In this document: piece after piece, positions 1-64,000 of the stretch
Position numbering within the stretch: position 1 is the first letter of the stretch
Layout: every line of letters starts with the position of its first letter
NCBI GenBank assembly: GCA_017549805.1
Contig: JAFYNJ010000007.1
Location: forward strand, 1-64,000
Reading direction: 5' to 3'
Origin: Bacteroidales bacterium
Lineage (GTDB): Bacteria > Bacteroidota > Bacteroidia > Bacteroidales > F082
DNA: 64,000 nucleotides
Translations under genes and position numbers: made by a program
Notes under the pieces: model-generated
Databases searched by the model: none
What the model saw: the letters and a program-made list of their open reading frames with translations, nothing else
Told to the model about the DNA's origin: nothing

Positions 1-733
1 CCTTGCCGGGCAGGAAGTTGACGACGCCGTTCGGAAGTCCGGCTTCCATGAAGATGCGCATGTCGGTGTAGTTCGACAGCAGGGCGGTCGTCGAGGGCTT
101 CCAGATGGTGGTGTTACCCATCAGGGCGGGAGTCATGTTCAGGTTGGAGGCGATGGACGAGAAGTTGAAAGGCGTGATGGCGAACACGAAGCCTTCCAAG
201 GGACGGTATTCCACGCGGTTCAGCTGGTCGTTGGCCGAAGCGGGCTGCTCGGCGTAGAGCTTGCTGGCGTAGTAGTTGTTGTAACGGAAGAAGTCGATGG
301 TCTCGCAGGCACTGTCGATCTCGGCTTGGAAGCAGTTCTTCGATTGGCCGAGCATGGTGGCGGCGTTGATGCGGGCGCGGTATTTGGTGGCCAACATCTC
401 GCCAATGCGTGCCATGATGGCGGCGCGCTCGTCCCAAGGCGTGTTCTCCCAGTCGTGCTTGGCGGCTTGGGCGGCGTCGATGGCCATGCGGACTTCCTTC
501 TCGCCGACCTTGTGGTAGCGGGCGATGACGTGCTTGTGGTCATGAGGCATCACCACTTCACCCATGTCGCCGGTGCGGACTTCCTGGCCGTTGATGATGG
601 CGGGGATTTCGACGACTTCGTTCGATTGTCTTTCCAGTTCCTTTTGGAGCTCGATGCGCTCCGGGCTGCCCGGACGGTAAGCCTTTACCGGCTCGTTGTC
701 AGGCTTCGCAAAAGTAATCAATGCGTTGTTCAT
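1..733 (-). CDS. pruA: L-glutamate gamma-semialdehyde dehydrogenase (P5C dehydrogenase), N-terminal part, runs off the left edge
   Basis: Cytoplasmic NAD-dependent aldehyde dehydrogenase that oxidises glutamate semialdehyde (from proline or ornithine) to glutamate. Translating the minus strand from ATG at 733 gives 244 uninterrupted codons to the window edge. The protein starts MNNALITFAKP and carries the typical long N-terminal arm with YRPGSPER, then ALDH-fold landmarks such as EYRPLEGFVFAITPFNF and GNTTIWKPS. The arm and the FAITPFNF block match the P5C dehydrogenase branch (about 540 residues in Bacteroidales) rather than generic aldehyde dehydrogenases. The catalytic Cys and Glu lie outside the window. 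A -7 box about 42 bases upstream supports this start. Fits an amino-acid-degrading organism, together with the two histidine-degradation genes nearby. Confidence 0.92.
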   Translation of the reverse strand, partial: MNNALITFAKPDNEPVKAYRPGSPERIELQKELERQSNEVVEIPAIINGQEVRTGDMGEVVMPHDHKHVIARYHKVGEKEVRMAIDAAQAAKHDWENTPWDERAAIMARIGEMLATKYRARINAATMLGQSKNCFQAEIDSACETIDFFRYNNYYASKLYAEQPASANDQLNRVEYRPLEGFVFAITPFNFSSIASNLNMTPALMGNTTIWKPSTTALLSNYTDMRIFMEAGLPNGVVNFLPGK

Positions 734-775
734 GTTTTGTATTTAAAGATTTGTATTTTTTGAATTAAGCGAGCG

Positions 776-783
776 CAAATTTA
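776..783 (-). promoter_or_regulatory. Bacteroidetes -7 box for the P5C dehydrogenase gene
   Basis: Reads TAAATTTG on the minus strand, matching the Bacteroidetes primary-sigma -7 consensus TAnnTTTG, about 42 bases before the ATG. No clear -33 TTG is visible at the expected distance, so moderate confidence. Confidence 0.5.
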
Positions 784-813
784 TAAAAAACTTACGATAA
801 CTTGTTGCGAAGA

Positions 814-1533
814 TCAAACAATTCTCTTGATGACCTGCAACCGATGCGTATGTTCGTTCCGTTCCTTGTTGAAGATGCCCGTCTGGTCGAGGTAATCGAT
901 GCGGACCTGGCCTGAGGCGTGAAGGATACGCTCATTGTCGAGCATCATGCCCACATGGACGATGTGGCCGTCTTCGTTGCCGAAAAAGGCTAAGTCGCCA
1001 GGCTGGATCTCGGGCAGGAAATACACCAACTCGCCTTCGAGGACTTGCTGTGAAGCGTCGCGGGGGAGGAGCTTGCCTGCCGCACGGGCACAGAGTTGGA
1101 CGAAACCGCTGCAGTCGATGCCTGACACCGTCCTGCCGCCCCAGAGATAGGGCGCTCCCAGCATTTTTTGGGCGAATTCCAGCATCAGAGCAGGGGAGAA
1201 GTGGTCGGGTATGGTCATGGTGCCGGCCACGGGTTCGTCAAGCAAGGTACCCAAGGAAAGTTGAAGGCCTTGGTAGTCCAAAATAGGCCGATCCACCACA
1301 AAGCGTTCTTTCCCCTTAAGCGTCAAAAAATCTTGCTCGCTGATGGCATGATGCTGGATGCCTTGAATCCACCCCTCATACTGGTCTTCGTCCGACTTGA
1401 TCAAGTACCATCCTGGCTTTTCATCCAGCACTTCATAAAGCTCATTGAAAAGCAGTTGGCTTACCATCTCGCTGGTGTGGCTCGGCTCCTTACGGATAGG
1501 GATGACCGATAGCTTGCAAATTCCGCAGTTCAT
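814..1533 (-). CDS. NlpC/P60 cysteine endopeptidase with N-terminal SH3-like domain
   Basis: Predicted peptidoglycan stem-peptide hydrolase of the gamma-D-glutamyl-diamino-acid endopeptidase type. An SH3-like half (to about residue 120, PxRxEPSHxSEMVSQLL pattern) is followed by an NlpC/P60 half. The triad is visible: C141 in DCSGF, H193 in HVGM and H205 in HASG. The Bacteroides homologues begin in the same way, at MNCGICKLS. The frame stays open upstream to 1578, but that stretch overlaps the promoter (-7 box 1556-1563), so the start at 1533 is chosen; length 239 residues. No signal peptide is visible from this start, which suggests cytoplasmic recycling of muropeptides or non-classical localisation. 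Monocistronic; the downstream neighbour has its own promoter. Confidence 0.88.
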   Translation of the reverse strand: MNCGICKLSVIPIRKEPSHTSEMVSQLLFNELYEVLDEKPGWYLIKSDEDQYEGWIQGIQHHAISEQDFLTLKGKERFVVDRPILDYQGLQLSLGTLLDEPVAGTMTIPDHFSPALMLEFAQKMLGAPYLWGGRTVSGIDCSGFVQLCARAAGKLLPRDASQQVLEGELVYFLPEIQPGDLAFFGNEDGHIVHVGMMLDNERILHASGQVRIDYLDQTGIFNKERNEHTHRLQVIKRIV

Positions 1534-1555
1534 AGTCTTGACAGTTTCGATAGGG

Positions 1556-1585
1556 CAAAAATAAAAAACAACTTTCAATTTTCAA
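1556..1585 (-). promoter_or_regulatory. Promoter of the NlpC/P60 gene
   Basis: -7 box TATTTTTG (1556-1563) and -33 TTG (1583-1585) on the minus strand, 19 bp apart. It fixes the start at 1533 by placing the longer frame inside the promoter. The -33 triplet is supplied by the tandem repeat at 1570-1607. Confidence 0.65.
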
Positions 1586-1607
1586 TTTTCAACTTTCAAT
1601 TTTTTTC
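1570..1607. repeat. Tandem AACTTTCAATTTTC-type low-complexity repeat between divergent genes
   Basis: Short units of CAATTTT/CAACTTT repeat about four times between two divergent promoters. Each unit offers a TTG triplet on the minus strand at roughly 8-10 base intervals, so it may provide alternative -33 elements for the NlpC/P60 promoter. Confidence 0.6.
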
Positions 1608-1609
1608 AC

Positions 1610-1617
1610 TATCTTTG
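1610..1617 (+). promoter_or_regulatory. -7 box of the PgpH-like gene
   Basis: TATCTTTG, a perfect Bacteroidetes -7 match, ends 19 bases before the ATG at 1637. No TTG stands 19-21 bp upstream on this strand. Confidence 0.6.
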
Positions 1618-1636
1618 CGCTTTAACAAGTTCTCAC

Positions 1637-3700
1637 ATGGGTAAACTCAAAGACTTTGTCAATAGCATTCGTCATCGTTATTATGAGCTTGCGAAGGTTC
1701 TCATGTTCCTGTTGGCCATTGTCGTGGTGTATTGGCAGATGCCTCGAGTAGGCAAGTTCCGTTACGAGTACCAGCTGTACAAGCCCTGGCAGCATGAAAC
1801 CTTGTATGCACCCATCGACTTCCCGATCTATAAGGATGCCGACATGCTGAAGCAAGAGAGCGACGAGATTGTGAAGTCGATCAAACCGATCTTTAAGTTG
1901 GACAGCGAAGCCACACGTCAAGCCAAATCGAGGCTCGACGAGTCGTTTGAGCAGCAATGGCGCGCCCACGACGGCATGGATGCGGAAACCAACAAACGGA
2001 CGCTGATGGAACTGTTCGACCAGGTGCAAAACCGGGGCGTGGTGGCTTACGACAAGGCATTGTCGGACTTCTCGGCCGAGACGCCAATCAGCTTGGTGAG
2101 GGACCAGACGGCCTCCACGGTGGCTTTCGGCAACCTTTACACCATGAATTCGGCTCGTGAAGCCGTGGAGCAATGGATGGAACATGGACATCCCGGCATC
2201 GACGTGCAGCTGCTCTCGACCCTCTTGCTGAATGTGTTGCAGCCCAATGTGGTGTATGACATATCCATGACGCAGCAGGAACAGGACAAGGCCCTTTCGA
2301 AGATGTCGCTGACCTACGGCATGGTCCAAAAGGATGAACTGATTATCACCGAAGGGGAAATTGTGGACGATAATGCCTTTGCCATCCTGAATTCACTTCA
2401 AAAGGAATACGCTACAGGCTCTTTTGCCAAAAACGATTCGACCCAGGTGCAGCTCAGTCAGCTCTTCCTGGTGGCCTTGCTTTTTGTCATGTTGGCGCTG
2501 TATCTGAAGGCGCTGCATAACAAAGATGTGTTCGCCGAGCTGAGCAAGATCAACCTGATTTTGCTGTTGATGGTTGTCATGATCATCCCATCCTATTGGA
2601 TCATGAAGTTGCATCCTTCCTTTATCCTAATGATGCCAGTAGTGATGCTGACCATGGTAATGGTGACGTTTTTCACCTCGGCGTTGGCGTTTACCGTGCA
2701 GGTGTTCACGGTGTTGCTAATCTCCATGGCGGTGCCTAATCCTTTCCAATACATCTTCATGCAGTTGGTGGCCAGCATGATCGTGATCTTCATCCTGTCG
2801 CACCATCGGTCGCGCAGGCATTATTTCATCAGCTCCCTGTTGCTGTTTGTGGTGTATTTCGTGGTTTATCTTGCCTTTGCGTTCCTCTCTTCGGCAGCCA
2901 TCGACTGGTCGGTGGTGGGCTTGTTGGCCTTGAATGCGTTGTTCACGATGCTGGCGCTGCCGGTGATCTTCCTTTTCGAGAAGATGTTCCGCATGACGAC
3001 TTCCCTGACGTTGATGGAGCTGAACAACACCAACACGCCATTGCTTCGCAAGCTTGCCCAGACGGCTCCGGGAACCTTCCAACATTCCATCCAGGTGGCG
3101 AACTTATGCGATGAGGTACTGTATGCCATCGGAGGAGACTCGTTGTTGGCACGTACGGGTGCTTTGTACCATGACATCGGCAAGATGAAGAATCCGATGT
3201 ATTTCACCGAAAACCAGCATGGGGGCTATAACTCCCACAACGATATCTCCAATGTAGAGAGCGCCCAGATCATCATCTCCCATGTTTTGGATGGCATCGA
3301 GATGGCCAAGAAAGCTCGGCTTCCTGAGCAAGTGGTCGAGTTTATCCGCACCCATCATGGCACGCGCCGCACCGAGTATTTCTACATCATGGAGAAACGG
3401 GAGCATCCCGACGAAGAGGTGGATCCTGCCGATTTCACCTACCACGGCCCGATTCCGTTCTCGCGCGAGACCGCCGTGCTGATGATCTGCGACTCGGTGG
3501 AAGCGGCCTCAAGAAGTCTGAAGGAACCTGATGAGAACAACATCAGCAACTTGGTTGACAACATCATCCAAAAGCAGACGGACGATGGGCAATTCCAGAA
3601 TGTGGACCTCACCTTGCGTGACTTCACGACCATCAAGAAGGTGCTCAAGAAGAAGCTGATGAGCATTTATCACATTAGGATTGCTTATCCTGAAAAATAA
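1637..3700 (+). CDS. 7TM-HD family membrane phosphodiesterase, PgpH/YqfF-like
   Basis: 687-residue membrane protein. One N-terminal membrane segment (about 15-35) precedes an extracytoplasmic region (about 40-270, 7TMR-HDED type), a block of seven hydrophobic segments (about 275-460) and a cytoplasmic HD domain with HDIGK near residue 511. A second metal-binding stretch, HNDISNVES, and the later RTHHGT follow. In Firmicutes PgpH hydrolyses cyclic di-AMP; Bacteroidetes homologues have the same architecture, so c-di-AMP turnover linked to an envelope signal is the likely role (inference). Its end overlaps the converging WbqC gene by 16 bp. Confidence 0.88.
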   Translation: MGKLKDFVNSIRHRYYELAKVLMFLLAIVVVYWQMPRVGKFRYEYQLYKPWQHETLYAPIDFPIYKDADMLKQESDEIVKSIKPIFKLDSEATRQAKSRLDESFEQQWRAHDGMDAETNKRTLMELFDQVQNRGVVAYDKALSDFSAETPISLVRDQTASTVAFGNLYTMNSAREAVEQWMEHGHPGIDVQLLSTLLLNVLQPNVVYDISMTQQEQDKALSKMSLTYGMVQKDELIITEGEIVDDNAFAILNSLQKEYATGSFAKNDSTQVQLSQLFLVALLFVMLALYLKALHNKDVFAELSKINLILLLMVVMIIPSYWIMKLHPSFILMMPVVMLTMVMVTFFTSALAFTVQVFTVLLISMAVPNPFQYIFMQLVASMIVIFILSHHRSRRHYFISSLLLFVVYFVVYLAFAFLSSAAIDWSVVGLLALNALFTMLALPVIFLFEKMFRMTTSLTLMELNNTNTPLLRKLAQTAPGTFQHSIQVANLCDEVLYAIGGDSLLARTGALYHDIGKMKNPMYFTENQHGGYNSHNDISNVESAQIIISHVLDGIEMAKKARLPEQVVEFIRTHHGTRRTEYFYIMEKREHPDEEVDPADFTYHGPIPFSRETAVLMICDSVEAASRSLKEPDENNISNLVDNIIQKQTDDGQFQNVDLTLRDFTTIKKVLKKKLMSIYHIRIAYPEK

Positions 3701-4344
3701 TACGTCATGCTCGCAATGACGGCTGCCGCCTCGGGACCTTCGTTGAAGATCAAATCCAAAACACTCAGATCTGGCGCAAAGGGGAACTTGGCGCTGAAAA
3801 CCTGATAGTATTCCGGAAACAAGCTGGGATCGACTTTGGCTTTCGGGCTGAAAACCTCACGCAAGTCGTTGTCAACCGTCTTGAGGTAATCTGTCGTGTG
3901 TACGATTTCCTTCTTGGTTTTCAACATCTTCAAAACAGCCTGTAAGGCAGCGTCGTTCAGGTCGATGAGCCGTTCGAAACGCTCTTCAAAGATGGGTTCC
4001 AGATAAGGGAAGTAATGATCGAAATAAGGGGCTGCTTTGTAGGCCGATTCCAGGCAGCGGCGGTGGATCTGCTGCCAAGGTTCCACGTAACTCACGGCCA
4101 TGTCCTTGGTCATGGTGTGGTTGCCGTTGACTTTTACCACGGGAACACTTAGCGACTGAACGCCATTGGCGGTCATCACGCGGCAACGGTTTCGGTAAGT
4201 CTGCTTATGGTAGGTCTCGAAAATTTCAATGCGAGGCTCGTCGTCCTGAAGGAAACGGGCCATGTAACTGATGCAAGGAAAGTATGCAGTACTGAAAATA
4301 GCCAAGTCGTGAAGCTTTGTTTTATTTGACGAGGTATTTGTCAA
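3685..4344 (-). CDS. WbqC family protein
   Basis: 219 residues in the longest frame. Matches the WbqC-like family by the N-terminal FSTAYFPCISYMARF pattern, the NRCRVMTANGVQSLSVPV block and the PFxxDLSVLDLIFNEGPEA C-terminus; in other bacteria WbqC genes sit in polysaccharide loci, but the activity is not established. The listed start is a TTG that overlaps the end of the thioredoxin gene by 23 bases. A shorter start cannot be excluded because no ATG lies between it and the conserved FSTAYFP block. Probably co-transcribed with the thioredoxin gene. The last codons contain a 12-base match to the palindromic repeat at 13703 (see findings). Confidence 0.8.
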   Translation of the reverse strand: MTNTSSNKTKLHDLAIFSTAYFPCISYMARFLQDDEPRIEIFETYHKQTYRNRCRVMTANGVQSLSVPVVKVNGNHTMTKDMAVSYVEPWQQIHRRCLESAYKAAPYFDHYFPYLEPIFEERFERLIDLNDAALQAVLKMLKTKKEIVHTTDYLKTVDNDLREVFSPKAKVDPSLFPEYYQVFSAKFPFAPDLSVLDLIFNEGPEAAAVIASMTYYFSG

Positions 4345-4750
4345 CGACTTCTCTGAATTGGGCTTCGTCCATCGCGCCCACTTGCATCATGGGCTTGCCT
4401 TCCAACGGGATGAAAAGCACCATGGGGATGCTGCTTACACGGAAGGCACTGGCAAGTTCCTGCTCCTGATCTACGTTGATCTTGTAAACCGTCAGCTTTC
4501 CTTCATATTCGTTAGCCAGCTTTTCAAGGATGGGAGCCACTTTGCGGCAGGGACCGCACCAGTCGGCATAGAAATCCACAATGGCAGAAGTCTTTCCTTT
4601 GAAAACAAAGGCTTGGGGATTTTTTTCAAAGTCCCATACCTTGGAGAGGAATTCCTTATAGGTGAGGTGTTGTACCTTGGTCTTTCCTTGGGCCATGGCG
4701 ATGCTGCCTGTCATGAACAACAAAAGGGCAAAAACAACGGTTTTCTTCAT
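4322..4750 (-). CDS. Exported thioredoxin-family protein
   Basis: 142 residues: signal peptide (MKKTVVFALLLFMTGSIAMA) followed by a classical thioredoxin fold with WCGPC (C65 and C68), the INVDQEQELA strand and the cis-proline loop VSSIPMVLF. Predicted periplasmic disulfide reductase or thiol-redox protein. First gene of a two-gene unit with WbqC. Its promoter overlaps the promoter of divergent hutI as a palindrome, which suggests coupled, mutually exclusive expression. Confidence 0.9.
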   Translation of the reverse strand: MKKTVVFALLLFMTGSIAMAQGKTKVQHLTYKEFLSKVWDFEKNPQAFVFKGKTSAIVDFYADWCGPCRKVAPILEKLANEYEGKLTVYKINVDQEQELASAFRVSSIPMVLFIPLEGKPMMQVGAMDEAQFREVVDKYLVK

Positions 4751-4766
4751 AGTTTCTTAAAAATAA

Positions 4767-4803
4767 TTGTGCAAAGATAGAATTATTTTTTATCTTTGTA
4801 CAA
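4767..4803. promoter_or_regulatory. Interlocked divergent promoters of the thioredoxin gene and hutI
   Basis: Plus strand: -33 TTG (4767-4769) and -7 TATCTTTG (4791-4798), 21 bp apart, for hutI. Minus strand: -33 TTG (4801-4803) and -7 TATCTTTG (4772-4779), also 21 bp apart, for the thioredoxin gene. The two halves form a 13-bp inverted repeat with one mismatch around an 11-bp centre. Each -33 lies just outside the other promoter's -7, so two polymerases cannot bind together. Confidence 0.8.
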
Positions 4804-4818
4804 TTTTAATACCACAAT

Positions 4819-6060
4819 ATGTTACTGGTAAACATTAAGGAACTTGTCGGCATTGAAGAGAAGGGACTCTTGATGAAGAGCGGCCTCCAAATGTCCAAGA
4901 CGGGAAGGATCAAGAATGCCTTCCTTTTGACAAAAGGAAAAAGAATTGTCGACTACGGCAAGATGAACTCGCCGGAGTGCAAGAAATACCTGGAAGAAAA
5001 CCATCGCGTATATGACCTCAAGGGAAGTGTGGTGATGCCCGCTTTTTGCGACTCGCACACGCATCTGGTGTATGCCAACTCCCGTGAGATGGAGTTCGTT
5101 GATAAGATTCGGGGCTTGAGCTATGAGGAAATCGCCAAACGAGGCGGTGGCATCTTGAACTCGGCGAAAGCCACGGCAAAGGCATCGGAAAATGAGCTTT
5201 ACGACATGGCTTGCAAGCGCCTCGACGAGGTGATGCGCATGGGAACAGGTGCCATTGAGATCAAGAGCGGCTATGGCCTAACCACCGAGAGCGAGCTGAA
5301 GTTGTTGCGCGTCATCCGCAGGTTGAAGGAGAATTCTCCATTGACCATCAAGTCGAATTTTCTGGGCGCCCATGGCATCCCGATGGAATACCGTGGCCAT
5401 CAGGAAGACTATGTGGATCTCGTGATTAACGAGATGATACCGTTGGTGGCTGCCGAGGACCTGGCCGACTTCATCGATGTTTTCTGCGACAAGGGCTTCT
5501 TTACCTGTGAGGATACGGAGCGCATCTTGATGGCGGGCATCAAATACGGCATGAGGCCGAAGATCCATGCCAATGAGATGGCCATATCGGGAGGCGTTCA
5601 AGTGGGCGTGAAGTACGGCGCTATTTCCGTGGATCACTTGGAACAAATAGGGAAGGAGGAGATCGAGTGTCTGAAAGGCACCGAAACCATGCCGACCATC
5701 CTGCCGGGATGCGCCTTCTTCCTGAATCTACCGCTGTCTCCTGCACGCGAGATGATCCAAAACGGCTTGCCCGTGGCCATGGCCTCCGACTTCAATCCGG
5801 GCACCTCGCCGTCGGGCAACATGCAGCTGATCTTCTCCATGGCCTGCATCCGCTACCGCTTGACACCAGAAGAGGCCTTGAACGCCACCACGCTCAACAC
5901 CGCTTACGCCATGGGCGTCAGCGATGAGCTGGGCAGCATCACCCGAGGGAAAATCGCCAACCTCATCGTGACCGAACCGATGACCCAATTGGAGTTCATA
6001 CCTTACTATTATGGCACTAACAAAGTGGCTAAGATGATTTTGAACGGAAAATATGTGTAA
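4819..6060 (+). CDS. hutI: Imidazolonepropionase
   Basis: Third enzyme of histidine degradation: hydrolyses 4-imidazolone-5-propionate to N-formimino-L-glutamate in the cytoplasm. 413 residues, the usual size. Amidohydrolase metal site in SHTHLVYANSREME near residue 79; substrate-binding stretches GAIEIKSGYGL and GAHGIPMEY; metal ligands in HANEMA and the Asp of ASDFNPGTSPS. The next pathway enzyme, formimidoyltransferase-cyclodeaminase, lies at 12005 rather than adjacent; histidase and urocanase are not in the window. Start chosen at the only ATG after the promoter, giving a leader of about 13 bases. Confidence 0.96.
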   Translation: MLLVNIKELVGIEEKGLLMKSGLQMSKTGRIKNAFLLTKGKRIVDYGKMNSPECKKYLEENHRVYDLKGSVVMPAFCDSHTHLVYANSREMEFVDKIRGLSYEEIAKRGGGILNSAKATAKASENELYDMACKRLDEVMRMGTGAIEIKSGYGLTTESELKLLRVIRRLKENSPLTIKSNFLGAHGIPMEYRGHQEDYVDLVINEMIPLVAAEDLADFIDVFCDKGFFTCEDTERILMAGIKYGMRPKIHANEMAISGGVQVGVKYGAISVDHLEQIGKEEIECLKGTETMPTILPGCAFFLNLPLSPAREMIQNGLPVAMASDFNPGTSPSGNMQLIFSMACIRYRLTPEEALNATTLNTAYAMGVSDELGSITRGKIANLIVTEPMTQLEFIPYYYGTNKVAKMILNGKYV

Positions 6061-6071
6061 AACCCAACAAT

Positions 6072-7640
6072 ATGAAGAAACTTGTACTATTAGGAATGGC
6101 ATTGGTCGTATCGGCCTTGCTGATTTTCTCCTGTAACAAAAACCGTTTCGACTTTGAAAACCTCGAGTCGATAGAAGGCTCTGGACAATGGAAACTGCCT
6201 ATCGGATCCTTGTATGTCACGCTTGGCCAGGTGATTGACCAGTTGGAAGAGAACAATTTGCTCTCATACGATGAGAATGGCAATTACCAAATTAGGTATG
6301 ACTTTGCGATGGAAGAGATTCTTAAAGGATCGGAATTCCTGAATCTTGGAACTATGACGTTTGGATTCGAGATGCATATCAACGATCAAGATACCAGTTT
6401 GTTTGTGATCCAAGATTCCATCTATGGCACCTTGCGTTTTAGCCAGGAGATCAAACTATCCATGGATAGTGCGGGAATTGAGACGGCCGTCATCAAATCG
6501 GGCGAGTTGTTGATGTCGATGGTGACTGATATCGGTCATGTCACAGGAATCGTTTTTTCTTCCTCCGACATCATCATGCCCAATAACGATACGCTTACAT
6601 GCTATTTCAACGAGATGAACAATACAGTGGATATCGCAGGCGCCACTTTCGAGATGCGTAAGGATCCCGTGACCGGCATGTCCGATTCCACCCTTGTCTT
6701 CAATTATGAAGTCCATTATGAGGTGACGGATCTGAGTTTAACGGAGTTTGACCTTGCCACTGAAATAGGGCTCGTCGATGTAAAGGTTCAGGAAATCAGC
6801 GGTTATATCGATCATTATGAATATGATTTCACCTATGATACCACCTTTGCATTGCCGATTTCGAACCTTTATGGAGGATTGTCGCTTGTGGGAGTGGATC
6901 TGCAGGTGCAAGAACGGAACACATTCGGACTCAATGCCTTGTTGGATATCGACCAGGCGGAGTTTTATGGACAGAATGGGTTGACCGCGCCGTTGTTCAG
7001 CCAATATCCCTGCACGTTGCAGGTGCATTCAACCCCGTATTTCACCAATGTCATGCCTGAAAATGGAGTCATCAACGATCACCTCTCATACCATACCGAT
7101 TGTGACGGTTTCCGTTTTGCTTCAAGGTTGATTCTCAATCCTGACTCGGGAAATGATCTGATCATGATCAATGACACCTCGGCACTTGGCCTTGCTGTGA
7201 GTGCACTGGTTCCTTGCCAGTTCAACATTCCCGGTGTTTCATACGTGGATACGGTTGATATCAATGTTTCCGGAATTACCGGTCCGGAACTGGTGAGAGA
7301 AATCATCCTGGGCATCATCTTCAAGTCACAAATGCCGTTCAATTTGAGTGCACAATTCTATACGATCGATTCCTTGACAGGCCAGATCTCGGATTCGCTG
7401 ATGGCCAATGCCCTTCGCATCAATGGTTCGTTTGACGGTACCCTTGTGGAAACCGAGGCGGATATTTCGGTCACCCATGAGCGTCTGAACAGTTTGATGG
7501 CCGCCAACAAGCTCATCATGCGCTTGGGCATCGATACGCAAGACTTGGATGTTTACCTGAACCGTGAAACCGGTTTGGGTGTGACCATCAAGGCGGATAT
7601 CTTCTATGACGGTGAAATTGAAATCGATCAATTAAGGTAG
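6072..7640 (+). CDS. Large lipoprotein of unknown function, partner of a DUF5723 protein
   Basis: 522 residues with a lipoprotein signal peptide: MKKLVLLGM start, hydrophobic core, and C21 in FSCNKN. The mature part is beta-rich with many short Asp/Ser/Thr-containing strands and no catalytic motif that I recognise. It begins 11 bases after hutI and is followed after 11 bases by the DUF5723 gene, with an AGGAGG ribosome-binding site (7639-7644) over its stop codon, so the two are translated as a pair. Likely an outer-membrane-anchored partner of that protein. No function is claimed. Confidence 0.75.
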   Translation: MKKLVLLGMALVVSALLIFSCNKNRFDFENLESIEGSGQWKLPIGSLYVTLGQVIDQLEENNLLSYDENGNYQIRYDFAMEEILKGSEFLNLGTMTFGFEMHINDQDTSLFVIQDSIYGTLRFSQEIKLSMDSAGIETAVIKSGELLMSMVTDIGHVTGIVFSSSDIIMPNNDTLTCYFNEMNNTVDIAGATFEMRKDPVTGMSDSTLVFNYEVHYEVTDLSLTEFDLATEIGLVDVKVQEISGYIDHYEYDFTYDTTFALPISNLYGGLSLVGVDLQVQERNTFGLNALLDIDQAEFYGQNGLTAPLFSQYPCTLQVHSTPYFTNVMPENGVINDHLSYHTDCDGFRFASRLILNPDSGNDLIMINDTSALGLAVSALVPCQFNIPGVSYVDTVDINVSGITGPELVREIILGIIFKSQMPFNLSAQFYTIDSLTGQISDSLMANALRINGSFDGTLVETEADISVTHERLNSLMAANKLIMRLGIDTQDLDVYLNRETGLGVTIKADIFYDGEIEIDQLR

Positions 7641-7651
7641 GAGGATGAACG

Positions 7652-9094
7652 ATGAAACAGTTGAGGATATATTTTATTCTGATGCTGATGGCACTGGGTT
7701 CGGTCGCCGTCGCACAAATGGTTTCACCTGTCGATTTCATGCGCAACAACCCGAGGGCTGCGTTCGCCAATCCAGCCACGTATGTCGCCGATTATGGCTA
7801 TTTCGACATGGGGTTGGGAGGCATCAACATTGGTGTCATGAATTTGGGTTTGAAATACGACAAGTTTTTCCGGTTCAACAGCCAGGGCCAGCCTGTAGTG
7901 GTTGATTTGGATCAAGGGGTGGCAAGCCTTCGTAGGAAGAACTATGTAAACTCATTTGTGAATGCCGATATCTTCCATTGCGGCCGTCGAACCAAACACG
8001 GCTATTTCACCTATACGCACCGGATTCGTGAAAAGGAGTCGATGAGCTACACTAGGGACCTGCTCCAGTTGCTTGCCAAAGGCAACGCCGCATTTGTAGG
8101 AGAGTCGAACCCTGCCAATATTGATGTTAGGGTGTCGGCGAAAGCGTTCCAAGAGTTCGCTTTCGGCTATCAGATGAGCCTTACCGAGCAATTGAACGTC
8201 GGACTGCGCTTGAAGTTCTTGATGGGATACATGGATACCAAAAGCAAAACCGTCAACGCCAAGCTTTACACCGATCCCGAGACATATACTTTGAAGCTGA
8301 TGACAGCTGCCGATGCACGCGGAACGTTACCATACGAGCTGTATAAGGAAGATGGCAAGATCAAGATCAAAGATGGCAGGTTCAATATTGCGAACCTTTT
8401 CAAGAACTATGGTCTGGGCATCGATTTGGGCGGCGAATACAAGATCAACGATGAGTTTGGCGTGGCTGCGGCAATTAACGATTTGGGCTTCATCAGATGG
8501 AACAACTTTTCCGTCAGGTTCAAGGGTGAATTGACGGATGGCGGGTCATACTATGACAATGGTGCCTTTGTGTTCACTGGAGTGACGCCGCAGCAGGTGA
8601 TCGGTATCATGCAAGATCCGCAATATCTCCCCAAGCTTGCCGATTCCCTTACGAAGTATTTCCAAATCAATCCTGAGAGTCTCACCAAATACACCTCTGG
8701 CATAAATGCCAACCTGATGGCGCGAGGCTACTATGACTATACGCCCGAGCATCGTTTTTCGGCCCAGCTGATGGGATACAACCTGGGTCTTGGGCTGAAA
8801 CCGGCCTTGACACTTGCCTATACGGGCTCTTTCGACGAGAAGTACGATGTGGTTGCCACCTACACCATGATGCCTGGCAGTTACGACAATCTCGGTGTCG
8901 GTTTGAGCGCCAATTTGGGAGGCATGCTGATTTATGTGGCCACCAACAACCTGTTCGGGTTCTTCAATCCAGCCAACAGGACCTTCTTGAATGCCCAGTT
9001 CGGCATCTCGTTCATGAGTGGCGAAAACATCAGTCGAAGCGAGACGATCATTTTGAGGGATCAAGCGGCCGAGGCAGCAGCCGATGAAGAGTGA
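7652..9094 (+). CDS. DUF5723 family outer-membrane-type protein
   Basis: 480 residues with signal peptide (MALGSVAVAQ cleavage region). The N-terminal pattern MRNNPRAAFANPA, then GYFDMGLGGINIGVMNLG and many alternating hydrophobic/aromatic strands ending in FGISFMSGENI, fit the DUF5723 family of predicted outer-membrane beta-barrels of Bacteroidetes. A strong Shine-Dalgarno (AGGAGG, spaced 7 bases) decides this ATG over the out-of-frame ATG at 7645. Its stop TGA overlaps the ATG of the radical SAM gene. An acidic tail (QAAEAAADEE) follows the last strand, unusual for a barrel that ends at an aromatic residue. Confidence 0.78.
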   Translation: MKQLRIYFILMLMALGSVAVAQMVSPVDFMRNNPRAAFANPATYVADYGYFDMGLGGINIGVMNLGLKYDKFFRFNSQGQPVVVDLDQGVASLRRKNYVNSFVNADIFHCGRRTKHGYFTYTHRIREKESMSYTRDLLQLLAKGNAAFVGESNPANIDVRVSAKAFQEFAFGYQMSLTEQLNVGLRLKFLMGYMDTKSKTVNAKLYTDPETYTLKLMTAADARGTLPYELYKEDGKIKIKDGRFNIANLFKNYGLGIDLGGEYKINDEFGVAAAINDLGFIRWNNFSVRFKGELTDGGSYYDNGAFVFTGVTPQQVIGIMQDPQYLPKLADSLTKYFQINPESLTKYTSGINANLMARGYYDYTPEHRFSAQLMGYNLGLGLKPALTLAYTGSFDEKYDVVATYTMMPGSYDNLGVGLSANLGGMLIYVATNNLFGFFNPANRTFLNAQFGISFMSGENISRSETIILRDQAAEAAADEE

Positions 9095-9702
9095 TGTGTA
9101 AGGCGCGCATCATAGGAGTGAGTCGGCACAGGCTCTCGACGGATGGCGAGGGCGTCACTACCTTGGTGGCATTCAACGGTTGCCCGTTGCGCTGTAAATA
9201 CTGTCTCAACAGCCATTGCTGGAATCCTGAGATGGGTCGGGAATATACTCCTGAATCACTTTATGAGGAGACCAAAATAGACCAGCTTTATTTTCTTGCC
9301 ACCCATGGCGGTGTCACTTTTGGCGGCGGAGAACCTCTGCTTCAAGTGGATTTTATCAAGGAATTCCGATCGCTTTGTGGCCCCCAGTGGCAGATTTTGG
9401 CGGAGTCCAGTCTCAACGTGCCTTTCGAGAATCTGGAAGCGCTCGATTCCATTCTGGACGGCTATATCATAGATATCAAGGATGTGGATCCTGCTATCTA
9501 CCAAGCCTATACAGGGAAAGACAATGTTGTGGTTTTGAAGAATTTGGAATGGCTTTTGCAGCATAGAGATCCAAACTGCATCATGGTACGGGTCCCTCAC
9601 ATTCCCGATTTCAATACGGATGAAGACGTGTCGAAAAGCATGGATCGCCTCAAGGCAATGGGGGTGAAGAATTTCGATGAGTTCAATTATATAATAAGGT
9701 AA
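9094..9702 (+). CDS. Small radical SAM enzyme of the pyruvate-formate-lyase-activase type
   Basis: 202 residues from the ATG that overlaps the previous stop (TGATG); a GTG one codon earlier is possible. The [4Fe-4S]/SAM motif is C30-x3-C34-x2-C37 (CPLRCKYC), followed by the SAM-binding GGGEP at about residue 76 and later IDIKD and VRVPHIPDF strands. It lacks the extra ferredoxin-like insert of classical PflA and has no glycyl-radical enzyme beside it. Instead it is followed four bases later by two cysteine-headed TonB-like proteins, which makes those proteins candidate substrates (inference). Glycyl-radical activation of an unlinked enzyme, for example anaerobic ribonucleotide reductase, is the alternative. 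Confidence 0.85.
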   Translation: MCKARIIGVSRHRLSTDGEGVTTLVAFNGCPLRCKYCLNSHCWNPEMGREYTPESLYEETKIDQLYFLATHGGVTFGGGEPLLQVDFIKEFRSLCGPQWQILAESSLNVPFENLEALDSILDGYIIDIKDVDPAIYQAYTGKDNVVVLKNLEWLLQHRDPNCIMVRVPHIPDFNTDEDVSKSMDRLKAMGVKNFDEFNYIIR

Positions 9703-9706
9703 TGTT

Positions 9707-11056
9707 ATGCCCAAAGGAAAACAAACTTGTAAGATACTGAAAGAGATCCGCAAACAGATTGCGGAAGAAAACGATATTAAATTGGTTATCGAGGAATGTA
9801 CCTATAAAGGCGACTGCTTGGGTACCTGTCCTAGATGCGAGGCTGAAGTGCGTTATCTTGAACGAGAACTGGAGAAACGCCAACGTCTGGGCAAGGTGGC
9901 TGTGTTTGCCGGGGTGTCGCTCGGTACGGTGTTTGGGGCGACTTCGTGCGATTCTACTCAAGCTGTGGTGGAAAAGCAACCCCTTCCTGGCGATGTGGTG
10001 GCTGTTGAACCTGTCGAACCAAAGGATTCCAGGGACTCCATCCCGGAGACTTTGATGGGAATAGTGCGCATGTTCCAATACGTTTTTACTTTTGACGACG
10101 TGCTGTATGAGCAATCAATGAAAGATCTGTTCATTTTCCCCGAAATGAAAAACCTAGTCGTACGTGGAGGTGAGATCCATTATAGTCATGTTGGTGGAGG
10201 CGGGTGCTCAACAATCGAGCAGTTGGTTGCTGCAGCCAAGGAATTCAGGGCGCCTTATTATCCCAAAGGTGAACAACAGATGTTGGAAGACCTCTCGTTT
10301 TATTTGAGTGTTTCCATGGATAAGCAAGTTGGATATAGTGGTGAAATGGAAGTGGCGTTTACTGTTGACGAGAATGGCGGCCTTTCGGATATTGTTGTTC
10401 AGAAAGGCATTGACGAAGCTTTGGATGCCAAAGTCGTCTCATTTTTTGAACCCATGAAATGGAATTCGGCATACTATCAACTGAAGGATGAGGATCGAAG
10501 CTGGCCGTTTGTGTGCCAGTGTGCAATGAAAATTGAATTTCCAATTCGAATCGTTGAACCATTAATGGGTATCGTGCCCGCGTATAACCCGGTGCTCTTG
10601 CATTTGGAATCCGTAAGTCCTGAGGTTCAGGCGAAGATGGTGCTCCCGGAATCCAAAAAACTGACGGTGAAGGGATATGAATTGCAGATCCCCGAATCGC
10701 TTTATAGCAACTATAGAAATAACAAGGAGTCTTATCTGGTTGAAAAGGCGGCACGTATTGCCGCTCCTCATATCCCTGGTGGTGAGCCGGCATTGTTGCA
10801 GTTTCTTGAGGAACAGCTCGGTGAATATGCAAGGAAAGGTTCTCGCGAGATGGAGGTTGAATTCACTGTGCTTGTGAGCGGAAGGGTGACCAATGTGGAG
10901 GTTGTGAGGGGAATTGATGAAGAACTTGACGCCCAAGTGACACGAATTTTCAAGATGATGGTATGGGAACCCGGCGTTTGGGAGATGGAGTCGGGCGAAC
11001 AAATCATGGTTTCGTGCAGCTGTACACAGAAGATTTATTTTCCATTAAAACAATAA
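9707..11056 (+). CDS. Cysteine-headed TonB-like protein with two C-terminal TonB domains
   Basis: 449 residues. Cytoplasmic head (1-63) with C8, C31, C37, C41 and C44; the last three are spaced C-x3-C-x2-C. A hydrophobic segment (64-80) ends at C81, then comes an acidic/proline linker and two tandem TonB C-terminal-like units (about 180-285 and 355-449). Each unit has a PKGEQ/PGGEP-type helix start and an EVxFTV...GIDExLDAxV core. A sequence of this shape would span the periplasm. The head is almost identical to that of the next gene. Co-transcribed with the radical SAM gene. Transport energiser, iron or redox sensor, or radical SAM substrate are all open. C81 after the hydrophobic segment resembles a lipobox but the 63-residue cytoplasmic head argues against lipidation. 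Confidence 0.75.
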   Translation: MPKGKQTCKILKEIRKQIAEENDIKLVIEECTYKGDCLGTCPRCEAEVRYLERELEKRQRLGKVAVFAGVSLGTVFGATSCDSTQAVVEKQPLPGDVVAVEPVEPKDSRDSIPETLMGIVRMFQYVFTFDDVLYEQSMKDLFIFPEMKNLVVRGGEIHYSHVGGGGCSTIEQLVAAAKEFRAPYYPKGEQQMLEDLSFYLSVSMDKQVGYSGEMEVAFTVDENGGLSDIVVQKGIDEALDAKVVSFFEPMKWNSAYYQLKDEDRSWPFVCQCAMKIEFPIRIVEPLMGIVPAYNPVLLHLESVSPEVQAKMVLPESKKLTVKGYELQIPESLYSNYRNNKESYLVEKAARIAAPHIPGGEPALLQFLEEQLGEYARKGSREMEVEFTVLVSGRVTNVEVVRGIDEELDAQVTRIFKMMVWEPGVWEMESGEQIMVSCSCTQKIYFPLKQ

Positions 11057-11061
11057 AGATT

Positions 11062-11898
11062 ATGGCCAAAGGAAAACAAACTTGTAAGATCTTGAAAGAA
11101 ATCCGCAAACAGATTGCGGAAGATAATGATATCAACCTGGTCATCGAGGAATGCACCTACCAAGGCGACTGCCAAGGCACCTGTCCGAGATGCGAGGCGG
11201 AGGTGCGCTATTTGGAGCGTGAGTTGGAGAAACGTCAGCGGATGGGCAAGGTGGCGGTCATCGCCGGCATGTCGCTGGGTACGATGCTTACGGCATCTTC
11301 TTGCACCCATGTCGTGCCTCCTCCCACGGGGATTGTGCCCAATCCAAACGCCCCGGAGTGTCCCAACGACAGTGTTCCTGACGACACCATCCCCGACGAT
11401 GCCTATCTGCTCGAAGGTGATGTGCTGGCGCCGGAACCGGATAGCACCGAAATGGATTCCGATGAGGATGAGTTTGGGCGGCTGGAAGGCGAGCCTGCTG
11501 TTTCCGATTCAAATGAGAAAACTGTTTTGGATGAATGTGTTGCTCCAGTAATGGGTGAAGTGGCTGATCCTGAAAGGGAGGTTTTCACGATTGTTGAGCA
11601 GATGCCTGAGTTTCCTGGAGGTCAAGATTCTTTAGATAAATATATTAAAGAAAACATGAGATACGGGGAGATGATCAGCAAGTATCAAGCTGATGCGATA
11701 GGCAGGATATTTGTGAATTTCATCGTTGAGCCTGATGGAAGTATTACTAATGTAAAGGTGGTACGAGGGATATATGAGCATTATGATGAGGAAGCTGTGC
11801 GTGTAGTGAAATCCATGCCGAGATGGAAGCCTGGAAAGCAATACGGTAAACCCGTTAGGGTGTCTTATACTATTCCTGTTGTTTTTAAATGGTATTAA
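11062..11898 (+). CDS. Cysteine-headed TonB-like protein, single TonB domain
   Basis: 278 residues from ATG 11062; the frame extends upstream into the previous gene but the paralogue aligns from MAKGKQTCK. Head 1-63 has the same five cysteines at positions 8, 31, 37, 41 and 44 as its neighbour and C81 after the membrane segment. An acidic, proline-rich linker (about 82-180) follows, then a canonical TonB C-terminal domain with MPEFPGG at its start and FIVEPDGSITNVKVVRG and PRWKPGKQ in its core. Heads of the two paralogues differ at only a few residues while the rest has diverged strongly, so the head is under tight constraint. Five bases separate it from the preceding gene. Confidence 0.78.
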   Translation: MAKGKQTCKILKEIRKQIAEDNDINLVIEECTYQGDCQGTCPRCEAEVRYLERELEKRQRMGKVAVIAGMSLGTMLTASSCTHVVPPPTGIVPNPNAPECPNDSVPDDTIPDDAYLLEGDVLAPEPDSTEMDSDEDEFGRLEGEPAVSDSNEKTVLDECVAPVMGEVADPEREVFTIVEQMPEFPGGQDSLDKYIKENMRYGEMISKYQADAIGRIFVNFIVEPDGSITNVKVVRGIYEHYDEEAVRVVKSMPRWKPGKQYGKPVRVSYTIPVVFKWY

Positions 11899-11927
11899 TT
11901 CTCTATTCCACATAAAGAAAAAAGCCC

Positions 11928-11935
11928 TACCTTTG
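11928..11935 (+). promoter_or_regulatory. -7 box for ftcD
   Basis: TACCTTTG, a good Bacteroidetes -7 match, 69 bases before the ftcD ATG. It leaves a longer leader than usual in this window, and a stable hairpin (11950-11971) stands in that leader. No -33 TTG at the expected distance. Confidence 0.5.
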
Positions 11936-11949
11936 CCGCACAATCGTAG

Positions 11950-11971
11950 GGGCAGACCTATGTGTCTGCCC
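11950..11971 (+). repeat. Palindromic hairpin in the ftcD leader
   Basis: Perfect 8-bp arms, GGGCAGAC and GTCTGCCC, around a six-base loop. The wider string (GTAGGGGCAGACCTATGTG) has the look of a dispersed palindromic repeat rather than a riboswitch. It lies in the transcribed leader of ftcD and could affect mRNA stability or read-through from the upstream gene. Confidence 0.7.
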
Positions 11972-12004
11972 TCAACCAACAAGAAATAATCTAATACAAA
12001 GAAT

Positions 12005-13702
12005 ATGAAACAATTGATCGAATGCGTGCCGAATATCAGTGAAGGCCGCGATAGAAACATCATTGACCAAGTAACCGCTGAAATCGAGAAAGTGGAAGGT
12101 GTCAAGCTGCTGGACGTGGATCCCGGCATGACCACCAACCGCACCGTCATCACCTTCGTGGGTGAGCCTGAGCCTGTGTGCGAAGCTGCCTACCGCGTGG
12201 TGAAGAAAGCCGCCGAGCTCATCGACATGAGCCAGCATCACGGCGCCCACCCGCGCCAAGGCGCCACCGACGTGTGCCCCCTCATTCCCGTGAGCAACAT
12301 CACCATGGAAGAGGTGGTCGAGTACGCCCACAAATTGGGCAAACGCCTCGGCGAGGAGCTGAACATCCCGATCTACTGCTACGAAGAGGCCGCCTACATC
12401 AAGGAGCGCCGCAACCTGGCCTATTGCCGCACGGGTGAATACGAATCCCTAGCCTCGCGCCTCGGCACCGAGCAGTGGAAGCCCGACTTCGGTCCCAACG
12501 AGTGGAACGAACACGTGGCCCACACGGGTGCCACCCAAGTGGGTGCCCGTGACTTCCTCGTGGCCATCAACTATAACCTCAACACCACCTCGACGCGCCG
12601 CGCCAACGCCATCGCTTTCGACGTCCGCGAAAAGGGTCGCCCGATGCGCGAAGGCGGCAAGGTGACTGGCAAACCGATGAAAGACGAAAACGGCAAACCG
12701 ATCATGATCCCTGGAACCTTGAAGGCCACCAAGGCCATCGGCTGGTTCATCGAGGACTACGGCATCGCCCAGGTGTCGATGAACATCACCAACATCAGCG
12801 TTTCGCCGGTGCATGTCTGTTTTGAGGAGGTTTGCGCTAAGGCCGCTGCCCGTGGCGTGCGCGTTACGGGTTGCGAAATCGTCGGCCTCGTGCCCAAGAA
12901 GGTGCTGATGGATGCTGGCAAGTTCTACCTCGCCAAGCAACAGCGCAGCCTCGGCGTGAGCGAAGAGGAAATCATGAAGATCGCCATCAAGTCGATGGGT
13001 CTCGACGACCTGAAGCCTTTCGACCCGAAGGAAAAGGTTATCGAATACCTCATCGAAGACCATACACAGAAGAAACTCGTCGACATGACCTGCACAGGCT
13101 TTGCCAACGAGACTGCTTCTGAAAGCCCCGCTCCTGGTGGTGGTTCCATCTCGGCCTACATGGGTGCCCTCGGTGCTTCATTGGCTACCATGGTCGCCAA
13201 CCTGTCATCGCACAAGCCGGGCTGGGACGAGCGCTGGGAGGAGTTCTCCAACTGGGCCGTCAAGGGTCAGGCCATCAAAGATGAGCTGCTTGAACTCGTT
13301 GATGAAGACACCAACGCCTTCAATACCATTATGGCTGCTTTCGGTTTGCCGAAAAAGACCGATGAAGAGAAGGCTGCCCGCACGCAGGCCATCCAGGATG
13401 CCACCAAGTATGCCACTCAGGTGCCTTTCCGCACGATGAAGGTCGCCTTCAAGGCCTTTGAAGTCGTCCGCGCCATGGCCGAGACTGGCAACCCGAACTC
13501 CGTCACCGACGCCGGTGTGGGAGCTTTGTGCGCCCGTTCGGCCGTCATGGGAGCCCATCTCAATGTGAAGATCAATGCCGCTTCTTTGAAGGACGAAGAG
13601 TTCAAAGCGCAGATCCTGAAGGATGCCGCCGAGATTGAAGCCGCTGCTATCAAGGAAGAAGCTGAGATCCTTGAGATTGTCAACAAAGTGATTAACGGAT
13701 AA
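12005..13702 (+). CDS. ftcD: Formimidoyltransferase-cyclodeaminase (fused)
   Basis: Bifunctional folate enzyme: transfers the formimino group of formiminoglutamate to tetrahydrofolate, then releases ammonia to give methenyl-THF. 565 residues. The N-terminal formiminotransferase starts MKQLIECVPNISEGRD and contains HHGAHPRQGATDVCP. The cyclodeaminase begins at about residue 360 (ASESPAPGGGSISAYMGALG) with the later NPNSVTDAGVGAL block. Completes histidine catabolism begun by hutI. Codon choice is markedly restricted (GCC, AAG, ATC, GGC), as expected for an abundant protein. A REP-like palindrome follows directly after the stop. Confidence 0.96.
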   Translation: MKQLIECVPNISEGRDRNIIDQVTAEIEKVEGVKLLDVDPGMTTNRTVITFVGEPEPVCEAAYRVVKKAAELIDMSQHHGAHPRQGATDVCPLIPVSNITMEEVVEYAHKLGKRLGEELNIPIYCYEEAAYIKERRNLAYCRTGEYESLASRLGTEQWKPDFGPNEWNEHVAHTGATQVGARDFLVAINYNLNTTSTRRANAIAFDVREKGRPMREGGKVTGKPMKDENGKPIMIPGTLKATKAIGWFIEDYGIAQVSMNITNISVSPVHVCFEEVCAKAAARGVRVTGCEIVGLVPKKVLMDAGKFYLAKQQRSLGVSEEEIMKIAIKSMGLDDLKPFDPKEKVIEYLIEDHTQKKLVDMTCTGFANETASESPAPGGGSISAYMGALGASLATMVANLSSHKPGWDERWEEFSNWAVKGQAIKDELLELVDEDTNAFNTIMAAFGLPKKTDEEKAARTQAIQDATKYATQVPFRTMKVAFKAFEVVRAMAETGNPNSVTDAGVGALCARSAVMGAHLNVKINAASLKDEEFKAQILKDAAEIEAAAIKEEAEILEIVNKVING

Positions 13703-13790
13703 CGTCATTGCGAGGAGCGTTAGCGACGAAGCAATCCAACCTGACCCGAAATGATTCTGATTGGATTGCTTTGCTTCGCTCGCAATGACG
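13703..13790. repeat. REP-like imperfect palindrome directly after the ftcD stop
   Basis: Begins at the base after the TAA. Left arm CGTCATTGCGAG...GCAATCCAA, right arm TTGGATTGC...CTCGCAATGACG, with 12 bp at the outer ends and 9 bp at the inner ends perfectly paired. Related arms are well known as dispersed palindromes in gut bacteria. A 12-base copy of the outer arm lies in the last codons of the WbqC gene near 3710. Confidence 0.8.
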
Positions 13791-13815
13791 TAGTGAAAAA
13801 AAATGAAAAAACCCC

Positions 13816-13845
13816 TTGCCAATTCAAAAAAATGTTCTAATTTTG
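13816..13845 (+). promoter_or_regulatory. Promoter of the rpmG unit
   Basis: -33 TTG (13816-13818) and -7 TAATTTTG (13838-13845) separated by 19 bp, 31 bases before the L33 start. Close to the full Bacteroidetes consensus. Confidence 0.75.
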
Positions 13846-13876
13846 CAGTCCGAAAATTTTGAAAGGAAGATAAGAT

Positions 13877-14065
13877 ATGTCAAAGAAACAGAAAGACGCA
13901 CGCATCAAGGTCATCCTCGAGTGCACAGAGCATAAGGCCAGCGGCATGCCGGGCACTTCTCGTTACTTCACCTACAAGAACAAGAAGAACACTCCCGACC
14001 GTCTGGAGCTGATGAAGTATAACCCCATTTTGAAGAAAATGACCCTCCACAAGGAGATCAAATAA
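13877..14065 (+). CDS. rpmG: Ribosomal protein L33
   Basis: 62 residues. Recognised by [41 protein letters not shown] and the [10 protein letters not shown] end. It has only one cysteine, so it is the zinc-independent (C-minus) form. An AGGAAG ribosome-binding site precedes the ATG. In many Bacteroidales rpmB (L28) immediately precedes rpmG; here the slot is taken by the ftcD palindrome and a promoter. Followed nine bases later by the DUF4295 gene. Confidence 0.96.
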
Positions 14066-14074
14066 TTAAGAGTT

Positions 14075-14227
14075 ATGGCAAAGAAAGTAGTTGCTACCCT
14101 TCGTACCCTGGGTAAGGAATACAGCAAGGTCATCAGAATGAAGCGTTCTGAGAAGACCGGCGCTTATTATTTTGAAGAGACCATCGTCCCTGTCGAGAAG
14201 GTTCAGGAATTTCTCGCCAAGAGATAA
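14075..14227 (+). CDS. DUF4295 family small basic protein
   Basis: 50 residues: MAKKVVATLRTLGKEY start, then MKRSEKTGAYYFEE and a VEKVQEFLAKR end. Belongs to the DUF4295 family, a tiny Bacteroidetes protein conserved between rpmG and ftsY. Strongly basic and small, so an association with ribosome or nascent chain is plausible by context only. Same operon as L33; ftsY follows after 79 bases behind its own -7 box. Confidence 0.9.
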   Translation: MAKKVVATLRTLGKEYSKVIRMKRSEKTGAYYFEETIVPVEKVQEFLAKR

Positions 14228-14264
14228 TTTGCGGTTTCTTTAAACAAATACAATAGCTTTTCCA

Positions 14265-14272
14265 TAACTTTG
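14265..14272 (+). promoter_or_regulatory. -7 box for ftsY
   Basis: TAACTTTG, 34 bases before the ftsY ATG. No -33 TTG at the usual distance. An internal promoter for ftsY-rimO is therefore possible but unproven. Confidence 0.45.
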
Positions 14273-14306
14273 GGAGAGCTATTTTTTCGTGTAAAAAAGT
14301 GAAGTT

Positions 14307-15263
14307 ATGGGCCTGTTTTCATTTTTAACCAAGAAGCAAGAACAAAAGGAAGACCTCGACAAAGGATTGGAAAAAACCAAGACGAGCGTCTTCAGCCGTA
14401 TTTCCCATGCCATAGCAGGCAAGTCGAAAGTCGATGACGAAGTGTTGGATGAGCTGGAGGAGATCCTGATTACATCGGATGTGGGTGTGGATACCACCTT
14501 GAAGATCATCGAACGTATCGAGAGTCGTGTTGCAAGGGATAAATATGTGGGCACTGAAGAGTTGAACACCATTCTCAAGGAGGAGATCATGGCCCTCTTG
14601 CAGGAGAACAAATCGGGTGACGGTACCACCTTTGACATCACGGGCAAGAAACCCTACGTGATTATGGTGGTGGGCGTGAATGGTGTGGGCAAGACCACGA
14701 CCATCGGCAAACTGGCGCATAACTTCAAAAAGGCTGGCAAGAAGGTCGTACTGGGCGCTTCCGACACCTTCCGTGCCGCTGCCGTGGAACAGCTCAAGAT
14801 CTGGGCTGAGCGTGTGGATGTGCCCATCGTCCAGCAGGGCATGGGTGCCGACCCGGCTTCGGTTGCTTTCGACACCGTGAAATCGGCTGTGGCACAGGAT
14901 GCCGATGTGGTGCTGATTGATACGGCCGGCCGTCTGCACAACAAGGTCAACCTGATGCGTGAGCTCACCAAGATCAAGCAGGTGATGCAGAAAGTTGTCC
15001 CCGATGCGCCGCATGAGGTGCTGCTGGTATTGGATGCCTCCACAGGTCAGAACGCCATCGAGCAAGCCAAACAGTTCACCGCTGCCACCGAGGTCAATGC
15101 CTTGGCATTGACCAAGCTCGACGGTACCGCCAAAGGCGGCGTGGTCATCGGCATTTCCGACCAGTTCAAAATCCCGGTAAAATATATTGGCGTCGGTGAA
15201 GGCATCGACCATCTGCAAGTTTTTGACCGCAAGGCTTTCGTGGATTCGTTGTTTGAATCATGA
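14307..15263 (+). CDS. ftsY: Signal recognition particle receptor FtsY
   Basis: GTPase that docks SRP-ribosome complexes on the inner membrane. 318 residues with a short basic/acidic N-terminal tail (FSFLTKKQEQKEDLDKG), a four-helix N domain (about 25-105) and an NG GTPase domain. The P-loop is GVNGVGKTTTIGKLA at about residue 120, with DTFRAAAVEQL, DTAGRLHNK and TKLDGTAKGG following. The small A domain is usual for Bacteroidetes. Its stop overlaps the rimO start as ATGA. Confidence 0.97.
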   Translation: MGLFSFLTKKQEQKEDLDKGLEKTKTSVFSRISHAIAGKSKVDDEVLDELEEILITSDVGVDTTLKIIERIESRVARDKYVGTEELNTILKEEIMALLQENKSGDGTTFDITGKKPYVIMVVGVNGVGKTTTIGKLAHNFKKAGKKVVLGASDTFRAAAVEQLKIWAERVDVPIVQQGMGADPASVAFDTVKSAVAQDADVVLIDTAGRLHNKVNLMRELTKIKQVMQKVVPDAPHEVLLVLDASTGQNAIEQAKQFTAATEVNALALTKLDGTAKGGVVIGISDQFKIPVKYIGVGEGIDHLQVFDRKAFVDSLFES

Positions 15264-16558
15264 GAAAACCTGTACTGAACATCGTCACCCTCGGTTGCTC
15301 CAAAAACAAGGTCGATTCGGAGCATCTGGCGGCATTGCTGGATCATAAGTATTTGATTCGTCACGATTCCGACAGGAAATCGGATGTAGTTATCGTCAAC
15401 ACCTGCGGTTTCATCGGTGACGCTCAGGAGGAATCGGTGGATACCATCCTCGAATATGCCGAGCTGCGCAAAAAAGGCCAAATCGATAAACTATATGTGA
15501 CGGGATGCCTTTCCCAACGGTTCAAGAAGGAGTTGCAAGCCGAGATCCATGAGGTGGACGGCTTCTACGGCGTGGAGAGTGTCAACCTGATTGCTGCCGA
15601 CTTGTTGAAAGAGGCGCCGTTGCCTCAGTATTGTAGCCGACGCGTGCTTTCCACCCCCAAGCACTATGCCTATCTGAAGATATCGGAAGGCTGCAACCGC
15701 CGTTGTGCTTTCTGTGCCATTCCGTTAATCCGCGGACCGCATGTCTCGGTGCCGATGGAAAACCTGCTGGAAGAGGCTCGTCAATTGGCTAAACAAGGTG
15801 TCAAAGAGCTCATTCTGATTGCCCAGGACTTGACCTATTACGGTCATGATATCGATGGCAAATCCCATATCGTTGAGTTGGTAAAAGCCTTGTGCGATAT
15901 TGACGGCTTTGAGTGGATTCGCTTGCATTACGGCTATCCATTGGGTTTCCCCGATGAACTGCTGGATCTGATGCGTGAAAATCCCAAGATCTGCCATTAC
16001 ATCGACCTGCCTTTGCAGCACATCAGCACGCATATCTTGAAGGACATGCGCCGTGGCGTGGATCGCGAACAGACCATCGGCTTTGTGAAAAATGTCCGTA
16101 AGCATGTGCCCGACATCGCTTTCCGCACAACCTTCATCGTAGGTTTCCCAGGTGAGACGGAGGCCGACTTCGAGGAGCTGTGCCAGTTTGTCAAGGACAT
16201 GCGTTTCGAGCGTGCCGGCGTGTTTGCCTTTTCGCCTGAAGAAGGGACACCTGCCTATGAGCTGCCCGACGATGTGCCGGATGAAGTGAAACAGGAACGT
16301 GTGGATCGCTTGATGGAGATTCAACAGAATATTTCCTTGGAGATCAATGGCATGAGGGTCGGAAAAGTGGAGAAGGTGCTGATCGACCATTTGGAAGGCG
16401 ACTACTATGTGGGCCGTTCTCAATATGACTCTCCCGAGGTGGATGACGAAATCTTGATTCGTGCAGAAAAAGAACTGCAAATAGGTGCATTTTACGAAGC
16501 CCGAATTACTCAGGCCGATTTTTTTGACTGTTATGCCGAGGTGACATATACCAAATGA
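15260..16558 (+). CDS. rimO: Ribosomal protein S12 methylthiotransferase RimO
   Basis: Radical SAM methylthiotransferase acting on the conserved Asp of ribosomal protein S12. 432 residues: N-terminal UPF0004 domain with CSKNKVDSE and NTCGFIGDAQEES, radical SAM motif C-x3-C-x2-C in CNRRCAFC, then a C-terminal TRAM domain (about 370-432, VLIDHLEGDYYVGRSQ). Six cysteines for two [4Fe-4S] clusters can be accounted for. Translationally coupled to ftsY by an ATGA overlap. Confidence 0.97.
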   Translation: MRKPVLNIVTLGCSKNKVDSEHLAALLDHKYLIRHDSDRKSDVVIVNTCGFIGDAQEESVDTILEYAELRKKGQIDKLYVTGCLSQRFKKELQAEIHEVDGFYGVESVNLIAADLLKEAPLPQYCSRRVLSTPKHYAYLKISEGCNRRCAFCAIPLIRGPHVSVPMENLLEEARQLAKQGVKELILIAQDLTYYGHDIDGKSHIVELVKALCDIDGFEWIRLHYGYPLGFPDELLDLMRENPKICHYIDLPLQHISTHILKDMRRGVDREQTIGFVKNVRKHVPDIAFRTTFIVGFPGETEADFEELCQFVKDMRFERAGVFAFSPEEGTPAYELPDDVPDEVKQERVDRLMEIQQNISLEINGMRVGKVEKVLIDHLEGDYYVGRSQYDSPEVDDEILIRAEKELQIGAFYEARITQADFFDCYAEVTYTK

Positions 16559-16592
16559 TCCTTTTTTCCGTTAAGCAATAAAGCGTTTGAAC

Positions 16593-17561
16593 ATGCGGTT
16601 TTGGAAAGGCTTTAAGGTTTTTGTCAAAGGTGTGTTGATGGGTGCCGTCAATGTGGTCCCCATCTCCAGTGGGGCAATTGCCTTGGTTTTAGGCGTTTTC
16701 GAGCGTTTTATCAATGCTATCAAGTCGCTGAACCACAAGAACTTCAAATACCTTTTCAAAGGAGCGTTCACTGAGTTTGGCCGTAGGACGGATTTCCGAT
16801 TTTTCATTACCATTTTGGCAGGTATCATTGTGGGCATGGTGTTCACGGCGATCTTCCTAAAACGCGTGCTGAAGTCGTACGAAGTCTATGTTTGGGCGTT
16901 TTTCATCGGACTGATCATCGCCTCGGTAATCAATGTGATGAAAAGTATCGAGAAAGTGACGTTCAAAAACGTTATGATCCTATTGATCAGTTTGACGATC
17001 TCCTTCTTCTTGTCCATCCATCTGAATCCGGAGACAAACGATAGTTTCCTTTATTTGTTCATTTGTGGTATCGTTGGGGCTACCGGCATGGTGGTGCCGG
17101 GTATTTCAGGATCGCATCTGATGTTGTTGATGGGCAATTACGAGTTGATTGTTACCCAAGCCATTCCCGCTTTGACGAAGGCATCCACATTCATGTTCGG
17201 CTTCCGCATCCTTTTCCCGTTCTTTTTGGGATCCATCATCAGCATCGTCAGCTTTTCCTATCTTCTTGCTTGGCTAATGAAAGATTTCCGCAACGAGACT
17301 TTGTCGGCCTTGTCGGGTTTCATGCTGGGCAGCCTTCCTGTCGTGTATCCTTGGAAGGAGCCTTCTGCTGACATGCTGGATTATGTGTTTCATCTTCCAA
17401 CCATCAACAGCGAGTTCTTCATCGCATTGTTGATGGTGTTAATAGGAGTAGTGTCCGTCTATATGCTTAATCTGAGAGCTCGTAGGGAGGAAATCAGGAT
17501 GCAAAAGGCTGCCGCCAGGAGGCAGAAAAGAGAGGAAAGAAGACATAGGAAAGAAGACTGA
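16593..17561 (+). CDS. DUF368 family polytopic membrane protein
   Basis: 322 residues from ATG 16593 (an in-frame TTG lies two codons earlier). Eight or so hydrophobic segments. The DUF368 hallmark is present twice: GVLMGAVNVVPISSGAIALVLG at the start and GATGMVVPGISGSHLMLLMGNY in the middle, which are the two inverted half-repeats. DUF368 relatives (PopT/DedA-like superfamily proposals) have been linked to undecaprenyl-phosphate recycling. The C-terminal tail is highly basic (RRQKREERRHRK). Ends four bases from the converging Fe-S gene. Confidence 0.85.
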   Translation: MRFWKGFKVFVKGVLMGAVNVVPISSGAIALVLGVFERFINAIKSLNHKNFKYLFKGAFTEFGRRTDFRFFITILAGIIVGMVFTAIFLKRVLKSYEVYVWAFFIGLIIASVINVMKSIEKVTFKNVMILLISLTISFFLSIHLNPETNDSFLYLFICGIVGATGMVVPGISGSHLMLLMGNYELIVTQAIPALTKASTFMFGFRILFPFFLGSIISIVSFSYLLAWLMKDFRNETLSALSGFMLGSLPVVYPWKEPSADMLDYVFHLPTINSEFFIALLMVLIGVVSVYMLNLRARREEIRMQKAAARRQKREERRHRKED

Positions 17562-17565
17562 AGTC

Positions 17566-18849
17566 TTAGTCTTTCTTTTTCATGAAAATACAATCGGAGA
17601 GGTGTGCTTCGCCCATGACGATATCGTGGGCCAATGCGTCGCAAGTGGGTGCGCCGCATACGCCGCAGTCTTTCTGGGGTAGCTTGGCGCGCAGCTCGTT
17701 GATGCGTTGCATCTTGGCTAAAGCCTGCGTGATGTCGTTGTCTAAAATGAGCATGGACCGCGGCTTGATTTCGCCCACTTTGACGTTGCGGGTGAGGAAA
17801 TTGCGTTCCTCTTCGATTTCATGATCCTTGGTCTGCTCGCCTTTGCGTTCGCGGTCGGCAATTTTACGGGCGCGGGCAAAGATACGTTCGCACATCAGGA
17901 AACGGTTGTCGCAGGTGAGGATGCCGCCTGGGCAGCTCTGGTCGCAGGCGCGCAACTCGAGGAAATCGACATCTTCGATCTCGTCGTTTTCCACCTTTTC
18001 GAGAAATTCGATGACATTATGGATTTCGTCGATGGAGTAGGAGTGCTTGGCATTGGAGAGGCGCCGCTCACCATTGGTCAGCGAGGTCAGCACACCGTCG
18101 GCTGAGAGTTGCGACACGGGCAGCTTTTGCTCCTTGAAGCCCTTGCCTTGCTCCTTGATGCGCTTATAGACACGGTTGTAGAGGGCATCCATGTTGATGA
18201 CGCCGTCCACCAGAGATTTTTCTTCACCTACAGGACTCTTCACGGCAGCGATCTTGGCGGCGCATGGGGTGATGTAGAAGATGCCGATGTCCTCAGGATT
18301 CCAGTCCTCCTTTTCGAGCTTTCGGCGGATGTACATGGCTGTCAGGTCGATGGGTGCCTTGATGGGGATGAGGTTGTCGACGAGGACGGGGAACTTCACT
18401 TGGATGAGCCGTACAATGGCAGGGCAATAGGTGGAGATTAAAGGACGGATGTCGGGATGCTCGGCGGCATAGCGGTTCTTGGCTTCGGTGTAGATGGGCA
18501 CGGTGGCCTCAGTCTCGATGATATAGGTAAATCCGATCTCTTTCAGGATTTGATAGATGCGTGATACGGTGACGTCGTTGGGGAACTGCCCCATGAATAC
18601 CGAGGGTACCAACGCCACGCGACAGGCGAAATTGAATATGGAGTCGAAGTCGTCTTGCTGGATATAAATGGCTTTGGTGGGGCAGACCTTGAAACAGTTG
18701 CCGCAGTCGATGCAACGGTCGGGATTCAACACGGCTTTGCCATTGCGGACTCTGAGAGCCTCGGTGGGGCATGACTTCATGCAACGGGAACAACCGATGC
18801 ACATATCGGTTTCAAGTGCCAGTGCGTGGAAAAACGGTACTTTATCCAT
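17566..18849 (-). CDS. [FeFe]-hydrogenase-like Fe-S protein, probable H2/redox sensor
   Basis: 427 residues. Two [4Fe-4S] ferredoxin motifs (C17-C20-C23-C27 and C46-C49-C52-C56), a hydrogenase large-subunit-like domain (about 70-320) and a C-terminal Fes-type cluster (C395, C398, C403, C420). All four H-cluster cysteine ligands can be matched: C142, C196, C302 and C306. The preceding proton-relay cysteine of catalytic enzymes (TSCCP) is tyrosine 141 (STYCP), and the small-subunit domain is absent. This resembles the putative sensory [FeFe] classes rather than the catalytic enzyme at 26224. Last gene of a six-gene minus-strand operon with kinase-like and phosphoesterase-like partners. It could also be a pure Fe-S electron carrier. 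Confidence 0.82.
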   Translation of the reverse strand: MDKVPFFHALALETDMCIGCSRCMKSCPTEALRVRNGKAVLNPDRCIDCGNCFKVCPTKAIYIQQDDFDSIFNFACRVALVPSVFMGQFPNDVTVSRIYQILKEIGFTYIIETEATVPIYTEAKNRYAAEHPDIRPLISTYCPAIVRLIQVKFPVLVDNLIPIKAPIDLTAMYIRRKLEKEDWNPEDIGIFYITPCAAKIAAVKSPVGEEKSLVDGVINMDALYNRVYKRIKEQGKGFKEQKLPVSQLSADGVLTSLTNGERRLSNAKHSYSIDEIHNVIEFLEKVENDEIEDVDFLELRACDQSCPGGILTCDNRFLMCERIFARARKIADRERKGEQTKDHEIEEERNFLTRNVKVGEIKPRSMLILDNDITQALAKMQRINELRAKLPQKDCGVCGAPTCDALAHDIVMGEAHLSDCIFMKKKD

Positions 18850-18851
18850 AA

Positions 18852-18886
18852 TTCTTACTTCTTTCTTCTAACTTCTGAATTCTTAA
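18852..18886. repeat. ACTTCT-type tandem repeat at the stop codon of the anti-sigma-like gene
   Basis: TTCTTACTTCTTTCTTCTAA and following units fill the gap between two operon genes and start on the stop codon of the upstream one. The same family stands at 19685, 21041 (opposite orientation) and 30917. Confidence 0.7.
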
Positions 18887-19296
18887 ACAAATCGGACTTC
18901 CATCTCAACGGTGGTGCCAACGCCGACAGTGGATTGGACATCCAACCGATCGACGTTCTTGCGTATATTGGGTAATCCCATGCCTGCGCCGAATCCCATG
19001 TTGCGGACCTCGGGCGATGCCGTGGAGTTGCCTTCCTGCATGGCCCATTCGATGTCGGGGATGCCCGGTCCGGTATCGACCACCTTCACAACGATCTTGT
19101 CCGACTCAATGTCGGCATAGATGGTGCCGCCGTAGGCGTGGGCGATGGCGTTGACCTCGGCTTCGTAGAGGGCGACGACGACCCGCTTGATGATCTGCGG
19201 GTTGATGTTAAGCTGCTTCAAGGTCTTCTTGATGGCGCTCGATGCGGCTCCGGCATTCACAAAGTCCGCTTCATATACTTGGTATTCGAAATGCAT
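18883..19296 (-). CDS. Anti-sigma-factor/serine-kinase-like ATP-binding protein (RsbW type)
   Basis: 137 residues from ATG 19296; the frame is open further upstream but only in the region that encodes the DRTGG protein, and the conserved fold begins at MHFEYQVYEADF. A single GHKL ATPase fold: N-box EAEVNAIAHA, G1 DTGPGIP, G2 GAGMGLPNIRKNVD. No phosphoacceptor domain. RsbW-like proteins phosphorylate anti-sigma antagonists; in anaerobe hydrogenase clusters this family is a regular neighbour of hydrogenase-like Fe-S proteins. Overlaps nothing; the preceding DRTGG gene ends 22 bases before this start. Confidence 0.85.
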   Translation of the reverse strand: MHFEYQVYEADFVNAGAASSAIKKTLKQLNINPQIIKRVVVALYEAEVNAIAHAYGGTIYADIESDKIVVKVVDTGPGIPDIEWAMQEGNSTASPEVRNMGFGAGMGLPNIRKNVDRLDVQSTVGVGTTVEMEVRFV

Positions 19297-19318
19297 GGCG
19301 TTGGGTTTTGGTGAAACA

Positions 19319-19663
19319 TCAGAAAATGGGCTGCATCCCTGCCTTGAAGAGCAGTCCGCAGGCCTTGAACATGGAGAAGTCACATTCCATGACCACCATG
19401 CCCTCGTCTTCGGCCTCTTCAATCATCTCCTCAGTGGCCTTTTTGCGGCGTACTAAGACGATGATGTCGAGGTTGCCCATCTCGCAGGTGCGGATGGTCT
19501 GCATGTTGCACAGACCAGTGAGGATGACTGGATTGTAGTCACCTAGGGTGAGCACATCGCTCATCAGGTCGGAGGCGAAGGCCGTCTCGTGTTCTTCGTT
19601 CAAACGGTCGTGGCCGCAGAGGACCTTGGCCTCCAATAATTCGGAAATTTCTTTGAGTGTCAT
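19319..19663 (-). CDS. DRTGG domain protein
   Basis: 114 residues. MTLKEISELLEAKVLCG start, then ASDLMSDVL and the hydrophobic core of a DRTGG domain, ending in a CDFSMFKACGLLFKAG helix. DRTGG is a small ligand-binding-type domain otherwise found with CBS domains or in phosphotransacetylases; ligand unknown. A paralogue with the same SDLxSDVxG motif opens this operon at 21402. Two such proteins in one operon suggest a heteromer or two related signals. Confidence 0.8.
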   Translation of the reverse strand: MTLKEISELLEAKVLCGHDRLNEEHETAFASDLMSDVLTLGDYNPVILTGLCNMQTIRTCEMGNLDIIVLVRRKKATEEMIEEAEDEGMVVMECDFSMFKACGLLFKAGMQPIF

Positions 19664-19684
19664 TTTTTTATGGTTGTTTTGTTA

Positions 19685-19719
19685 TTCTTACTTCTTACTT
19701 CTTACTTCTGACTTCTTAA
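19685..19719. repeat. ACTTCTT tandem repeat at the stop codon of the HATPase gene
   Basis: Three to four TTCTTAC/TTCTGAC units that begin inside the stop codon of the HATPase gene and fill the gap to the DRTGG gene. On the mRNA it is complementary over 12 bases to the repeat at 21041-21070 in the same transcript. Confidence 0.75.
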
Positions 19720-20264
19720 TCATTATAATTGATTTCTTTCAGGTTTTCTTGGATCATCTCTTTGAGATATTTCATGATGTGGACGTCGTTCATCGGCATT
19801 CCGTCGAGGGCCTCCTTGATCTCATCGGTGTCGAACACAAACTCGCCATCGTCGGTGATGTGGGTGTAGATGAAGTGGATGTCCTCATGGGCGGAGAAGA
19901 GCATGACGAGCGATCCGGCCAAATCACCCATGGGCGGACGGTCGATGTGGTCGTGCTGGAACCAGAAGTTGAGCACAGTGCCTTTGCCGACTTCACTCTC
20001 GATGTTCATGCCACCGCCGGCATTCTCGGTGTTCATCTTGATCAACGGCAGTCCTAAGCCTACCTTGCGGGTAGTTCGGGAGGTGGTCCAAGGGTCTGTG
20101 ACCTTAGCGAGGAACTCAGGGGTCATGCCTTTGCCGTTGTCCTTGATGGTAAAGGCATAGATGTTGTCCTTGAGGCTGTCGCGAATGGTAAGCTCCACCA
20201 GGGTCGAGTTGGCCGCAGTCGAGTTTTCCATTAGGTCATATACATGCATTGATAGTTCTTTCAT
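19716..20264 (-). CDS. GHKL-family ATP-binding protein, histidine-kinase-like without HisKA
   Basis: 182 residues. N-box MENSTAANST, G1 DNGKGM, G2 VGLGLPLI, with an ATP-lid rich in Thr/Arg between them, followed by about 75 residues (from HDHIDRP) not typical of kinases. No dimerisation/phosphoacceptor helix, so a stand-alone ATPase or a kinase acting on a partner protein. ATG overlaps the PHP stop as ATGA, so it is translationally coupled. Homologues occur beside [FeFe]-hydrogenase genes in Clostridia. Confidence 0.82.
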   Translation of the reverse strand: MKELSMHVYDLMENSTAANSTLVELTIRDSLKDNIYAFTIKDNGKGMTPEFLAKVTDPWTTSRTTRKVGLGLPLIKMNTENAGGGMNIESEVGKGTVLNFWFQHDHIDRPPMGDLAGSLVMLFSAHEDIHFIYTHITDDGEFVFDTDEIKEALDGMPMNDVHIMKYLKEMIQENLKEINYND

Positions 20265-21037
20265 CCGTATAAAAGTTGTAGTTTTTCGTTGGGTTCGGTA
20301 TCGATATAACGTCCGTCCTCGCCATGAAGGGTCTTGCGAAACTCGTCGAAGGTCTTGTCGTACATGTGGAGTACGCAGTGTACCTCTCCGATGATATGCA
20401 GGAAGTGGGCGTCGGAGCTTTTGGTGAAGTTGAACTTTTTCAAGTAGGCGTATTTCTTCAGGAAATCGGGTTTGGTAACGTGTTTCGAGATCTCAAGAGC
20501 ATCGGCCTTGATGTCGGGGGGCACGAAGCCGAGTTGGCTCACCAAGCTGCTGGCTGGTTTGTTCACGTGGGCGGGAACAAACAGCCCGCCGATGCTGTGG
20601 ACGACGTCGTACAGCTCGTCGAGGTCGGCGTCCAAAGCGGACCACAACAGCCATTCTTCCTCACCGATCACTTCCTCGTTCTCATCCACGATGAGCTGAT
20701 AGCCGAACTTCTCTTCATCCAAAGGGATGTGGGGGAGATGTGCGTCGAGGTATTCCTGGAATTGGTCCAGTTGTTCGTCGTTCTCAAAATAAGCGAGGGC
20801 ATGGGCCTCTTCTTGGGTGGTGATTTCCACGCCTCCGATGACCATTAGGCCTTGCTCGCGTCCGATCTTCTGGGTCACCTTCACCTGCCGTGTGGTGTTG
20901 TGGTCGCAGATGGCAATCACGTCAAGATGCAGTTTCTTGGCTTGTTCCACAATGGCGGATGGACTCATATAGAGGTCGCCACACGGCGAAAGCACCGTGT
21001 GCATGTGTAGATCGGCTCTATAGGCTTTGAGGTCCAT
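20261..21037 (-). CDS. PHP domain phosphoesterase
   Basis: 258 residues. Metal site RADLHMHTVLSPCGD at the start (HxH), CDHNTTRQ (His of motif 2), PAHVNKPASSL (motif 3) and SSDAHFLHIIG near the end (motif 4): all PHP motifs present. PHP enzymes cleave phosphate mono- or diesters; the substrate is unknown. A PHP protein next to kinase-like ATPases and a hydrogenase-like sensor suggests removal of a phosphoryl signal (inference). Second gene of the operon, 29 bases after the first. Confidence 0.88.
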   Translation of the reverse strand: MDLKAYRADLHMHTVLSPCGDLYMSPSAIVEQAKKLHLDVIAICDHNTTRQVKVTQKIGREQGLMVIGGVEITTQEEAHALAYFENDEQLDQFQEYLDAHLPHIPLDEEKFGYQLIVDENEEVIGEEEWLLWSALDADLDELYDVVHSIGGLFVPAHVNKPASSLVSQLGFVPPDIKADALEISKHVTKPDFLKKYAYLKKFNFTKSSDAHFLHIIGEVHCVLHMYDKTFDEFRKTLHGEDGRYIDTEPNEKLQLLYG

Positions 21038-21040
21038 GGG

Positions 21041-21070
21041 GGAAGTCAGAAGTCAGAAGACGGAAGTCAG
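21041..21070. repeat. AGAAGTC tandem repeat at the stop codon of the first operon gene
   Basis: Units GGAAGTCAGAAGTCAGAAGA and GGAAGTCAG cover the stop codon of the upstream DRTGG gene and the gap to the PHP gene. Same family as 19685-19719 but inverted, so the two can pair in the operon mRNA. Confidence 0.75.
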
Positions 21071-21402
21071 CTATTTAAGAGGTTGTAAACCTTACCGGCA
21101 ATCTCGTAGGTGGGCAGGTTGGTCTGCAGGATGGGTAGGTCTTCCTCGTTGCTCTGCTCGATGGTTTCGTCATTGGGCACAAGGTTCTTCACCAAGATGA
21201 TGCAGGCCATCTCTTTCAGCGAGGCCACAGCCATCACATTCTTGTGGGTCTGGAGGGTGATCCAGATGTTGCCTTCCATGGCATTGCCCATCACATCGCT
21301 GAGCAGATCCGATATATAGCATCCGTCAATCTCACGGTCCAGGCCGTTGTTTCCCGATAAGACCTTCAATCCGAGTTTGTCAACTAATTCTTGTACTTTC
21401 AT
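21067..21402 (-). CDS. DRTGG domain protein, first gene of the hydrogenase-signalling operon
   Basis: 111 residues: MKVQELVDKLGLKVLSG start, ISDLLSDVMGNA motif, then VMAVASLKEMACIILV core. Paralogue of the protein at 19319. Leader of about 25 bases after a good -7/-33 promoter. It probably supplies ligand sensing to the downstream ATPase and phosphoesterase proteins. Confidence 0.82.
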   Translation of the reverse strand: MKVQELVDKLGLKVLSGNNGLDREIDGCYISDLLSDVMGNAMEGNIWITLQTHKNVMAVASLKEMACIILVKNLVPNDETIEQSNEEDLPILQTNLPTYEIAGKVYNLLNS

Positions 21403-21431
21403 TGTTTAAGAGATGTTTTAAAATTGGTAGG

Positions 21432-21461
21432 CAAATATACTAAATAAATAGGAATTGTCAA
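21432..21461 (-). promoter_or_regulatory. Promoter of the six-gene hydrogenase-signalling operon
   Basis: -7 TATATTTG (21432-21439) and -33 TTG (21459-21461), 19 bp apart on the minus strand. The -33 overlaps the stop codon of the subtilisin gene. Drives 21402 to 17566; no other good box is seen inside the operon. Confidence 0.7.
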
Positions 21462-23716
21462 GGCACAATCTCAAACTCAATGCCAAAGCTCCAGGGCGAG
21501 GGTTGGTTGGCGGGACTGCCAATCAGCCCATCTTCCTTCGTGATGATGTCAGAGAGGCGGTAGTTGGCATAGACGCCAATGTTAAGCATGTTTTGGATGC
21601 TGTAGCTGAGGCGCGTTGTGGCGCCGTATTCGAAGAGGTTCATCGCCTTGCAGCCTGTGAAGTAGGTGATGACTTTCTCGTTGTATGGAGCCGGGTTCAC
21701 GGGTTGTGAATCGGCATCGAGATAGGTCACTTTGTCAATGAGTTTCACACGGCGAGTGATGTTGATGCCGCCATATCCTCCAAGATCCCAGTTGAAGCCG
21801 ATGCGGCGGAGCACGATGCGTTGGAGCAATTCACCTCGGAATTGCATTTGGCGCATGACAGTCTTGCGGTCGGCCACGGATGGTGTTCCTGGACCAGGCG
21901 ACTTGGCGACAAATTTATTCCAGCCGAGATTCCATCCGAAACCAATCTTATAGGTCTTTCCATAGAACATACGGCGACCGAAAGCGATATGCCTATTGAA
22001 GCCGTTCCAAGTGTCATTGCCTAAATTATAATCGTATTGGAAAAACATGGTTTGCTGCCAGCCTTCTTTTTCAACTTTTTGGAAGGTGCCGTCGTTGCCG
22101 TTTACGAATCTTGGGTCGTTGGCTCTCAGGCAGATGTCACCGCCCATGCCATTGATGGGGCAGCAGTCGTAGAAACCGTTGTAGCTGACGTTGAGTTTCT
22201 TGCCTTCGCCGAGATCCTTGTTCTTAAGGATGATGCCCGTTGAATCGGGGTATGCGGTATAATAGCCTAGCAAGACGCCGTCTTGGCCTTCCACATTGAT
22301 AAAGACGCGTTGACCTTTGACAACCTTTGGGATGCCGATGCGCACGCCGTCTTTCTCTTGAATGAGGGTAAAGGATCGCTCGGCAGGTTTCAGGTCGCCA
22401 GTGAAATAGGCGGCTTGAGGCACGCCGTAGCCGTATGCATAGTCGAAATAGGGATAGAGATCAGCTGATTTCTCGATTTCAGCCTTCATCTGAAGGGCTG
22501 TCTTGTCGCGCATGGTTTGCCAGGCACAGGCGCAGAAACCTGCTGTCAACGGGCTGGAGAACGAAGTGCCGGAAGCATTGGAGTAACGACCATTGTTAGG
22601 CTCTGCCACCTCGGCGGTTCCAAAAGCCACCACATTGGGTTTCAGTCGTTTGTCGGCAGTGGGGCCGTAGGAGCTGAAACTGATATGACGGTAGTTGTCC
22701 AAGTCGTCGTCGATGCCGCCCACAGTAAGCACGTTTTCCGCATCGGCAGGAGTGATGATGGTCATCCAGCGGCTGTCGTCGCCTTCGTTGCCTGCAGAGT
22801 TGCAGATGAGGATGCCCTTTTCAACGGCTTTTTGTGCAGCTTTGGCCACATACGAGGTGCCGTCCATGTCCTTGGTCCAGTGGCGATCCTTGCCGTAGCC
22901 GAGGGAGCTATTAATAATGTCGGCTCCGTTCTTGTCGGCCCACTCGGCGCCTTGCGCCCACCACACCTCTTCTTTAAAGGGTTCGGGGTCGATTTCAGTG
23001 CGGGCAAGCAGGAACTCGGCGCCTGTGGCGAGGCCCATTTTCTTTCCTTCGGCGTTGATGCCGGCGATGCAGCTCAGCACCATGGTGCCATGGCTGCTCC
23101 AACCATAGACGTCTTCTTTTCTATTGGGGAAGTTATAGGTTTTCAAGATTTGATGGTTGTCACGCAGATGTTTGAAGGCCGGATGGGTGTCCACCTTTGG
23201 GAAACCACCGTCCATTACGCAGATGCGGAGACCTTTGCCATCGATGCCTTTGTCGATGAAATGCTGTCCACCGAAACGAACCAACTGATCAGTAAGGACA
23301 GGGTTTTTATCCTTGTTATCCGTATCGGCAGCGTCCTCTTGTTGGATGGAAGCAACCACCATGCCTTCAGATTCGATTTCTTGAATCCGATCCACAAAAG
23401 GTAGCGTGCTGATCACTATGGCGTTTTCTTCACTAGCAGTGATCCCGATGGCATTAAGCCATCTTGACTCTCCAAACATCTCTGTTGAATAGCAATTAAC
23501 GGTATTGACATAGCTGTCATTCAAAGGATAGTTGCTGATGTCGTAAAGGTCGGCTCCGCATTGCTGGTAACGCTCGATGGCCTTGGCATCGAAATAGGAA
23601 TAGGGATCAAAAGCGGTGTTGTTTTTGTCGGTGAAAAACACCCAATAGCACTTCTCCTGTGCCGTGGCGGCAAAGGTGAAAAGGCTGACGATGAAAATAA
23701 GAATGGATTTTTTCAT
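21458..23716 (-). CDS. Secreted subtilisin-family (S8) serine protease with barrel-like C-terminal region
   Basis: 752 residues from ATG 23716; the frame runs upstream to 23746 but that crosses the -7 box. Signal peptide MKKSILIFIVSLFTFAATA, propeptide-like region to about 150, then the S8 domain. The catalytic Asp is in CVMDGGF (about 168), the His in SHGTMVLSCIAG (about 209) and the Ser in SGTSFSSPLTAGF (about 383). About 290 residues follow, beta-rich with aromatic strands (RRMFYGKTYKIGFGW, YGGINITRRV, YGATTRLSY) and a final SFGIEFEIVP, which resembles a porin-type outer-membrane barrel. A surface-anchored protease is therefore likely. It separates the hydrogenase-signalling operon from the hydrogenase genes. 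Confidence 0.85.
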   Translation of the reverse strand: MKKSILIFIVSLFTFAATAQEKCYWVFFTDKNNTAFDPYSYFDAKAIERYQQCGADLYDISNYPLNDSYVNTVNCYSTEMFGESRWLNAIGITASEENAIVISTLPFVDRIQEIESEGMVVASIQQEDAADTDNKDKNPVLTDQLVRFGGQHFIDKGIDGKGLRICVMDGGFPKVDTHPAFKHLRDNHQILKTYNFPNRKEDVYGWSSHGTMVLSCIAGINAEGKKMGLATGAEFLLARTEIDPEPFKEEVWWAQGAEWADKNGADIINSSLGYGKDRHWTKDMDGTSYVAKAAQKAVEKGILICNSAGNEGDDSRWMTIITPADAENVLTVGGIDDDLDNYRHISFSSYGPTADKRLKPNVVAFGTAEVAEPNNGRYSNASGTSFSSPLTAGFCACAWQTMRDKTALQMKAEIEKSADLYPYFDYAYGYGVPQAAYFTGDLKPAERSFTLIQEKDGVRIGIPKVVKGQRVFINVEGQDGVLLGYYTAYPDSTGIILKNKDLGEGKKLNVSYNGFYDCCPINGMGGDICLRANDPRFVNGNDGTFQKVEKEGWQQTMFFQYDYNLGNDTWNGFNRHIAFGRRMFYGKTYKIGFGWNLGWNKFVAKSPGPGTPSVADRKTVMRQMQFRGELLQRIVLRRIGFNWDLGGYGGINITRRVKLIDKVTYLDADSQPVNPAPYNEKVITYFTGCKAMNLFEYGATTRLSYSIQNMLNIGVYANYRLSDIITKEDGLIGSPANQPSPWSFGIEFEIVP

Positions 23717-23743
23717 GATGGATAAGAATTCGTTATCGGGGCA

Positions 23744-23751
23744 CAAAGGTA
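23744..23751 (-). promoter_or_regulatory. -7 box of the S8 protease gene
   Basis: TACCTTTG on the minus strand, 27 bases before the ATG at 23716. It rules out the longer frame because that start would lie inside the box. No -33 TTG at 19-21 bp. Confidence 0.55.
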
Positions 23752-23868
23752 GGGTTTTTCTAAATTAGAATCATTCTAATTTACATCCATTTCGGTGTTT
23801 GAGTTTTCAAATAGTACATTTACAAATACTTACAGAAATTCATTGCTTTTTAAAATAAGGTCTCTTTA

Positions 23869-23900
23869 TTTGGAACGGGTGTTTTTATTTGTTACCTTTG
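23869..23900 (+). promoter_or_regulatory. Promoter of the hydrogenase operon
   Basis: -33 TTTG (23869-23872) and -7 TACCTTTG (23893-23900), 20 bp apart: the strongest consensus match in the window. It leaves a leader of about 65 bases before the first gene, longer than for most units here. The leader holds an AT-rich stretch and an AAGGAG ribosome-binding site (23959-23964) but no recognisable riboswitch. The 254-base gap between the divergent S8 gene and this operon contains nothing else. Confidence 0.8.
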
Positions 23901-23970
23901 CAGCGTTTTTAATGAGACAATCTCAAATAATAAATACACAACAAGTAATAACCCTAAAAAGGAGAAAAAA

Positions 23971-24360
23971 ATGGCAAAAGTTAAGTCTTTAGCAGAACTG
24001 AAAGCTATGAGAGAAAAGCTTCAGAACAATCTCGACATCCGCGAGAAGAGCAACGATCCCGATTCGCTGGTGCAGATTAAGGTTGCTATGGCTACCTGCG
24101 GTATTGCCGCCGGCGCCAAGCAAGTGATGGAACACATGATGGAAAAGGCTGACGAGCTGAAGCTCAGCATCGTCTTCACCCAGACAGGTTGCATGGGCTA
24201 CTGCCACGCCGAACCGACCATCGAGGTGAAGTGCCCTGGCCGCGATCCCATCGTCTTCGGTCATGTTGACAACAATCGCGCTGACGAAATCCTCACCAAG
24301 TATGTGATGAACAACGAGATTGTTGAGGGCGTCATCCCCGTGAACTACGAAACTATTTAA
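23971..24360 (+). CDS. hndB: Thioredoxin-like [2Fe-2S] subunit of the bifurcating hydrogenase (HndB-like)
   Basis: 129 residues. Four cysteines in the thioredoxin-like ferredoxin pattern: MATCGIAAGA, then QTGCMGYCHAEP and VKCPGRDP. Corresponds to the HndB-type accessory subunit of NADP-reducing/bifurcating hydrogenases, which relays electrons or stabilises the complex. First gene of a four-gene operon with strong ribosome-binding sites. Three-subunit HydABC enzymes lack it, so this points to an HndABCD-like four-subunit form. Confidence 0.88.
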   Translation: MAKVKSLAELKAMREKLQNNLDIREKSNDPDSLVQIKVAMATCGIAAGAKQVMEHMMEKADELKLSIVFTQTGCMGYCHAEPTIEVKCPGRDPIVFGHVDNNRADEILTKYVMNNEIVEGVIPVNYETI

Positions 24361-24387
24361 GTAATCTAAATATTTGGAGGATTTTAT

Positions 24388-26202
24388 ATGGCAAGAATCA
24401 AAATGCACGTGCTTGTCTGCGGCGGAACAGGCTGCCAGGCTTCGGCAAGTGCAGAAATCATCAAGAACTTCGAGACCATCCTGGCCGAGAAGGGCTTGCA
24501 GGATGAAGTTCAGGTGGTCAGGACCGGTTGCTTCGGCTTCTGCGAGAAGGGACCCATTGTCAAGATCATGCCTGACAACACTTTCTACACCCAGGTAAAG
24601 CCTGAAGACGTCGAGAAGATCGTGAATGAGCACATCATCAAGGGCCGTAAGGTCACCGACCTTCTTTACATGGATCCGGAGAACAAGGAACACGTGGCCG
24701 ATTCGAAGCACATGGGTTTCTACCGTAAACAGCTCCGTATCGCTTTGCGTAACTGCGGTTTCATCAATCCAGAGAACATCGACGAATGCATCTCCCGTGG
24801 CGGCTATGAAGCCCTCGGTAAGTGCCTCTCCGAGATGACCCCTCAACAAGTCATTGACGAAGTCACCAAGTCAGGCCTCCGTGGCCGTGGCGGCGCTGGC
24901 TTCCCCACCGGTGTGAAATGGGGCCTCTGTGCCAAGAACAAATGCGATGAGATGTACGTCATCTGCAACGCCGACGAAGGTGACCCGGGTGCGTTCATGG
25001 ATCGTTCCATCATGGAAGGCGACCCGCACAGCATCGTTGAAGCTATGGCCATCTGCGGCTACGCCATCGGTGCTACCCACGGTCTGGTTTACATCCGTGC
25101 AGAATACCCATTAGCTATCCACCGTCTGCAAGTTGCCATCGCCCAGGCTCGCGAATATGGCTTGCTCGGCAAGGACATCCTCGGCTCGGGCTTCGACTTC
25201 GACATCGAGCTCCGCTATGGTGCCGGCGCATTCGTCTGCGGTGAAGAGACCGCTCTGATCCACTCCATGGAAGGCAAGCGTGGCGAACCCACTCTGAAAC
25301 CTCCGTTCCCCGCTGTCAGCGGTTACATGGCCCAGCCCTCCAACGTGAACAACGTGGAGACCTTCGCCAACGTTCCGATCATTATCACCAAGGGCGCCGA
25401 CTGGTTTGCCAGCATCGGTTCCGAGAAGTCAAAGGGCACCAAGGTGTTCGCTTTGGCAGGCCAGATCAACAACGTAGGTCTGATTGAGGTTCCGATGGGT
25501 ACCACCCTCCGCGACATCATCTACGAAATCGGTGGTGGTATCAAGGGTGGCCGTAAGTTCAAGGCTGTCCAGACCGGTGGTCCTTCGGGCGGCTGCTTGA
25601 CTGAGAAGCACCTCGACACCCAAATCGACTATGATAGCCTCACCGCAGCCGGCTCCATGATGGGCTCTGGCGGTATGGTGGTCATGGACGAGACCTCCTG
25701 CATGGTGGCCATCGCCAAGTTCTACCTCGAGTTCACCTGCGAGGAGAGCTGCGGTAAGTGCTCACCCTGCCGTATCGGTAACAAGCGTATGCTTGAAATC
25801 CTCACCAAGATCACCGAGGGCAACGGCACCATGGATGACCTCCAGGAGCTCCGCAACCTCGCCGCTGTGATCAAGGACACCGCCCTCTGCGGTCTGGGTC
25901 AAACCTCACCGAACCCGGTGCTCTCCACCCTCGACAACTTCTGGGATGAATATGTCGAGCACGTCGTCGACAAGAAGTGCCGTGCTGGCGTTTGCAAGAA
26001 GTTGATGAGCTATGAGATCGACAAGGATATCTGCATTGGCTGCGGCAAGTGCGCCAAGAACTGCCCCGCCGACGCCATCTCGAAGACCGATTACATCGCT
26101 GAAGGCCACAAGCTTCCTTCGATGGTCATCGACAGCACCAAGTGCATCAAGTGCGGTGCCTGTATCGCCGGTTGTAAGTTCAATGCCATTTCTGTCAAAT
26201 AA
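24388..26202 (+). CDS. hydB: Bifurcating [FeFe]-hydrogenase subunit beta, NuoF-like (HydB/HndC)
   Basis: NAD(P)H- and FMN-binding subunit. 604 residues in order: thioredoxin-like [2Fe-2S] domain (about 1-95, CGGTGCQAS and GCFGFCEKGP), NuoF FMN/NAD domain (GLRGRGGAGFPTGVKW near 165), SLBB domain, NuoF [4Fe-4S] site (CEESCGKCSPCRIG near 450) and two C-terminal ferredoxin clusters (CIGCGKCAKNCP and CIKCGACIAGCK). This composite layout is that of bifurcating hydrogenase beta subunits and distinguishes it from respiratory NuoF. GGAGG ribosome-binding site at 24376-24380. Confidence 0.96.
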   Translation: MARIKMHVLVCGGTGCQASASAEIIKNFETILAEKGLQDEVQVVRTGCFGFCEKGPIVKIMPDNTFYTQVKPEDVEKIVNEHIIKGRKVTDLLYMDPENKEHVADSKHMGFYRKQLRIALRNCGFINPENIDECISRGGYEALGKCLSEMTPQQVIDEVTKSGLRGRGGAGFPTGVKWGLCAKNKCDEMYVICNADEGDPGAFMDRSIMEGDPHSIVEAMAICGYAIGATHGLVYIRAEYPLAIHRLQVAIAQAREYGLLGKDILGSGFDFDIELRYGAGAFVCGEETALIHSMEGKRGEPTLKPPFPAVSGYMAQPSNVNNVETFANVPIIITKGADWFASIGSEKSKGTKVFALAGQINNVGLIEVPMGTTLRDIIYEIGGGIKGGRKFKAVQTGGPSGGCLTEKHLDTQIDYDSLTAAGSMMGSGGMVVMDETSCMVAIAKFYLEFTCEESCGKCSPCRIGNKRMLEILTKITEGNGTMDDLQELRNLAAVIKDTALCGLGQTSPNPVLSTLDNFWDEYVEHVVDKKCRAGVCKKLMSYEIDKDICIGCGKCAKNCPADAISKTDYIAEGHKLPSMVIDSTKCIKCGACIAGCKFNAISVK

Positions 26203-26223
26203 AATAGAGGAGGAGAACAAACT

Positions 26224-28008
26224 ATGATTAATGTAACAATTGACAACAAACAGATTCAGGTCCCGGAAGGCACTACGATTTTGAAAGCCGCCCGCATGGC
26301 CGGTATCCATATTCCTACCCTTTGCTATTTTGAACTGGCAGGAATGAAATTTGAAAACAAACCCGGTGGTTGCCGCGTTTGCGTCGTCGAAGTGGTGAAA
26401 GACTTCAACGGCCGTCCGCGTCGTAACCTGGCTCCGGCTTGCGCCACCGACTGCGTGGAAGGCATGGAAGTGTTGACCCATAGCGCCCGCGTCATCAACG
26501 CCCGTCGCACTGTGGTTGAGCTGATCCTTTCCGACCACCCGACCGACTGCCTCACTTGCCCCAAGAGCGGCAACTGCGAGCTTCAGTCACTGGCCCAATA
26601 CCTCGGCATCCGCGACATCCCGTTCAAGGGTGAACAGAGCCACTATCGCCAAGACATGTCGCCCAGCATCGTCCGCGACATGGATAAGTGCGTGATGTGC
26701 CGCCGCTGCGAGAACATGTGTAACAACGTCCAGACCGTTGGTGCCCTGAGCGCCATCAACCGTGGCTTCAGCGCCGTCGTGGCTCCTGCTTTCGAGCAAG
26801 ACCTCGTCGACTCGCCTTGCGTCATGTGCGGTCAGTGCGTCCAGGTTTGCCCTGTCGGCGCCCTCAGCGAGGTGGACGACACCCGCAACGTCATGGCTGC
26901 CATCAACAATCCTAAGAAGACCGTCGTCGTCAACACGGCTCCTGCTACGCGTGTCGCTCTCGGTGAAGAGTTCGGCATGCCCGCCGGTACCATCGTCACC
27001 GGCCAAATGGCCGCTGCCTTGCGTCGCCTCGGCTTCGACTATGTGTTCGACACCGACTTCACTGCCGACCTTACCATCATGGAGGAAGGCACCGAGCTCC
27101 TCGGCCGTATCAAGAAGTACATGGAAGGCGACAAGAGTGTCCGTCTGCCTATCCTCACTTCCTGCTGCCCTGGTTGGGTCAACTTCTTCGAGCACAACTT
27201 CCCCGACATGCTCGACGTTCCTTCCACCGCCAAGTCGCCTATGCAGATGTTCGGCGCCGTCGCCAAGAACTACTGGGCAGAGAAGATCGGCGTGAAGAGA
27301 GAGGACCTCGTCGTTGTCTCTATCATGCCTTGCTTGGCCAAGAAGTACGAAAGCAAGCGTAAGGAATTCTCGAAGGACGGCAATCCGGATATCGACTACG
27401 TTCTCACCACCCGTGAGTTGGCCCGCTTGATCAAGCAGTTCAACCTCGACCTGAAGGACATGCCTTCAGAGGATTACGACGATCCGCTCGGCGAATCCAC
27501 TGGTGCTGCTGTCATCTTCGGTGCTACCGGCGGTGTGATCGAAGCTGCTGTCCGTACCGCTTACGAAGTGTTCACTGGCAAACCGCTGCCTAAGATCGAC
27601 TTCACGGAACTCCGTGGCATCGCTGGCGTGCGTGACGCTTGGGTAGACTTCAACGGCACCCCGATCCATATCGGTATCGCTCACGGTCTGAGCAACGCCC
27701 GTACTTTGCTTGAGAGAGTTCGCGAAGGCAAGGAGCAGTTCCATGCCATCGAAGTCATGGCCTGCCCCGGCGGCTGCGTCGGCGGCGCTGGTCAGCCCTA
27801 CCACCATGGCAACAGCGAAATCATCAAGAAGCGTACCGAGGCCATCTATCGCGAAGACCTTGGCAAGCCGATCCGTAAGTCACACGAGAATCCTTCGATC
27901 ATCAAGTTGTACAAGGAATATCTTGGTGAGCCTTGCGGCCATCTGTCACACGAACTGCTGCATACCCACTATTTCGACAAGTCAGATCACGTTGAGATCA
28001 GTGAGTAA
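26224..28008 (+). CDS. hydA: Catalytic [FeFe]-hydrogenase subunit alpha (HydA/HndD)
   Basis: 594 residues. N-terminal plant-type [2Fe-2S] (C34, C50, C53 visible), His-ligated [4Fe-4S] (DHPTDCLTCPKSGNC near 100), two ferredoxin clusters (CVMCRRCENMC, CVMCGQCVQVCP), then the H-cluster domain. All catalytic signatures are intact: TSCCPGW (C314 proton relay, C315 ligand), MPCLAKKYE (C370), ACPGGCVGGAGQP (C514, C518). A small-subunit-type C-terminal helix region ends the protein (from about 545). Evolves or oxidises H2 with electrons confurcated from ferredoxin and NADH. AGAGGAGGAG ribosome-binding site at 26206-26215. Maturases HydE, F and G are not in the window. Confidence 0.97.
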   Translation: MINVTIDNKQIQVPEGTTILKAARMAGIHIPTLCYFELAGMKFENKPGGCRVCVVEVVKDFNGRPRRNLAPACATDCVEGMEVLTHSARVINARRTVVELILSDHPTDCLTCPKSGNCELQSLAQYLGIRDIPFKGEQSHYRQDMSPSIVRDMDKCVMCRRCENMCNNVQTVGALSAINRGFSAVVAPAFEQDLVDSPCVMCGQCVQVCPVGALSEVDDTRNVMAAINNPKKTVVVNTAPATRVALGEEFGMPAGTIVTGQMAAALRRLGFDYVFDTDFTADLTIMEEGTELLGRIKKYMEGDKSVRLPILTSCCPGWVNFFEHNFPDMLDVPSTAKSPMQMFGAVAKNYWAEKIGVKREDLVVVSIMPCLAKKYESKRKEFSKDGNPDIDYVLTTRELARLIKQFNLDLKDMPSEDYDDPLGESTGAAVIFGATGGVIEAAVRTAYEVFTGKPLPKIDFTELRGIAGVRDAWVDFNGTPIHIGIAHGLSNARTLLERVREGKEQFHAIEVMACPGGCVGGAGQPYHHGNSEIIKKRTEAIYREDLGKPIRKSHENPSIIKLYKEYLGEPCGHLSHELLHTHYFDKSDHVEISE

Positions 28009-28044
28009 TTCAATAACCAGTAAAATTTAGAAAGGAAATAAATT

Positions 28045-28521
28045 ATGGCAGTTATTAAATTATCAGAATCGAAAGTAAAGTTCATCAAGGACGTGTGCAA
28101 GTCGTTCGGCAACAAGCCGGGTGAGGTCATCAACGTGCTTCACAAGGTGCAAGGCGAATTCGGTTATCTTCCTGCTGAAGTGCAGGAGCTGGTAGCCAAA
28201 GAGCTCGGCATCCCGGTTTCGAGAGTGTATGGCATCGTGTCCTTCTACTCCTTCTTCACCATGACGCCTAAGGGCGAGCATCCCATCAGCGTTTGCTTGG
28301 GTACTGCCTGCTATGTGCGTGGTGCCGAGAAGGTGTTGGACGAGCTGAAGCGTCAGTTGGGCATCAACGTCGGTGAGGTTACCCCCGATGGTAAGTTCTC
28401 ATTGACCTGCCTCCGCTGCGTCGGCGCTTGCGGTCTTGCTCCTGTCATCGAAGTCGGTGAAAAGGTGTACGGCCGTATGACTCCCGACCGCGTCAAGGAC
28501 GTTTTGGCAGAGTACAAATAA
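28045..28521 (+). CDS. hydC: Bifurcating hydrogenase subunit gamma, NuoE-like (HydC/HndA)
   Basis: 158 residues, thioredoxin-like [2Fe-2S] subunit. Helical N-terminus (KPGEVINVLHKVQGEFGYLP) and cysteines in CLGTACYVRGAE and CLRCVGACGLAP give the NuoE pattern C-x4-C ... C-x3-C. Interacts with HydB in the complex. Last gene of the operon; a strong terminator follows 30 bases after the stop. Placing the gamma subunit last differs from the common order in which the NuoE-like gene comes first. Confidence 0.95.
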   Translation: MAVIKLSESKVKFIKDVCKSFGNKPGEVINVLHKVQGEFGYLPAEVQELVAKELGIPVSRVYGIVSFYSFFTMTPKGEHPISVCLGTACYVRGAEKVLDELKRQLGINVGEVTPDGKFSLTCLRCVGACGLAPVIEVGEKVYGRMTPDRVKDVLAEYK

Positions 28522-28551
28522 GCCACCTATTTTTTAATAGGTATTACGGAA

Positions 28552-28584
28552 AGAGGGCGACCGGAAGGTTGCCCTCTTTTTTTG
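28552..28584 (+). terminator. Rho-independent terminator of the hydrogenase operon
   Basis: 11-bp stem (one G-U pair) from AGAGGGCGACC and GGTTGCCCTCT, a GGAA tetraloop, and a run of seven T. A smaller CCTATT/AATAGG hairpin precedes it at 28526-28541. Confidence 0.92.
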
Positions 28585-28598
28585 TTGCGGAAAATGAC

Positions 28599-28606
28599 TA
28601 TATTTG
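28599..28606 (+). promoter_or_regulatory. -7 box of the small membrane protein gene
   Basis: TATATTTG, 27 bases before the ATG at 28634, directly after the hydrogenase terminator. No -33 TTG at the usual spacing. Confidence 0.45.
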
Positions 28607-28633
28607 CGAAAACAATCATTAACATCGCATACC

Positions 28634-28894
28634 ATGAAACGCAATCGCATCATCATCGCCTTGGTGGCTTGCATGGCCATCGGATTTGCCCTTGGACTGG
28701 CTTTTGAGGGCTTTGTGGGCAAAGCATACGCTAAGTCTGAACCTGCCACAAAACTTACCCTTCCCGAAGAGACGCCTTTCGAGAGTGTCGCCTCAGGATC
28801 GGCTCGCAGCGCCGACTACGAGATCATCTATGTCTATGGCAAGAAGTATATCGTCTTCAGTTCGGGAGGTGATATCGAGGTGTTAGAGTACTGA
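28634..28894 (+). CDS. Small exported or membrane-anchored protein, unknown function
   Basis: 86 residues from ATG 28634: one hydrophobic segment (IIIALVACMAIGFALGLAF, about 6-24), then a hydrophilic region ending in YEIIYVYGKKYIVFSSGGD and an acidic tail. No family recognised. The tail looks like a short beta hairpin that could be a periplasmic ligand site. Its 3' end overlaps the converging flavodiiron gene by 12 bases. Coding is supported by its own -7 box and by the signal-anchor start. Confidence 0.65.
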   Translation: MKRNRIIIALVACMAIGFALGLAFEGFVGKAYAKSEPATKLTLPEETPFESVASGSARSADYEIIYVYGKKYIVFSSGGDIEVLEY

Positions 28895-30070
28895 TTCAGC
28901 CACAGCCTTGCCTAAATTGTAAAGCTTATCCCAATCCTCCTCGCGGATGGGAGCACCTTTCACCTCGACACTTTCGGTGACGAGGTTCCATTGGCCTTCC
29001 TCGGCATATTTGGCGAGGGTCTTCACACCGCCGCCGCTCCAACTCATGCCGCCAAAAAGACCGTAACACTTGTTCTTTGGCTTGAACTCGTTGATTTCGT
29101 GGGTCAAGAGGTTCATGTTGGGGAACATGTTGGCGTAGTGGGCACAAGCACCGATGATTACACCCTTGTATTTCCAGATGTCGCTTAAGATGAAGCTGAT
29201 TTCGGTTTTGGCCACGTCATAGACCTTCACCTCCTTGATGCCGGCTTCAGCTGCGCCACGGGCCACGATGTCGGCCATCACACCCGTGTTGCCGTGCATC
29301 GAGCCATACACGATGACGATGCCTTCCTCACCCTCATGTTTGCTCCATTGGCTGTATTTGCCAATCACCCAAGCTGGGTTGGAACGCCACACCAGACCAT
29401 GCGACGGGGCGATCATTTTGATGTCCAAACCGCCGAGCTTCTCAATAGCTTTCAAAGCCTGCATGGCCATCTTGCCGACGATGTTGGCGTAGTAGCGCCG
29501 CATTTCGTCCTCATAGAAAGCGATGTTGACTTGGTCGTCGAAGATGCCGCCGTTCAAGGTGCCGAAGCCGCCGAAGGCATCATTGCTGAACACAATCCCG
29601 CTGGTCTGTTCGTAAGTCACCATCGACTCGGGCCAGTGTACCATGGGCACCATGAAGAACTGCAGGGTGTGTGCGCCTATGTTCAATGTCTCACCTTCGG
29701 CCACGGTCTTTTTGTTCTCGATAGGGCCGTAGAAAGCCTCCAGGGGAGCAAAAGTCTTGGCGTTGCCCACTACCTGCACATCGGGCCATTCCCTAATTAC
29801 CGCGGCAATCGAGCTGCTGTGGTCGGGCTCGTCGTGGTTGATGATCAGGTAATCGACTTTGCGATCCTTCAAGACGGATTTGATCTTAAAGAGGTATTCC
29901 TCGATGAAGACGGCTTCCACAGGGTCGATCAAAGCCACTTTCTCATCCACGATGAGGTAGGAGTTGTAGGAAACGCCGTTGGGCAGTTCAATATGGTTTT
30001 CAAACTTATCGGTGCGACGGTCGTTCACACCGACGTAATAGATGTTTTCGGTAAGGTTGATTTGTTGCAT
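28883..30070 (-). CDS. fprA: Flavodiiron protein (A-type flavoprotein, O2/NO reductase)
   Basis: 395 residues. Metallo-beta-lactamase-like diiron domain (1-250) with the H-x-E-x-D-H set in NHDEPDHSSS, then MVHWPES, FSNDAFG and APSHG; flavodoxin domain (about 255-395) with YGSMHGNTG. Reduces O2 to water (or NO to N2O) with electrons from rubredoxin. Last gene of the minus-strand set rubrerythrin, rubredoxin, flavin reductase-rubredoxin, fprA, so electron donors and acceptor are encoded together. A palindrome occupies the gap upstream. Confidence 0.95.
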   Translation of the reverse strand: MQQINLTENIYYVGVNDRRTDKFENHIELPNGVSYNSYLIVDEKVALIDPVEAVFIEEYLFKIKSVLKDRKVDYLIINHDEPDHSSSIAAVIREWPDVQVVGNAKTFAPLEAFYGPIENKKTVAEGETLNIGAHTLQFFMVPMVHWPESMVTYEQTSGIVFSNDAFGGFGTLNGGIFDDQVNIAFYEDEMRRYYANIVGKMAMQALKAIEKLGGLDIKMIAPSHGLVWRSNPAWVIGKYSQWSKHEGEEGIVIVYGSMHGNTGVMADIVARGAAEAGIKEVKVYDVAKTEISFILSDIWKYKGVIIGACAHYANMFPNMNLLTHEINEFKPKNKCYGLFGGMSWSGGGVKTLAKYAEEGQWNLVTESVEVKGAPIREEDWDKLYNLGKAVAESVL

Positions 30071-30090
30071 ATTTGTTGTTTCATTTTGTG

Positions 30091-30118
30091 GTAGAGACGT
30101 GCCATGGCGCGTCTCTAC
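30091..30118. repeat. GTAGAGACG palindrome between two oxygen-defence genes
   Basis: Perfect 9-bp arms GTAGAGACG and CGTCTCTAC around a 10-base centre, itself nearly palindromic. It starts two bases after the stop codon of the flavin reductase-rubredoxin gene and ends 20 bases before fprA. Resembles widely dispersed GTAGAGACG palindromes. Confidence 0.8.
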
Positions 30119-30120
30119 AG

Positions 30121-30744
30121 CTAAAAAACCTCTTCAAAGTCTTCCACGCCGTGTTTGCATAGCGGACATACAAAATCTTCGGGGAGAGAGTCGCCCTCGT
30201 AGATGTAGCCGCATACCTTGCATTCCCAGCGGCGCTTGCCATCTTTGGGTTTCTCCGCCTGTGGCTGCGCTTTGGGCTTGATGTTCTTTTGGTAATAGTC
30301 GTAGGTCACCGAAGGCTTGTCGGACAGCACCTGGGCATCCAGCACATCGGCGATGAACATGGTGTGGGTGCCGAAGTCGATGCTCTTGTTGACACGGCAT
30401 GCCAGATAGGCGTTGGTGTATTTCGGGATGTAGAGCACATGGTTCACGGCACGGTGCTCCGACTCGCAGTCAGCAAACTTGTTTACCTTGCGGCCGCTCT
30501 GGAAACCGAAATGCTCGAAGACCTTCATTGGTGTTTCGGTGGTCAGCATGCTAACATTAAACACGCACGAATCCTTGATAAGGTCGTGCGTGTAATTGCC
30601 TTTGTTGACCGTCACGGCTACCTGCAAAGGATTGCTGGTGATCTGGATCACTGTGTTTACAATGCAGCCGTTGTCGATGTTGTCGTAATTGGTGGTCAGG
30701 ACATAAAGTCCGTAACCAATGTTGAACAAGGCCTTGGTATCCAT
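30121..30744 (-). CDS. Flavin reductase-rubredoxin fusion protein
   Basis: 207 residues from ATG 30744 (an in-frame ATG 13 codons upstream lies inside the rubredoxin gene). N-terminal FMN-binding flavin-reductase-like domain (1-155: GYGLYVLTT, TVNKGNYTHD, FNVSMLT), a short linker of Lys/Pro/Gln, then a C-terminal rubredoxin (about 170-207; WECKVCGY and FVCPLCK). Known as high-molecular-weight rubredoxin or FMN reductase in anaerobes; it passes NAD(P)H electrons to flavodiiron protein. Its ATG overlaps the rubredoxin stop by one base (TAATG). Confidence 0.93.
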   Translation of the reverse strand: MDTKALFNIGYGLYVLTTNYDNIDNGCIVNTVIQITSNPLQVAVTVNKGNYTHDLIKDSCVFNVSMLTTETPMKVFEHFGFQSGRKVNKFADCESEHRAVNHVLYIPKYTNAYLACRVNKSIDFGTHTMFIADVLDAQVLSDKPSVTYDYYQKNIKPKAQPQAEKPKDGKRRWECKVCGYIYEGDSLPEDFVCPLCKHGVEDFEEVF

Positions 30745-30905
30745 TATTCCATCACTGAGAAACTGTCCTTGCCGATGCCGCAAAGTGGGCAGCTCCAGCT
30801 GTCGGGAATGGCTTCAAATGGGGTGCCAGGAGCGATGCCGCTATCGGGATCGCCTTTTTCTGGGTCATAGATGTAACCGCAGACGTCGCAAACATACTTT
30901 TTCAT
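30744..30905 (-). CDS. Rubredoxin
   Basis: 53 residues, full-length rubredoxin: [18 protein letters not shown] start and [13 protein letters not shown] end, giving the two C-x2-C iron-binding pairs. Aromatic core residues (Y, W, F) are conserved. Translationally coupled to the following fusion gene. Carries single electrons to the flavodiiron protein or rubrerythrin encoded beside it. Confidence 0.96.
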
Positions 30906-30916
30906 AATTCTTTCTC

Positions 30917-30939
30917 CTTACTTCTTACTTCTTGATTCT
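30917..30939. repeat. ACTTCTT tandem repeat after the rubrerythrin stop
   Basis: TTACTTCTTACTTCTTG units directly after the rubrerythrin stop codon and before rubredoxin. Same family as at 18852 and 19685. Confidence 0.7.
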
Positions 30940-30940
30940 A

Positions 30941-31480
30941 TTAAAAATTCTCTGCTTTAATCTGGAAAAATGCCTGTGGGTGATTGCACACGGGGCAGAT
31001 TTGTGGGGCTTTCTTGCCGATGACAATATGACCGCAGTTGGAGCATTGCCACACCGTGTCGCCCTCGCGTGAGAAGACGATGCCGTCCTCGATGTTCTTC
31101 AAGAGCTTGAGATAACGGGCTTCGTGTTCCTTTTCGATCTTGGCCACCATCTCAAAGAGGACAGCGATTTTGGTAAAGCCTTCCTCGCGGGCGGTCTTGG
31201 CCATCCCGGCATACATGTCAGTCCATTCATAGTTTTCGCCTTCGGCAGCATCCTTCAAGTTGGTCTTGGTGTCGGGTATGTCGCCGTCGTGGAGCAGCTT
31301 GAACCAGATTTTAGCGTGTTCCTGCTCGTTGCGTGCCGTCTCTTCAAAGAGGTCTGCAATCTGGTTGTAGCCTTCCTTGCGTGCCTTGGAAGCGTAATAG
31401 GTGTATTTATTACGGGCTTGTGACTCGCCGGCAAAAGCAGCCATCAGGTTGGCTTCGGTTTTAGATCCTTTTAGTTCCAT
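30941..31480 (-). CDS. rbr: Rubrerythrin
   Basis: 179 residues from ATG 31480; the frame continues far upstream but homologues start at [12 protein letters not shown]. Ferritin-like diiron domain (1-135) with ExxR/ExxH-type ligands ([28 protein letters not shown]) and a C-terminal rubredoxin domain ([18 protein letters not shown]). Reduces hydrogen peroxide to water using electrons from NADH via rubredoxin. First gene of the oxygen-defence run. Confidence 0.96.
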
Positions 31481-31556
31481 GTTTTTAGTGTTTAAAGGGT
31501 TTGATTTGAATGGTAAAAATACGCATTCTTTTTGATTTGGCAAAAAAATAATGGCG

Positions 31557-31564
31557 TATCTTTG
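31557..31564 (+). promoter_or_regulatory. -7 box of the exonuclease gene
   Basis: TATCTTTG, 22 bases before the GTG start. TTTG candidates lie 17 and 22 bp upstream. Confidence 0.55.
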
Positions 31565-31586
31565 CATTTTCAAATAAAAAAATAAG

Positions 31587-32174
31587 GTGACCGAGACAGT
31601 GAACCAGAACAGACCGCGGAGGCGGTGGAGGAGAAGGGAGCAGAAGCCCAAGGAAAAGCCGGTATATCTTCCGGAAGCCCATCTGTCGGATTTTGTCGCC
31701 ATTGATTTCGAGGCGGCCAACGCAGCTTTCACCAGTGCATGCAGCATGGGTTTGGTCATCGTTCACAACGACGAAATCGTGGAGCGCTTCTACGGATTGA
31801 TGAAACCTGTCCCAAACCATTATGACTGGTATAACACAAAGGTCCACGGCATCAAAAAGGCGGATACCGACAAAGCGCCCGTGTTTCCTTACCTTTGGAA
31901 CCAGGTGAAGGACAAGGTGGAGGGTCTGCCTTTCGTGGCTCACGGCATGCTGTTTGACCAGCATGTGTTGCGTGCATTGCATGAGCTGTACAAGATGCCG
32001 TATCCTGGATATAAGTTCTATTGCACCCATGTCGGTTCTGAGACCTATCTTCCCGATTTGGAGAATCACAAGCTTCAGACGGTGGCGAAGTATTTCGGTT
32101 ACGAGATGCAAAACCATCACAATGCCCTCGACGATGCAGAGGCATGTGCCGTCATTGCCATGAACATTTTTTAA
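31587..32174 (+). CDS. DEDDh 3'-5' exonuclease (DnaQ-like)
   Basis: 195 residues from a GTG start placed 22 bases after a -7 box. A very basic N-terminal tail ([15 protein letters not shown]) precedes the exonuclease fold. Catalytic DEDDh residues are visible in [20 protein letters not shown] and [10 protein letters not shown]. Lone proofreading-type exonuclease related to DNA polymerase III epsilon; the Arg-rich tail suggests nucleic-acid binding. Ends in an inverted repeat that begins at its stop codon. Confidence 0.88.
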
Positions 32175-32217
32175 TTTAGAATTTAGAGGTAGCCGGTCTC
32201 CCTCTAAATTCTAAATT
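32173..32217. repeat. AT-rich inverted repeat starting in the exonuclease stop codon
   Basis: Perfect 17-bp arms AATTTAGAATTTAGAGG (32173-32189) and its complement (32201-32217) with an 11-base loop. The arms are themselves tandem TTTAGAA units. No T-run follows, so it is not a classical terminator, but it can fold in RNA. Confidence 0.8.
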
Positions 32218-32230
32218 CTCAATTATTAAT

Positions 32231-32260
32231 TTGAAATCAAAGAAATACTTCCTATCTTTG
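32231..32260 (+). promoter_or_regulatory. Promoter of the NfnAB-type gene
   Basis: -33 TTG (32231-32233) and -7 TATCTTTG (32253-32260), 19 bp apart. It sets the start at ATG 32282, because the longer TTG-start frame begins at the -33 itself. Confidence 0.75.
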
Positions 32261-32281
32261 CCCCAATCAAACTTTATTGCC

Positions 32282-34549
32282 ATGTTCGAAATCATCCGTA
32301 AAGAGACTTTCGCCGCGGAAACCTACCTGATGGACGTCGCGGCGCCACGTATCGCACATTCCGCATTGCCGGGACAATTCCTGATTGTTAAAATGGAAGA
32401 GAATTCCGAGCGAATTCCGCTTACCATCAGCGACTATCATCGTGAGAAGGGCTATGTTACCATCGTTTTCAAGGCCATCGGCGAGTCCACCCGAAAAATG
32501 GCAGAATACAAGGTCGGCGACCGGTTCGCCGATGTGGTGGGTCCCTTGGGAAAGCCCTCGGAGTTTGTCAACATGACCGCCGAAGAGCTCCGTAAGCGCA
32601 GCTTCGTCTTCATCGGAGGGGGTGTAGGCATCGCGCCCATCTATCCGCAGGTGAAATGGCTCTACGAGCATGGCTGCATGTCGGACTGCATCATCGGCGC
32701 CCGCACCAAGGACCTCCTGATTTTTGAACAGGAGCTTTCGAGCGTGTGCAACCTGTATGTCACCTCCGACGATGGCTCCACGGGTCGCAAGGGTTTGGTA
32801 ACCGATGTCTTGCGTCAACTCGTGGCCAGCGGAAAGAAATATGACGAGGCCGTGGCCATCGGACCGATGATCATGATGAAGTTCGCCACCAAGACCTGCG
32901 AGGAACTGGGCATCCGCTGCACGGTGTCGCTCAACTCGATCATGGTGGACGGCACGGGCATGTGCGGCGCCTGCCGTGTGAGCATCGCGGGCAAGACCAA
33001 GTTCACCTGCATCGACGGTCCTGAGTTCTTGGGCAGTGAAGTGGACTTCGACGGTGCCATGAAACGCCAAGCCATGTACAACAACGTGGTGACTCGTAAA
33101 CAGCTTGAGGCTGAGGAAAAAGCCGAAGGCCATCAGTGCCATATCGGTGGTATCTCGGAAGAAACATTTGATAAAAAACATAGGGTTCCCGTTCCAGAAC
33201 AGGATCCCAAGGTGCGTGCCCATAACTTCGATGAGGTATGCCTCGGCTATTCGGCCGACATGGCCATCATGGAGGCGCAACGTTGTCTCAACTGCAAGAA
33301 GCCGCAGTGTGTGGAGCATTGCCCCGTCAACGTCAACATCCCGGGCTTTATCGCCCGCGTAGCAAAAGGCGACTTCGAAGGTGCCGCTGGCGTCATCAGC
33401 TGCGATTCTGCACTGCCAGCCGTATGTGGCCGTGTGTGTCCGCAAGAGACGCAATGCGAAGGCAGCTGCGTCATGGGCAAGAAGTTCGAACCCATCGCCA
33501 TCGGCAAGCTGGAACGTTTTGTGGGCGACTATGCCATCGAGCATGACCTGCATTTCGATAATCCGGGCTTGAAGAATGGTCATAAGGTGGCCATCATCGG
33601 CAGTGGTCCTTCAGGCTTGACCTGTGCCAAGGACTTGCTGGCCATGGGTTATGACGTCACCATCTTCGAAGCCTTGCATGAGCTGGGCGGTGTGCTGGTG
33701 TATGGCATTCCTTCCTTCCGTCTGCCGAAGGATACCGTGGTGAAGAAAGAGGTGGAGAGCGTGCGTCGCTTGGGAGCCAAGTTCGAGAAGGACGTGGTCA
33801 TCGGCCGCACCATCACCATCGACGAGCTGATGCACCGCGAGGGCTTCGAAGCCGTGTTTGTAGGTTCCGGCGCCGGTTTCCCGATGATGCTCAACGTGCC
33901 GGGCGAGAACCTCTGCGGTGTGGTCTCGGCCAACGAGTTCCTGACTCGTAACAACTTGCTCTTCGCCTATAAGGAAGGCTATGAAACCCCGAACTACGTC
34001 GGCAAGAAGGTCGCTGTGGTGGGCGGTGGCAATGTGGCTATGGATGCTGCGCGTACCGCCTTGCGTCTTGGTGCCGAGGTGCATATCGTGTATCGTCGTT
34101 CCGAAGCCGAACTTCCTGCCCGAGTGGAGGAGGTGCATCATGCCAAGGAAGAAGGCGTGCTCTTCGACTTGCTCACGGCTCCCGTGGAAGTGCTGGGTGA
34201 TGAAAACGGCTGGGTGAAAGGCTTCAAGTGCGTCCGCTGTGAACTGGGCGAGCCCGATGCTTCGGGTCGTCGCAGCCCGGTGCCGGTGCCAGGATCGGAA
34301 TTCGTCCTCGACGTGGATATGATCATTATGGCATTGGGTACCTCGCCGAACCCGTTGATCGGCAGCACCACGCGCAACCTCGACTTGAACCGCAAGGGTT
34401 GCATCGTGGTCGATGAGATGGGCGCCACCTCGCGTCCGGGCATCTTTGCCGGCGGCGACGCGGTCAGCGGTGCCGCCACGGTCATCCTCGCCATGGGTGC
34501 CGGCAAGAAAGCCGCAAAAGCCATTGACGAGTACATCAAGAGACAATGA
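32282..34549 (+). CDS. Fused NfnAB-type NADH-dependent ferredoxin:NADP oxidoreductase (SudAB/GltD-like)
   Basis: 755 residues. N-terminal half (1-280) is a ferredoxin-NADP-reductase/PyrK-like domain with FAD- and NAD-binding stretches (RIPLTISDYHREKG, FIGGGVGIAPIYPQ) and a [2Fe-2S] site (GMCGACRVS). C-terminal half (about 310-755) is GltD-like with two [4Fe-4S] motifs (CLNCKKPQCVEHCP and CGRVCPQETQCEGSC), FAD site (IIGSGPSGLTCAKDL) and NADPH site (VVGGGNVAMDAAR). The two-subunit Nfn enzyme of anaerobes bifurcates electrons between NADPH, NAD and ferredoxin; here both are one polypeptide. Glutamate synthase beta function is unlikely because no GltB-like gene is adjacent. Confidence 0.88.
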   Translation: MFEIIRKETFAAETYLMDVAAPRIAHSALPGQFLIVKMEENSERIPLTISDYHREKGYVTIVFKAIGESTRKMAEYKVGDRFADVVGPLGKPSEFVNMTAEELRKRSFVFIGGGVGIAPIYPQVKWLYEHGCMSDCIIGARTKDLLIFEQELSSVCNLYVTSDDGSTGRKGLVTDVLRQLVASGKKYDEAVAIGPMIMMKFATKTCEELGIRCTVSLNSIMVDGTGMCGACRVSIAGKTKFTCIDGPEFLGSEVDFDGAMKRQAMYNNVVTRKQLEAEEKAEGHQCHIGGISEETFDKKHRVPVPEQDPKVRAHNFDEVCLGYSADMAIMEAQRCLNCKKPQCVEHCPVNVNIPGFIARVAKGDFEGAAGVISCDSALPAVCGRVCPQETQCEGSCVMGKKFEPIAIGKLERFVGDYAIEHDLHFDNPGLKNGHKVAIIGSGPSGLTCAKDLLAMGYDVTIFEALHELGGVLVYGIPSFRLPKDTVVKKEVESVRRLGAKFEKDVVIGRTITIDELMHREGFEAVFVGSGAGFPMMLNVPGENLCGVVSANEFLTRNNLLFAYKEGYETPNYVGKKVAVVGGGNVAMDAARTALRLGAEVHIVYRRSEAELPARVEEVHHAKEEGVLFDLLTAPVEVLGDENGWVKGFKCVRCELGEPDASGRRSPVPVPGSEFVLDVDMIIMALGTSPNPLIGSTTRNLDLNRKGCIVVDEMGATSRPGIFAGGDAVSGAATVILAMGAGKKAAKAIDEYIKRQ

Positions 34550-34550
34550 A

Positions 34551-34633
34551 TAGATAAGAGATAAAAGATAAGAGATAAGAGTTAATTATAGTTCACTTTA
34601 AACTTTTATCTTTTATCTCATATCTTTTATCTC
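34551..34633. repeat. GATAAGA/TTATCTT inverted tandem repeats between convergent genes
   Basis: Left arm (34551-34581) is GATAAGAGATAAAAGATAAG-type tandem units starting two bases after the upstream stop; right arm (34603-34633) is the complementary TTTTATC units. They form a long A/U-rich hairpin between converging genes. The right arm runs into the last seven codons of the minus-strand gene. Confidence 0.8.
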
Positions 34634-34918
34634 AACATAAAAAACTGTCGGATCGTCCTCTTCGCAGAACGACTCATCCGTATAGTATTGTCCCGGCTTG
34701 TTGTCGTCGGTGAATAGTTTCAACACCACCTTCTTGAAGGGGATGGGCTTTCCTTCGTTGCTATAGCGTTCAATATCTTGTTTTGTCAGTCCCTCGATTT
34801 CCATCATTTTTAGCATCATGGCAAGGTCGAGGTTGACGTTGAGCAGTTCCTGTTTCCACTCAATGCTGATGACTGCAGTGGTGTAGAGCTTGAAATTTTT
34901 GACTTCAACGGTCTTCAT
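34613..34918 (-). CDS. Hypothetical 101-residue protein
   Basis: Mixed alpha/beta cytoplasmic protein, no signal peptide. MKTVEVKNFKLYTTAVISIEW start, helix LDLAMMLKMMEIEGLTKQD in the middle, acidic segment YYTDESFCEEDDPTVF near the end. No family recognised. Preceded by a -7 box (CATCTTTG) in a compact divergent promoter. The last residues (EIKDMR) are encoded by the intergenic repeat, so the C-terminus has probably been rewritten by it. Confidence 0.7.
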   Translation of the reverse strand: MKTVEVKNFKLYTTAVISIEWKQELLNVNLDLAMMLKMMEIEGLTKQDIERYSNEGKPIPFKKVVLKLFTDDNKPGQYYTDESFCEEDDPTVFYVEIKDMR

Positions 34919-34946
34919 CTTGTTCTCTTATTTTTGGAATTTACTG

Positions 34947-34973
34947 CAAAGATGAAAAAAATTTGTAATTTTG
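34947..34973. promoter_or_regulatory. Compact divergent promoters (hypothetical gene / MORN protein gene)
   Basis: Minus-strand -7 CATCTTTG (34947-34954) and plus-strand -7 TAATTTTG (34966-34973) separated by exactly 11 bp. A CTG (34944-34946) stands 19 bp before the plus box as a weak -33. Same geometry as at 4767 and 41999. Confidence 0.6.
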
Positions 34974-34994
34974 ACACCTCTAATACATGATATT

Positions 34995-35834
34995 ATGAAA
35001 AGGAATTTGATGATGCTGGCTGCGGCACTGCTTTTATCCATCATGGCTGTGGCCCAAAATGTAGAAACCTTGGATGTCTCCAAGGAAAAGAACGGACATT
35101 ATTCGCGTCAACATGGCGAAGTGATCATCGAGGGAGAAGTGTTGAACGGCCAGAAAGTCGGTACTTGGTATGAGATTTTTGCTAACAAGCAGTTGATCCA
35201 TAAGGTAATCCAGTATAACAAGGGGTTGAAGAACGGTGTTTGCTTGGAAATCGACGAAACGGGTGCCGTGCTGAAGAAGAGCGAGTATGTCGGCGACAAA
35301 CTGAACGGAGCTTCTTATAATTGGTATCGTGGAGGCCGCCTTTCAGGCAAAAACACCTACAAGAACGATGTGCTGGACGGTGAGCAGATCCAATGCTATG
35401 AACAAGGCAACAACAGGGAGATTGCCAACTACAAGAATGGTGTCCGCGATGGTATGACCACTTGGTTCGACCAAAGCGGCAACAAGGTGATGACCATCGA
35501 ATACAAAGGAGGTATTTTCGATGGGAAACAAGAAACATTCTATAAGACGGGCGGCGTGAAAACCTCGAAAACCTTTAAGAACAATGTCCAAGAAGGTGTA
35601 GCATACGAATACTACGAAGGTGGTTCCTTGAAGTCGGAAACCAATTACAAGAACGGCAAGGTTTCAGGCAAGGTCAAGACCTATAAGGATATGAATCCTT
35701 ACAATGAAGCGAAGGCAAAAGAAAAAGCGGAGAAAGAGAAGGAACTGAAGAAGGATTTCCAGAAGGATGTGAAGCCTGAAATCAAAGACGTAAAAGACCT
35801 CAAAGATCTTAATAAGGGGATTAAAAAAGGATAA
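34995..35834 (+). CDS. Exported MORN-repeat protein (YwqK-like)
   Basis: 279 residues from ATG 34995. Signal peptide (MMLAAALLLSIMAVAQ), then at least seven MORN_2-type repeats (units such as GKNTYKNDVLDGEQI, EYKGGIFDGKQETFY, NYKNGKVSGKVKTY), then a Lys/Glu-rich charged tail (from about 240). Databases call such proteins YwqK family antitoxins, but the signal peptide and lack of a toxin partner do not support that role here. Likely a periplasmic or surface scaffold. The next gene starts 13 bases later. Confidence 0.82.
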   Translation: MKRNLMMLAAALLLSIMAVAQNVETLDVSKEKNGHYSRQHGEVIIEGEVLNGQKVGTWYEIFANKQLIHKVIQYNKGLKNGVCLEIDETGAVLKKSEYVGDKLNGASYNWYRGGRLSGKNTYKNDVLDGEQIQCYEQGNNREIANYKNGVRDGMTTWFDQSGNKVMTIEYKGGIFDGKQETFYKTGGVKTSKTFKNNVQEGVAYEYYEGGSLKSETNYKNGKVSGKVKTYKDMNPYNEAKAKEKAEKEKELKKDFQKDVKPEIKDVKDLKDLNKGIKKG

Positions 35835-35847
35835 CTGGGTGTGATCG

Positions 35848-37755
35848 ATGAGAATCCGTTCATTCATTCTTGTTTGGCTGATTCTATTGTCCTGCCATGC
35901 TTTTTCCCAGGACACCATCACCTTGGATGCAATCAACGTCTCGGCAGACCGTTATGCCGTTGAAGCCTTGAATCCTTTGGTGATGAAGAAGGTGGATTCT
36001 TTGATCTTAGAGACCAAAAGCACTTCGACACTCTCTGAGCTTTTGATCCAGCACAGTCCGGTTTTCATAAAGACATACGGTCCGGGTGGCGTGTCCACCG
36101 CCTCGTTTCGAGGCACGACGGCAAGCCACACCTTGGTGCTTTGGAACGGTTTTCAGCTCAACGCCCCAACCTTGGGCCAAGTCGATTTCAGCACCATCCC
36201 CGTTTTTTTGGCTGACGACATCGACCTGAAATGGGGAAGTGGCACCTCTAACAATAGCGGCGGCCTTGGCGGATCGGTGAACATTGGCAACCAGACAGGT
36301 TTCGGCAAGGGTTTGATTTTGGACCTGAAGCAGACTTACGGAAGTTTCAACACCCTTGGCAGTTTCGTTACGGCAGGCTATTGCGGCAATAGGATATCCT
36401 TTCGTGTGAAGGCTTATCGCAATTCCTCCGACAACGACTTCGAATACTATAATCATGCGGTGTTGCCTCCCCGTACGATGCGTCAACACAACGCGGATTT
36501 CGTGGATTATGGTGTCATGCCTGAAATGAGTGTGCTGTTCAAGCATGGCGTTCTCTCCGCTTCATCGTGGAACCAGTGGAACAACCGAAACCTTCCCCAA
36601 GCCATGCCCAATATCCTTAAGGGTACTGAAGAATGGACAAATGACAATTTTTCTAGGAATTTCCTTTCCTACAAGCTGTTTTGGGGCACGGGCAGCGCCC
36701 AGCTGAAATCGGCCGTCTTTGTGGAAAACCAGCGCTATTTCCTGCTTACGCATGCGTCGAACGACTCGGTTGTCACTCAGATCAACTCTGACAACAAGGC
36801 TTTGATCCTGCATCAGATTGCCGATATGGAGCAACAACTCTCTGCGGCATGGAAACTGAAAGCCAAGTTGCAATGGGACAGGGAAAGGGTGAATTCAAAC
36901 AATTATCAGGATACGAAACGCCGCGACATGGTTTCTGCCTATGCGGCCGTCGAGGGTAACCCGGTGGAGAATGCCGATCTCAGTTTGACAGCGCGTTACG
37001 ACATCGTTGACGGAAAGTCGATGGGATTGTTTCCGACGGCTACGTTTTCTTACCATTTCCAGAAGGGTTTTGGCTTGACGATGGGCTATAGCCACAACTA
37101 CAGGAATCCCTCGCTCAACGACTTGTATTGGTATCCCGGCGGCAATCCCGACCTCTTGCCTGAAAATGGCCGTACGGTGGATGTGGCCTTCAGCTACAAC
37201 AGGAATAAAGGGGGATGGAAGGTGGATCTCCGTACGGGAGCCTACGCCTCGAAGGTGAGGAACTGGATCCAGTGGGTGCCGACTTCCTACCGATTCTGGG
37301 TGCCTCAAAACGTGGCGATGGTCTTTGCGCGAGGCATCGAGAACCATGTCGATTTGAACTACGCCAAAGGCGACTGGAAGGCGAGTCTGTCGGGCAATTA
37401 TGTCTTTACCTTTACCACCGACGAAAGTGAGAATGCCCAGCAATATGGCATTTTGGGAAAACAACTGATCTATATCCCGAGGCATCACGGTAATCTTTTC
37501 GCCGATATCCGATGGACAACATGGGATCTCAGCTACACTATGGAGGTTACAGGCTGTCGCAACACCTCATACGCCAATTCCACGCTCTTCGATCTGCCAT
37601 CCTACGTCTTGCATCATCTGTCATTGGGCAAGCAGTGGAACAAGTTCCGTGTCGAGTTGCGCTGTAACAACATCACTGACAAGGACTATGAAAACGTGCT
37701 TTGGCGCCCTATGCCAGGACGGAGTTTCGAGGTGATGGTGAATTATCGGTATTAG
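35848..37755 (+). CDS. TonB-dependent outer-membrane receptor, BtuB-like
   Basis: 635 residues. Signal peptide (IRSFILVWLILLSCHAFS), plug domain (about 25-145: TLSELLIQHSPVFIKTYG, FRGTTASHTLVLWNG, GGLGGSVNIGNQ) and a 22-strand-type barrel ending in aromatic FEVMVNYRY. Of the size of vitamin B12 or siderophore receptors and smaller than SusC. No SusD partner and no N-terminal carboxypeptidase-like domain. Substrate unknown; cobalamin-type cargo is suggested only by length and by plug similarity. No riboswitch was recognised upstream. Confidence 0.85.
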   Translation: MRIRSFILVWLILLSCHAFSQDTITLDAINVSADRYAVEALNPLVMKKVDSLILETKSTSTLSELLIQHSPVFIKTYGPGGVSTASFRGTTASHTLVLWNGFQLNAPTLGQVDFSTIPVFLADDIDLKWGSGTSNNSGGLGGSVNIGNQTGFGKGLILDLKQTYGSFNTLGSFVTAGYCGNRISFRVKAYRNSSDNDFEYYNHAVLPPRTMRQHNADFVDYGVMPEMSVLFKHGVLSASSWNQWNNRNLPQAMPNILKGTEEWTNDNFSRNFLSYKLFWGTGSAQLKSAVFVENQRYFLLTHASNDSVVTQINSDNKALILHQIADMEQQLSAAWKLKAKLQWDRERVNSNNYQDTKRRDMVSAYAAVEGNPVENADLSLTARYDIVDGKSMGLFPTATFSYHFQKGFGLTMGYSHNYRNPSLNDLYWYPGGNPDLLPENGRTVDVAFSYNRNKGGWKVDLRTGAYASKVRNWIQWVPTSYRFWVPQNVAMVFARGIENHVDLNYAKGDWKASLSGNYVFTFTTDESENAQQYGILGKQLIYIPRHHGNLFADIRWTTWDLSYTMEVTGCRNTSYANSTLFDLPSYVLHHLSLGKQWNKFRVELRCNNITDKDYENVLWRPMPGRSFEVMVNYRY

Positions 37756-37776
37756 TATTTTGAAAAAATTTTTTAA

Positions 37777-37784
37777 TAAATTTG
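37777..37784 (+). promoter_or_regulatory. -7 box upstream of the secreted-protein pair
   Basis: TAAATTTG, 28 bases before ATG 37813. A TTTG occurs 14 bp upstream, closer than usual, so the call is weak. Confidence 0.4.
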
Positions 37785-37812
37785 CTGTCAAATCTCCTAA
37801 AAGCATTTGAAT

Positions 37813-39234
37813 ATGAGAAAAAGTATTTTACTATGTACAATGCTATGTGCAATGGCCATGGCATCGTGGGCGCAAATTCCGCCCATTTCGCACATCGATG
37901 CGAACAATGTGCGGGGAATCGTTCTTGGCAATGGAACTGCTTATATCAGGGTTGATTACCATGAGAACGAACCCAATCCATGTCCGACTTGGGAGGTGCC
38001 TGCCGGAAGTGGCAAAAGCACCATATTTCAGAAAGCGCTGTGGTTTGGTGGCCTTGATGCCAGCGATAGCCTCCATTTGGCTGCGATGCGCTATGGACAG
38101 GGGTCCGATTTGAACGGAGGCCTGGATTATTGGGCCGGTCCTTTGAAGACAACCGACGCTACCCTTGACCAAATGACCGCTTTGAAGTATCATCATATAT
38201 GGAGCTTGACTCGTGCCGAGATTGAACAGTTCATTGCCCATCATGGTGAATCCGGCTATGTGGCTCCTGAGGATATCCTCACGTGGCCTGCACACGGCGA
38301 AGGCGACTACGCCCATGACCTTGCTCCCTTTGTGGATGTGAACAACGACGGTCGCTATAATCCTGCTGATGGCGACTATCCCGACATCAAGGGCGACCAT
38401 TGCCTGTTCTTCATCTTCAACGACAGCTATGGTGAACACACCGAGTCGGGAGGTGGAAAACTTGGCCTTGAAGTCCATGCCATGGTGTATGCCTTCGATG
38501 CTCCCAATGACGAGGCGTTGAACAACACGGTGTTCACCAACTACAAGTTCTTCAACCGCTCCCAAAACAATTATCACAACACCTATTTGGGACTTTGGTA
38601 CGACTGGGATATTGGTTACGCCCGAAATGATTATGTGGGTTGCGACGTGAGACGCAATTCCTGCTTTGCCTATAATGGATATGCGATTGATGGAAATGGA
38701 GAACCTGAAGCGTATGGCGACAATCCTCCCGCCCAGGTTACAACCGTGTTGGCAGGCCCGGAAGGGTTGGGGATGACAGGGTTTATATATCACAACAATG
38801 ACAATTCTGTAATAGGCGATCCCAAATATGCTCCAGATTACTATTGGGAGTTGCAAGGCTGCTGGAAAGACGGTAGCCACATGCAGTATGGCGGCAATGG
38901 GTATCCTGGATCGTGGGGAACCGTCGGACCTGAGTGCAACTACATGTTTCCGGGCGACTCCGATCCCGATAACATCGGTACCCATGGCATCGCACCCAAT
39001 GACGGTTATAACACCGATGGCAAATATTGGACAGAGGAAGAGTCGGGAAATATGCCCGATGACCGTAGGGGTCTTGCTATGGTGGGTCCCTTTAGCTTTC
39101 CTGCCGGTGGTATGCAGGAACTGGATTTTGCTGAAATCACCGTATGGAAGAGTGGTGAAGGCTTGGCTCAAGATCGTATTGGCGAATTCGTCGATCATAT
39201 CACGGAGTTCTTCAACAATGGTATGTCGAAATAA
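37813..39234 (+). CDS. Secreted Bacteroidetes surface protein, unknown function
   Basis: 473 residues from ATG 37813 (a TTG lies two codons earlier). Signal peptide MRKSILLCTMLCAMAMASWA. The N-terminal block is typical of large T9SS-secreted Bacteroidetes proteins: HIDANNVRGIVLGNGTAY, WEVPAGSGKSTIFQKALWFGG, GGLDYWAGPL. Calcium-type loops follow (DVNNDGRYNPADGDYPDIKGD). No C-terminal sorting domain: it stops at FVDHITEFFNNGMSK, so either it is truncated relative to relatives or retained at the surface in another way. Twenty-seven bases separate it from the T9SS cargo gene. Confidence 0.75.
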   Translation: MRKSILLCTMLCAMAMASWAQIPPISHIDANNVRGIVLGNGTAYIRVDYHENEPNPCPTWEVPAGSGKSTIFQKALWFGGLDASDSLHLAAMRYGQGSDLNGGLDYWAGPLKTTDATLDQMTALKYHHIWSLTRAEIEQFIAHHGESGYVAPEDILTWPAHGEGDYAHDLAPFVDVNNDGRYNPADGDYPDIKGDHCLFFIFNDSYGEHTESGGGKLGLEVHAMVYAFDAPNDEALNNTVFTNYKFFNRSQNNYHNTYLGLWYDWDIGYARNDYVGCDVRRNSCFAYNGYAIDGNGEPEAYGDNPPAQVTTVLAGPEGLGMTGFIYHNNDNSVIGDPKYAPDYYWELQGCWKDGSHMQYGGNGYPGSWGTVGPECNYMFPGDSDPDNIGTHGIAPNDGYNTDGKYWTEEESGNMPDDRRGLAMVGPFSFPAGGMQELDFAEITVWKSGEGLAQDRIGEFVDHITEFFNNGMSK

Positions 39235-39261
39235 ATGGTTTAACGTAAAAATGATAACACA

Positions 39262-40662
39262 ATGAAAAAGATATATTTCATCATCATGCTCGTGTTGGCG
39301 GGTGTGTTTGCCCAAGCCCAAACCAGTGTTTGGGATGGCACCAGGCAGATATGGACCAATGGCTCTGGTACTCAGGACGATCCATACCTGATCGAGTCGG
39401 CATCTAATCTGGCTTTCCTCTCTTATATGGTGGGCAAGGCCTATGATACATACGGCCTGTATTTCAAGTTGACCACCGATATCGATTTAAACGGCAGCGA
39501 GGACTTGCAGTGGATTCCTATCGGCTTGTATAACAGGGCATACGATGAGGATGGTTGCGAAAGGAATGCTTGTCCTGTATTTGTATCCCGCGAGGATTTG
39601 GCTTTTAAAGGTCATTTTGATGGTGACAACCATAATATCTCCAATCTCTATGTTAATAAGGATCTGAATAACTATTCGGCAGGATTGTTCGGCTTTGTGG
39701 CATTTGATGCCGTGATTGAAAATGTGATTGTCACCAATGGTATTGTGAAAGGAGTCTATAGTGGTGGCATTGTAGGAACCTGCTGGGATTCCAGGGATTC
39801 CGTCTTGATATCACGTTGTTTGAACGGTGCCGATATTGAGGGCAGTAGGGCAGGAGGCATTGTTGGTAAGAGTGCCAATAAGGTTTACAATTGCAAAAAC
39901 ACGGGATGGGTTTACGGTAGAGTTGCTGCCGGCGGCATTGTGGGTGAATCTGTCAAGGAAGTGGTTGAATGTAGCAATTCAGGAAATATCATGGGTGACG
40001 GCTTTGTAGGAGGATTGATTGGAGGAGGACCGTCGTTAAGGACTTATATTGTTAATAATTGCTATAATACTGGTGATATATCATCTGCTGGTATTAATGT
40101 TCCCAACGGAGCCCCTGGGATAATAGGTGGTTTGGTCGGCCTTTCATATAAAAGTGGTACTATTACCAATTGTTACAACGTTGGAACTGTCTCTTGTTCT
40201 AATGAGGATTATGAGCCTGGAGCATTGGCTGGTCGGTTCGGTGAAATAATCACCAACAGCTATTACCTTAACACTTGTGGCGGCGTAGGCAACGATTCCG
40301 TAGATTGGTCCAAGACGGCTGACGAGATGCGTGATCCTGCTTTTGTAGATGTTCTCAACTTTGAGACCAACGTGTGGTGTGCCGATACCTTGAACAGCAA
40401 CGACGGATATCCTATCCTAGGCGCCAATAACCTTGAAGTGGAGGATGTCGTGGCGAAGCCGCTTGCGATGTATCCCAATCCTTCCCATGGACACTTTACC
40501 GTGGAAGGCACAGGATTCGTGGTCGTCATCAATGTGCTTGGACAACAGGTGCTTGCCCGTAGGATCGAAGGCCCGACAATGGTTGAACTTCCCCAAGGGG
40601 TTTATTTTGTCCGTTTGCAAAACGAGAACGAAGTGAGGACGGGCAAAATCGTGGTGAATTAA
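39262..40662 (+). CDS. T9SS-secreted GLUG-repeat protein
   Basis: 466 residues. Signal peptide MKKIYFIIMLVLAGVFAQA; central right-handed beta-helix made of GLUG-type repeats (AGLFGFVAF, GGIVGTCWD, GGIVGKSANK, GGIVGESVKE, GGLIGGGPS, GGLVGLSYKSG); C-terminal type A sorting domain (about 395-466) with PLAMYPNPSHGHFTVE, VINVLGQQV and GVYFVRLQNE...GKIVV. Predicted surface-displayed or secreted adhesin-like protein. Shows that this organism has the type IX secretion system although its machinery lies elsewhere. Stop overlaps the converging gene by 4 bases. Confidence 0.88.
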   Translation: MKKIYFIIMLVLAGVFAQAQTSVWDGTRQIWTNGSGTQDDPYLIESASNLAFLSYMVGKAYDTYGLYFKLTTDIDLNGSEDLQWIPIGLYNRAYDEDGCERNACPVFVSREDLAFKGHFDGDNHNISNLYVNKDLNNYSAGLFGFVAFDAVIENVIVTNGIVKGVYSGGIVGTCWDSRDSVLISRCLNGADIEGSRAGGIVGKSANKVYNCKNTGWVYGRVAAGGIVGESVKEVVECSNSGNIMGDGFVGGLIGGGPSLRTYIVNNCYNTGDISSAGINVPNGAPGIIGGLVGLSYKSGTITNCYNVGTVSCSNEDYEPGALAGRFGEIITNSYYLNTCGGVGNDSVDWSKTADEMRDPAFVDVLNFETNVWCADTLNSNDGYPILGANNLEVEDVVAKPLAMYPNPSHGHFTVEGTGFVVVINVLGQQVLARRIEGPTMVELPQGVYFVRLQNENEVRTGKIVVN

Positions 40663-41987
40663 CGAATCACCTGAATGCGACTGTTCCTGGCGCCGGGAAT
40701 GCCTTCCTGCGCCAGGTCGGGAAAGAAGGTTTCCGGTGAGGAAAAGAGCGAGTCTTGGGCGGCTTTCATCTTCTCCTCATCGGATTCTTTTTCGATGCCC
40801 ATCGCGATGGCATGGAGCGTGCTGTCGATCTCATAGTCTTCATGGGTTAGGTAAAGCAAGGCCTTGGGGAGGAAGTTGTTGCTGAAAATGTAAAGCTGCC
40901 TCGGCGAATACGAAAGGTTGATGATTTGGGTGTGGAGCATCTCGTCAAGGAGGTCCACTTCGCCGGTTTGCTTGTGTTGGTCGTTGAAATAAACGGTGCT
41001 GTTGTAATACCAGAACTGGTATTTTCGGAATAGCTGTCCTAAAGGCACCGATCCGGAGATGTTCCAGAAGAAGGAGTCGCCGATGACGAGGAAGGAGGGA
41101 TAGGACGCCGTGCTGTCGGGAACAACCGTAACGTCGGCATAGTAGTAGGCATTTGGTTTGATGGGGCGCCTTAGGTTTAGGATGGCCTCCAGGTCGGCAT
41201 CGGGATATCGGGGCTCGCTGACGGCGTATTTTTCGCCAATGGTGTAATGCAGCAACTTTCGGTGACCGGCATGCTCTACGTAACGCATGATGGTGTCGAA
41301 GGCATGTTCCGCTGCAATGTGCGACCAATGCATGCCGGTTTTCGGAAACAAAGGATAGTCAACATGGCCTTTCCAGTCTTCAAAGACCTTTTGAACGTTG
41401 ATATAGTTGATGCCAAGGCTGTCAAATACATGCGGGTAGTAAGTGATGGCGTGGAAAGACTCACGCGTTGCGTCTGGATTCTTGGGAAGATACTCGGGGA
41501 AGACGAAAGCCTTGCTTGGCAGCAGCGACACGAAGAGGAACACGCCGTATTCATCAAGGATGTGCTGCACCTTGTACAAGCGTGAGGCTTCCAAGTCGAG
41601 GCTGTGTTTCGTGGCCATCTTGTCGTCGCCGTATCGGTATTTCGCGCCTTGGTAATAGTTGGCTACATCGTCCCAGCCAAACAGCCAGTCGTCTTTGCCG
41701 ACTTTCACGGTGTAATTCGACGACTTGTGGTAAAAATCCCAGATATATTGGTTGTAGATGGGAATCAGTAGTTCCCGAAAACCGAAGTTGTATCGCAAGT
41801 TGTCCTCGAGGTTCTTTTGGAAGGTGCCGTTTTTGAACGTGTTGAGCGCAAGCTTGGTCTCTTTGGGCTCATAATATACACCGTTCAGCTTATCGAATTT
41901 GAAGAGGTGGGTACGGTCCTGGATATAAATCATGATGAATACCCCTAAGGTCAAGAAACATAATATGTATGCCAGTTTGTTTTTCAT
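40659..41987 (-). CDS. AlgX/AlgJ-like SGNH-fold membrane-anchored protein
   Basis: 442 residues from ATG 41987 (the longer frame crosses the -7 box). One N-terminal membrane anchor (about 5-22), then an extracytoplasmic domain with the AlgX/AlgJ signatures: GKDDWLFGWDD near 95, TGMHWSHIAAEHAF near 220 and the nucleophile motif LVIGDSFFWN near 300. Such proteins O-acetylate exported polysaccharides together with an MBOAT partner. No MBOAT gene lies nearby, so the partner must be elsewhere. Divergent from ahcY with overlapping promoters. Confidence 0.8.
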   Translation of the reverse strand: MKNKLAYILCFLTLGVFIMIYIQDRTHLFKFDKLNGVYYEPKETKLALNTFKNGTFQKNLEDNLRYNFGFRELLIPIYNQYIWDFYHKSSNYTVKVGKDDWLFGWDDVANYYQGAKYRYGDDKMATKHSLDLEASRLYKVQHILDEYGVFLFVSLLPSKAFVFPEYLPKNPDATRESFHAITYYPHVFDSLGINYINVQKVFEDWKGHVDYPLFPKTGMHWSHIAAEHAFDTIMRYVEHAGHRKLLHYTIGEKYAVSEPRYPDADLEAILNLRRPIKPNAYYYADVTVVPDSTASYPSFLVIGDSFFWNISGSVPLGQLFRKYQFWYYNSTVYFNDQHKQTGEVDLLDEMLHTQIINLSYSPRQLYIFSNNFLPKALLYLTHEDYEIDSTLHAIAMGIEKESDEEKMKAAQDSLFSSPETFFPDLAQEGIPGARNSRIQVIR

Positions 41988-41998
41988 GCTTTTATATC

Positions 41999-42027
41999 GC
42001 AAAGATAGGAAAAAATCATATCTTTGC
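41999..42027. promoter_or_regulatory. Compact divergent promoters of the AlgX-like gene and ahcY
   Basis: GCAAAGATA (41999-42007) and TATCTTTGC (42019-42027) are a perfect 9-bp inverted repeat made by the two -7 boxes, with exactly 11 bp between them. Clear -33 TTG triplets are missing on both sides. Confidence 0.7.
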
Positions 42028-42051
42028 AGTTTCTAATTAATTCAAAGAAAC

Positions 42052-43482
<1,431 letters not shown>

Positions 43483-43501
43483 TCGCTCGACGACGTGAGC
43501 C

Positions 43502-45625
43502 ATGGAAGAGGCAACCCGGAAAAGGAAAAAACGGCTGTGGTTCGGCTTGCTGCTGTTTGTGATTGGCGCAGCGCTGTTGCTGGTGTTGCGGCTTCGCAAC
43601 GACAAGGCGACGCAAGAGGAATACCAGCCCATTGAGGAGTTTGAAGATGCCTACGAGGCCATCCAACCTCAAGAGGAGAACCTTGTCCCGACTTACGACC
43701 TTGAAAAGACCATCCGTGTCATCAACAGCTTGGAAGTTGCACAGACCCAGATGGGCAGCTTTGACGACTTCTTGGCCTACATGGCACGTCAGGATTATTC
43801 CGGAGTTCCCGCCGAGGTGTTGGATTCGAAGGCAAAGCTGATGCCCGTCCTTCAAAAGCTGTATCTGCTTCAAAAAGAGCATGACGAACTGAACCTTTGG
43901 ACTTCGCTGGTGCAGAAGCTGGGCAGCGACGTGGCCAGCAGGATCGATGCCGGCGACATGGGCCTGTTGGTCTTGGACGAGGGCATCGGCGGCTTGTGGA
44001 TCTTCAAAAAGACCGCAGGCATGATCTTCGAGCAGTACCAGAAGGAACAACGGCTGAAGGGAGAGCTGCAAAAGCAAATCCAGGAAGTGCAAGTCGAGTA
44101 TCTTGATTATCTGGAGGCCTTCACGCCCATCTACATCAAATACATGACCGAATGGGACCGACTGTGCATCGACAAGGACAAGGCCTATATCGACCTCTAC
44201 AACAACCGTCCTGACCTGGTGCTTGAAGACTGCGAGAAGGTGCTGGCGAACTATCCCGACAACAGGGAAGCCTTGTTGCTCAAGTCCATGGGATTGGTCC
44301 AGTCCAGTCGGTGGAGTCCAGAAGACGGATTGCTGCAGTTCTCGTTGGAGGACGACAGCGTGAAACAAAGCAGGATGGATGCTTATCTGACCGAGGCCCA
44401 GATGGTGATCGACCGCTATATCGACTTGTATCCCGATCAGTCGGCACCGGCCTTGCTACTCGAGGGTTTGATTCAGGAATACCGAGGTAACCATGCCAAG
44501 GCGCTAACCTACTACGACCAGTCATCGGTGGAATACCCCCGTCAGGCGGAACGGCTCACCGACTTGCTCGATAGCTATCGGACCAGGACTTATCTCAACA
44601 ATACGCTGGAAGGCAATTATCTGCTCGATCTGTATCGTTCCACCATGTTGGGATCGGGTTTCTTCAGCCCGAATTTCATGAAGGCGATGTATTACGACCA
44701 ACAAGGCGATCAGGCCAATTGCGCCAAGGAAATTTACAATCATTTCTTCCGCCGCAGCAACCAAGGCACCTACGATTGCCTGCTGCTTGACATGCGTTTC
44801 TGCGAGGAATACCTTCCCAACAGCTTCAACCAGTTGCTACCTGAGAAGAACTACATCAACTTGAGTTTCGAGAAACGGAGCAAGATGTTAGGGCTGAGTT
44901 CCGACGACATGAGCATCGATGTGACCATCGACAATCAGGCGGACATCGATTTGGTCAACTTGCGGGTGTTTTTGTGCATCCATTACACCGACATGTATGC
45001 CGAGGACTATGATGTCATCAAGCTTCCGACCATGAACCGCATCCCGGTTCGTAGCAGTGTGAAGGTGGAACGCGTGGAGTTGGGTTATCGGGAAAAGAGC
45101 TTTGGCGACATTGCCAAGGTGCGCGCCATTGCCATGACGGACGACAAGATCTGTTGGATCGACAATGTTTACAATGCCACCGATAATGTGGACTACAACG
45201 AGGGCCATGCCGTCAATTACCAGACGCTATCGGCCGCCTTGGACAGCAACGCCCTCCGTTCGCGCGATGCCTATCTGGCCTCCATCAAAATGAGCGACGA
45301 TCGTTTCAGGGACGCCATCCTGAACAATACGCGCGTGTCGTTGGTCGAGAAGAAGAACATGCTGAAAAAAGACCAGCGTTTTATCGATATCGAGCTCCCA
45401 CGCGAGCTGATCCTGCTGAATCCGACCTTCACTTGGAATCAAGACCTGATGCCGGTGGAGAACTACCTCAAGGGCAGTTACATCCATCTCTCTTTTGAGA
45501 CGGATTTGACGCCTGAGAATGTGTTGTATATGACCAGCAATTACCTCAACTATGCCATCACCATCCGACTGCAAGGCGACCGGCTGAAGGTGGCATCGGT
45601 ACAAAACCTGATGAACGGACAATGA
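43502..45625 (+). CDS. Membrane-anchored TPR-like protein, unknown function
   Basis: 707 residues. Basic N-terminus (RKRKKRLW), one membrane segment (about 11-29), then helical repeats resembling TPR (for example KALTYYDQSSVEYPRQAERL, LEDCEKVLANYPDNREALLL), and a C-terminal beta-rich region (from about 460) with STIGHT repeats of hydrophobic strands. No catalytic motif. The stop overlaps the glycosyltransferase start as ATGA, so the two are translationally coupled; a scaffold for polysaccharide or lipoprotein assembly is possible but is inference from the neighbour only. Confidence 0.7.
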   Translation: MEEATRKRKKRLWFGLLLFVIGAALLLVLRLRNDKATQEEYQPIEEFEDAYEAIQPQEENLVPTYDLEKTIRVINSLEVAQTQMGSFDDFLAYMARQDYSGVPAEVLDSKAKLMPVLQKLYLLQKEHDELNLWTSLVQKLGSDVASRIDAGDMGLLVLDEGIGGLWIFKKTAGMIFEQYQKEQRLKGELQKQIQEVQVEYLDYLEAFTPIYIKYMTEWDRLCIDKDKAYIDLYNNRPDLVLEDCEKVLANYPDNREALLLKSMGLVQSSRWSPEDGLLQFSLEDDSVKQSRMDAYLTEAQMVIDRYIDLYPDQSAPALLLEGLIQEYRGNHAKALTYYDQSSVEYPRQAERLTDLLDSYRTRTYLNNTLEGNYLLDLYRSTMLGSGFFSPNFMKAMYYDQQGDQANCAKEIYNHFFRRSNQGTYDCLLLDMRFCEEYLPNSFNQLLPEKNYINLSFEKRSKMLGLSSDDMSIDVTIDNQADIDLVNLRVFLCIHYTDMYAEDYDVIKLPTMNRIPVRSSVKVERVELGYREKSFGDIAKVRAIAMTDDKICWIDNVYNATDNVDYNEGHAVNYQTLSAALDSNALRSRDAYLASIKMSDDRFRDAILNNTRVSLVEKKNMLKKDQRFIDIELPRELILLNPTFTWNQDLMPVENYLKGSYIHLSFETDLTPENVLYMTSNYLNYAITIRLQGDRLKVASVQNLMNGQ

Positions 45626-46740
45626 GAATCGCGGTAAATACACGGTTGTTGCTGAAAGGCAAGTTGGAAGGCATCGGTTGGGTGGCCTACGAGACCTTGC
45701 GTCGCATGGTGACGGCGCATCCTGAGGTGGAGTTTTACTTCATTTTTGACCGAGAGCCCGACCCGATGTTTCTCTTTGCCGACAACGTAAAGCCCGTGGT
45801 GCTTTTCCCGCAGGCCAGGCATCCTTTCCTTTTCATCTGGTTCTTTGAGTTGTCGGTTCCCCGCGCTTTAAGGAAAATCAAGGCAGACCTGTTTTATTCG
45901 CCCGATGGTTATCTGAGCTTGCGATCCAAGGTGCCGCAGGTGGTGGAGTTCCACGACTTGAACTTCGAGCATTTCCCGAACGACATGCCGAAGATCCACC
46001 TCTGGCATTACAAGAAATTCTTCCCAAGGTTTGCCCACAAGGCCAGCCGTATCGTGACGGTTTCGAAGTTCTCCAAGCAGGATATCGTGGATTGCTATCA
46101 AGTGGATCCAGAGAAGATTGATGTGGCCTACAACGGCGTGAACGAGATATTCAAGCCGTTGACGCCTGAACAGCAAGAGCAGGTGAGGACGGAGTACAGT
46201 GGCGGTCATCCTTTCTTTATGTTTGTGGGATCGCTGCATCCACGGAAGAACCTGGCGAGGCTGTTTGTGGCATTCGACCGTTTCAAGAAAATGAGCCAAA
46301 ACGATGTCAAATTGCTGATTGTAGGGGAGAAGCGCTGGTGGACGGAACCGATCCAGAAGGCCTACGATGCCATGGATTGCAAGGATGAAGTAATCTTTGT
46401 GGGAAGGTTGAGCGCGGAGGATCTGCACAAGGTGACCGCTGCGGCTTTGGCTTCCGTTTATGTTTCCTACTTCGAGGGCTTCGGTATTCCGATTTTGGAG
46501 GCTTTTAAATGCGATACACCTGTCATCACCTCTAACGTGACCTCCATGCCAGAAGTGGCTGGTGATGCGGCCTTGCTGGTAGATCCCTTCAATGAGGATG
46601 CCATTGCAGAGGCGATGTTGAAGATGTTGGATGAAAATGTCCGGGTCGAGTTGGTTGCCAAAGGCCGCGAACGCGCCAGGGCTTTCTCATGGGAGCATGC
46701 CGCTGACGTAATTTGGAATAGTTTAATGAAATCAATATAA
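45622..46740 (+). CDS. Glycosyltransferase family 4 protein
   Basis: 372 residues, GT-B fold. N-terminal MRIAVNTRLLLKGKLEGIGW loop (acceptor side), EFHDLNFEHFP, then MFVGSLHPRKNLARLF, and the donor-site signature YFEGFGIPILEAF near 290 with the catalytic-region EGFG...E. No signal peptide. Transfers a sugar from a nucleotide donor, probably in surface-polysaccharide or glycolipid synthesis. ATGA overlap with the upstream TPR protein and TAATG overlap with purD. Confidence 0.9.
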   Translation: MRIAVNTRLLLKGKLEGIGWVAYETLRRMVTAHPEVEFYFIFDREPDPMFLFADNVKPVVLFPQARHPFLFIWFFELSVPRALRKIKADLFYSPDGYLSLRSKVPQVVEFHDLNFEHFPNDMPKIHLWHYKKFFPRFAHKASRIVTVSKFSKQDIVDCYQVDPEKIDVAYNGVNEIFKPLTPEQQEQVRTEYSGGHPFFMFVGSLHPRKNLARLFVAFDRFKKMSQNDVKLLIVGEKRWWTEPIQKAYDAMDCKDEVIFVGRLSAEDLHKVTAAALASVYVSYFEGFGIPILEAFKCDTPVITSNVTSMPEVAGDAALLVDPFNEDAIAEAMLKMLDENVRVELVAKGRERARAFSWEHAADVIWNSLMKSI

Positions 46741-48104
46741 TGGAACAAATAATTATGTATCCCGGTGAAGTTGGCAAAGATGCCGTTGATTGGAAAGCTA
46801 CCCAAGGTCAACATATCACGGCTGTCCAACGTAATATCCTTGTCTTAGGCTCTGGTGGCCGCGAGCATGCCTTGGCTTGGAAGCTGGCACAAGGCGAAGG
46901 TGCCAAGGTGTTCATCGCCCCTGGCAACGCGGGCACGGCTGAAGTCGGCACTAACGTGAACCTCAAAGTCGGAGATTTTGAAGGTATCAAAAAGTTCTGT
47001 CTTGACAATGAGATCGGCCTTTTGGTGGTTGGTCCTGAGCAGCCGTTGGTGGACGGTGTAGTTGACTTTTTCAAGGGCGATGCGCAACTGCACAAGGTGA
47101 GGATTATCGGTCCCGACCAAAAAGGAGCGCAACTTGAAGGCAGCAAGGCCTTTGCCAAGGTCTTCATGGAGAAGAACGGCATCCCCACTGCCCGTTGCCT
47201 GACGGTCAACAAGGAAACCATGGCCGATGGCGTGGCTTTCCTGAAGTCGTTGAAAGCCCCATACGTGTTGAAGGCCGACGGCTTGGCGGCTGGCAAGGGT
47301 GTGTTGATTCTGGATTCGCTTGAAGAGGCCTGCCAAGAGCTGGGTAACATGCTGGGCGGTAAGTTCGGCAACGCTTCGGCGACGGTGGTCATCGAGGAGT
47401 TCCTGAAAGGCATTGAGTGTTCCGTGTTTGTGCTGACCGACGGCGAGCATTATCTCCTGTTGCCTGAGGCCAAGGACTACAAGCGCATCGGCGATGGCGA
47501 CAAGGGCTTGAATACAGGCGGCATGGGTGCCGTATCGCCAGTGCCTTTCTGCACGCCTGACTTCCTGAAAAAGGTGGAGGACCGTATCGTGAAGCCGACT
47601 TTGCAAGGCTTGAAAGCGGAGAATGTCGATTACAAGGGTTTCATCTTCCTTGGATTGATGAACGTTGGCGGTGATCCCTATGTCATCGAATACAATGTCC
47701 GCATGGGCGATCCCGAGACCGAGGCGGTGATGACCCGCATCGAAGGCGACTTCGCCGACATGCTCTATGCCTGCGCCGATGGCTGTCTCGACAAGGTGCA
47801 TTATGCAAAGAGTCCCAAGACGGCCGTTACCGTAATGATGGTTTCGGGCGGTTATCCCGAAGCTTATCAGAAAGGCAAGGTGATGACAGGGATGAACCTG
47901 TTGAAAGATTGCGTAGCTTTCCATGCTGGTACGGCTTTTAACGCCGACGGAGAGGTGGTTACGGCAGGCGGCCGTGTCATTGCGGTTACGGCTCAAGGCG
48001 ACTCCATCGAGGAAGCTCGCGGCATTGCGTATGAGAATGTCAAAAAGATTCAGTTCGAAGGAGAAAACCATCGTACTGACATAGGAATGGACTTGATGAA
48101 ATGA
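46740..48104 (+). CDS. purD: Phosphoribosylamine-glycine ligase with N-terminal extension
   Basis: GAR synthetase, second step of purine synthesis. 454 residues from the ATG that overlaps the previous stop. The enzyme core begins at NILVLGSGGREHALAWKL near residue 32, and the ATP-grasp domain has AKVFMEKNGIPTA, VLKADGLAAGKGV, EYNVRMGDPETEAV. PurD normally starts at the GSGGREH strand, so about 30 extra residues are present; no start codon occurs between M6 (46755) and the core. The extension resembles neither a signal peptide nor a known domain. Stop overlaps the next gene (ATGA). Confidence 0.94.
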   Translation: MEQIIMYPGEVGKDAVDWKATQGQHITAVQRNILVLGSGGREHALAWKLAQGEGAKVFIAPGNAGTAEVGTNVNLKVGDFEGIKKFCLDNEIGLLVVGPEQPLVDGVVDFFKGDAQLHKVRIIGPDQKGAQLEGSKAFAKVFMEKNGIPTARCLTVNKETMADGVAFLKSLKAPYVLKADGLAAGKGVLILDSLEEACQELGNMLGGKFGNASATVVIEEFLKGIECSVFVLTDGEHYLLLPEAKDYKRIGDGDKGLNTGGMGAVSPVPFCTPDFLKKVEDRIVKPTLQGLKAENVDYKGFIFLGLMNVGGDPYVIEYNVRMGDPETEAVMTRIEGDFADMLYACADGCLDKVHYAKSPKTAVTVMMVSGGYPEAYQKGKVMTGMNLLKDCVAFHAGTAFNADGEVVTAGGRVIAVTAQGDSIEEARGIAYENVKKIQFEGENHRTDIGMDLMK

Positions 48105-49084
48105 TTCGTTTTTTCAGAAATAGCTATATTATCCAATATGTGGTTATCGCAATGCTGATCATTGCGTTGTGGATCCCATCGTTTATCACTGGCAATGTGG
48201 ATGCGGCATGGCGCAGTCCCGTGGCGCCTCTGTACAACCTGATTGCCAACATCCTCGATTTCTGGCCGCCTTTCATGCTGGTCTTCGCCATGTTGCTCAT
48301 GGCTTTCGAGGCGTTGTTTTTCAATTCCATCTTAGCTTCGAACCAGATCATCAACAGGGTAAACACCCTGGGTGCCGTGGTCTTTTTGCTGATGATGAAC
48401 CTTCTGCCGGTGCAGACCACCTTTTATCCTTTCCTGCTCTCGTCGGTCTTCCTCTTGATGTTCATCCACACGATGTTCGCCATCTATCAGACGCCTCGTC
48501 CTGAGTTGTATCTGCTCAATGCGGGTTTCTACGTTGCCCTAGCCACGATGTGCTGGTTCCCCTCGCTGTTGTTGGCGGTATGGGGTGTCATCGCGTTGAG
48601 CATTGTCCATAAAGGCTCCTTCAGGCTTCATCTGATTCCTTTCATTGGCCTGTTGTTCCCGTATTTCCTCTATTTCGCCGTCCATTACCTGATGGGCGAC
48701 CTGATGCCCGTCTTGCAGGCCTACGGTGATTATTTCACTGGCTTTAGCCTTTCGATAGCTAAATTCAGTTGGCTGAAGGTCGGCGTGCTGGGCTTTATGC
48801 TTTTGGCCTTGATGTTGCCTTGGTTCATGCCGCATTATTATGGTTTCGAGAAGACTGTCTCGGTGCGCACCAAGATCACGATGTCGATCATCCTGCTGCT
48901 GTTTGGTATCTTCATGCTGTTCATCGGCGAAGACCCCATGCTATCGGGAGTCTTCTTCATTGCGTTGAGCATCCTGTTTTCGTATGAATTGGCCTATCTT
49001 GAGCATTTGAGGTGGTCGAATGTCACCTTTATCCTCTTGATCCTGTTGGTCTTGGCATCCCATTATGTTCCATTGTTCATCTGA
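48101..49084 (+). CDS. DUF6427-like polytopic membrane protein
   Basis: 327 residues with eight to ten hydrophobic segments (the first at about 9-29), short polar loops and no soluble domain. Start [20 protein letters not shown] matches the DUF6427 family, Bacteroidetes membrane proteins usually found between purine or cell-wall genes. No catalytic residues are evident. Coupled to purD by ATGA overlap and followed two bases later by rnhB. Function unknown. Confidence 0.75.
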
Positions 49085-49086
49085 CC

Positions 49087-49683
49087 ATGAATCTGCTGAC
49101 GCATTATTCCGATTTGATCGAGGCCGGATGTGATGAGGCGGGTAGGGGCTGCCTTGCCGGTCCAGTGGTGGCAGGCGCCGTCATCCTGAAACCTGATGCC
49201 GATTTTCCAGAATTGGACGATTCCAAGAAACTGACTGAGAAGAAGCGCTATGAGTTGCGGGAGGTCATCATGAAAGAGGCCCTGGCTTACGGCATTGGTA
49301 TTGTGACTGCGGCGGAGATCGATGAGATCAATATTCTGAATGCCTCGTTTTTGGCCATGCATCGCGCCCTCGACCAGTTGACGGTGCGTCCCGAGTTCCT
49401 GCTTATCGACGGCAACCGATTCAAGAAATACCGTGATCTGAAACACGTTTGTGTGGTGGGTGGTGATGCCAAATACCAAGCCATTGCTGCGGCTTCCATT
49501 TTAGCCAAGACCACTCGTGACCGCCTGATGGAAGAATACGATCAGCAGTTTCCCCAGTATCATTGGAAGAAAAACAAGGGCTATCCAACCCCCGAGCACA
49601 AGCAAGCCATCGCCGAGTATGGCATCACCGAGTTGCATCGGAAGACGTTTAATATGGCGATTCAGATGAAGTTAGAGTTTTGA
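49087..49683 (+). CDS. rnhB: Ribonuclease HII
   Basis: 198 residues from ATG 49087; the frame is open 25 codons upstream but that overlaps the previous gene, and the family starts here. Cleaves RNA of RNA-DNA hybrids and single ribonucleotides in DNA. Catalytic acidic residues in [19 protein letters not shown] (D-E) and further Asp residues in LLIDGNRF and [17 protein letters not shown]. Usual size and no unusual features. Confidence 0.96.
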
Positions 49684-49747
49684 TGTGCTTCCTCCGATAA
49701 GCCTAAATTGTTGATAAATAACTGCTGAGAAATCCCTTTTTTTGTTA

Positions 49748-49755
49748 TATTTTTG
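49748..49755 (+). promoter_or_regulatory. -7 box directly in front of the 49760 lipoprotein gene
   Basis: TATTTTTG ends four bases before the ATG. A weak CTG stands 20 bp upstream. If real, transcription would start at or within a base or two of the ATG, giving a leaderless mRNA. Confidence 0.45.
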
Positions 49756-49759
49756 CGCT

Positions 49760-52045
49760 ATGCGCAAATGCTCCCTCGGAATACTACTGATGGCACTCAT
49801 CACGGTCTTCTCCTGCTCCAGGAAAGAAGCATCGTTGCTTGATGCCGTCCCGAAAAACGCGGAAGTCATTGTGGAATCGGCCGATTCGGCCCTGATCATG
49901 GTGTTCGACTCGCTGCTGGGCTCGCATGTCGGCACAGAGAGGATGGTGAACGGAAAACCGATGGCCATCGTGATGGTTCCGAAGGAAGACCAAAAGGAAT
50001 TCGTGCTGCTCTCAAATCCTTCCCGCAAAGACATTCAGGAAGAGAAGATCTATGATGACGCCAACTTCAATCGACTTCAGAAGACGCTGGGACAGAACGT
50101 CAAGGCGCATCTCTATTATAAGGATACCCGTGGATGGGTGGCGCTGGATGTGCTGCCCGAAGGCCAAGACCTGGTAATGAACGGCTATGCCATGGCAGCC
50201 GACTCCCTCTCGAGCCTGAGACCTTTGAAATACCAGCTTCCTGTCAAGAACTCCATTGTGAACATCCTACCTTTCAACACGAAACTGATGCTGCATTACG
50301 GCATGTCGGACTATGCCTCCTATTGGCAGTCGTTCCGCAATGAGGAGAAAGTGAAGGCCTTCAACAAGAAATATGGCACCGATGTAGAGAACAAACTGCT
50401 GAACTACCTCTCGGAAGTGTCGTTCGACATCATCGGGGAGGGACGGCAAGAGGTCTTCGTGGGTAGGATGAACGACCCTTCGGCGGTGATCAAGTTCATG
50501 GAAAAACTGGTCGCGAAAACCGGAGTAAGCAACACACTGTCCTGTCAAGGCTATGTGCTTTATGACTTGGGAAAGCGCGATGTGGTTCCGGTAGTGTTCG
50601 GTGAGGTCTTCCAATCCATCAACCGATGCTGCTATGCCATCGTGGACCAATATCTCGTGATGGCTGCTGATTTCAAGCCCATCCAAGAGATGATTGCCTG
50701 CTATCGTTCAGGCCGGACCCTCGACATGAACGAGAACTTCAGGGCGTTCCAACAAAAAATGCTGGAGTCGTGCAACATCACCCTCTTTGAGACGGGCAAA
50801 GGCAACCAAAAACATGTCGAAGCATTGGTGGGTGGATCGTTGGGCCGCTTCTTGAATGCCCATCCAGGCATGCTTGACGGCTACCATGCCTTCTCCATCC
50901 AACTGGCTTCGTCGAAGGACCTGGTCTATACCAATGTTTGCCTGAGCCAAAAGGCCGAGACCAAGCAGGAGAACAATGTCAGGTGGAAAGCCAATCTGGA
51001 GGCGCCGCTGAAAGGGAAACCCTATATCGTGGAAGACGATGCCACCGGCAATAAAGGCGTGATTGCCTTCGATAGCCAGAACCAGATGTATCTTATCAAT
51101 AGCGAGGGTACGATCCTCTGGAACAAACACTTTGACGAGGCACCGCTGAGCGAGGTGTTTGCAGTGAATCATGATGGGCAACTTCAGTTCCTTTTCAACA
51201 CAGCGCATACCATCCAACTTATCGACCGTAACGGGGAGAATGCCACGGGATATCCCATCCACCTTCCTTTTGAGGCCTCCAATGGGTTGGCTGTTTTCGA
51301 TTACAACGGCGACAAGGACTATCGAATGTTGCTTTGCGGCTCCGACAGGCTGGTTTATAACTACACCCTGCAAGGCAACGAAGTGGAAGGATGGAACCAT
51401 CATCGTTCGGAGGATTTTGTGCAGCAGCCCATACAGCATATCGTGGCGGACGACAAGGACTACTTGATTGTGTCGGATGTCAGTGGCGGCGTCCGTATCC
51501 TCGACCGTCAGGGCAGGATCCGCATCCCGCTGTCGTCGGACATGCAGAAGTCGCCGAAAGCCGACATCTATGCCAATGCCACCAATAGGAAGAAAGGCCT
51601 TTTCCTGACTTCCGACAAGGAGGGGAAACTCTTGTATGTGGCCTCCGATGGCAAGCTGACGCGTACCGATTTCGGATCCTATTCCGATGCGCATTTCTTC
51701 CTGTATGAGGACTTCAACAACGATCAGGATCCCGACTTTATCTATCTCGACAAGAAGGACCTGCAAGTCTTTGACCGTTTTAAGAAGGAACTCTTTACCC
51801 ACCACTTTGACGTGGATATCACCACTAAGCCGGTCTTTTTCAACATCACGCGCAATAAGCGATTGCTTGGCATCGTTTCAGAAAAGGCACGCGAGATTTA
51901 TCTGATCGACCGCAAGGGCAACATGATTGTGAACTCGGGCTTGGTAGGAGAGACGCCGTTTGCAGTGGGTAGCCTTCACAATGATAAGGAAATCAATCTG
52001 ATTACGGGTGTCGGCAACGCTTTGTATAATTATGTAATCTATTGA
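49760..52045 (+). CDS. Large lipoprotein with a C-terminal propeller-like repeat region
   Basis: 761 residues. Lipoprotein signal MRKCSLGILLMALITVFSC with lipidated C19, the frame's upstream TTG is rejected because it begins inside the -7 box. Middle part (about 20-390) is a DUF3352-like alpha/beta region (AEVIVESADSALIMVFDSLL). C-terminal half (about 405-761) has repeated GKL/GNM-type strands (YLINSEGTILWNKHF, LIDRNGENATGYPI, RILDRQGRIRIPL, LIDRKGNMIVNSGLV), consistent with a beta propeller. Function unknown. Followed by a TlpA-like exported thiol protein two bases later. Confidence 0.75.
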   Translation: MRKCSLGILLMALITVFSCSRKEASLLDAVPKNAEVIVESADSALIMVFDSLLGSHVGTERMVNGKPMAIVMVPKEDQKEFVLLSNPSRKDIQEEKIYDDANFNRLQKTLGQNVKAHLYYKDTRGWVALDVLPEGQDLVMNGYAMAADSLSSLRPLKYQLPVKNSIVNILPFNTKLMLHYGMSDYASYWQSFRNEEKVKAFNKKYGTDVENKLLNYLSEVSFDIIGEGRQEVFVGRMNDPSAVIKFMEKLVAKTGVSNTLSCQGYVLYDLGKRDVVPVVFGEVFQSINRCCYAIVDQYLVMAADFKPIQEMIACYRSGRTLDMNENFRAFQQKMLESCNITLFETGKGNQKHVEALVGGSLGRFLNAHPGMLDGYHAFSIQLASSKDLVYTNVCLSQKAETKQENNVRWKANLEAPLKGKPYIVEDDATGNKGVIAFDSQNQMYLINSEGTILWNKHFDEAPLSEVFAVNHDGQLQFLFNTAHTIQLIDRNGENATGYPIHLPFEASNGLAVFDYNGDKDYRMLLCGSDRLVYNYTLQGNEVEGWNHHRSEDFVQQPIQHIVADDKDYLIVSDVSGGVRILDRQGRIRIPLSSDMQKSPKADIYANATNRKKGLFLTSDKEGKLLYVASDGKLTRTDFGSYSDAHFFLYEDFNNDQDPDFIYLDKKDLQVFDRFKKELFTHHFDVDITTKPVFFNITRNKRLLGIVSEKAREIYLIDRKGNMIVNSGLVGETPFAVGSLHNDKEINLITGVGNALYNYVIY

Positions 52046-52047
52046 TC

Positions 52048-52551
52048 ATGAAACCTAAACGATTGTTGACGCTGTTCTTGATGCTGTTTTTTGCCAAGGC
52101 TCTTCCGGCTCAGTATCTGAATAGTGCCGAGGTGAAAGCCCATGAGTTTGAAGGTGTGACCATCGATGGGCGGCCGTATCGGCTTTATGATTCACAAGCC
52201 GAGCGCATCATCGTTTGCTTTTGGTCGGTCGATTGCGATTATTGCCACGACTTTTTGAAGAAACTCCGCCGGCGCACTGATTTGAAGAATGACTATGAGT
52301 TGGTGACCTTTGCCTTGGCTGAAACCCAGGAAGAGGTTCAGGAAGAAGTAAAAAAGCTGAGGCTCCCGGGCTGGCATTTCTTTGACGAGGCGGGCTGGGA
52401 TGGTCAGGCTTTCCTGGATTACGATGTGACCATTACCCCAACCATCCTTTTGATCGACAAGAACAAGAATGTCTTTGGAGAGGCTTACGATTGGGATGAG
52501 TTCAAGGAACTGAAATCGATATTTGAAAAAGTTTTGCAATATGAAAAATAA
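52048..52551 (+). CDS. TlpA-like exported thioredoxin-fold protein
   Basis: 167 residues. Signal peptide MKPKRLLTLFLMLFFAKALPA; thioredoxin fold with active site C-D-Y-C (FWSVDCDYCHDFLKKL) near residue 64 and the cis-proline loop TITPTILLID. The CDYC pair differs from the CGPC of the thioredoxin at 4322 and would make the disulfide differently reactive. Its stop overlaps the ATG of the GH3 fusion by 11 bases, so these are coupled. Confidence 0.85.
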   Translation: MKPKRLLTLFLMLFFAKALPAQYLNSAEVKAHEFEGVTIDGRPYRLYDSQAERIIVCFWSVDCDYCHDFLKKLRRRTDLKNDYELVTFALAETQEEVQEEVKKLRLPGWHFFDEAGWDGQAFLDYDVTITPTILLIDKNKNVFGEAYDWDEFKELKSIFEKVLQYEK

Positions 52552-55492
52552 ACGCTTTTTATCCATTGTTTTTGGATTGCTGCTTTTGTCGGCAGGACAG
52601 CTTGCGGCTCAAGACGACGAGTCGCGCTGGGTGGACTCAGTGTATAACAGCTTGACGTTGGAGCAGCGTGTGGGTCAGCTGATCTGCGTGCGCGCCAACA
52701 ACCCCGACAAGCCTTTCGAGAAGGTCATCGCCGATTATATCAAACAATACAATATCGGCAGTGTCTGTTTCTTCAGGGCGGAGGCTAAACCGCAGTTGGA
52801 ACAGACCAATGCCTGGCAGGCCATGGCCCAGACTCCGCTGATGGTGGCCATTGATGCGGAATGGGGACTGGCCATGCGCGTGAAGAACACCGTGGCATAT
52901 CCCTATCAGATGACGCTCGGTGCCGTCACCGACAACCAGCTGATCTATTCCATGGGACAGCAGGTGGCTGAGCAATGCAAACGCATGGGTATCCATGTCA
53001 ACTTCGCTCCGGTCGCCGATGTCAATTCCAATGCCCATAACCCAGTCATCGGGGTGCGAAGCTTTGGTGAGAATCCGCAGAACGTGGGGGAGAAGGCTGC
53101 CGCATACGCCTTGGGCATGCAGAGCCAAGGCATGATCACTTCCATGAAACACTTCCCGGGCCATGGCGACACGGATACCGATTCGCATCTTACCTTGCCC
53201 ACTGTGACACGTCCATACGAAGAAGTCAAGGATGTGGATCTGGCTCCTTTCCGCTATCTGATTGAGCGTGGCGTCAATGGAACCATGGTGGGCCATCTTT
53301 ATTTCCCGGCTATCGAAAAGGTGCCGAACACCTCATCTTCGCTTTCAAAAGGAGTGGTGACCGATTTGCTGAAGGAAGAGATGGGCTTTGATGGGCTGAT
53401 CTTTACGGACGGTCTCGACATGAAAGGTGTCTCGCAGACGGTTTCGGCCGATAGTGTTTCGTATGTGGCCTTTTTGGCAGGCAATGACGTGCTGATCCTT
53501 CCGCATAGCGTTCCCAAGGCCATCAAGACCATCAAGGAAGGTGCCGAACGTGATCCGCAGATTGCCGCCCGTGTGGAAGAGAGTTGCAAGAAGATCCTGC
53601 GCTATAAGTACCGTGCCGGTTTGAACCATTATCAGCCTGTGGCTACGGAAAACCTCAATTCCGATTTGAAGAAACTTGAATACTACGACTTGAGGCGACA
53701 GCTCTTTGAAGAGGCCGTCACGATGTTGAAAAACGAGGATCAGGTGATCCCCCTGAAAGCGACGCAAAAGATTGCGATGATGAACATCGGGTCGGAAAGT
53801 AGTGCAAGACGCATAGCCGATGCCATGTCGAAGGCAGGCTTGAAACCGAAATATTTTAATGTTTCAAAAGACCATGCCGCGGATGCCAAGGCATGGCTGC
53901 CCGAATTGGAATCATACGATCTGGTTGTGGTGAATGTCATGCAAACCAGCATGTTCGCTTCTAAAAACTTTGGCGTCAATGATGCTACAGTGGAGTTTTT
54001 CAACAAGCTGGTGGCACAAAACGACGTAGTGCTGAACCTGTTTGCCTGTCCGTATGCCTTGGACCGTTTCCGTATCAACAAGAGCGTGATTGGCTTGTTG
54101 GTGGGATATCAGGATGACGACGAAGCGGTGGATGCCGTCAGCGCCATCCTTACTGGGGCAAAGAGTGCCCATGGCAAGCTTCCGGTCTCCACAAGCAAAT
54201 TCAATTGTGGCGACGGCATCGTCCCAGCTGAGTTCCCGGCTGAAATGCCCGCTTCGGCTCCCGTGCTGAAAGAAGGCTCGCTTTCCATCAACCAGACGCC
54301 CTTGCCCAAAGGCACCTTGGATGCCAAATATGAAAGGATGCTGGATTCCATCGCCAAGATGGGCATTGAAAAGGGTGCCTATCCCGGCTGTCAGATTCTG
54401 GCGATGAAAGACGGCAAGGTGATTTATGACAAGTGCTTTGGCACCTTTACCTATGGTGGCGGCACCAAGGTGGTTCCAGAGGATGTGTACGACATTGCCT
54501 CGTTGACCAAGATATTCGCCTCTACGTTAGCGGTCATGAAACTGTATGAGGACGGCTTGTTGGATGTCAACAAGACCATGGGCGACTATTTCCCGTACCT
54601 GAATGAATCAAACAAAGGTGCCATCAAGATCATCGACATCCTGACGCATCAGTCGGGCATGAAGTCGTGGATTCCTTTCCATCTGAAACTGATCAATGAG
54701 AATGGACCGCTTCCTGAGTACTTCATCGATCATATCGACGAGTCGCATACCGTGCGCGTGGCCGAGAATCTATATCTGGTAAACGATTACAAGGAGAAGA
54801 TCATTGATTCCATCATGAAGAGTCCCATGAAGGAGAAGAAATATGTATATTGCGACATGGGATTCTACTTCATCCCGGAATTGGTCAAGCTGTTGACCAA
54901 CAAGAGCTTGGAGGAATACCTTGAAGAGAAGTTCTACAATCCGATGCATCTGACCAACATAGGTTATTGTCCGTTGCATTGGAGAACACGCGAGACCATC
55001 GTGCCCACTGAGGACGACCAGAAGTTCCGCAAGCAGTTGCTGTGGGGTGATGTCCATGACCAGATGGCTTCATTGATGGGTGGCATGTCGGGTCATGCCG
55101 GCCTCTTCGCCAACTCGCACGACTTGGCGGTCATTGCCCAGATGCTGTTGGATGAAGGCAAGTTTGAAGGGAAACAGCTGTTGAAGCCTTCTACCATCAA
55201 GTATTTCACCACGGCGCCGTTTACCGCCAACAACAACCGTCGCGGCTTGGGCTTCGACAAGTTGCCATTGGAAAAGAAAGGCTCGTCCACCGCTTCCAAG
55301 TCGGGGTCGATGGCGGGCTACGGACATACAGGTTATACCGGAACCTTCTTCTGGAACGATCCAGAGAACAAAACCGTCATCGTGTTCCTCTCGAACCGTG
55401 TGCATCCCACATCAGACAACGGCTTGCTGATGAAACTTGATATCCGCACGAAACTCCATGATGTCCTGTATCAGGCCTATCCAATTAAGTGA
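52541..55492 (+). CDS. GH3 beta-N-acetylhexosaminidase-type domain fused to a beta-lactamase-family serine hydrolase
   Basis: 983 residues. Signal peptide (RFLSIVFGLLLLSAGQLAA), GH3 domain (about 30-370; KHFPGHGDTDTDSHL, nucleophile in FTDGLDMKG), a GH3 C-terminal domain (about 385-560), then a class C beta-lactamase/DD-peptidase fold (about 600-983) with S-x-x-K in IASLTK near 652, Y-x-D in YCDMGF and H-T-G in YGHTGYTG. NagZ-like glycosidases remove GlcNAc from muropeptides while beta-lactamase-family enzymes cut or bind D-Ala-D-Ala peptides; joined, they suggest an exported murein-turnover enzyme. Such fusions recur in Bacteroidales. Confidence 0.92.
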   Translation: MKNKRFLSIVFGLLLLSAGQLAAQDDESRWVDSVYNSLTLEQRVGQLICVRANNPDKPFEKVIADYIKQYNIGSVCFFRAEAKPQLEQTNAWQAMAQTPLMVAIDAEWGLAMRVKNTVAYPYQMTLGAVTDNQLIYSMGQQVAEQCKRMGIHVNFAPVADVNSNAHNPVIGVRSFGENPQNVGEKAAAYALGMQSQGMITSMKHFPGHGDTDTDSHLTLPTVTRPYEEVKDVDLAPFRYLIERGVNGTMVGHLYFPAIEKVPNTSSSLSKGVVTDLLKEEMGFDGLIFTDGLDMKGVSQTVSADSVSYVAFLAGNDVLILPHSVPKAIKTIKEGAERDPQIAARVEESCKKILRYKYRAGLNHYQPVATENLNSDLKKLEYYDLRRQLFEEAVTMLKNEDQVIPLKATQKIAMMNIGSESSARRIADAMSKAGLKPKYFNVSKDHAADAKAWLPELESYDLVVVNVMQTSMFASKNFGVNDATVEFFNKLVAQNDVVLNLFACPYALDRFRINKSVIGLLVGYQDDDEAVDAVSAILTGAKSAHGKLPVSTSKFNCGDGIVPAEFPAEMPASAPVLKEGSLSINQTPLPKGTLDAKYERMLDSIAKMGIEKGAYPGCQILAMKDGKVIYDKCFGTFTYGGGTKVVPEDVYDIASLTKIFASTLAVMKLYEDGLLDVNKTMGDYFPYLNESNKGAIKIIDILTHQSGMKSWIPFHLKLINENGPLPEYFIDHIDESHTVRVAENLYLVNDYKEKIIDSIMKSPMKEKKYVYCDMGFYFIPELVKLLTNKSLEEYLEEKFYNPMHLTNIGYCPLHWRTRETIVPTEDDQKFRKQLLWGDVHDQMASLMGGMSGHAGLFANSHDLAVIAQMLLDEGKFEGKQLLKPSTIKYFTTAPFTANNNRRGLGFDKLPLEKKGSSTASKSGSMAGYGHTGYTGTFFWNDPENKTVIVFLSNRVHPTSDNGLLMKLDIRTKLHDVLYQAYPIK

Positions 55493-55498
55493 AAGCTC

Positions 55499-56089
55499 TT
55501 AGTTTTCTTCCGGGTTCTTCGGAAACCGTTGCCACATCTCGTATTCCTTGCCCATGCGGGCGACGAAGGTCTTCCACATCTGGTCGGTGGGAGTAGAGAG
55601 TAGCAATTTGCTGTTTGTTTTGCCCACGAGCCATGAATTGCGGGCCAGTTCGCTGGTGAGTTGTCCGGCGCTCCATCCCGAATAGCCCAGGAAAAAGCGA
55701 ACATTGTTTTTGTTGGCGATGCCTTGTGCGATCAGGGTGTTGAGCGTGTCGGTATCGCCACCCCAGTACAGGCCGTCCATGATCTTGCAGGAATCGGGAA
55801 TGAGGTCGCCTAAGGTGTGCATGAAGAAAATCTGGTTTTCGGCCACGGGACCGCCGAGATACACGGGAGCGTCAAAGTCCTCGAACACATCGACAATCTC
55901 TTTCAGTCTCACGTTGAGCGACTTGTTCATGATGATGCCGAACGAGCCCTCCGACTCATTGTGTTCGATGAGCAGGACAACGGAACGGCCAAAGTGGAAG
56001 TCGTTCATCGTCGGCTCCGAAAGCAGGATGTTTCCTTGTTGGGGCTCCAAGGTGTTGCTGCGAATCTGAAAGAGTTTCTTTAAGTCCAT
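55499..56089 (-). CDS. YqgE/AlgH family protein
   Basis: 196 residues from ATG 56089 (TTG one codon earlier is the alternative). Family signatures: GNILLSEPTMND, FGRSVVLLIEHNESEGSFGIIMNKS, GGPVAENQIFFMHT, GYSGWSAGQL. Cytosolic, of unknown biochemical function, linked in other bacteria to RNA or regulatory roles. Convergent with the GH3 fusion with only six bases between stops. Divergent from murL. Confidence 0.93.
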   Translation of the reverse strand: MDLKKLFQIRSNTLEPQQGNILLSEPTMNDFHFGRSVVLLIEHNESEGSFGIIMNKSLNVRLKEIVDVFEDFDAPVYLGGPVAENQIFFMHTLGDLIPDSCKIMDGLYWGGDTDTLNTLIAQGIANKNNVRFFLGYSGWSAGQLTSELARNSWLVGKTNSKLLLSTPTDQMWKTFVARMGKEYEMWQRFPKNPEEN

Positions 56090-56108
56090 CAATCGTGATA
56101 TTGAAACG

Positions 56109-56167
56109 CAAAAATATCAACAATTCAACAAATAAACAATTTAACAAATCAACTTTTATTATTTTTG
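56109..56167. promoter_or_regulatory. Divergent promoters of the YqgE gene and murL
   Basis: Minus strand: -7 TATTTTTG (56109-56116) with -33 TTG (56137-56139) 20 bp upstream. Plus strand: -7 TATTTTTG (56160-56167), no clear -33. The 43-bp space is filled by CAACAAATAAACAATTTAAC-type tandem units, which supply the minus-strand -33. Confidence 0.6.
56117..56157. repeat. AT-rich CAACAAATAAAC tandem repeat between divergent promoters
   Basis: Units of CAATT/CAAAT/CAATTTAA repeat about five times across 41 bases. Same class of low-complexity spacer as at 1570-1607. Confidence 0.55.
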
Positions 56168-56179
56168 TAGAAAATTTGC

Positions 56180-57529
56180 GTGACATTGAAACGGATTGAG
56201 AACCAACAGCGGTTTGATGCCCTCAGGGAGCAGTTCAAGAGCTTCACTTTCTACAAGCAGGAAGTGGAACTGAAGGATGGCATACTGGCCATGACATTCC
56301 ATTTCAGCTTGGATGAACGCTATTATTTCCATCCCACCATGACGCTTCCAGCCCGTCCGTTCTATCGTTGGGAATCCATCCCGAAAGAACAGCTGGAGGT
56401 GCTGGCCTTCCATATCGGCATGGTGGAGCTGGTGAGCTATTGGAAGATCGCCTGCCCGAAAACCATTGTGGTAAAGCCCTTTGATTTGAAGCTTTGCCAG
56501 AAGAAATGGTGGCGGCATCTCTATTACAACGGCTTGGGCGAGTTCCGTTACCTGAATGGAATCGATTGCACTGAGAAGGATTTCCTGAGAATCGAGTCGG
56601 GAACCGACCGCGAGATGAAACCTGTCAACCTGCCTTTGGGAGAAAAGACCTTGATTCCCGTGGGTGGCGGCAAGGACTCGGTGGTGACCTTGGAGATGCT
56701 CCGTAATGAGATGCCTGTCATTCCGCTGATTGTCAATCCTCGCGGTGCTACCGTGGAGTGTGTCAAGGCGGCGGGCTATACCATGGACGATGTGGCGGTT
56801 GTCAACCGTACCTTGGATCCGACCATGCTGCAACTCAACCAGGAGGGCTATCTCAACGGCCATACACCGTTTTCAGCGCTGCTAGCCTTTGTGTCGTTGC
56901 TCATTGGCTTTGGCAGCGGCTCGAAATACATCGCCCTGTCGAACGAGTCGAGCGCCAACGAATCCACCGTTCCCGGCACCAACATCAACCATCAGTATAG
57001 CAAGTCCGTCGAGTTTGAGCGGGATTTCAGGGAATATGTTGCTTTGCATCTTAACGGGAGCATTCAATATTTCAGTTTCTTGCGACCCCTCAACGAGATG
57101 CAGATTGCTTCTTTCTTCAGCCGTTGCGAGGCATATCATGGTGTTTTCAAGAGTTGCAACGCAGGTAGCAAGACCGATTCTTGGTGTGGAAAATGTCCAA
57201 AGTGCCTATTTACCTGGATCATCCTTTCGCCGTTCCTTACGCGTGAGAAGCTCATCGCCATATTCGGCAAGGACCTGATGAAGGACACGACATTGCGTCC
57301 CATTTTTGAGGAGTTGAACGGCACATCGGCAGTGAAGCCTTTCGAGTGTGTTGGCACAGTGGAAGAGGTGAGAGCCTGCGTGGATTTCATGAAGGATCGC
57401 GTGAATACTATCGTTGAGGATTCCCCCAAGGGTGATGCCACTGTTTCAGCCATCTTGAAACGTTTCAATGAAGAGCATTTCCTTCCCGTGCAATTTGAGC
57501 AAATCCTAAAAACCAAGCTTCATGTTTGA
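56180..57529 (+). CDS. murL: MurL, UDP-MurNAc-L-Ala-L-Glu epimerase
   Basis: 449 residues from GTG 56180, 12 bases after a -7 box. Recognised as MurL-type by the central GGGKDSVVTLEML (near 161), NESSANESTVPGTNINHQYS and the cysteine-rich WCGKCPKCLFTW near 330, together with a MurD directly downstream. In Xanthomonas oryzae MurD2 adds L-Glu to UDP-MurNAc-L-Ala and MurL then epimerises that residue to D-Glu, consuming ATP. Its stop overlaps the MurD2 start by eight bases. The epimerase role rests on this gene pair and remembered family signatures, not on a search. Confidence 0.78.
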   Translation: MTLKRIENQQRFDALREQFKSFTFYKQEVELKDGILAMTFHFSLDERYYFHPTMTLPARPFYRWESIPKEQLEVLAFHIGMVELVSYWKIACPKTIVVKPFDLKLCQKKWWRHLYYNGLGEFRYLNGIDCTEKDFLRIESGTDREMKPVNLPLGEKTLIPVGGGKDSVVTLEMLRNEMPVIPLIVNPRGATVECVKAAGYTMDDVAVVNRTLDPTMLQLNQEGYLNGHTPFSALLAFVSLLIGFGSGSKYIALSNESSANESTVPGTNINHQYSKSVEFERDFREYVALHLNGSIQYFSFLRPLNEMQIASFFSRCEAYHGVFKSCNAGSKTDSWCGKCPKCLFTWIILSPFLTREKLIAIFGKDLMKDTTLRPIFEELNGTSAVKPFECVGTVEEVRACVDFMKDRVNTIVEDSPKGDATVSAILKRFNEEHFLPVQFEQILKTKLHV

Positions 57530-58772
57530 CTTGATCTTGAACCGGCTCCGTGGCAAGCGCATCTTGATTCTCGGCTTTGGTCGGGAAGGAAAATCGACAC
57601 GAGCCTTTTTACAAAGGCATTTGCCCGATGCCATGGTGGCGGTGGCTGACAAGAATGCCATGGAAGGTGTGGCGCATTCGGGTGAGCGGTATCTGGATGC
57701 TATCTATGATTACGATATCGTCATCAAGACGCCTGGAATTTCCCTTAAGGATTTTGATGCCAACGGTGTGGAGATTACCTCGCAAACCGACCTCTTTTTG
57801 AGCCAATTCCATCATCAAACCATTGGCATTTCGGGCACCAAAGGCAAAAGCACGACCACCAGCATGATCTATCATCTGCTCAAGGAATCGGGTCGTGACG
57901 CCATTTTGACGGGCAACATCGGTATTCCTTGTTTCGATGTGATGGAGCAGATCCATGAAGACAGCATCGTGGTTTATGAGTTGTCGGCTCATCAGCTGGA
58001 ATACGTTCACAATAGTCCGAGAGTGGGGGTGTTGCTCAATGTGTTTGAGGAGCATCTGGACCATTTTGGGACATTTGAGCGCTATAAACATGCCAAGTTC
58101 AATCTCTTGCGGTTCATGGGAGCGGATGATTTTGCTGTTGTCCATGATTCCTTGTTGATGGAGACCCTGGAGTTGGGTGTCAATAACGTGGTGTTTCCCA
58201 ATATGGATTTCGACATCGACGAAGAGGCTTTGCCCGTGTTGGGTCCGCATAACTTGTTGAACGTTAAGGCCGCTTTGTGCGCTTGCGCCGCTTACGGCAT
58301 CGATGTCAAGGAGATGATTCCTCATCTTTACACCTTCAAGCCCTTGGAACACCGTCTGGAGCCGGTGGGCACCTTTGGTGGCGTGACTTTCCTGAACGAC
58401 AGCATCTCGACCATACCACAGGCAGCCATTGCGGCTTGTCAAACCTTGGGTCGGGTGGATTTCTTGCTCTTGGGCGGTTTCGATCGTGACATCGACTATG
58501 CGCCTTTGGTGGAATACATGGCGGAACATCCTGTGCCGCATCTGCTCTTCACGGGCAAGGCGGGCGAGCGTATGATGCAATTGATGAAAGACAGGGGAGT
58601 GGCCTCGCAATTGGTTCCATACCATAGCATGGAGGAAGCTTTCGACTATCTCAAGTGCCACAAAAAAGCAGGCGACGTTTGTTTGTTGTCGCCTGCTGCT
58701 TCAAGTTATGACCAGTACAAGAACTTCGAGGAACGTGGTGCGAAGTTCAAGAGATTGGCTGAATCGTTTTAA
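57522..58772 (+). CDS. murD: MurD2-type UDP-MurNAc-L-Ala amino-acid ligase
   Basis: 416 residues, Mur ligase fold: N-terminal Rossmann domain (ILILGFGREGKSTRAFLQRH), VIKTPGISL, ATP P-loop GTKGKSTTTSMIYHLL near 108, NVFEEHLDHFGTF, then C-terminal FNDSISTIPQAAIAAC and DYAPLVEYM. Somewhat shorter than classic MurD and partnered with MurL, so it is assigned to the MurD2 type, which adds L-glutamate instead of D-glutamate. A classical MurD in the dcw cluster elsewhere would show it is an accessory copy. End overlaps the converging M48 gene by four bases. Confidence 0.83.
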   Translation: MFDLILNRLRGKRILILGFGREGKSTRAFLQRHLPDAMVAVADKNAMEGVAHSGERYLDAIYDYDIVIKTPGISLKDFDANGVEITSQTDLFLSQFHHQTIGISGTKGKSTTTSMIYHLLKESGRDAILTGNIGIPCFDVMEQIHEDSIVVYELSAHQLEYVHNSPRVGVLLNVFEEHLDHFGTFERYKHAKFNLLRFMGADDFAVVHDSLLMETLELGVNNVVFPNMDFDIDEEALPVLGPHNLLNVKAALCACAAYGIDVKEMIPHLYTFKPLEHRLEPVGTFGGVTFLNDSISTIPQAAIAACQTLGRVDFLLLGGFDRDIDYAPLVEYMAEHPVPHLLFTGKAGERMMQLMKDRGVASQLVPYHSMEEAFDYLKCHKKAGDVCLLSPAASSYDQYKNFEERGAKFKRLAESF

Positions 58773-59647
58773 TTCTTCCCGGTTTTGATCGTGGCTTTTT
58801 TACCGGAACCTGATCCGCTGTTTGAGGTGTTGCCGCTTGAGGTTTTGGGTGTGGTTGTGGATGATGTGCTGTTGAGCTTGTAGCCAGCGGCTTCAGCCAT
58901 TTCCTTGATATGCTCCGCGCGTTTTTGGGTGTCGGGGTGATCGGAGAACGCTTGGGTTATCGAACTTTGCGAGCCGGTTGATCCGCCTATCTCAAGAAGC
59001 ACGTTCAATGCGTGGTACATGGCGAAAGGATCCACGCCGTTGGCCACACAGAACTGGAAGGCAGTCTCGTCGGCCTGTGTTTCTTGGCGACGAGAATAGG
59101 CAGCGCTGGCCAGTTGTTGTCCCAAATCACCAAGGAAACTTGTGGAAATGGCACCGGCGGTGGTGTTGACAGCGGCGATACCGTAACGGGCGGCTACGAT
59201 GAGGTAGGCATTGCGGTAAGCATCGCGCACATCTTTGTTGATCAAATGGCCAAGCTCGTGGCCGACGACGGCAAACACCTCGTCGTCATTCATCTTGTCC
59301 ATCAATCCGGAATACACGCGTACGCTGCCGTCACCACTGGCGAATGCATTGATTGTGCTTGACTGATATACTTTGTAGTTGAGATTCAAATTGCTGATGT
59401 TTTTAAACTTAGCCATGATGCGGTTCAAGCGTTGAGTGTATTCGCTGCTGGCGGGAGCAATGGTGTTTTGTTTATCCATTTCAACCATGTACTCGCTGCA
59501 TAATTGGGCAATCTGTGCATCGCTGATGGTGAGCGCTTGGATGGCAGCGGCACCAGCATTCATGGCTGCATTCGGGTTGACGACTTTGAGCGTTGAACAG
59601 CTTGCCATCATTAATAAGGTGATGAGTCCAAAAAGTAATTTTTTCAT
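58769..59647 (-). CDS. M48 family metallopeptidase, lipoprotein
   Basis: 292 residues. Lipoprotein signal MKKLLFGLITLLMMASC with C17; zinc motif H-E-x-x-H in VVGHELGHLINKD (near 130) and the third ligand in QETQADETA (near 190). A Ser/Thr/Gly-rich disordered tail (from about 260). Periplasmic outer-membrane-associated quality-control protease of the BepA/YfgC-like kind is the likely role. Promoter at 59678-59685; shares a divergent region with the SPFH gene. Confidence 0.9.
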   Translation of the reverse strand: MKKLLFGLITLLMMASCSTLKVVNPNAAMNAGAAAIQALTISDAQIAQLCSEYMVEMDKQNTIAPASSEYTQRLNRIMAKFKNISNLNLNYKVYQSSTINAFASGDGSVRVYSGLMDKMNDDEVFAVVGHELGHLINKDVRDAYRNAYLIVAARYGIAAVNTTAGAISTSFLGDLGQQLASAAYSRRQETQADETAFQFCVANGVDPFAMYHALNVLLEIGGSTGSQSSITQAFSDHPDTQKRAEHIKEMAEAAGYKLNSTSSTTTPKTSSGNTSNSGSGSGKKATIKTGKN

Positions 59648-59677
59648 GATTATTAGGTTTTTATGATTTTTCTATCG

Positions 59678-59734
59678 CAAAATTATAAAAAAAATGAAAA
59701 AAAGCTTGCATATTAAAAAATAATCGTATTTTTG
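59678..59734. promoter_or_regulatory. Divergent promoters of the M48 and SPFH genes
   Basis: Minus -7 TAATTTTG (59678-59685), 30 bases before the M48 start. Plus -33 TTG (59706-59708) and -7 TATTTTTG (59727-59734), 18 bp apart, 31 bases before the SPFH start. Spacer between -7 boxes is 41 bp. Confidence 0.65.
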
Positions 59735-59765
59735 CTTTCGAAATAATATCAAAATAATATCATCT

Positions 59766-60707
59766 ATGGAAACAAAAGAATTTGAATTTAAGGGATTTGC
59801 GATGAATGGATTCATCGCTTTGTTTATTGAAATTGCCATTATTGGCTTGAGCATTTGGGGCTTTTTGGCTTTTGGTAATGGGCAATTGGGTTCGCCTATT
59901 TGGTCGATCGTCGGCATGTTGTTGGCCTGCATCCTTCCAATTGGTTTCCGTAAGTTGGAACCGAATGAGGCGATGGTGATGCTGTTCTTCGGCAAGTATC
60001 GTGGCACCTTTACCAAGACAGGTTTCTATTGGGTCAACTTCCTGATGACCTCCAAGAAGGTCTCGCTGCGCGCCCGTAACCTCAATCCTGACAACATCAA
60101 GGTGAACGACAAGACGGGCAACCCCATCATGATCGGCCAAATCCTGGTGTGGAAGTTGAAGGACACCTACAAGGCCATGTTCGAGATCGACTCGCAAACC
60201 ATGGCGGGTGGCGGCTCGGGTACGGCTCCTGTGACGGTCAGCAACCGCATGCGTGCCTTCGAGAGCTTCATCCAGGTGCAGAGCGATGCCGCTTTGCGCG
60301 AGGTGGCTGGCATGTACGCCTACGACGAGAATGAGGCTGTTGATGGCGAGCTGACTTTGCGTTCGGGTGGTACAGAGATTAATGAGGTGCTGAAGAGTAA
60401 GTTGAACGAGCGTTTGACCATGTCGGGATTGGAAGTGTTGGAAGCGCGCATCAACTATTTGGCCTATTCGCCTGAGATTGCCGCTGTGATGCTGCGCCGT
60501 CAGCAGGCTGCCGCCATCATTTCGGCCCGTGAGAAGATCGTGGAAGGCGCCGTGTCGATGGTCAAGATGGCCTTGGATAAGCTGAAGGATGAAAATGTGG
60601 TCGAACTTGACGAGGAACGCAAGGCCGCCATGGTGAGCAACCTGATGGTGGTGCTCTGCGCTGACGAGTCGGCACAACCGGTGGTGAATACGGGAAGCCT
60701 GTATTGA
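59766..60707 (+). CDS. SPFH/band-7 domain membrane protein
   Basis: 313 residues. Two N-terminal membrane segments (about 16-36 and 45-62), then a stomatin-type SPFH domain starting [19 protein letters not shown], with the coiled helix [22 protein letters not shown] and the tail [19 protein letters not shown]. Scaffold of membrane microdomains. The same domain order occurs in Firmicutes next to a CPBP protease and a small Arc-type protein, as here. Stop codon starts a tandem heptamer. Confidence 0.88.
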
Positions 60708-60733
60708 GGTGAGAGGTGAGAGGTGAGAGGTTA
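60706..60733. repeat. GAGGTGA heptamer x4 over the SPFH stop codon
   Basis: Three perfect GAGGTGA units and a fourth as GAGGTTA, beginning inside the stop codon of the SPFH gene. Confidence 0.85.
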
Positions 60734-60793
60734 CCCCGTTAGGGGTTAACTATCGGTAGAAACGGAAAATATTAATACCCCGTTAGGGGTTAA
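60732..60793. repeat. Two direct copies of a TACCCCGTTAGGGGTTAA hairpin unit
   Basis: Identical 18-base units at 60732-60749 and 60776-60793, 44 bases apart; each contains CCCC-GTTA-GGGG hairpins and is followed by GGTAGA. Stands between the SPFH and PH-domain genes with no promoter of its own; may act in mRNA processing. Confidence 0.85.
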
Positions 60794-60806
60794 AGCTTGG
60801 TAGATT

Positions 60807-61598
60807 ATGGGATATACAGTATTAGCGACGGGATTGGTGCTGATAGTGGTAGCATGGCTTAGCTATCGGTATCCTAATATCATCAATCCTTATGGAAATA
60901 TGTCGCCAGAGCAGAAAGCTCTGGTCGATATCGAAGGGCTGAAAAAGGCGATTGCCCTCGTCTTGGCGCCGACGGGCTTCCTGTTGGTGGTCACGGCCAC
61001 GCTACAGCTGCTCAAAGTCATTGACGAAGACGTCTGTGGCGTGACCTTGATGGCGCTGGTGTTTGCCATGATGGTGCCTTTGACCGTCGCCATGAAACGA
61101 TACAATGCCTTTGGGCGCGACCAGTCCAAATCCAACATCAGGTTTGTGGGGGTTAAGATGCCGTTGGGTCGCGACAAGTCAGGAAAACTGGTGAAATCCG
61201 CCAGGGCATCCAGAATCGCTTGGGGCTTTTCATGGGTTGTCATGGTGGGTGCGGCTATTGTTCTGGCCTTGAGCTTTCGTCCAACACGAATCACGGTGGG
61301 AGAGGAGACTATTAAGATTTCGGGCATGTACGGGCGTGAGATTCCCGTTACCGACATCGTTTCGGTGGATCTGATCGATGAGATGCCGCCCATCGCCATG
61401 CGTACCAATGGATCCGATACGGGGAATCAAGCCAAAGGCCACTTCAAGTTTAAAAATGGAGAAAAATGCATGCTTTTCATCCATAAGCAAGCACCTTACA
61501 TTCAACTGCGCACTACGACCGACCTTTATTACTTGAACCTCTCGGACAAGGAAAAGACTTTGGAACTGTTTGAAACGATGAAAAACCTACAACCATGA
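60807..61598 (+). CDS. Membrane protein with DUF3784-like N-terminus and PH-like domain
   Basis: 263 residues. Membrane segments at about 3-19, 47-66, 74-94 and 135-155; an NPYGNMSPEQK loop as in DUF3784-type proteins; then a soluble domain (from about 165) shaped like a bacterial PH domain (ITVGEETIKISGMYGREIPVTDIVSVDLID, hydrophobic strands to YLNLSDKEKTLEL). Function unknown. Overlaps the CPBP protease start by ATGA, so the pair is coupled. Confidence 0.72.
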   Translation: MGYTVLATGLVLIVVAWLSYRYPNIINPYGNMSPEQKALVDIEGLKKAIALVLAPTGFLLVVTATLQLLKVIDEDVCGVTLMALVFAMMVPLTVAMKRYNAFGRDQSKSNIRFVGVKMPLGRDKSGKLVKSARASRIAWGFSWVVMVGAAIVLALSFRPTRITVGEETIKISGMYGREIPVTDIVSVDLIDEMPPIAMRTNGSDTGNQAKGHFKFKNGEKCMLFIHKQAPYIQLRTTTDLYYLNLSDKEKTLELFETMKNLQP

Positions 61599-62503
61599 AA
61601 AAAGCCATGAGATTTTCAATCGCCGTCTGCCTGTTCAGTTGGGTGATGGCCGCCGTGGCCCATTGGGGCTTCGGCATGGGAGCGGATACCCCTGTGGGAT
61701 TGATGCTCTTCTCGACCGTTTATATGTTTTTCCCGATGCTCACGGCTCTGGTGCTGCAAGCTATCGACAAGGAGAAGTTCAACCACACGGGTTTGGTCAA
61801 CTTCAAGATTAAATGGTCGTGGTTGGTGGCTTGGTTGCTGCCTGTGGCGATGGTTTTCCTTTGCATCCTCGTCAACGGCTTGATGCCGGGGGTGTCGTTG
61901 CAATACAACGCTGAGCAGTTGATTTCGCAATATCACATCCCTGAAGAGCAACAGGAGATGGTACGGGAGCAGTTGTCGGCGCTTCCTGCATGGCTGATGA
62001 TTGTCATCATGCTGGGCAGCGGTTTGATGGCAGGTGCCTCTATCAATGCCTTAGCCGCTTTCGGCGAGGAATATGGTTGGCGCAACTACCTGGTTCATGC
62101 TTTACGCGAGCGCAAGTTCTGGACGGCGGCTTTGTTTATCGGCGTCGTTTGGGGCATCTGGCATTTCCCATTGATATTGATGGGTCACAACTATCCCAAC
62201 GAACCCCAATGGGGCGTTTTGCTGATGGTGGTGATGTGTATCCTGTTAGGCGTCATCGAGTTGTATTTTGTGTTAAAGACCAAGTCGATGATCGTGGCGG
62301 CCATCATGCATGGCACGGTCAATGCGCTGGCTGGCGTGGTCATTTATTTCACCTTGGGTGGCAACGACTTCCTGAACGGCATGCCAGGCCTTTCGGGTTT
62401 CATCGTCATGGTTGTGACGATACTGTGCATTTGGATTTACGACAAATACATCGCCAAGGAAGGCATCATGTCGCAGACCTTGGGCGCATCGTTGGAGAGG
62501 TGA
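61595..62503 (+). CDS. CPBP family intramembrane metalloprotease
   Basis: 302 residues, seven to eight membrane segments. Abi/CAAX-protease motifs: E-E-x-x-x-R in FGEEYGWRNYLV (near 163), F-x-x-x-H in WHFPLILMGHNY (near 190) and H-x-x-x-N in MHGTVNAL (near 240). All catalytic residues present. Such proteases process lipoprotein-like or bacteriocin-related peptides. Fourth member of a conserved SPFH-PH-CPBP-Arc block. Confidence 0.9.
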   Translation: MKKAMRFSIAVCLFSWVMAAVAHWGFGMGADTPVGLMLFSTVYMFFPMLTALVLQAIDKEKFNHTGLVNFKIKWSWLVAWLLPVAMVFLCILVNGLMPGVSLQYNAEQLISQYHIPEEQQEMVREQLSALPAWLMIVIMLGSGLMAGASINALAAFGEEYGWRNYLVHALRERKFWTAALFIGVVWGIWHFPLILMGHNYPNEPQWGVLLMVVMCILLGVIELYFVLKTKSMIVAAIMHGTVNALAGVVIYFTLGGNDFLNGMPGLSGFIVMVVTILCIWIYDKYIAKEGIMSQTLGASLER

Positions 62504-62506
62504 TCT

Positions 62507-62680
62507 ATGGCGAAAGACAAGGAAAATAGTGCCAACGCCAAGACTTTCCTGCTTCGTGTCGATGCCGACACGATGGAGGCGGTGGAGAAGTGGGCCGCTG
62601 ACGAGTTCCGATCCGTCAACGGCCAGCTTCAATGGATCATCGCCGAGGCGTTAAAGAAAAGTGGGAGAAAGAAGAAATAG
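62507..62680 (+). CDS. Small Arc/ribbon-helix-helix protein
   Basis: 57 residues, recognised from the sequence itself: a charged N-terminus, the ribbon KTFLLRVDADTMEAVEKW, the helix AADEFRSVNGQLQWIIAEA and a basic tail. The FRSVNGQ turn is typical of Arc-like DNA-binding proteins that accompany SPFH genes. Three bases after the protease stop. Probably represses or tunes the SPFH-CPBP cluster (inference). Confidence 0.85.
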   Translation: MAKDKENSANAKTFLLRVDADTMEAVEKWAADEFRSVNGQLQWIIAEALKKSGRKKK

Positions 62681-62753
62681 TATTTGACTATTGAGGTTTT
62701 TCATATTTTTGAGATTATTTTACTGGTAAGCGTTTTTTGTTGATAACTTTTTT

Positions 62754-62761
62754 TATCTTTG
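62754..62761 (+). promoter_or_regulatory. -7 box of the secreted repeat protein
   Basis: TATCTTTG, 38 bases before ATG 62800. TTTTG lies only 14 bp upstream, so the -33 is unclear. Confidence 0.5.
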
Positions 62762-62799
62762 CTTGCTAAACATAGAATAATCATCAAATACTTAACAAT

Positions 62800-64000
62800 A
62801 TGAAAAACTGTACTTTCCTAAATGGCAAGAAGAAAATTGCCATGTTCATGATCCTTCTTTTATCTACATTGGGGGCTATTGCCAACCCTGTCAACCCACC
62901 GAAAGCCGACACGAATCCTGTTTTCACGGTGACGGCTCGGCATTATCCGGATGCCAGTCAACCCCAATGTCCATACGCTATGGTGTATTGGGGCGCGGAT
63001 ATTATTGACTTCGAGTCAGGTGAAATACCGGATACTTGGAACAACGACACCCTTGATGCTAATTATCCATGGGTGGTGACGACACCGAACATCCCCGGCT
63101 ACAACGGCAGTTACTGTATGATGAGTGGTAATGGAGGTAAAGGAAGCTCCACTTCGTCCATTGAAGCCACGGTTTATTTCGTGGAAAATGGCAGCATCAG
63201 CTTCAACGGTGGATGTTATGGCGAAGGTACTGATTATGACGTTTGCGAATTTTTCATCGACGATGTCATGCAATTCAGCAATGGTGCGCTTCAGACATGG
63301 GATACTTACAGCTATGAGGTGTCTCCAGGTACGCATACCTTCAAGTGGTCCTACACGAAGGATTATAGCGTGGATAATGCAGGGGATGCCTTCTTTGTGG
63401 ATGAGGTGGTTTTTGCCGGCGTTGCTAGTGCAGGAGCCAGTAGCAATGGTTACAACATCTATCGTAGAGAATACCATCCCGAAGCTACCTCTGGTAGTGA
63501 AGAGGTGCTGATAGCCGAAAACGTGACAGGCTATCAGTATTTAGATGAAGCTTGGTTCGATCTTGATTTAGGCGATTATGAATTTGGTGTTGAAGCCCTC
63601 GGAGGTGACAGCCAGCGAATCTATTGGTCGGATCCCATCACCAAGTCAGAGGTTGCTTATTACAACGTTACTGTTTCTGCCAACCCGATCGACGGTGGCA
63701 CGGTCAGCGGTGGCGGCACTTTTACCTACGGTGAGTCATGTACCTTGACGGCCATACCCAACAATTTCTTTGACTTCGTAAATTGGACAATGAATGATTT
63801 GGAGTTCTATGGTGAGAATGATACCCTTGCTAATATTTATACATTTACCTTCGTTGTCAAAGAGGACGTCGATGTTGTGGCCAACTTCTCGCCGGCAACC
63901 TATTACCCATGGGTAACAATCTATCCTTCACCGGATGCTGGCAATGCTGAGATTATTTATCCGGAAGAGGATACTTACAGTGTCCAAATAGGCGATACGA
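62800..64000 (+). CDS. Secreted multi-domain surface protein with InlB-type repeat, runs off the right edge
   Basis: Open for 400 codons to the window edge. Signal peptide (IAMFMILLLSTLGAIA). A jelly-roll-like carbohydrate-binding-type domain (about 70-210; IIDFESGEIPDTWNND, FVENGSISFNGG, VDEVVFAG) is followed by a fibronectin-like unit (about 215-285) and an InlB-type repeat (about 290-365; YYNVTVSANPIDGGTVSGGG, FDFVNWTMND). Typical of T9SS-secreted adhesins or peptidases of gut Bacteroidales; any catalytic domain and the sorting domain would be further right. Confidence 0.82.
   Translation, partial: MKNCTFLNGKKKIAMFMILLLSTLGAIANPVNPPKADTNPVFTVTARHYPDASQPQCPYAMVYWGADIIDFESGEIPDTWNNDTLDANYPWVVTTPNIPGYNGSYCMMSGNGGKGSSTSSIEATVYFVENGSISFNGGCYGEGTDYDVCEFFIDDVMQFSNGALQTWDTYSYEVSPGTHTFKWSYTKDYSVDNAGDAFFVDEVVFAGVASAGASSNGYNIYRREYHPEATSGSEEVLIAENVTGYQYLDEAWFDLDLGDYEFGVEALGGDSQRIYWSDPITKSEVAYYNVTVSANPIDGGTVSGGGTFTYGESCTLTAIPNNFFDFVNWTMNDLEFYGENDTLANIYTFTFVVKEDVDVVANFSPATYYPWVTIYPSPDAGNAEIIYPEEDTYSVQIGDT

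Follow-up and report, generated by a model that had tools for sequence, protein, structure and literature searches.

A small radical SAM enzyme and two proteins sharing a nearly identical five-cysteine domain (the head) were found to be encoded side by side in the window, that is, the whole stretch of 64,000 nucleotides of DNA that was analyzed. From sequence comparisons, the reading that we narrowly favor is a two-part, RiPP-like protein-modification system, in which the head would be a recognition domain handing glycine-motif segments to the enzyme. The head would recruit or activate the radical SAM enzyme, which has the PFL-activase fold, and the enzyme would modify glycine-centered segments of the form L.G[DE][VIMP], or close to it, that lie beyond the head in the same polypeptide. 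Most members, including those of the window, have a predicted Sec signal peptide of the lipoprotein or ordinary type after the head, and for this reason the modification would be made in the cytosol. On export, the head would depart with the signal peptide in a leader-like manner, leaving the treated segments N-terminal in a cargo of the periplasm or cell surface that has TonB_C, a carboxypeptidase-regulatory-like domain or no domain that is known. Close pairing of head and enzyme, signal-peptide-like ends, enrichment of the motif, and heads on putative substrates, on the enzyme or alone were all found at the sequence level. The system would seem to serve iron uptake less than the chemical marking of proteins, apparently by a new route.

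Gene organization and the radical SAM enzyme

The layout described in an earlier note on this DNA, a radical SAM gene followed after four bases by the genes of two head proteins, was borne out by the coordinates (Table 1). The gap between the radical SAM gene and head protein 1 was 4 nt, that between the two head proteins was 5 nt, and the ATG of the enzyme overlapped the stop of an upstream DUF5723 gene by 1 base (TGATG). The window was also scanned for tRNA genes, and none was found. A second copy of the region was present in the same assembly (contig C14).

Table 1. Coordinates of the enzyme, the two head proteins and their parts within the window.
Feature	Coordinates	Strand	Description
Radical SAM enzyme (P0001)	9094..9702	+	202 aa; ATG 9094, stop 9702
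Head protein 1	9707..11056	+	449 aa; head, lipoprotein-type signal peptide, three LxGxV motifs, two TonB_C-like units
Head protein 1, five-cysteine head	9707..9895	+	residues 1-63
Head protein 1, signal-peptide-like stretch	9893..9949	+	to lipobox-like GATSC (Cys81)
Head protein 1, candidate target motif	9983..9997	+	LPGDV, residues 93-97
Head protein 1, candidate target motif	10052..10066	+	LMGIV, residues 116-120, looser form
Head protein 1, candidate target motif	10562..10576	+	LMGIV, residues 286-290, looser form
Head protein 1, best TonB_C match	10850..10990	+	residues 382-428
Head protein 2	11062..11898	+	278 aa; head, lipoprotein-type signal peptide, three motifs, one TonB_C
Head protein 2, five-cysteine head	11062..11250	+	residues 1-63
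Head protein 2, signal-peptide-like stretch	11248..11304	+	to lipobox-like TASSC (Cys81)
Head protein 2, candidate target motif	11410..11424	+	LEGDV, residues 117-121
Head protein 2, candidate target motif	11482..11496	+	LEGEP, residues 141-145
Head protein 2, candidate target motif	11548..11562	+	VMGEV, residues 163-167, looser form
Head protein 2, TonB_C	11701..11889	+	residues 214-276

P0001 was assigned to the radical SAM family (Pfam PF04055, 56.8 bits), with its CX3CX2C at residues 30/34/37, and consisted of a bare PFL-activase-like core with no RRE or SPASM match; at E<=0.5, Pfam PqqD/RRE matched neither P0001 nor either head of the window. A whole-length sequence relationship to PFL-AE (3c8f) was detected (E 2.7e-27), and the comparison of folds (TM 0.87, 25% identity) indicated a core of the PFL-AE type. 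The known target of PFL-AE and the other glycyl-radical-enzyme activases is a glycine, and the glycyl loop of glycyl radical enzymes differs from the target proposed here. The relationship in fold and sequence, together with the bare radical SAM core, could also be that of an ordinary activase lying beside head genes by chance. This explanation is extremely improbable: P0001 fell below the curated cut-off in every one of the 25 NCBIfam models listed (41 matched), the best activase score being 118.8 bits for TIGR02494, with a cut-off of 174.35; no glycyl radical enzyme partner was recognized by eye among the 14 largest neighbor clusters per phylum; and, unlike those activases, the enzyme is closely paired with head proteins. 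A reading as a defense system was set aside, since PADLOC, run on 7 proteins, gave only weak viperin matches for the enzyme and PDC-M03B for the HIRAN cargo.

Distribution of head and enzyme

In the window's family, head and enzyme were either both present or both absent in 149/149 genomes, with both in 32. In a sample of the class, where the searches scored part of the first-look candidates only, they occurred in the same 2 of 395 genomes, one of which was the window's own, and in another family they were found in the same 6 of 9. The tie between the head and a radical SAM enzyme, as put forward in the earlier note, was thus recovered in all three samples.

Furthermore, the neighborhood survey suggested there did not show heads commonly occurring without the enzyme, which adjoined them in 56 of 77 loci. 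The genomes of 20 of the 21 other loci were searched (L096 was left out because it belongs to the same assembly as L062), and the enzyme was detected elsewhere in 18, at 231-335 bits, and was not found in two genomes that have heads. No second enzyme match above 95 bits was obtained in any genome searched. Within one stretch, between 1 and 7 heads were counted per enzyme. At one locus (L249) the enzyme was only a 53-residue remnant, and at another (L254), which carries a head with a weak motif, no enzyme was present within the 8 kb fetched. Two further suggestions of that note were likewise supported: that a head borne by diverse tails has a single cytoplasmic partner, and that the arrangement resembles a peptide-modification system.

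A third conserved gene of the cassette was considered and rejected, since the clusters recurring in 16-24 Bacteroidota loci look like the shared gene order of close relatives. Carriage as phage cargo was also rejected: a scan of viral contigs gave 16 pattern matches, none of them a relative. No description of the pairing of this head with a radical SAM enzyme was found in the literature searched.

The five-cysteine head and its signal-peptide-like end

The heads of the two window proteins were identical at 57/63 residues. Their DNA was identical at 158/189 positions, and the agreement at codon positions 1, 2 and 3 (55, 62 and 41 of 63) indicated that it is the protein, not the DNA, that is conserved. 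The cysteines at 8, 31, 37, 41, 44 and 81 were present in both proteins, in agreement with the earlier description. All five head cysteines were kept in 139/141 head ORFs, including those of the window, and in 6/6 enzyme-fused heads of a single genus (g22), where this fusion was found in all 6 genomes having either part. A likeness had also been drawn between the C-x3-C-x2-C of the head and the Fe-S motif of the radical SAM enzyme; however, the six g22 fused heads use C-x4-C-x2-C (6/6). The shared spacing is therefore probably a coincidence, and the idea of the head as a mimic of the SAM-cluster motif was rejected for the same reason.

Besides its fusion to the enzyme, the head was found before a signal peptide, alone beside the enzyme, and before serpin, HIRAN or ADP-ribosylglycohydrolase domains; in the serpin and HIRAN forms it precedes the domain without any hydrophobic stretch. 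In L247, a single ORF comprised enzyme, head, motifs and HIRAN. The head was modeled with moderate certainty as a helix/cysteine-loop/helix (mean pLDDT 76), and would be a small domain that probably binds metal. A fold search with this model gave no match at E<=0.001, the search of solved structures with the heads reached a best E of 0.44, and no cluster-binding family of Pfam or NCBIfam was matched by the heads of the 62 relatives scanned, out of 85 non-redundant head proteins.

These observations bear on a second explanation, which differs from the favored one solely in the role of the head: each substrate would bring an auxiliary iron-sulfur or electron-transfer domain to an enzyme without SPASM/twitch. 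The enzyme is indeed a bare core of 202 aa, RRE and SPASM or twitch domains are carried by a large share of the radical SAM enzymes of RiPP pathways according to the excerpted text of PMC8326336, and the head is rich in cysteines and enzyme-fused in one genus. Nevertheless, this explanation appears rather improbable, as the heads match neither a cluster-binding family nor a fold and their cysteine pattern would equally fit zinc.

The stretch after the head ended in a strict lipobox or AxA[QED] pattern in 112/137 cases, compared with 28/347 internal hydrophobic segments, a count based on the pattern only. The ends of both window proteins were lipobox-like and closed by C81. The earlier note had seen here a membrane segment plus C81, hence an anchor; judged by these patterns, it is most likely a signal peptide with its lipobox cysteine, and C81 probably does not mark the far side of a lasting anchor. 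In that case, most members would probably lose the head together with the signal peptide. Its position directly before the signal peptide could also mean that it is an extended signal-peptide region slowing or steering export, with the enzyme acting elsewhere. Conserved cytosolic stretches ahead of the signal peptide are shared with autotransporters, for which the excerpted text of PMC2805444 reports long signal sequences. The head differs from these regions in being a modular unit of about 60 residues with five cysteines and a tie to the enzyme, and it also occurs fused to the enzyme, alone, or before serpin and HIRAN without a hydrophobic stretch, which makes this possibility very unlikely.

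The glycine-centered motif, the cargo and related systems

The motif L.G[DE][VIMP] occurred 68 times in 17,137 aa of the mature parts and 32 times in 205,357 aa of neighboring proteins, a 25-fold higher density, and once in other lipobox proteins (20,528 aa); for this count, 98/137 mature parts were kept after dropping those of <25 aa and near-duplicates. The SusC control regex gave no matches. The regex was picked with the discovery proteins in view, a bias that the held-out test alone escapes: 22 motifs were seen there, compared with 1.38 +- 1.16 in shuffles, which leave common descent uncorrected. The 52 held-out proteins, kept from 85 after removal of near-duplicates and of parts that were <30 aa or discovery-like, represent no order beyond that of the discovery set and include one degraded-head protein whose genome had already been seen. 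In Bacillota, the four highest-ranking spaced triplets included EL.G, L.G.P and L.GD.

In the carboxypeptidase-regulatory-like members, the motif or a near form lay at the domain end in 14/19 discovery and 19/33 held-out proteins and was lacking there in 5/19 and 14/33 (located by profile, near-copies included). A quarter of the mature parts (35/137) had not even a loose motif, and three degraded-head paralogues (L048 and L050 7486-7998, L020 4036-4533) had no such motif. L239 carried six LxG segments. In the g22 fusions, a headless ORF of 61-92 aa with L[IV]G[DE][IL] followed 12-33 nt after the enzyme-head gene in 6/6 cases; of the three glycine segments in this ORF, the last alone fits the motif, and the two before it read xG[IL][LIF].

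The earlier note had not noticed the glycine motif that lies beyond the head. As in its second option, the head itself could be the substrate, its cysteines being crosslinked or altered by the enzyme, and the motif would then be a linker feature. The near-complete retention of the five cysteines, the close pairing with the enzyme, and four operons in which a stand-alone head lies beside the enzyme and no convincing core motif was seen in the neighboring genes (L243-L245, L253) fit this alternative. However, the six g22 fusions carry their own head and yet keep a separate motif peptide alongside, the motif is enriched in unrelated cargo and in the held-out data, and most members probably lose the head along with their signal peptide; the alternative is accordingly regarded as unlikely. 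The motif is the more likely target, and we infer that the glycine or its neighbor would be the reaction site, with the head as recognition domain and binding metal.

A more specific version of the favored reading is offered tentatively, as one that is judged unlikely: the head would be a portable tag, and any L.G[DE][VI]-like segment fused behind this tag would become a target for hydrogen abstraction at the glycine by a PFL-activase-like enzyme. The outcome would be a glycyl radical that persists, a crosslink, or oxidation of the backbone. Such a tag would cover both the exported lipoproteins and the serpin, HIRAN and ADP-ribosylglycohydrolase proteins without signal peptide, and the head would stand in for the RRE and SPASM domains that other maturases of the radical SAM type possess.

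The two TonB units in one protein and one in the other, as earlier described, were recognized by Pfam TonB_C (42.8 and 52.8 bits). Across relatives the domain was optional (24/62); it was present in 0/18 Bacillota heads and absent from the serpin, HIRAN and ADP-ribosylglycohydrolase forms. TonB is therefore not constant in the system and would not be its point, and the proposal that the head reports iron state to an envelope transporter is not supported. An Fe-S or zinc sensor reporting iron or redox state to TonB-dependent transport, the first option of the earlier note, would account for a cysteine head on the inner side and for TonB_C in both window proteins and part of their relatives. It would also fit some neighbors recognized by eye: a TonB-dependent-receptor-like gene after the motif peptide in five longer g22 loci, and ABC-type ATPase-like genes recurring in one cluster of 4 Bacillota loci (median 3.1 kb) and one of 8 Bacteroidota loci (median 4.3 kb). 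Against the distribution of TonB_C just given, and with a probably cleavable signal peptide leaving no standing anchor to sense through, a sensor is highly improbable. The same five g22 loci also share dnaA and other genes in the same order. Proteins annotated as 'energy transducer TonB', among them the relatives on a Segatella plasmid, resemble the subset of head proteins with TonB_C but differ in that the latter have a signal-peptide-like end instead of a standing anchor.

TIGR04133/TIGR04134, which we take to be pairs of a radical SAM enzyme and a lipoprotein, did not appear among the matches of head proteins 1 and 2 (E<=0.5) or of the 62 relatives (E<=0.01). Radical SAM RiPP systems, as presented in the excerpt of PMC8326336, share with the present one a small enzyme adjoining its substrates (here putative), a leader-like N-terminal region and multi-motif substrates. 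They differ in that neither RRE nor SPASM was matched by the present enzyme (an RRE domain being common, though not universal, in RiPP systems). In addition, the domain that would serve for recognition here can lie on the substrate, on the enzyme or on a small protein of its own, and its model is a helix-loop-helix, not a winged helix. DAG-RiPPs (RiPP-lipoprotein hybrids) and bufferins, made by MNIO enzymes according to the excerpts of PMC12636315 and PMC12452194, likewise have precursors with Sec or lipoprotein signal peptides (here by pattern), repeated short motifs in some, and large proteins among the substrates. In contrast to them, the enzyme here is a radical SAM protein, a 60-residue cysteine head precedes the signal peptide, and the proposed target motif is free of cysteine. 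Lipidated RiPPs are expected to be mostly leader-independent (PMC12636315).

If the favored reading is true, many 'energy transducer TonB', 'radical SAM protein' and hypothetical proteins of gut Bacteroidota and Clostridia would belong to one modification pathway, with a recognition domain able to move between substrate and enzyme. It would also give one answer to how RiPP substrates with signal peptides are caught before export, an open question in the excerpted text of PMC12452194, and it raises the question of PFL-activase-type enzymes acting on glycines outside glycyl radical enzymes. Additionally, one Segatella plasmid was observed to bear the cassette.

Head and enzyme in the window and across genomes

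In the window, a radical SAM gene is followed closely by two genes for head proteins, so called after an N-terminal domain of about 63 residues with five cysteines (the head), and the positions of the three genes were all as the earlier note had stated. The two heads were identical at 57 of 63 residues. Codon positions 1, 2 and 3 agreed in 55, 62 and 41 of the 63 codons, respectively, which indicated selection on the protein. When the cassette proteins were scanned with Pfam, the matches were radical SAM, the 4Fe-4S single-cluster model and TonB_C, and the head had no match. The whole cassette was present again, with identical match scores, on contig C14 of the same assembly; since the contamination of this assembly is 7.58%, the copy probably reflects a second strain or a duplication in the assembly.

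The head was searched in one genome per species (84,980 species), which gave at least 487 relatives, and the best 77 loci of these formed the locus set. The enzyme lay within the same stretch as the heads in 56 of these best 77 loci, with one to seven heads per enzyme (seven in L036). For 20 of the remaining 21 loci the whole genomes were searched, and 18 had the enzyme elsewhere (231–335 bits); none was found in the genomes of L042, a 3.7 kb contig starting inside a head gene, and L077. Across the 23 genomes searched, which included three positive controls, no second enzyme match exceeded 95 bits. Within the family of the window, 32 of 149 genomes carried heads and exactly these 32 carried the enzyme; all belong to one genus and are therefore not independent, and neither component was present in at least 20 other listed members of that genus. 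These results bore out the coupling of head and radical SAM enzyme claimed in the earlier note. Head and enzyme also shared 2 of 395 genomes of the window's class, one being the window's own, with part of the candidates scored, and 6 of 9 genomes in the family of genome G135. In a held-out set of 59 loci from two other families, the enzyme was found within the short fetched stretch in 46.

Coordinates and composition of the cassette genes and of related loci
Locus	Coordinates	Feature	Remark
Window	6072-7640	Lipoprotein-like gene	Precedes DUF5723 gene
Window	7652-9094	DUF5723 gene	1-base overlap with enzyme start
Window	9094-9702	Radical SAM protein, 202 residues	Pfam radical SAM
Window	9707-11056	Head protein 1	Starts 4 nt past radical SAM gene
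Window	11062-11898	Head protein 2	Starts 5 nt past head protein 1
C14	about 125824-128900	Copy of whole cassette	
L096	8001-12181	Tandem of four head proteins	
L096	10051-11139	Head protein	Head partly duplicated
L239	1111-1710	Head protein with six LxG segments	Long near-identical repeats (PPEEWDWENEQDEETDDDIHV); adjoins enzyme
L246	3395-5865	Head-motif-serpin-HIRAN gene, no signal peptide	Overlapped by enzyme gene (276 bits)
L247	3239-5170	Enzyme, head, motifs and HIRAN domain	Single 643-residue ORF
L248, L251, L252		Enzyme; head without signal peptide, motif, HIRAN	
L249	4088-4249	Enzyme remnant only, 53 residues, 24.9 bits	With head-HIRAN gene, motif weak
L250		Further enzyme-head fusion	
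L254		Head without signal peptide, weak motif, ADP-ribosylglycohydrolase	No enzyme within 8 kb
L255		Enzyme; head without signal peptide, motif, serpin	

Signal-peptide-like ends and a glycine motif beyond the head

Past the head, a basic stretch was followed by a short hydrophobic stretch and then by a lipobox-like cysteine (LSGC, LTAC and others) or an AxA↓Q-like site (VALA↓Q, STEA↓Q). By pattern, 112 of 137 heads had a strict lipobox or AxA[QED]; among hydrophobic stretches inside neighbouring proteins, 28 of 347 had one. These counts argue that what was described earlier as a membrane anchor is instead, most likely, a signal peptide, and make it most likely that Cys81 is lipidated and that the head acts as a cytosolic leader lost upon export. 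TonB_C was matched by Pfam in 24 of 62 relatives and, by a model built for this analysis, in 71 of 141 head ORFs and in 0 of 18 Bacillota heads. It is an optional part of the head proteins, and the TonB label misses the main point of the system.

The mature parts, beyond the cleavage site, were highly diverse, yet short glycine-centred segments recurred in them, such as LAGVIAPP, LLGDIAPP and LMGVMPAP within 89 residues of L067. One window head protein had LPGDV, LMGIV and LMGIV, and the other LEGDV, LEGEP and VMGEV. The 98 non-redundant mature parts (17,137 residues in all) contained 68 copies of the strict motif, L.G[DE][VIMP]. By comparison, 585 neighbouring proteins contained 32 copies in 205,357 residues, and 60 other lipobox proteins a single copy in 20,528. 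Additionally, spaced triplets were counted in an unbiased way. EL.G, L.G.P and L.GD were within the top four in the 18 Bacillota proteins, an enrichment not caused by TonB_C because Bacillota heads lack it; in the 79 other proteins L.G.V ranked 11th and L.GD 17th, mostly outranked by pieces of the TonB_C signature.

Since the regular expression had been chosen by eye on the discovery set, it was fixed and then tried on the 59 held-out loci. Among 52 mature parts unlike the discovery set (one of them belonging to a protein with a degraded head, from a genome that the first set had covered), the strict motif occurred 22 times, in 21 parts, versus 1.38 ± 1.16 in shuffles (maximum 5 among 300), and a looser form 65 times, in 42 parts, versus 15.5 ± 3.7. 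Among proteins with a carboxypeptidase-regulatory-like domain, near-copies counted, the domain ended in the motif or a near form in 14 of 19 from the discovery set and in 19 of 33 from the held-out set. The strict motif was present in 32 of 71 TonB_C ORFs with a head and absent from 11 of 12 TonB_C ORFs without a full head at the same loci, fragments included; the twelfth (L041 9158), which has it, resembles the tail of a head gene after a frameshift. Counting against the motif reading, even the loose form was missing from 35 of 137 mature parts.

Fusions, the enzyme and a proposed mechanism

In 6 of 9 genomes of the genus g22, the enzyme carried the head as a C-terminal fusion in which all five cysteines were kept; no other heads were found in these six, and the remaining three had neither head nor enzyme. 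Each of the six fusions had, 12–33 nt downstream, an ORF of 61–92 codons with no head, no signal peptide and three glycine segments, the first two xG[IL][LIF] and the last L[IV]G[DE][IL]. On the best reading of these arrangements, the motif would be the target and the head not the sole substrate, the downstream ORFs being the strongest single argument. The serpin, HIRAN, ADP-ribosylglycohydrolase and other varied forms (see table) came from the two other families. The head also stood alone (79–88 residues) beside the enzyme in four-gene operons of two families (L243, L244, L245 and L253), flanked on one side by a protein of more than 1,000 residues (LRR_5/Sel1 in each of the three that were scanned) and on the other by one with DUF3800 or DUF6602; no convincing motif was found in these operons.

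NCBIfam placed the window enzyme close to glycyl-radical-enzyme activases, but it failed to pass as a known one: its best score was 118.8 bits against a cut-off of 174.35, and it was below each curated cut-off among the 25 of 41 matched models listed. With a profile of 31 enzyme relatives, the top solved-structure match was the PFL-activating enzyme, PFL-AE (E 2.7e-27). The predicted structure (mean pLDDT 92.9) had no extra domain and gave TM values of 0.86–0.87 with 3c8f and 3cb8, the latter being PFL-AE complexed with a peptide substrate. Among 61 relatives, 60 or 61 kept each of the three cysteines, as well as a GGGE stretch and a D-x-K-D stretch that aligns with DLKQ of PFL-AE.

Pairing, signal-peptide-like ends, motif and modularity were established by these sequence comparisons; from them we infer a docking step, a site and a reaction. 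The head would dock on the enzyme, or complete it, and the glycine segment behind it would reach an active site of the PFL-AE type. PFL-AE abstracts hydrogen from a glycine, and the motif glycine is for this reason the suspected site. The modified product would then be exported, with signal peptidase removing the head, and in cargo without a signal peptide the head would stay attached. The head may also bind metal. Its model has a cysteine loop between two helices, with a mean pLDDT of 76, and a fold search with this model gave no match.

A literature search, mostly outside subscription journals, found no description of this system, whose working mode is like that of RiPP and protein-modification systems. 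In the accessible parts of the sources, RiPP-lipoprotein hybrids made by MNIO enzymes are described, with lipidated RiPPs expected to be mostly leader-independent (PMC12636315), and Sec signal peptides are called highly unusual in RiPP precursors, the avoidance of premature export being left open there (PMC12452194). By the features tested, the present system is not an MNIO system. RRE and SPASM domains are treated in radical SAM maturases (PMC8326336), whereas the enzyme here had no RRE or SPASM match. The words "TonB" and "lipoprotein" are absent from the accessible text of a RiPP survey of Bacteroidales (PMC10352776), and long signal sequences are covered for autotransporters (PMC2805444).

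Neighbouring genes and phylum spread

No third cassette gene was recognisable among the neighbours. ABC-type ATPase-like genes, labelled by eye, stood at some distance in two clusters, one at 4 Bacillota and one at 8 Bacteroidota loci. In g22, a TonB-dependent-receptor-like gene followed the motif peptide at the five longer loci, in a conserved order that included dnaA. Such neighbours could point to a link with uptake; we read them as context. Genes similar to the DUF5723 and lipoprotein-like genes ahead of the window enzyme recurred near the cassette at 20 and 24 Bacteroidota loci, respectively, probably as a shared gene order.

By phylum labels from metagenome-bin records, Bacillota accounted for 15 of 61 enzymes, 11 of these in one supported clade. 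The enzyme gene came after the heads in 15 of 15 Bacillota cases and ahead of them in 36 of 41 from Bacteroidota. Two head proteins and the enzyme were also carried by the 93 kb Segatella copri plasmid NZ_CP137558.1 (L018), near transposase, mobilisation and integrase genes.
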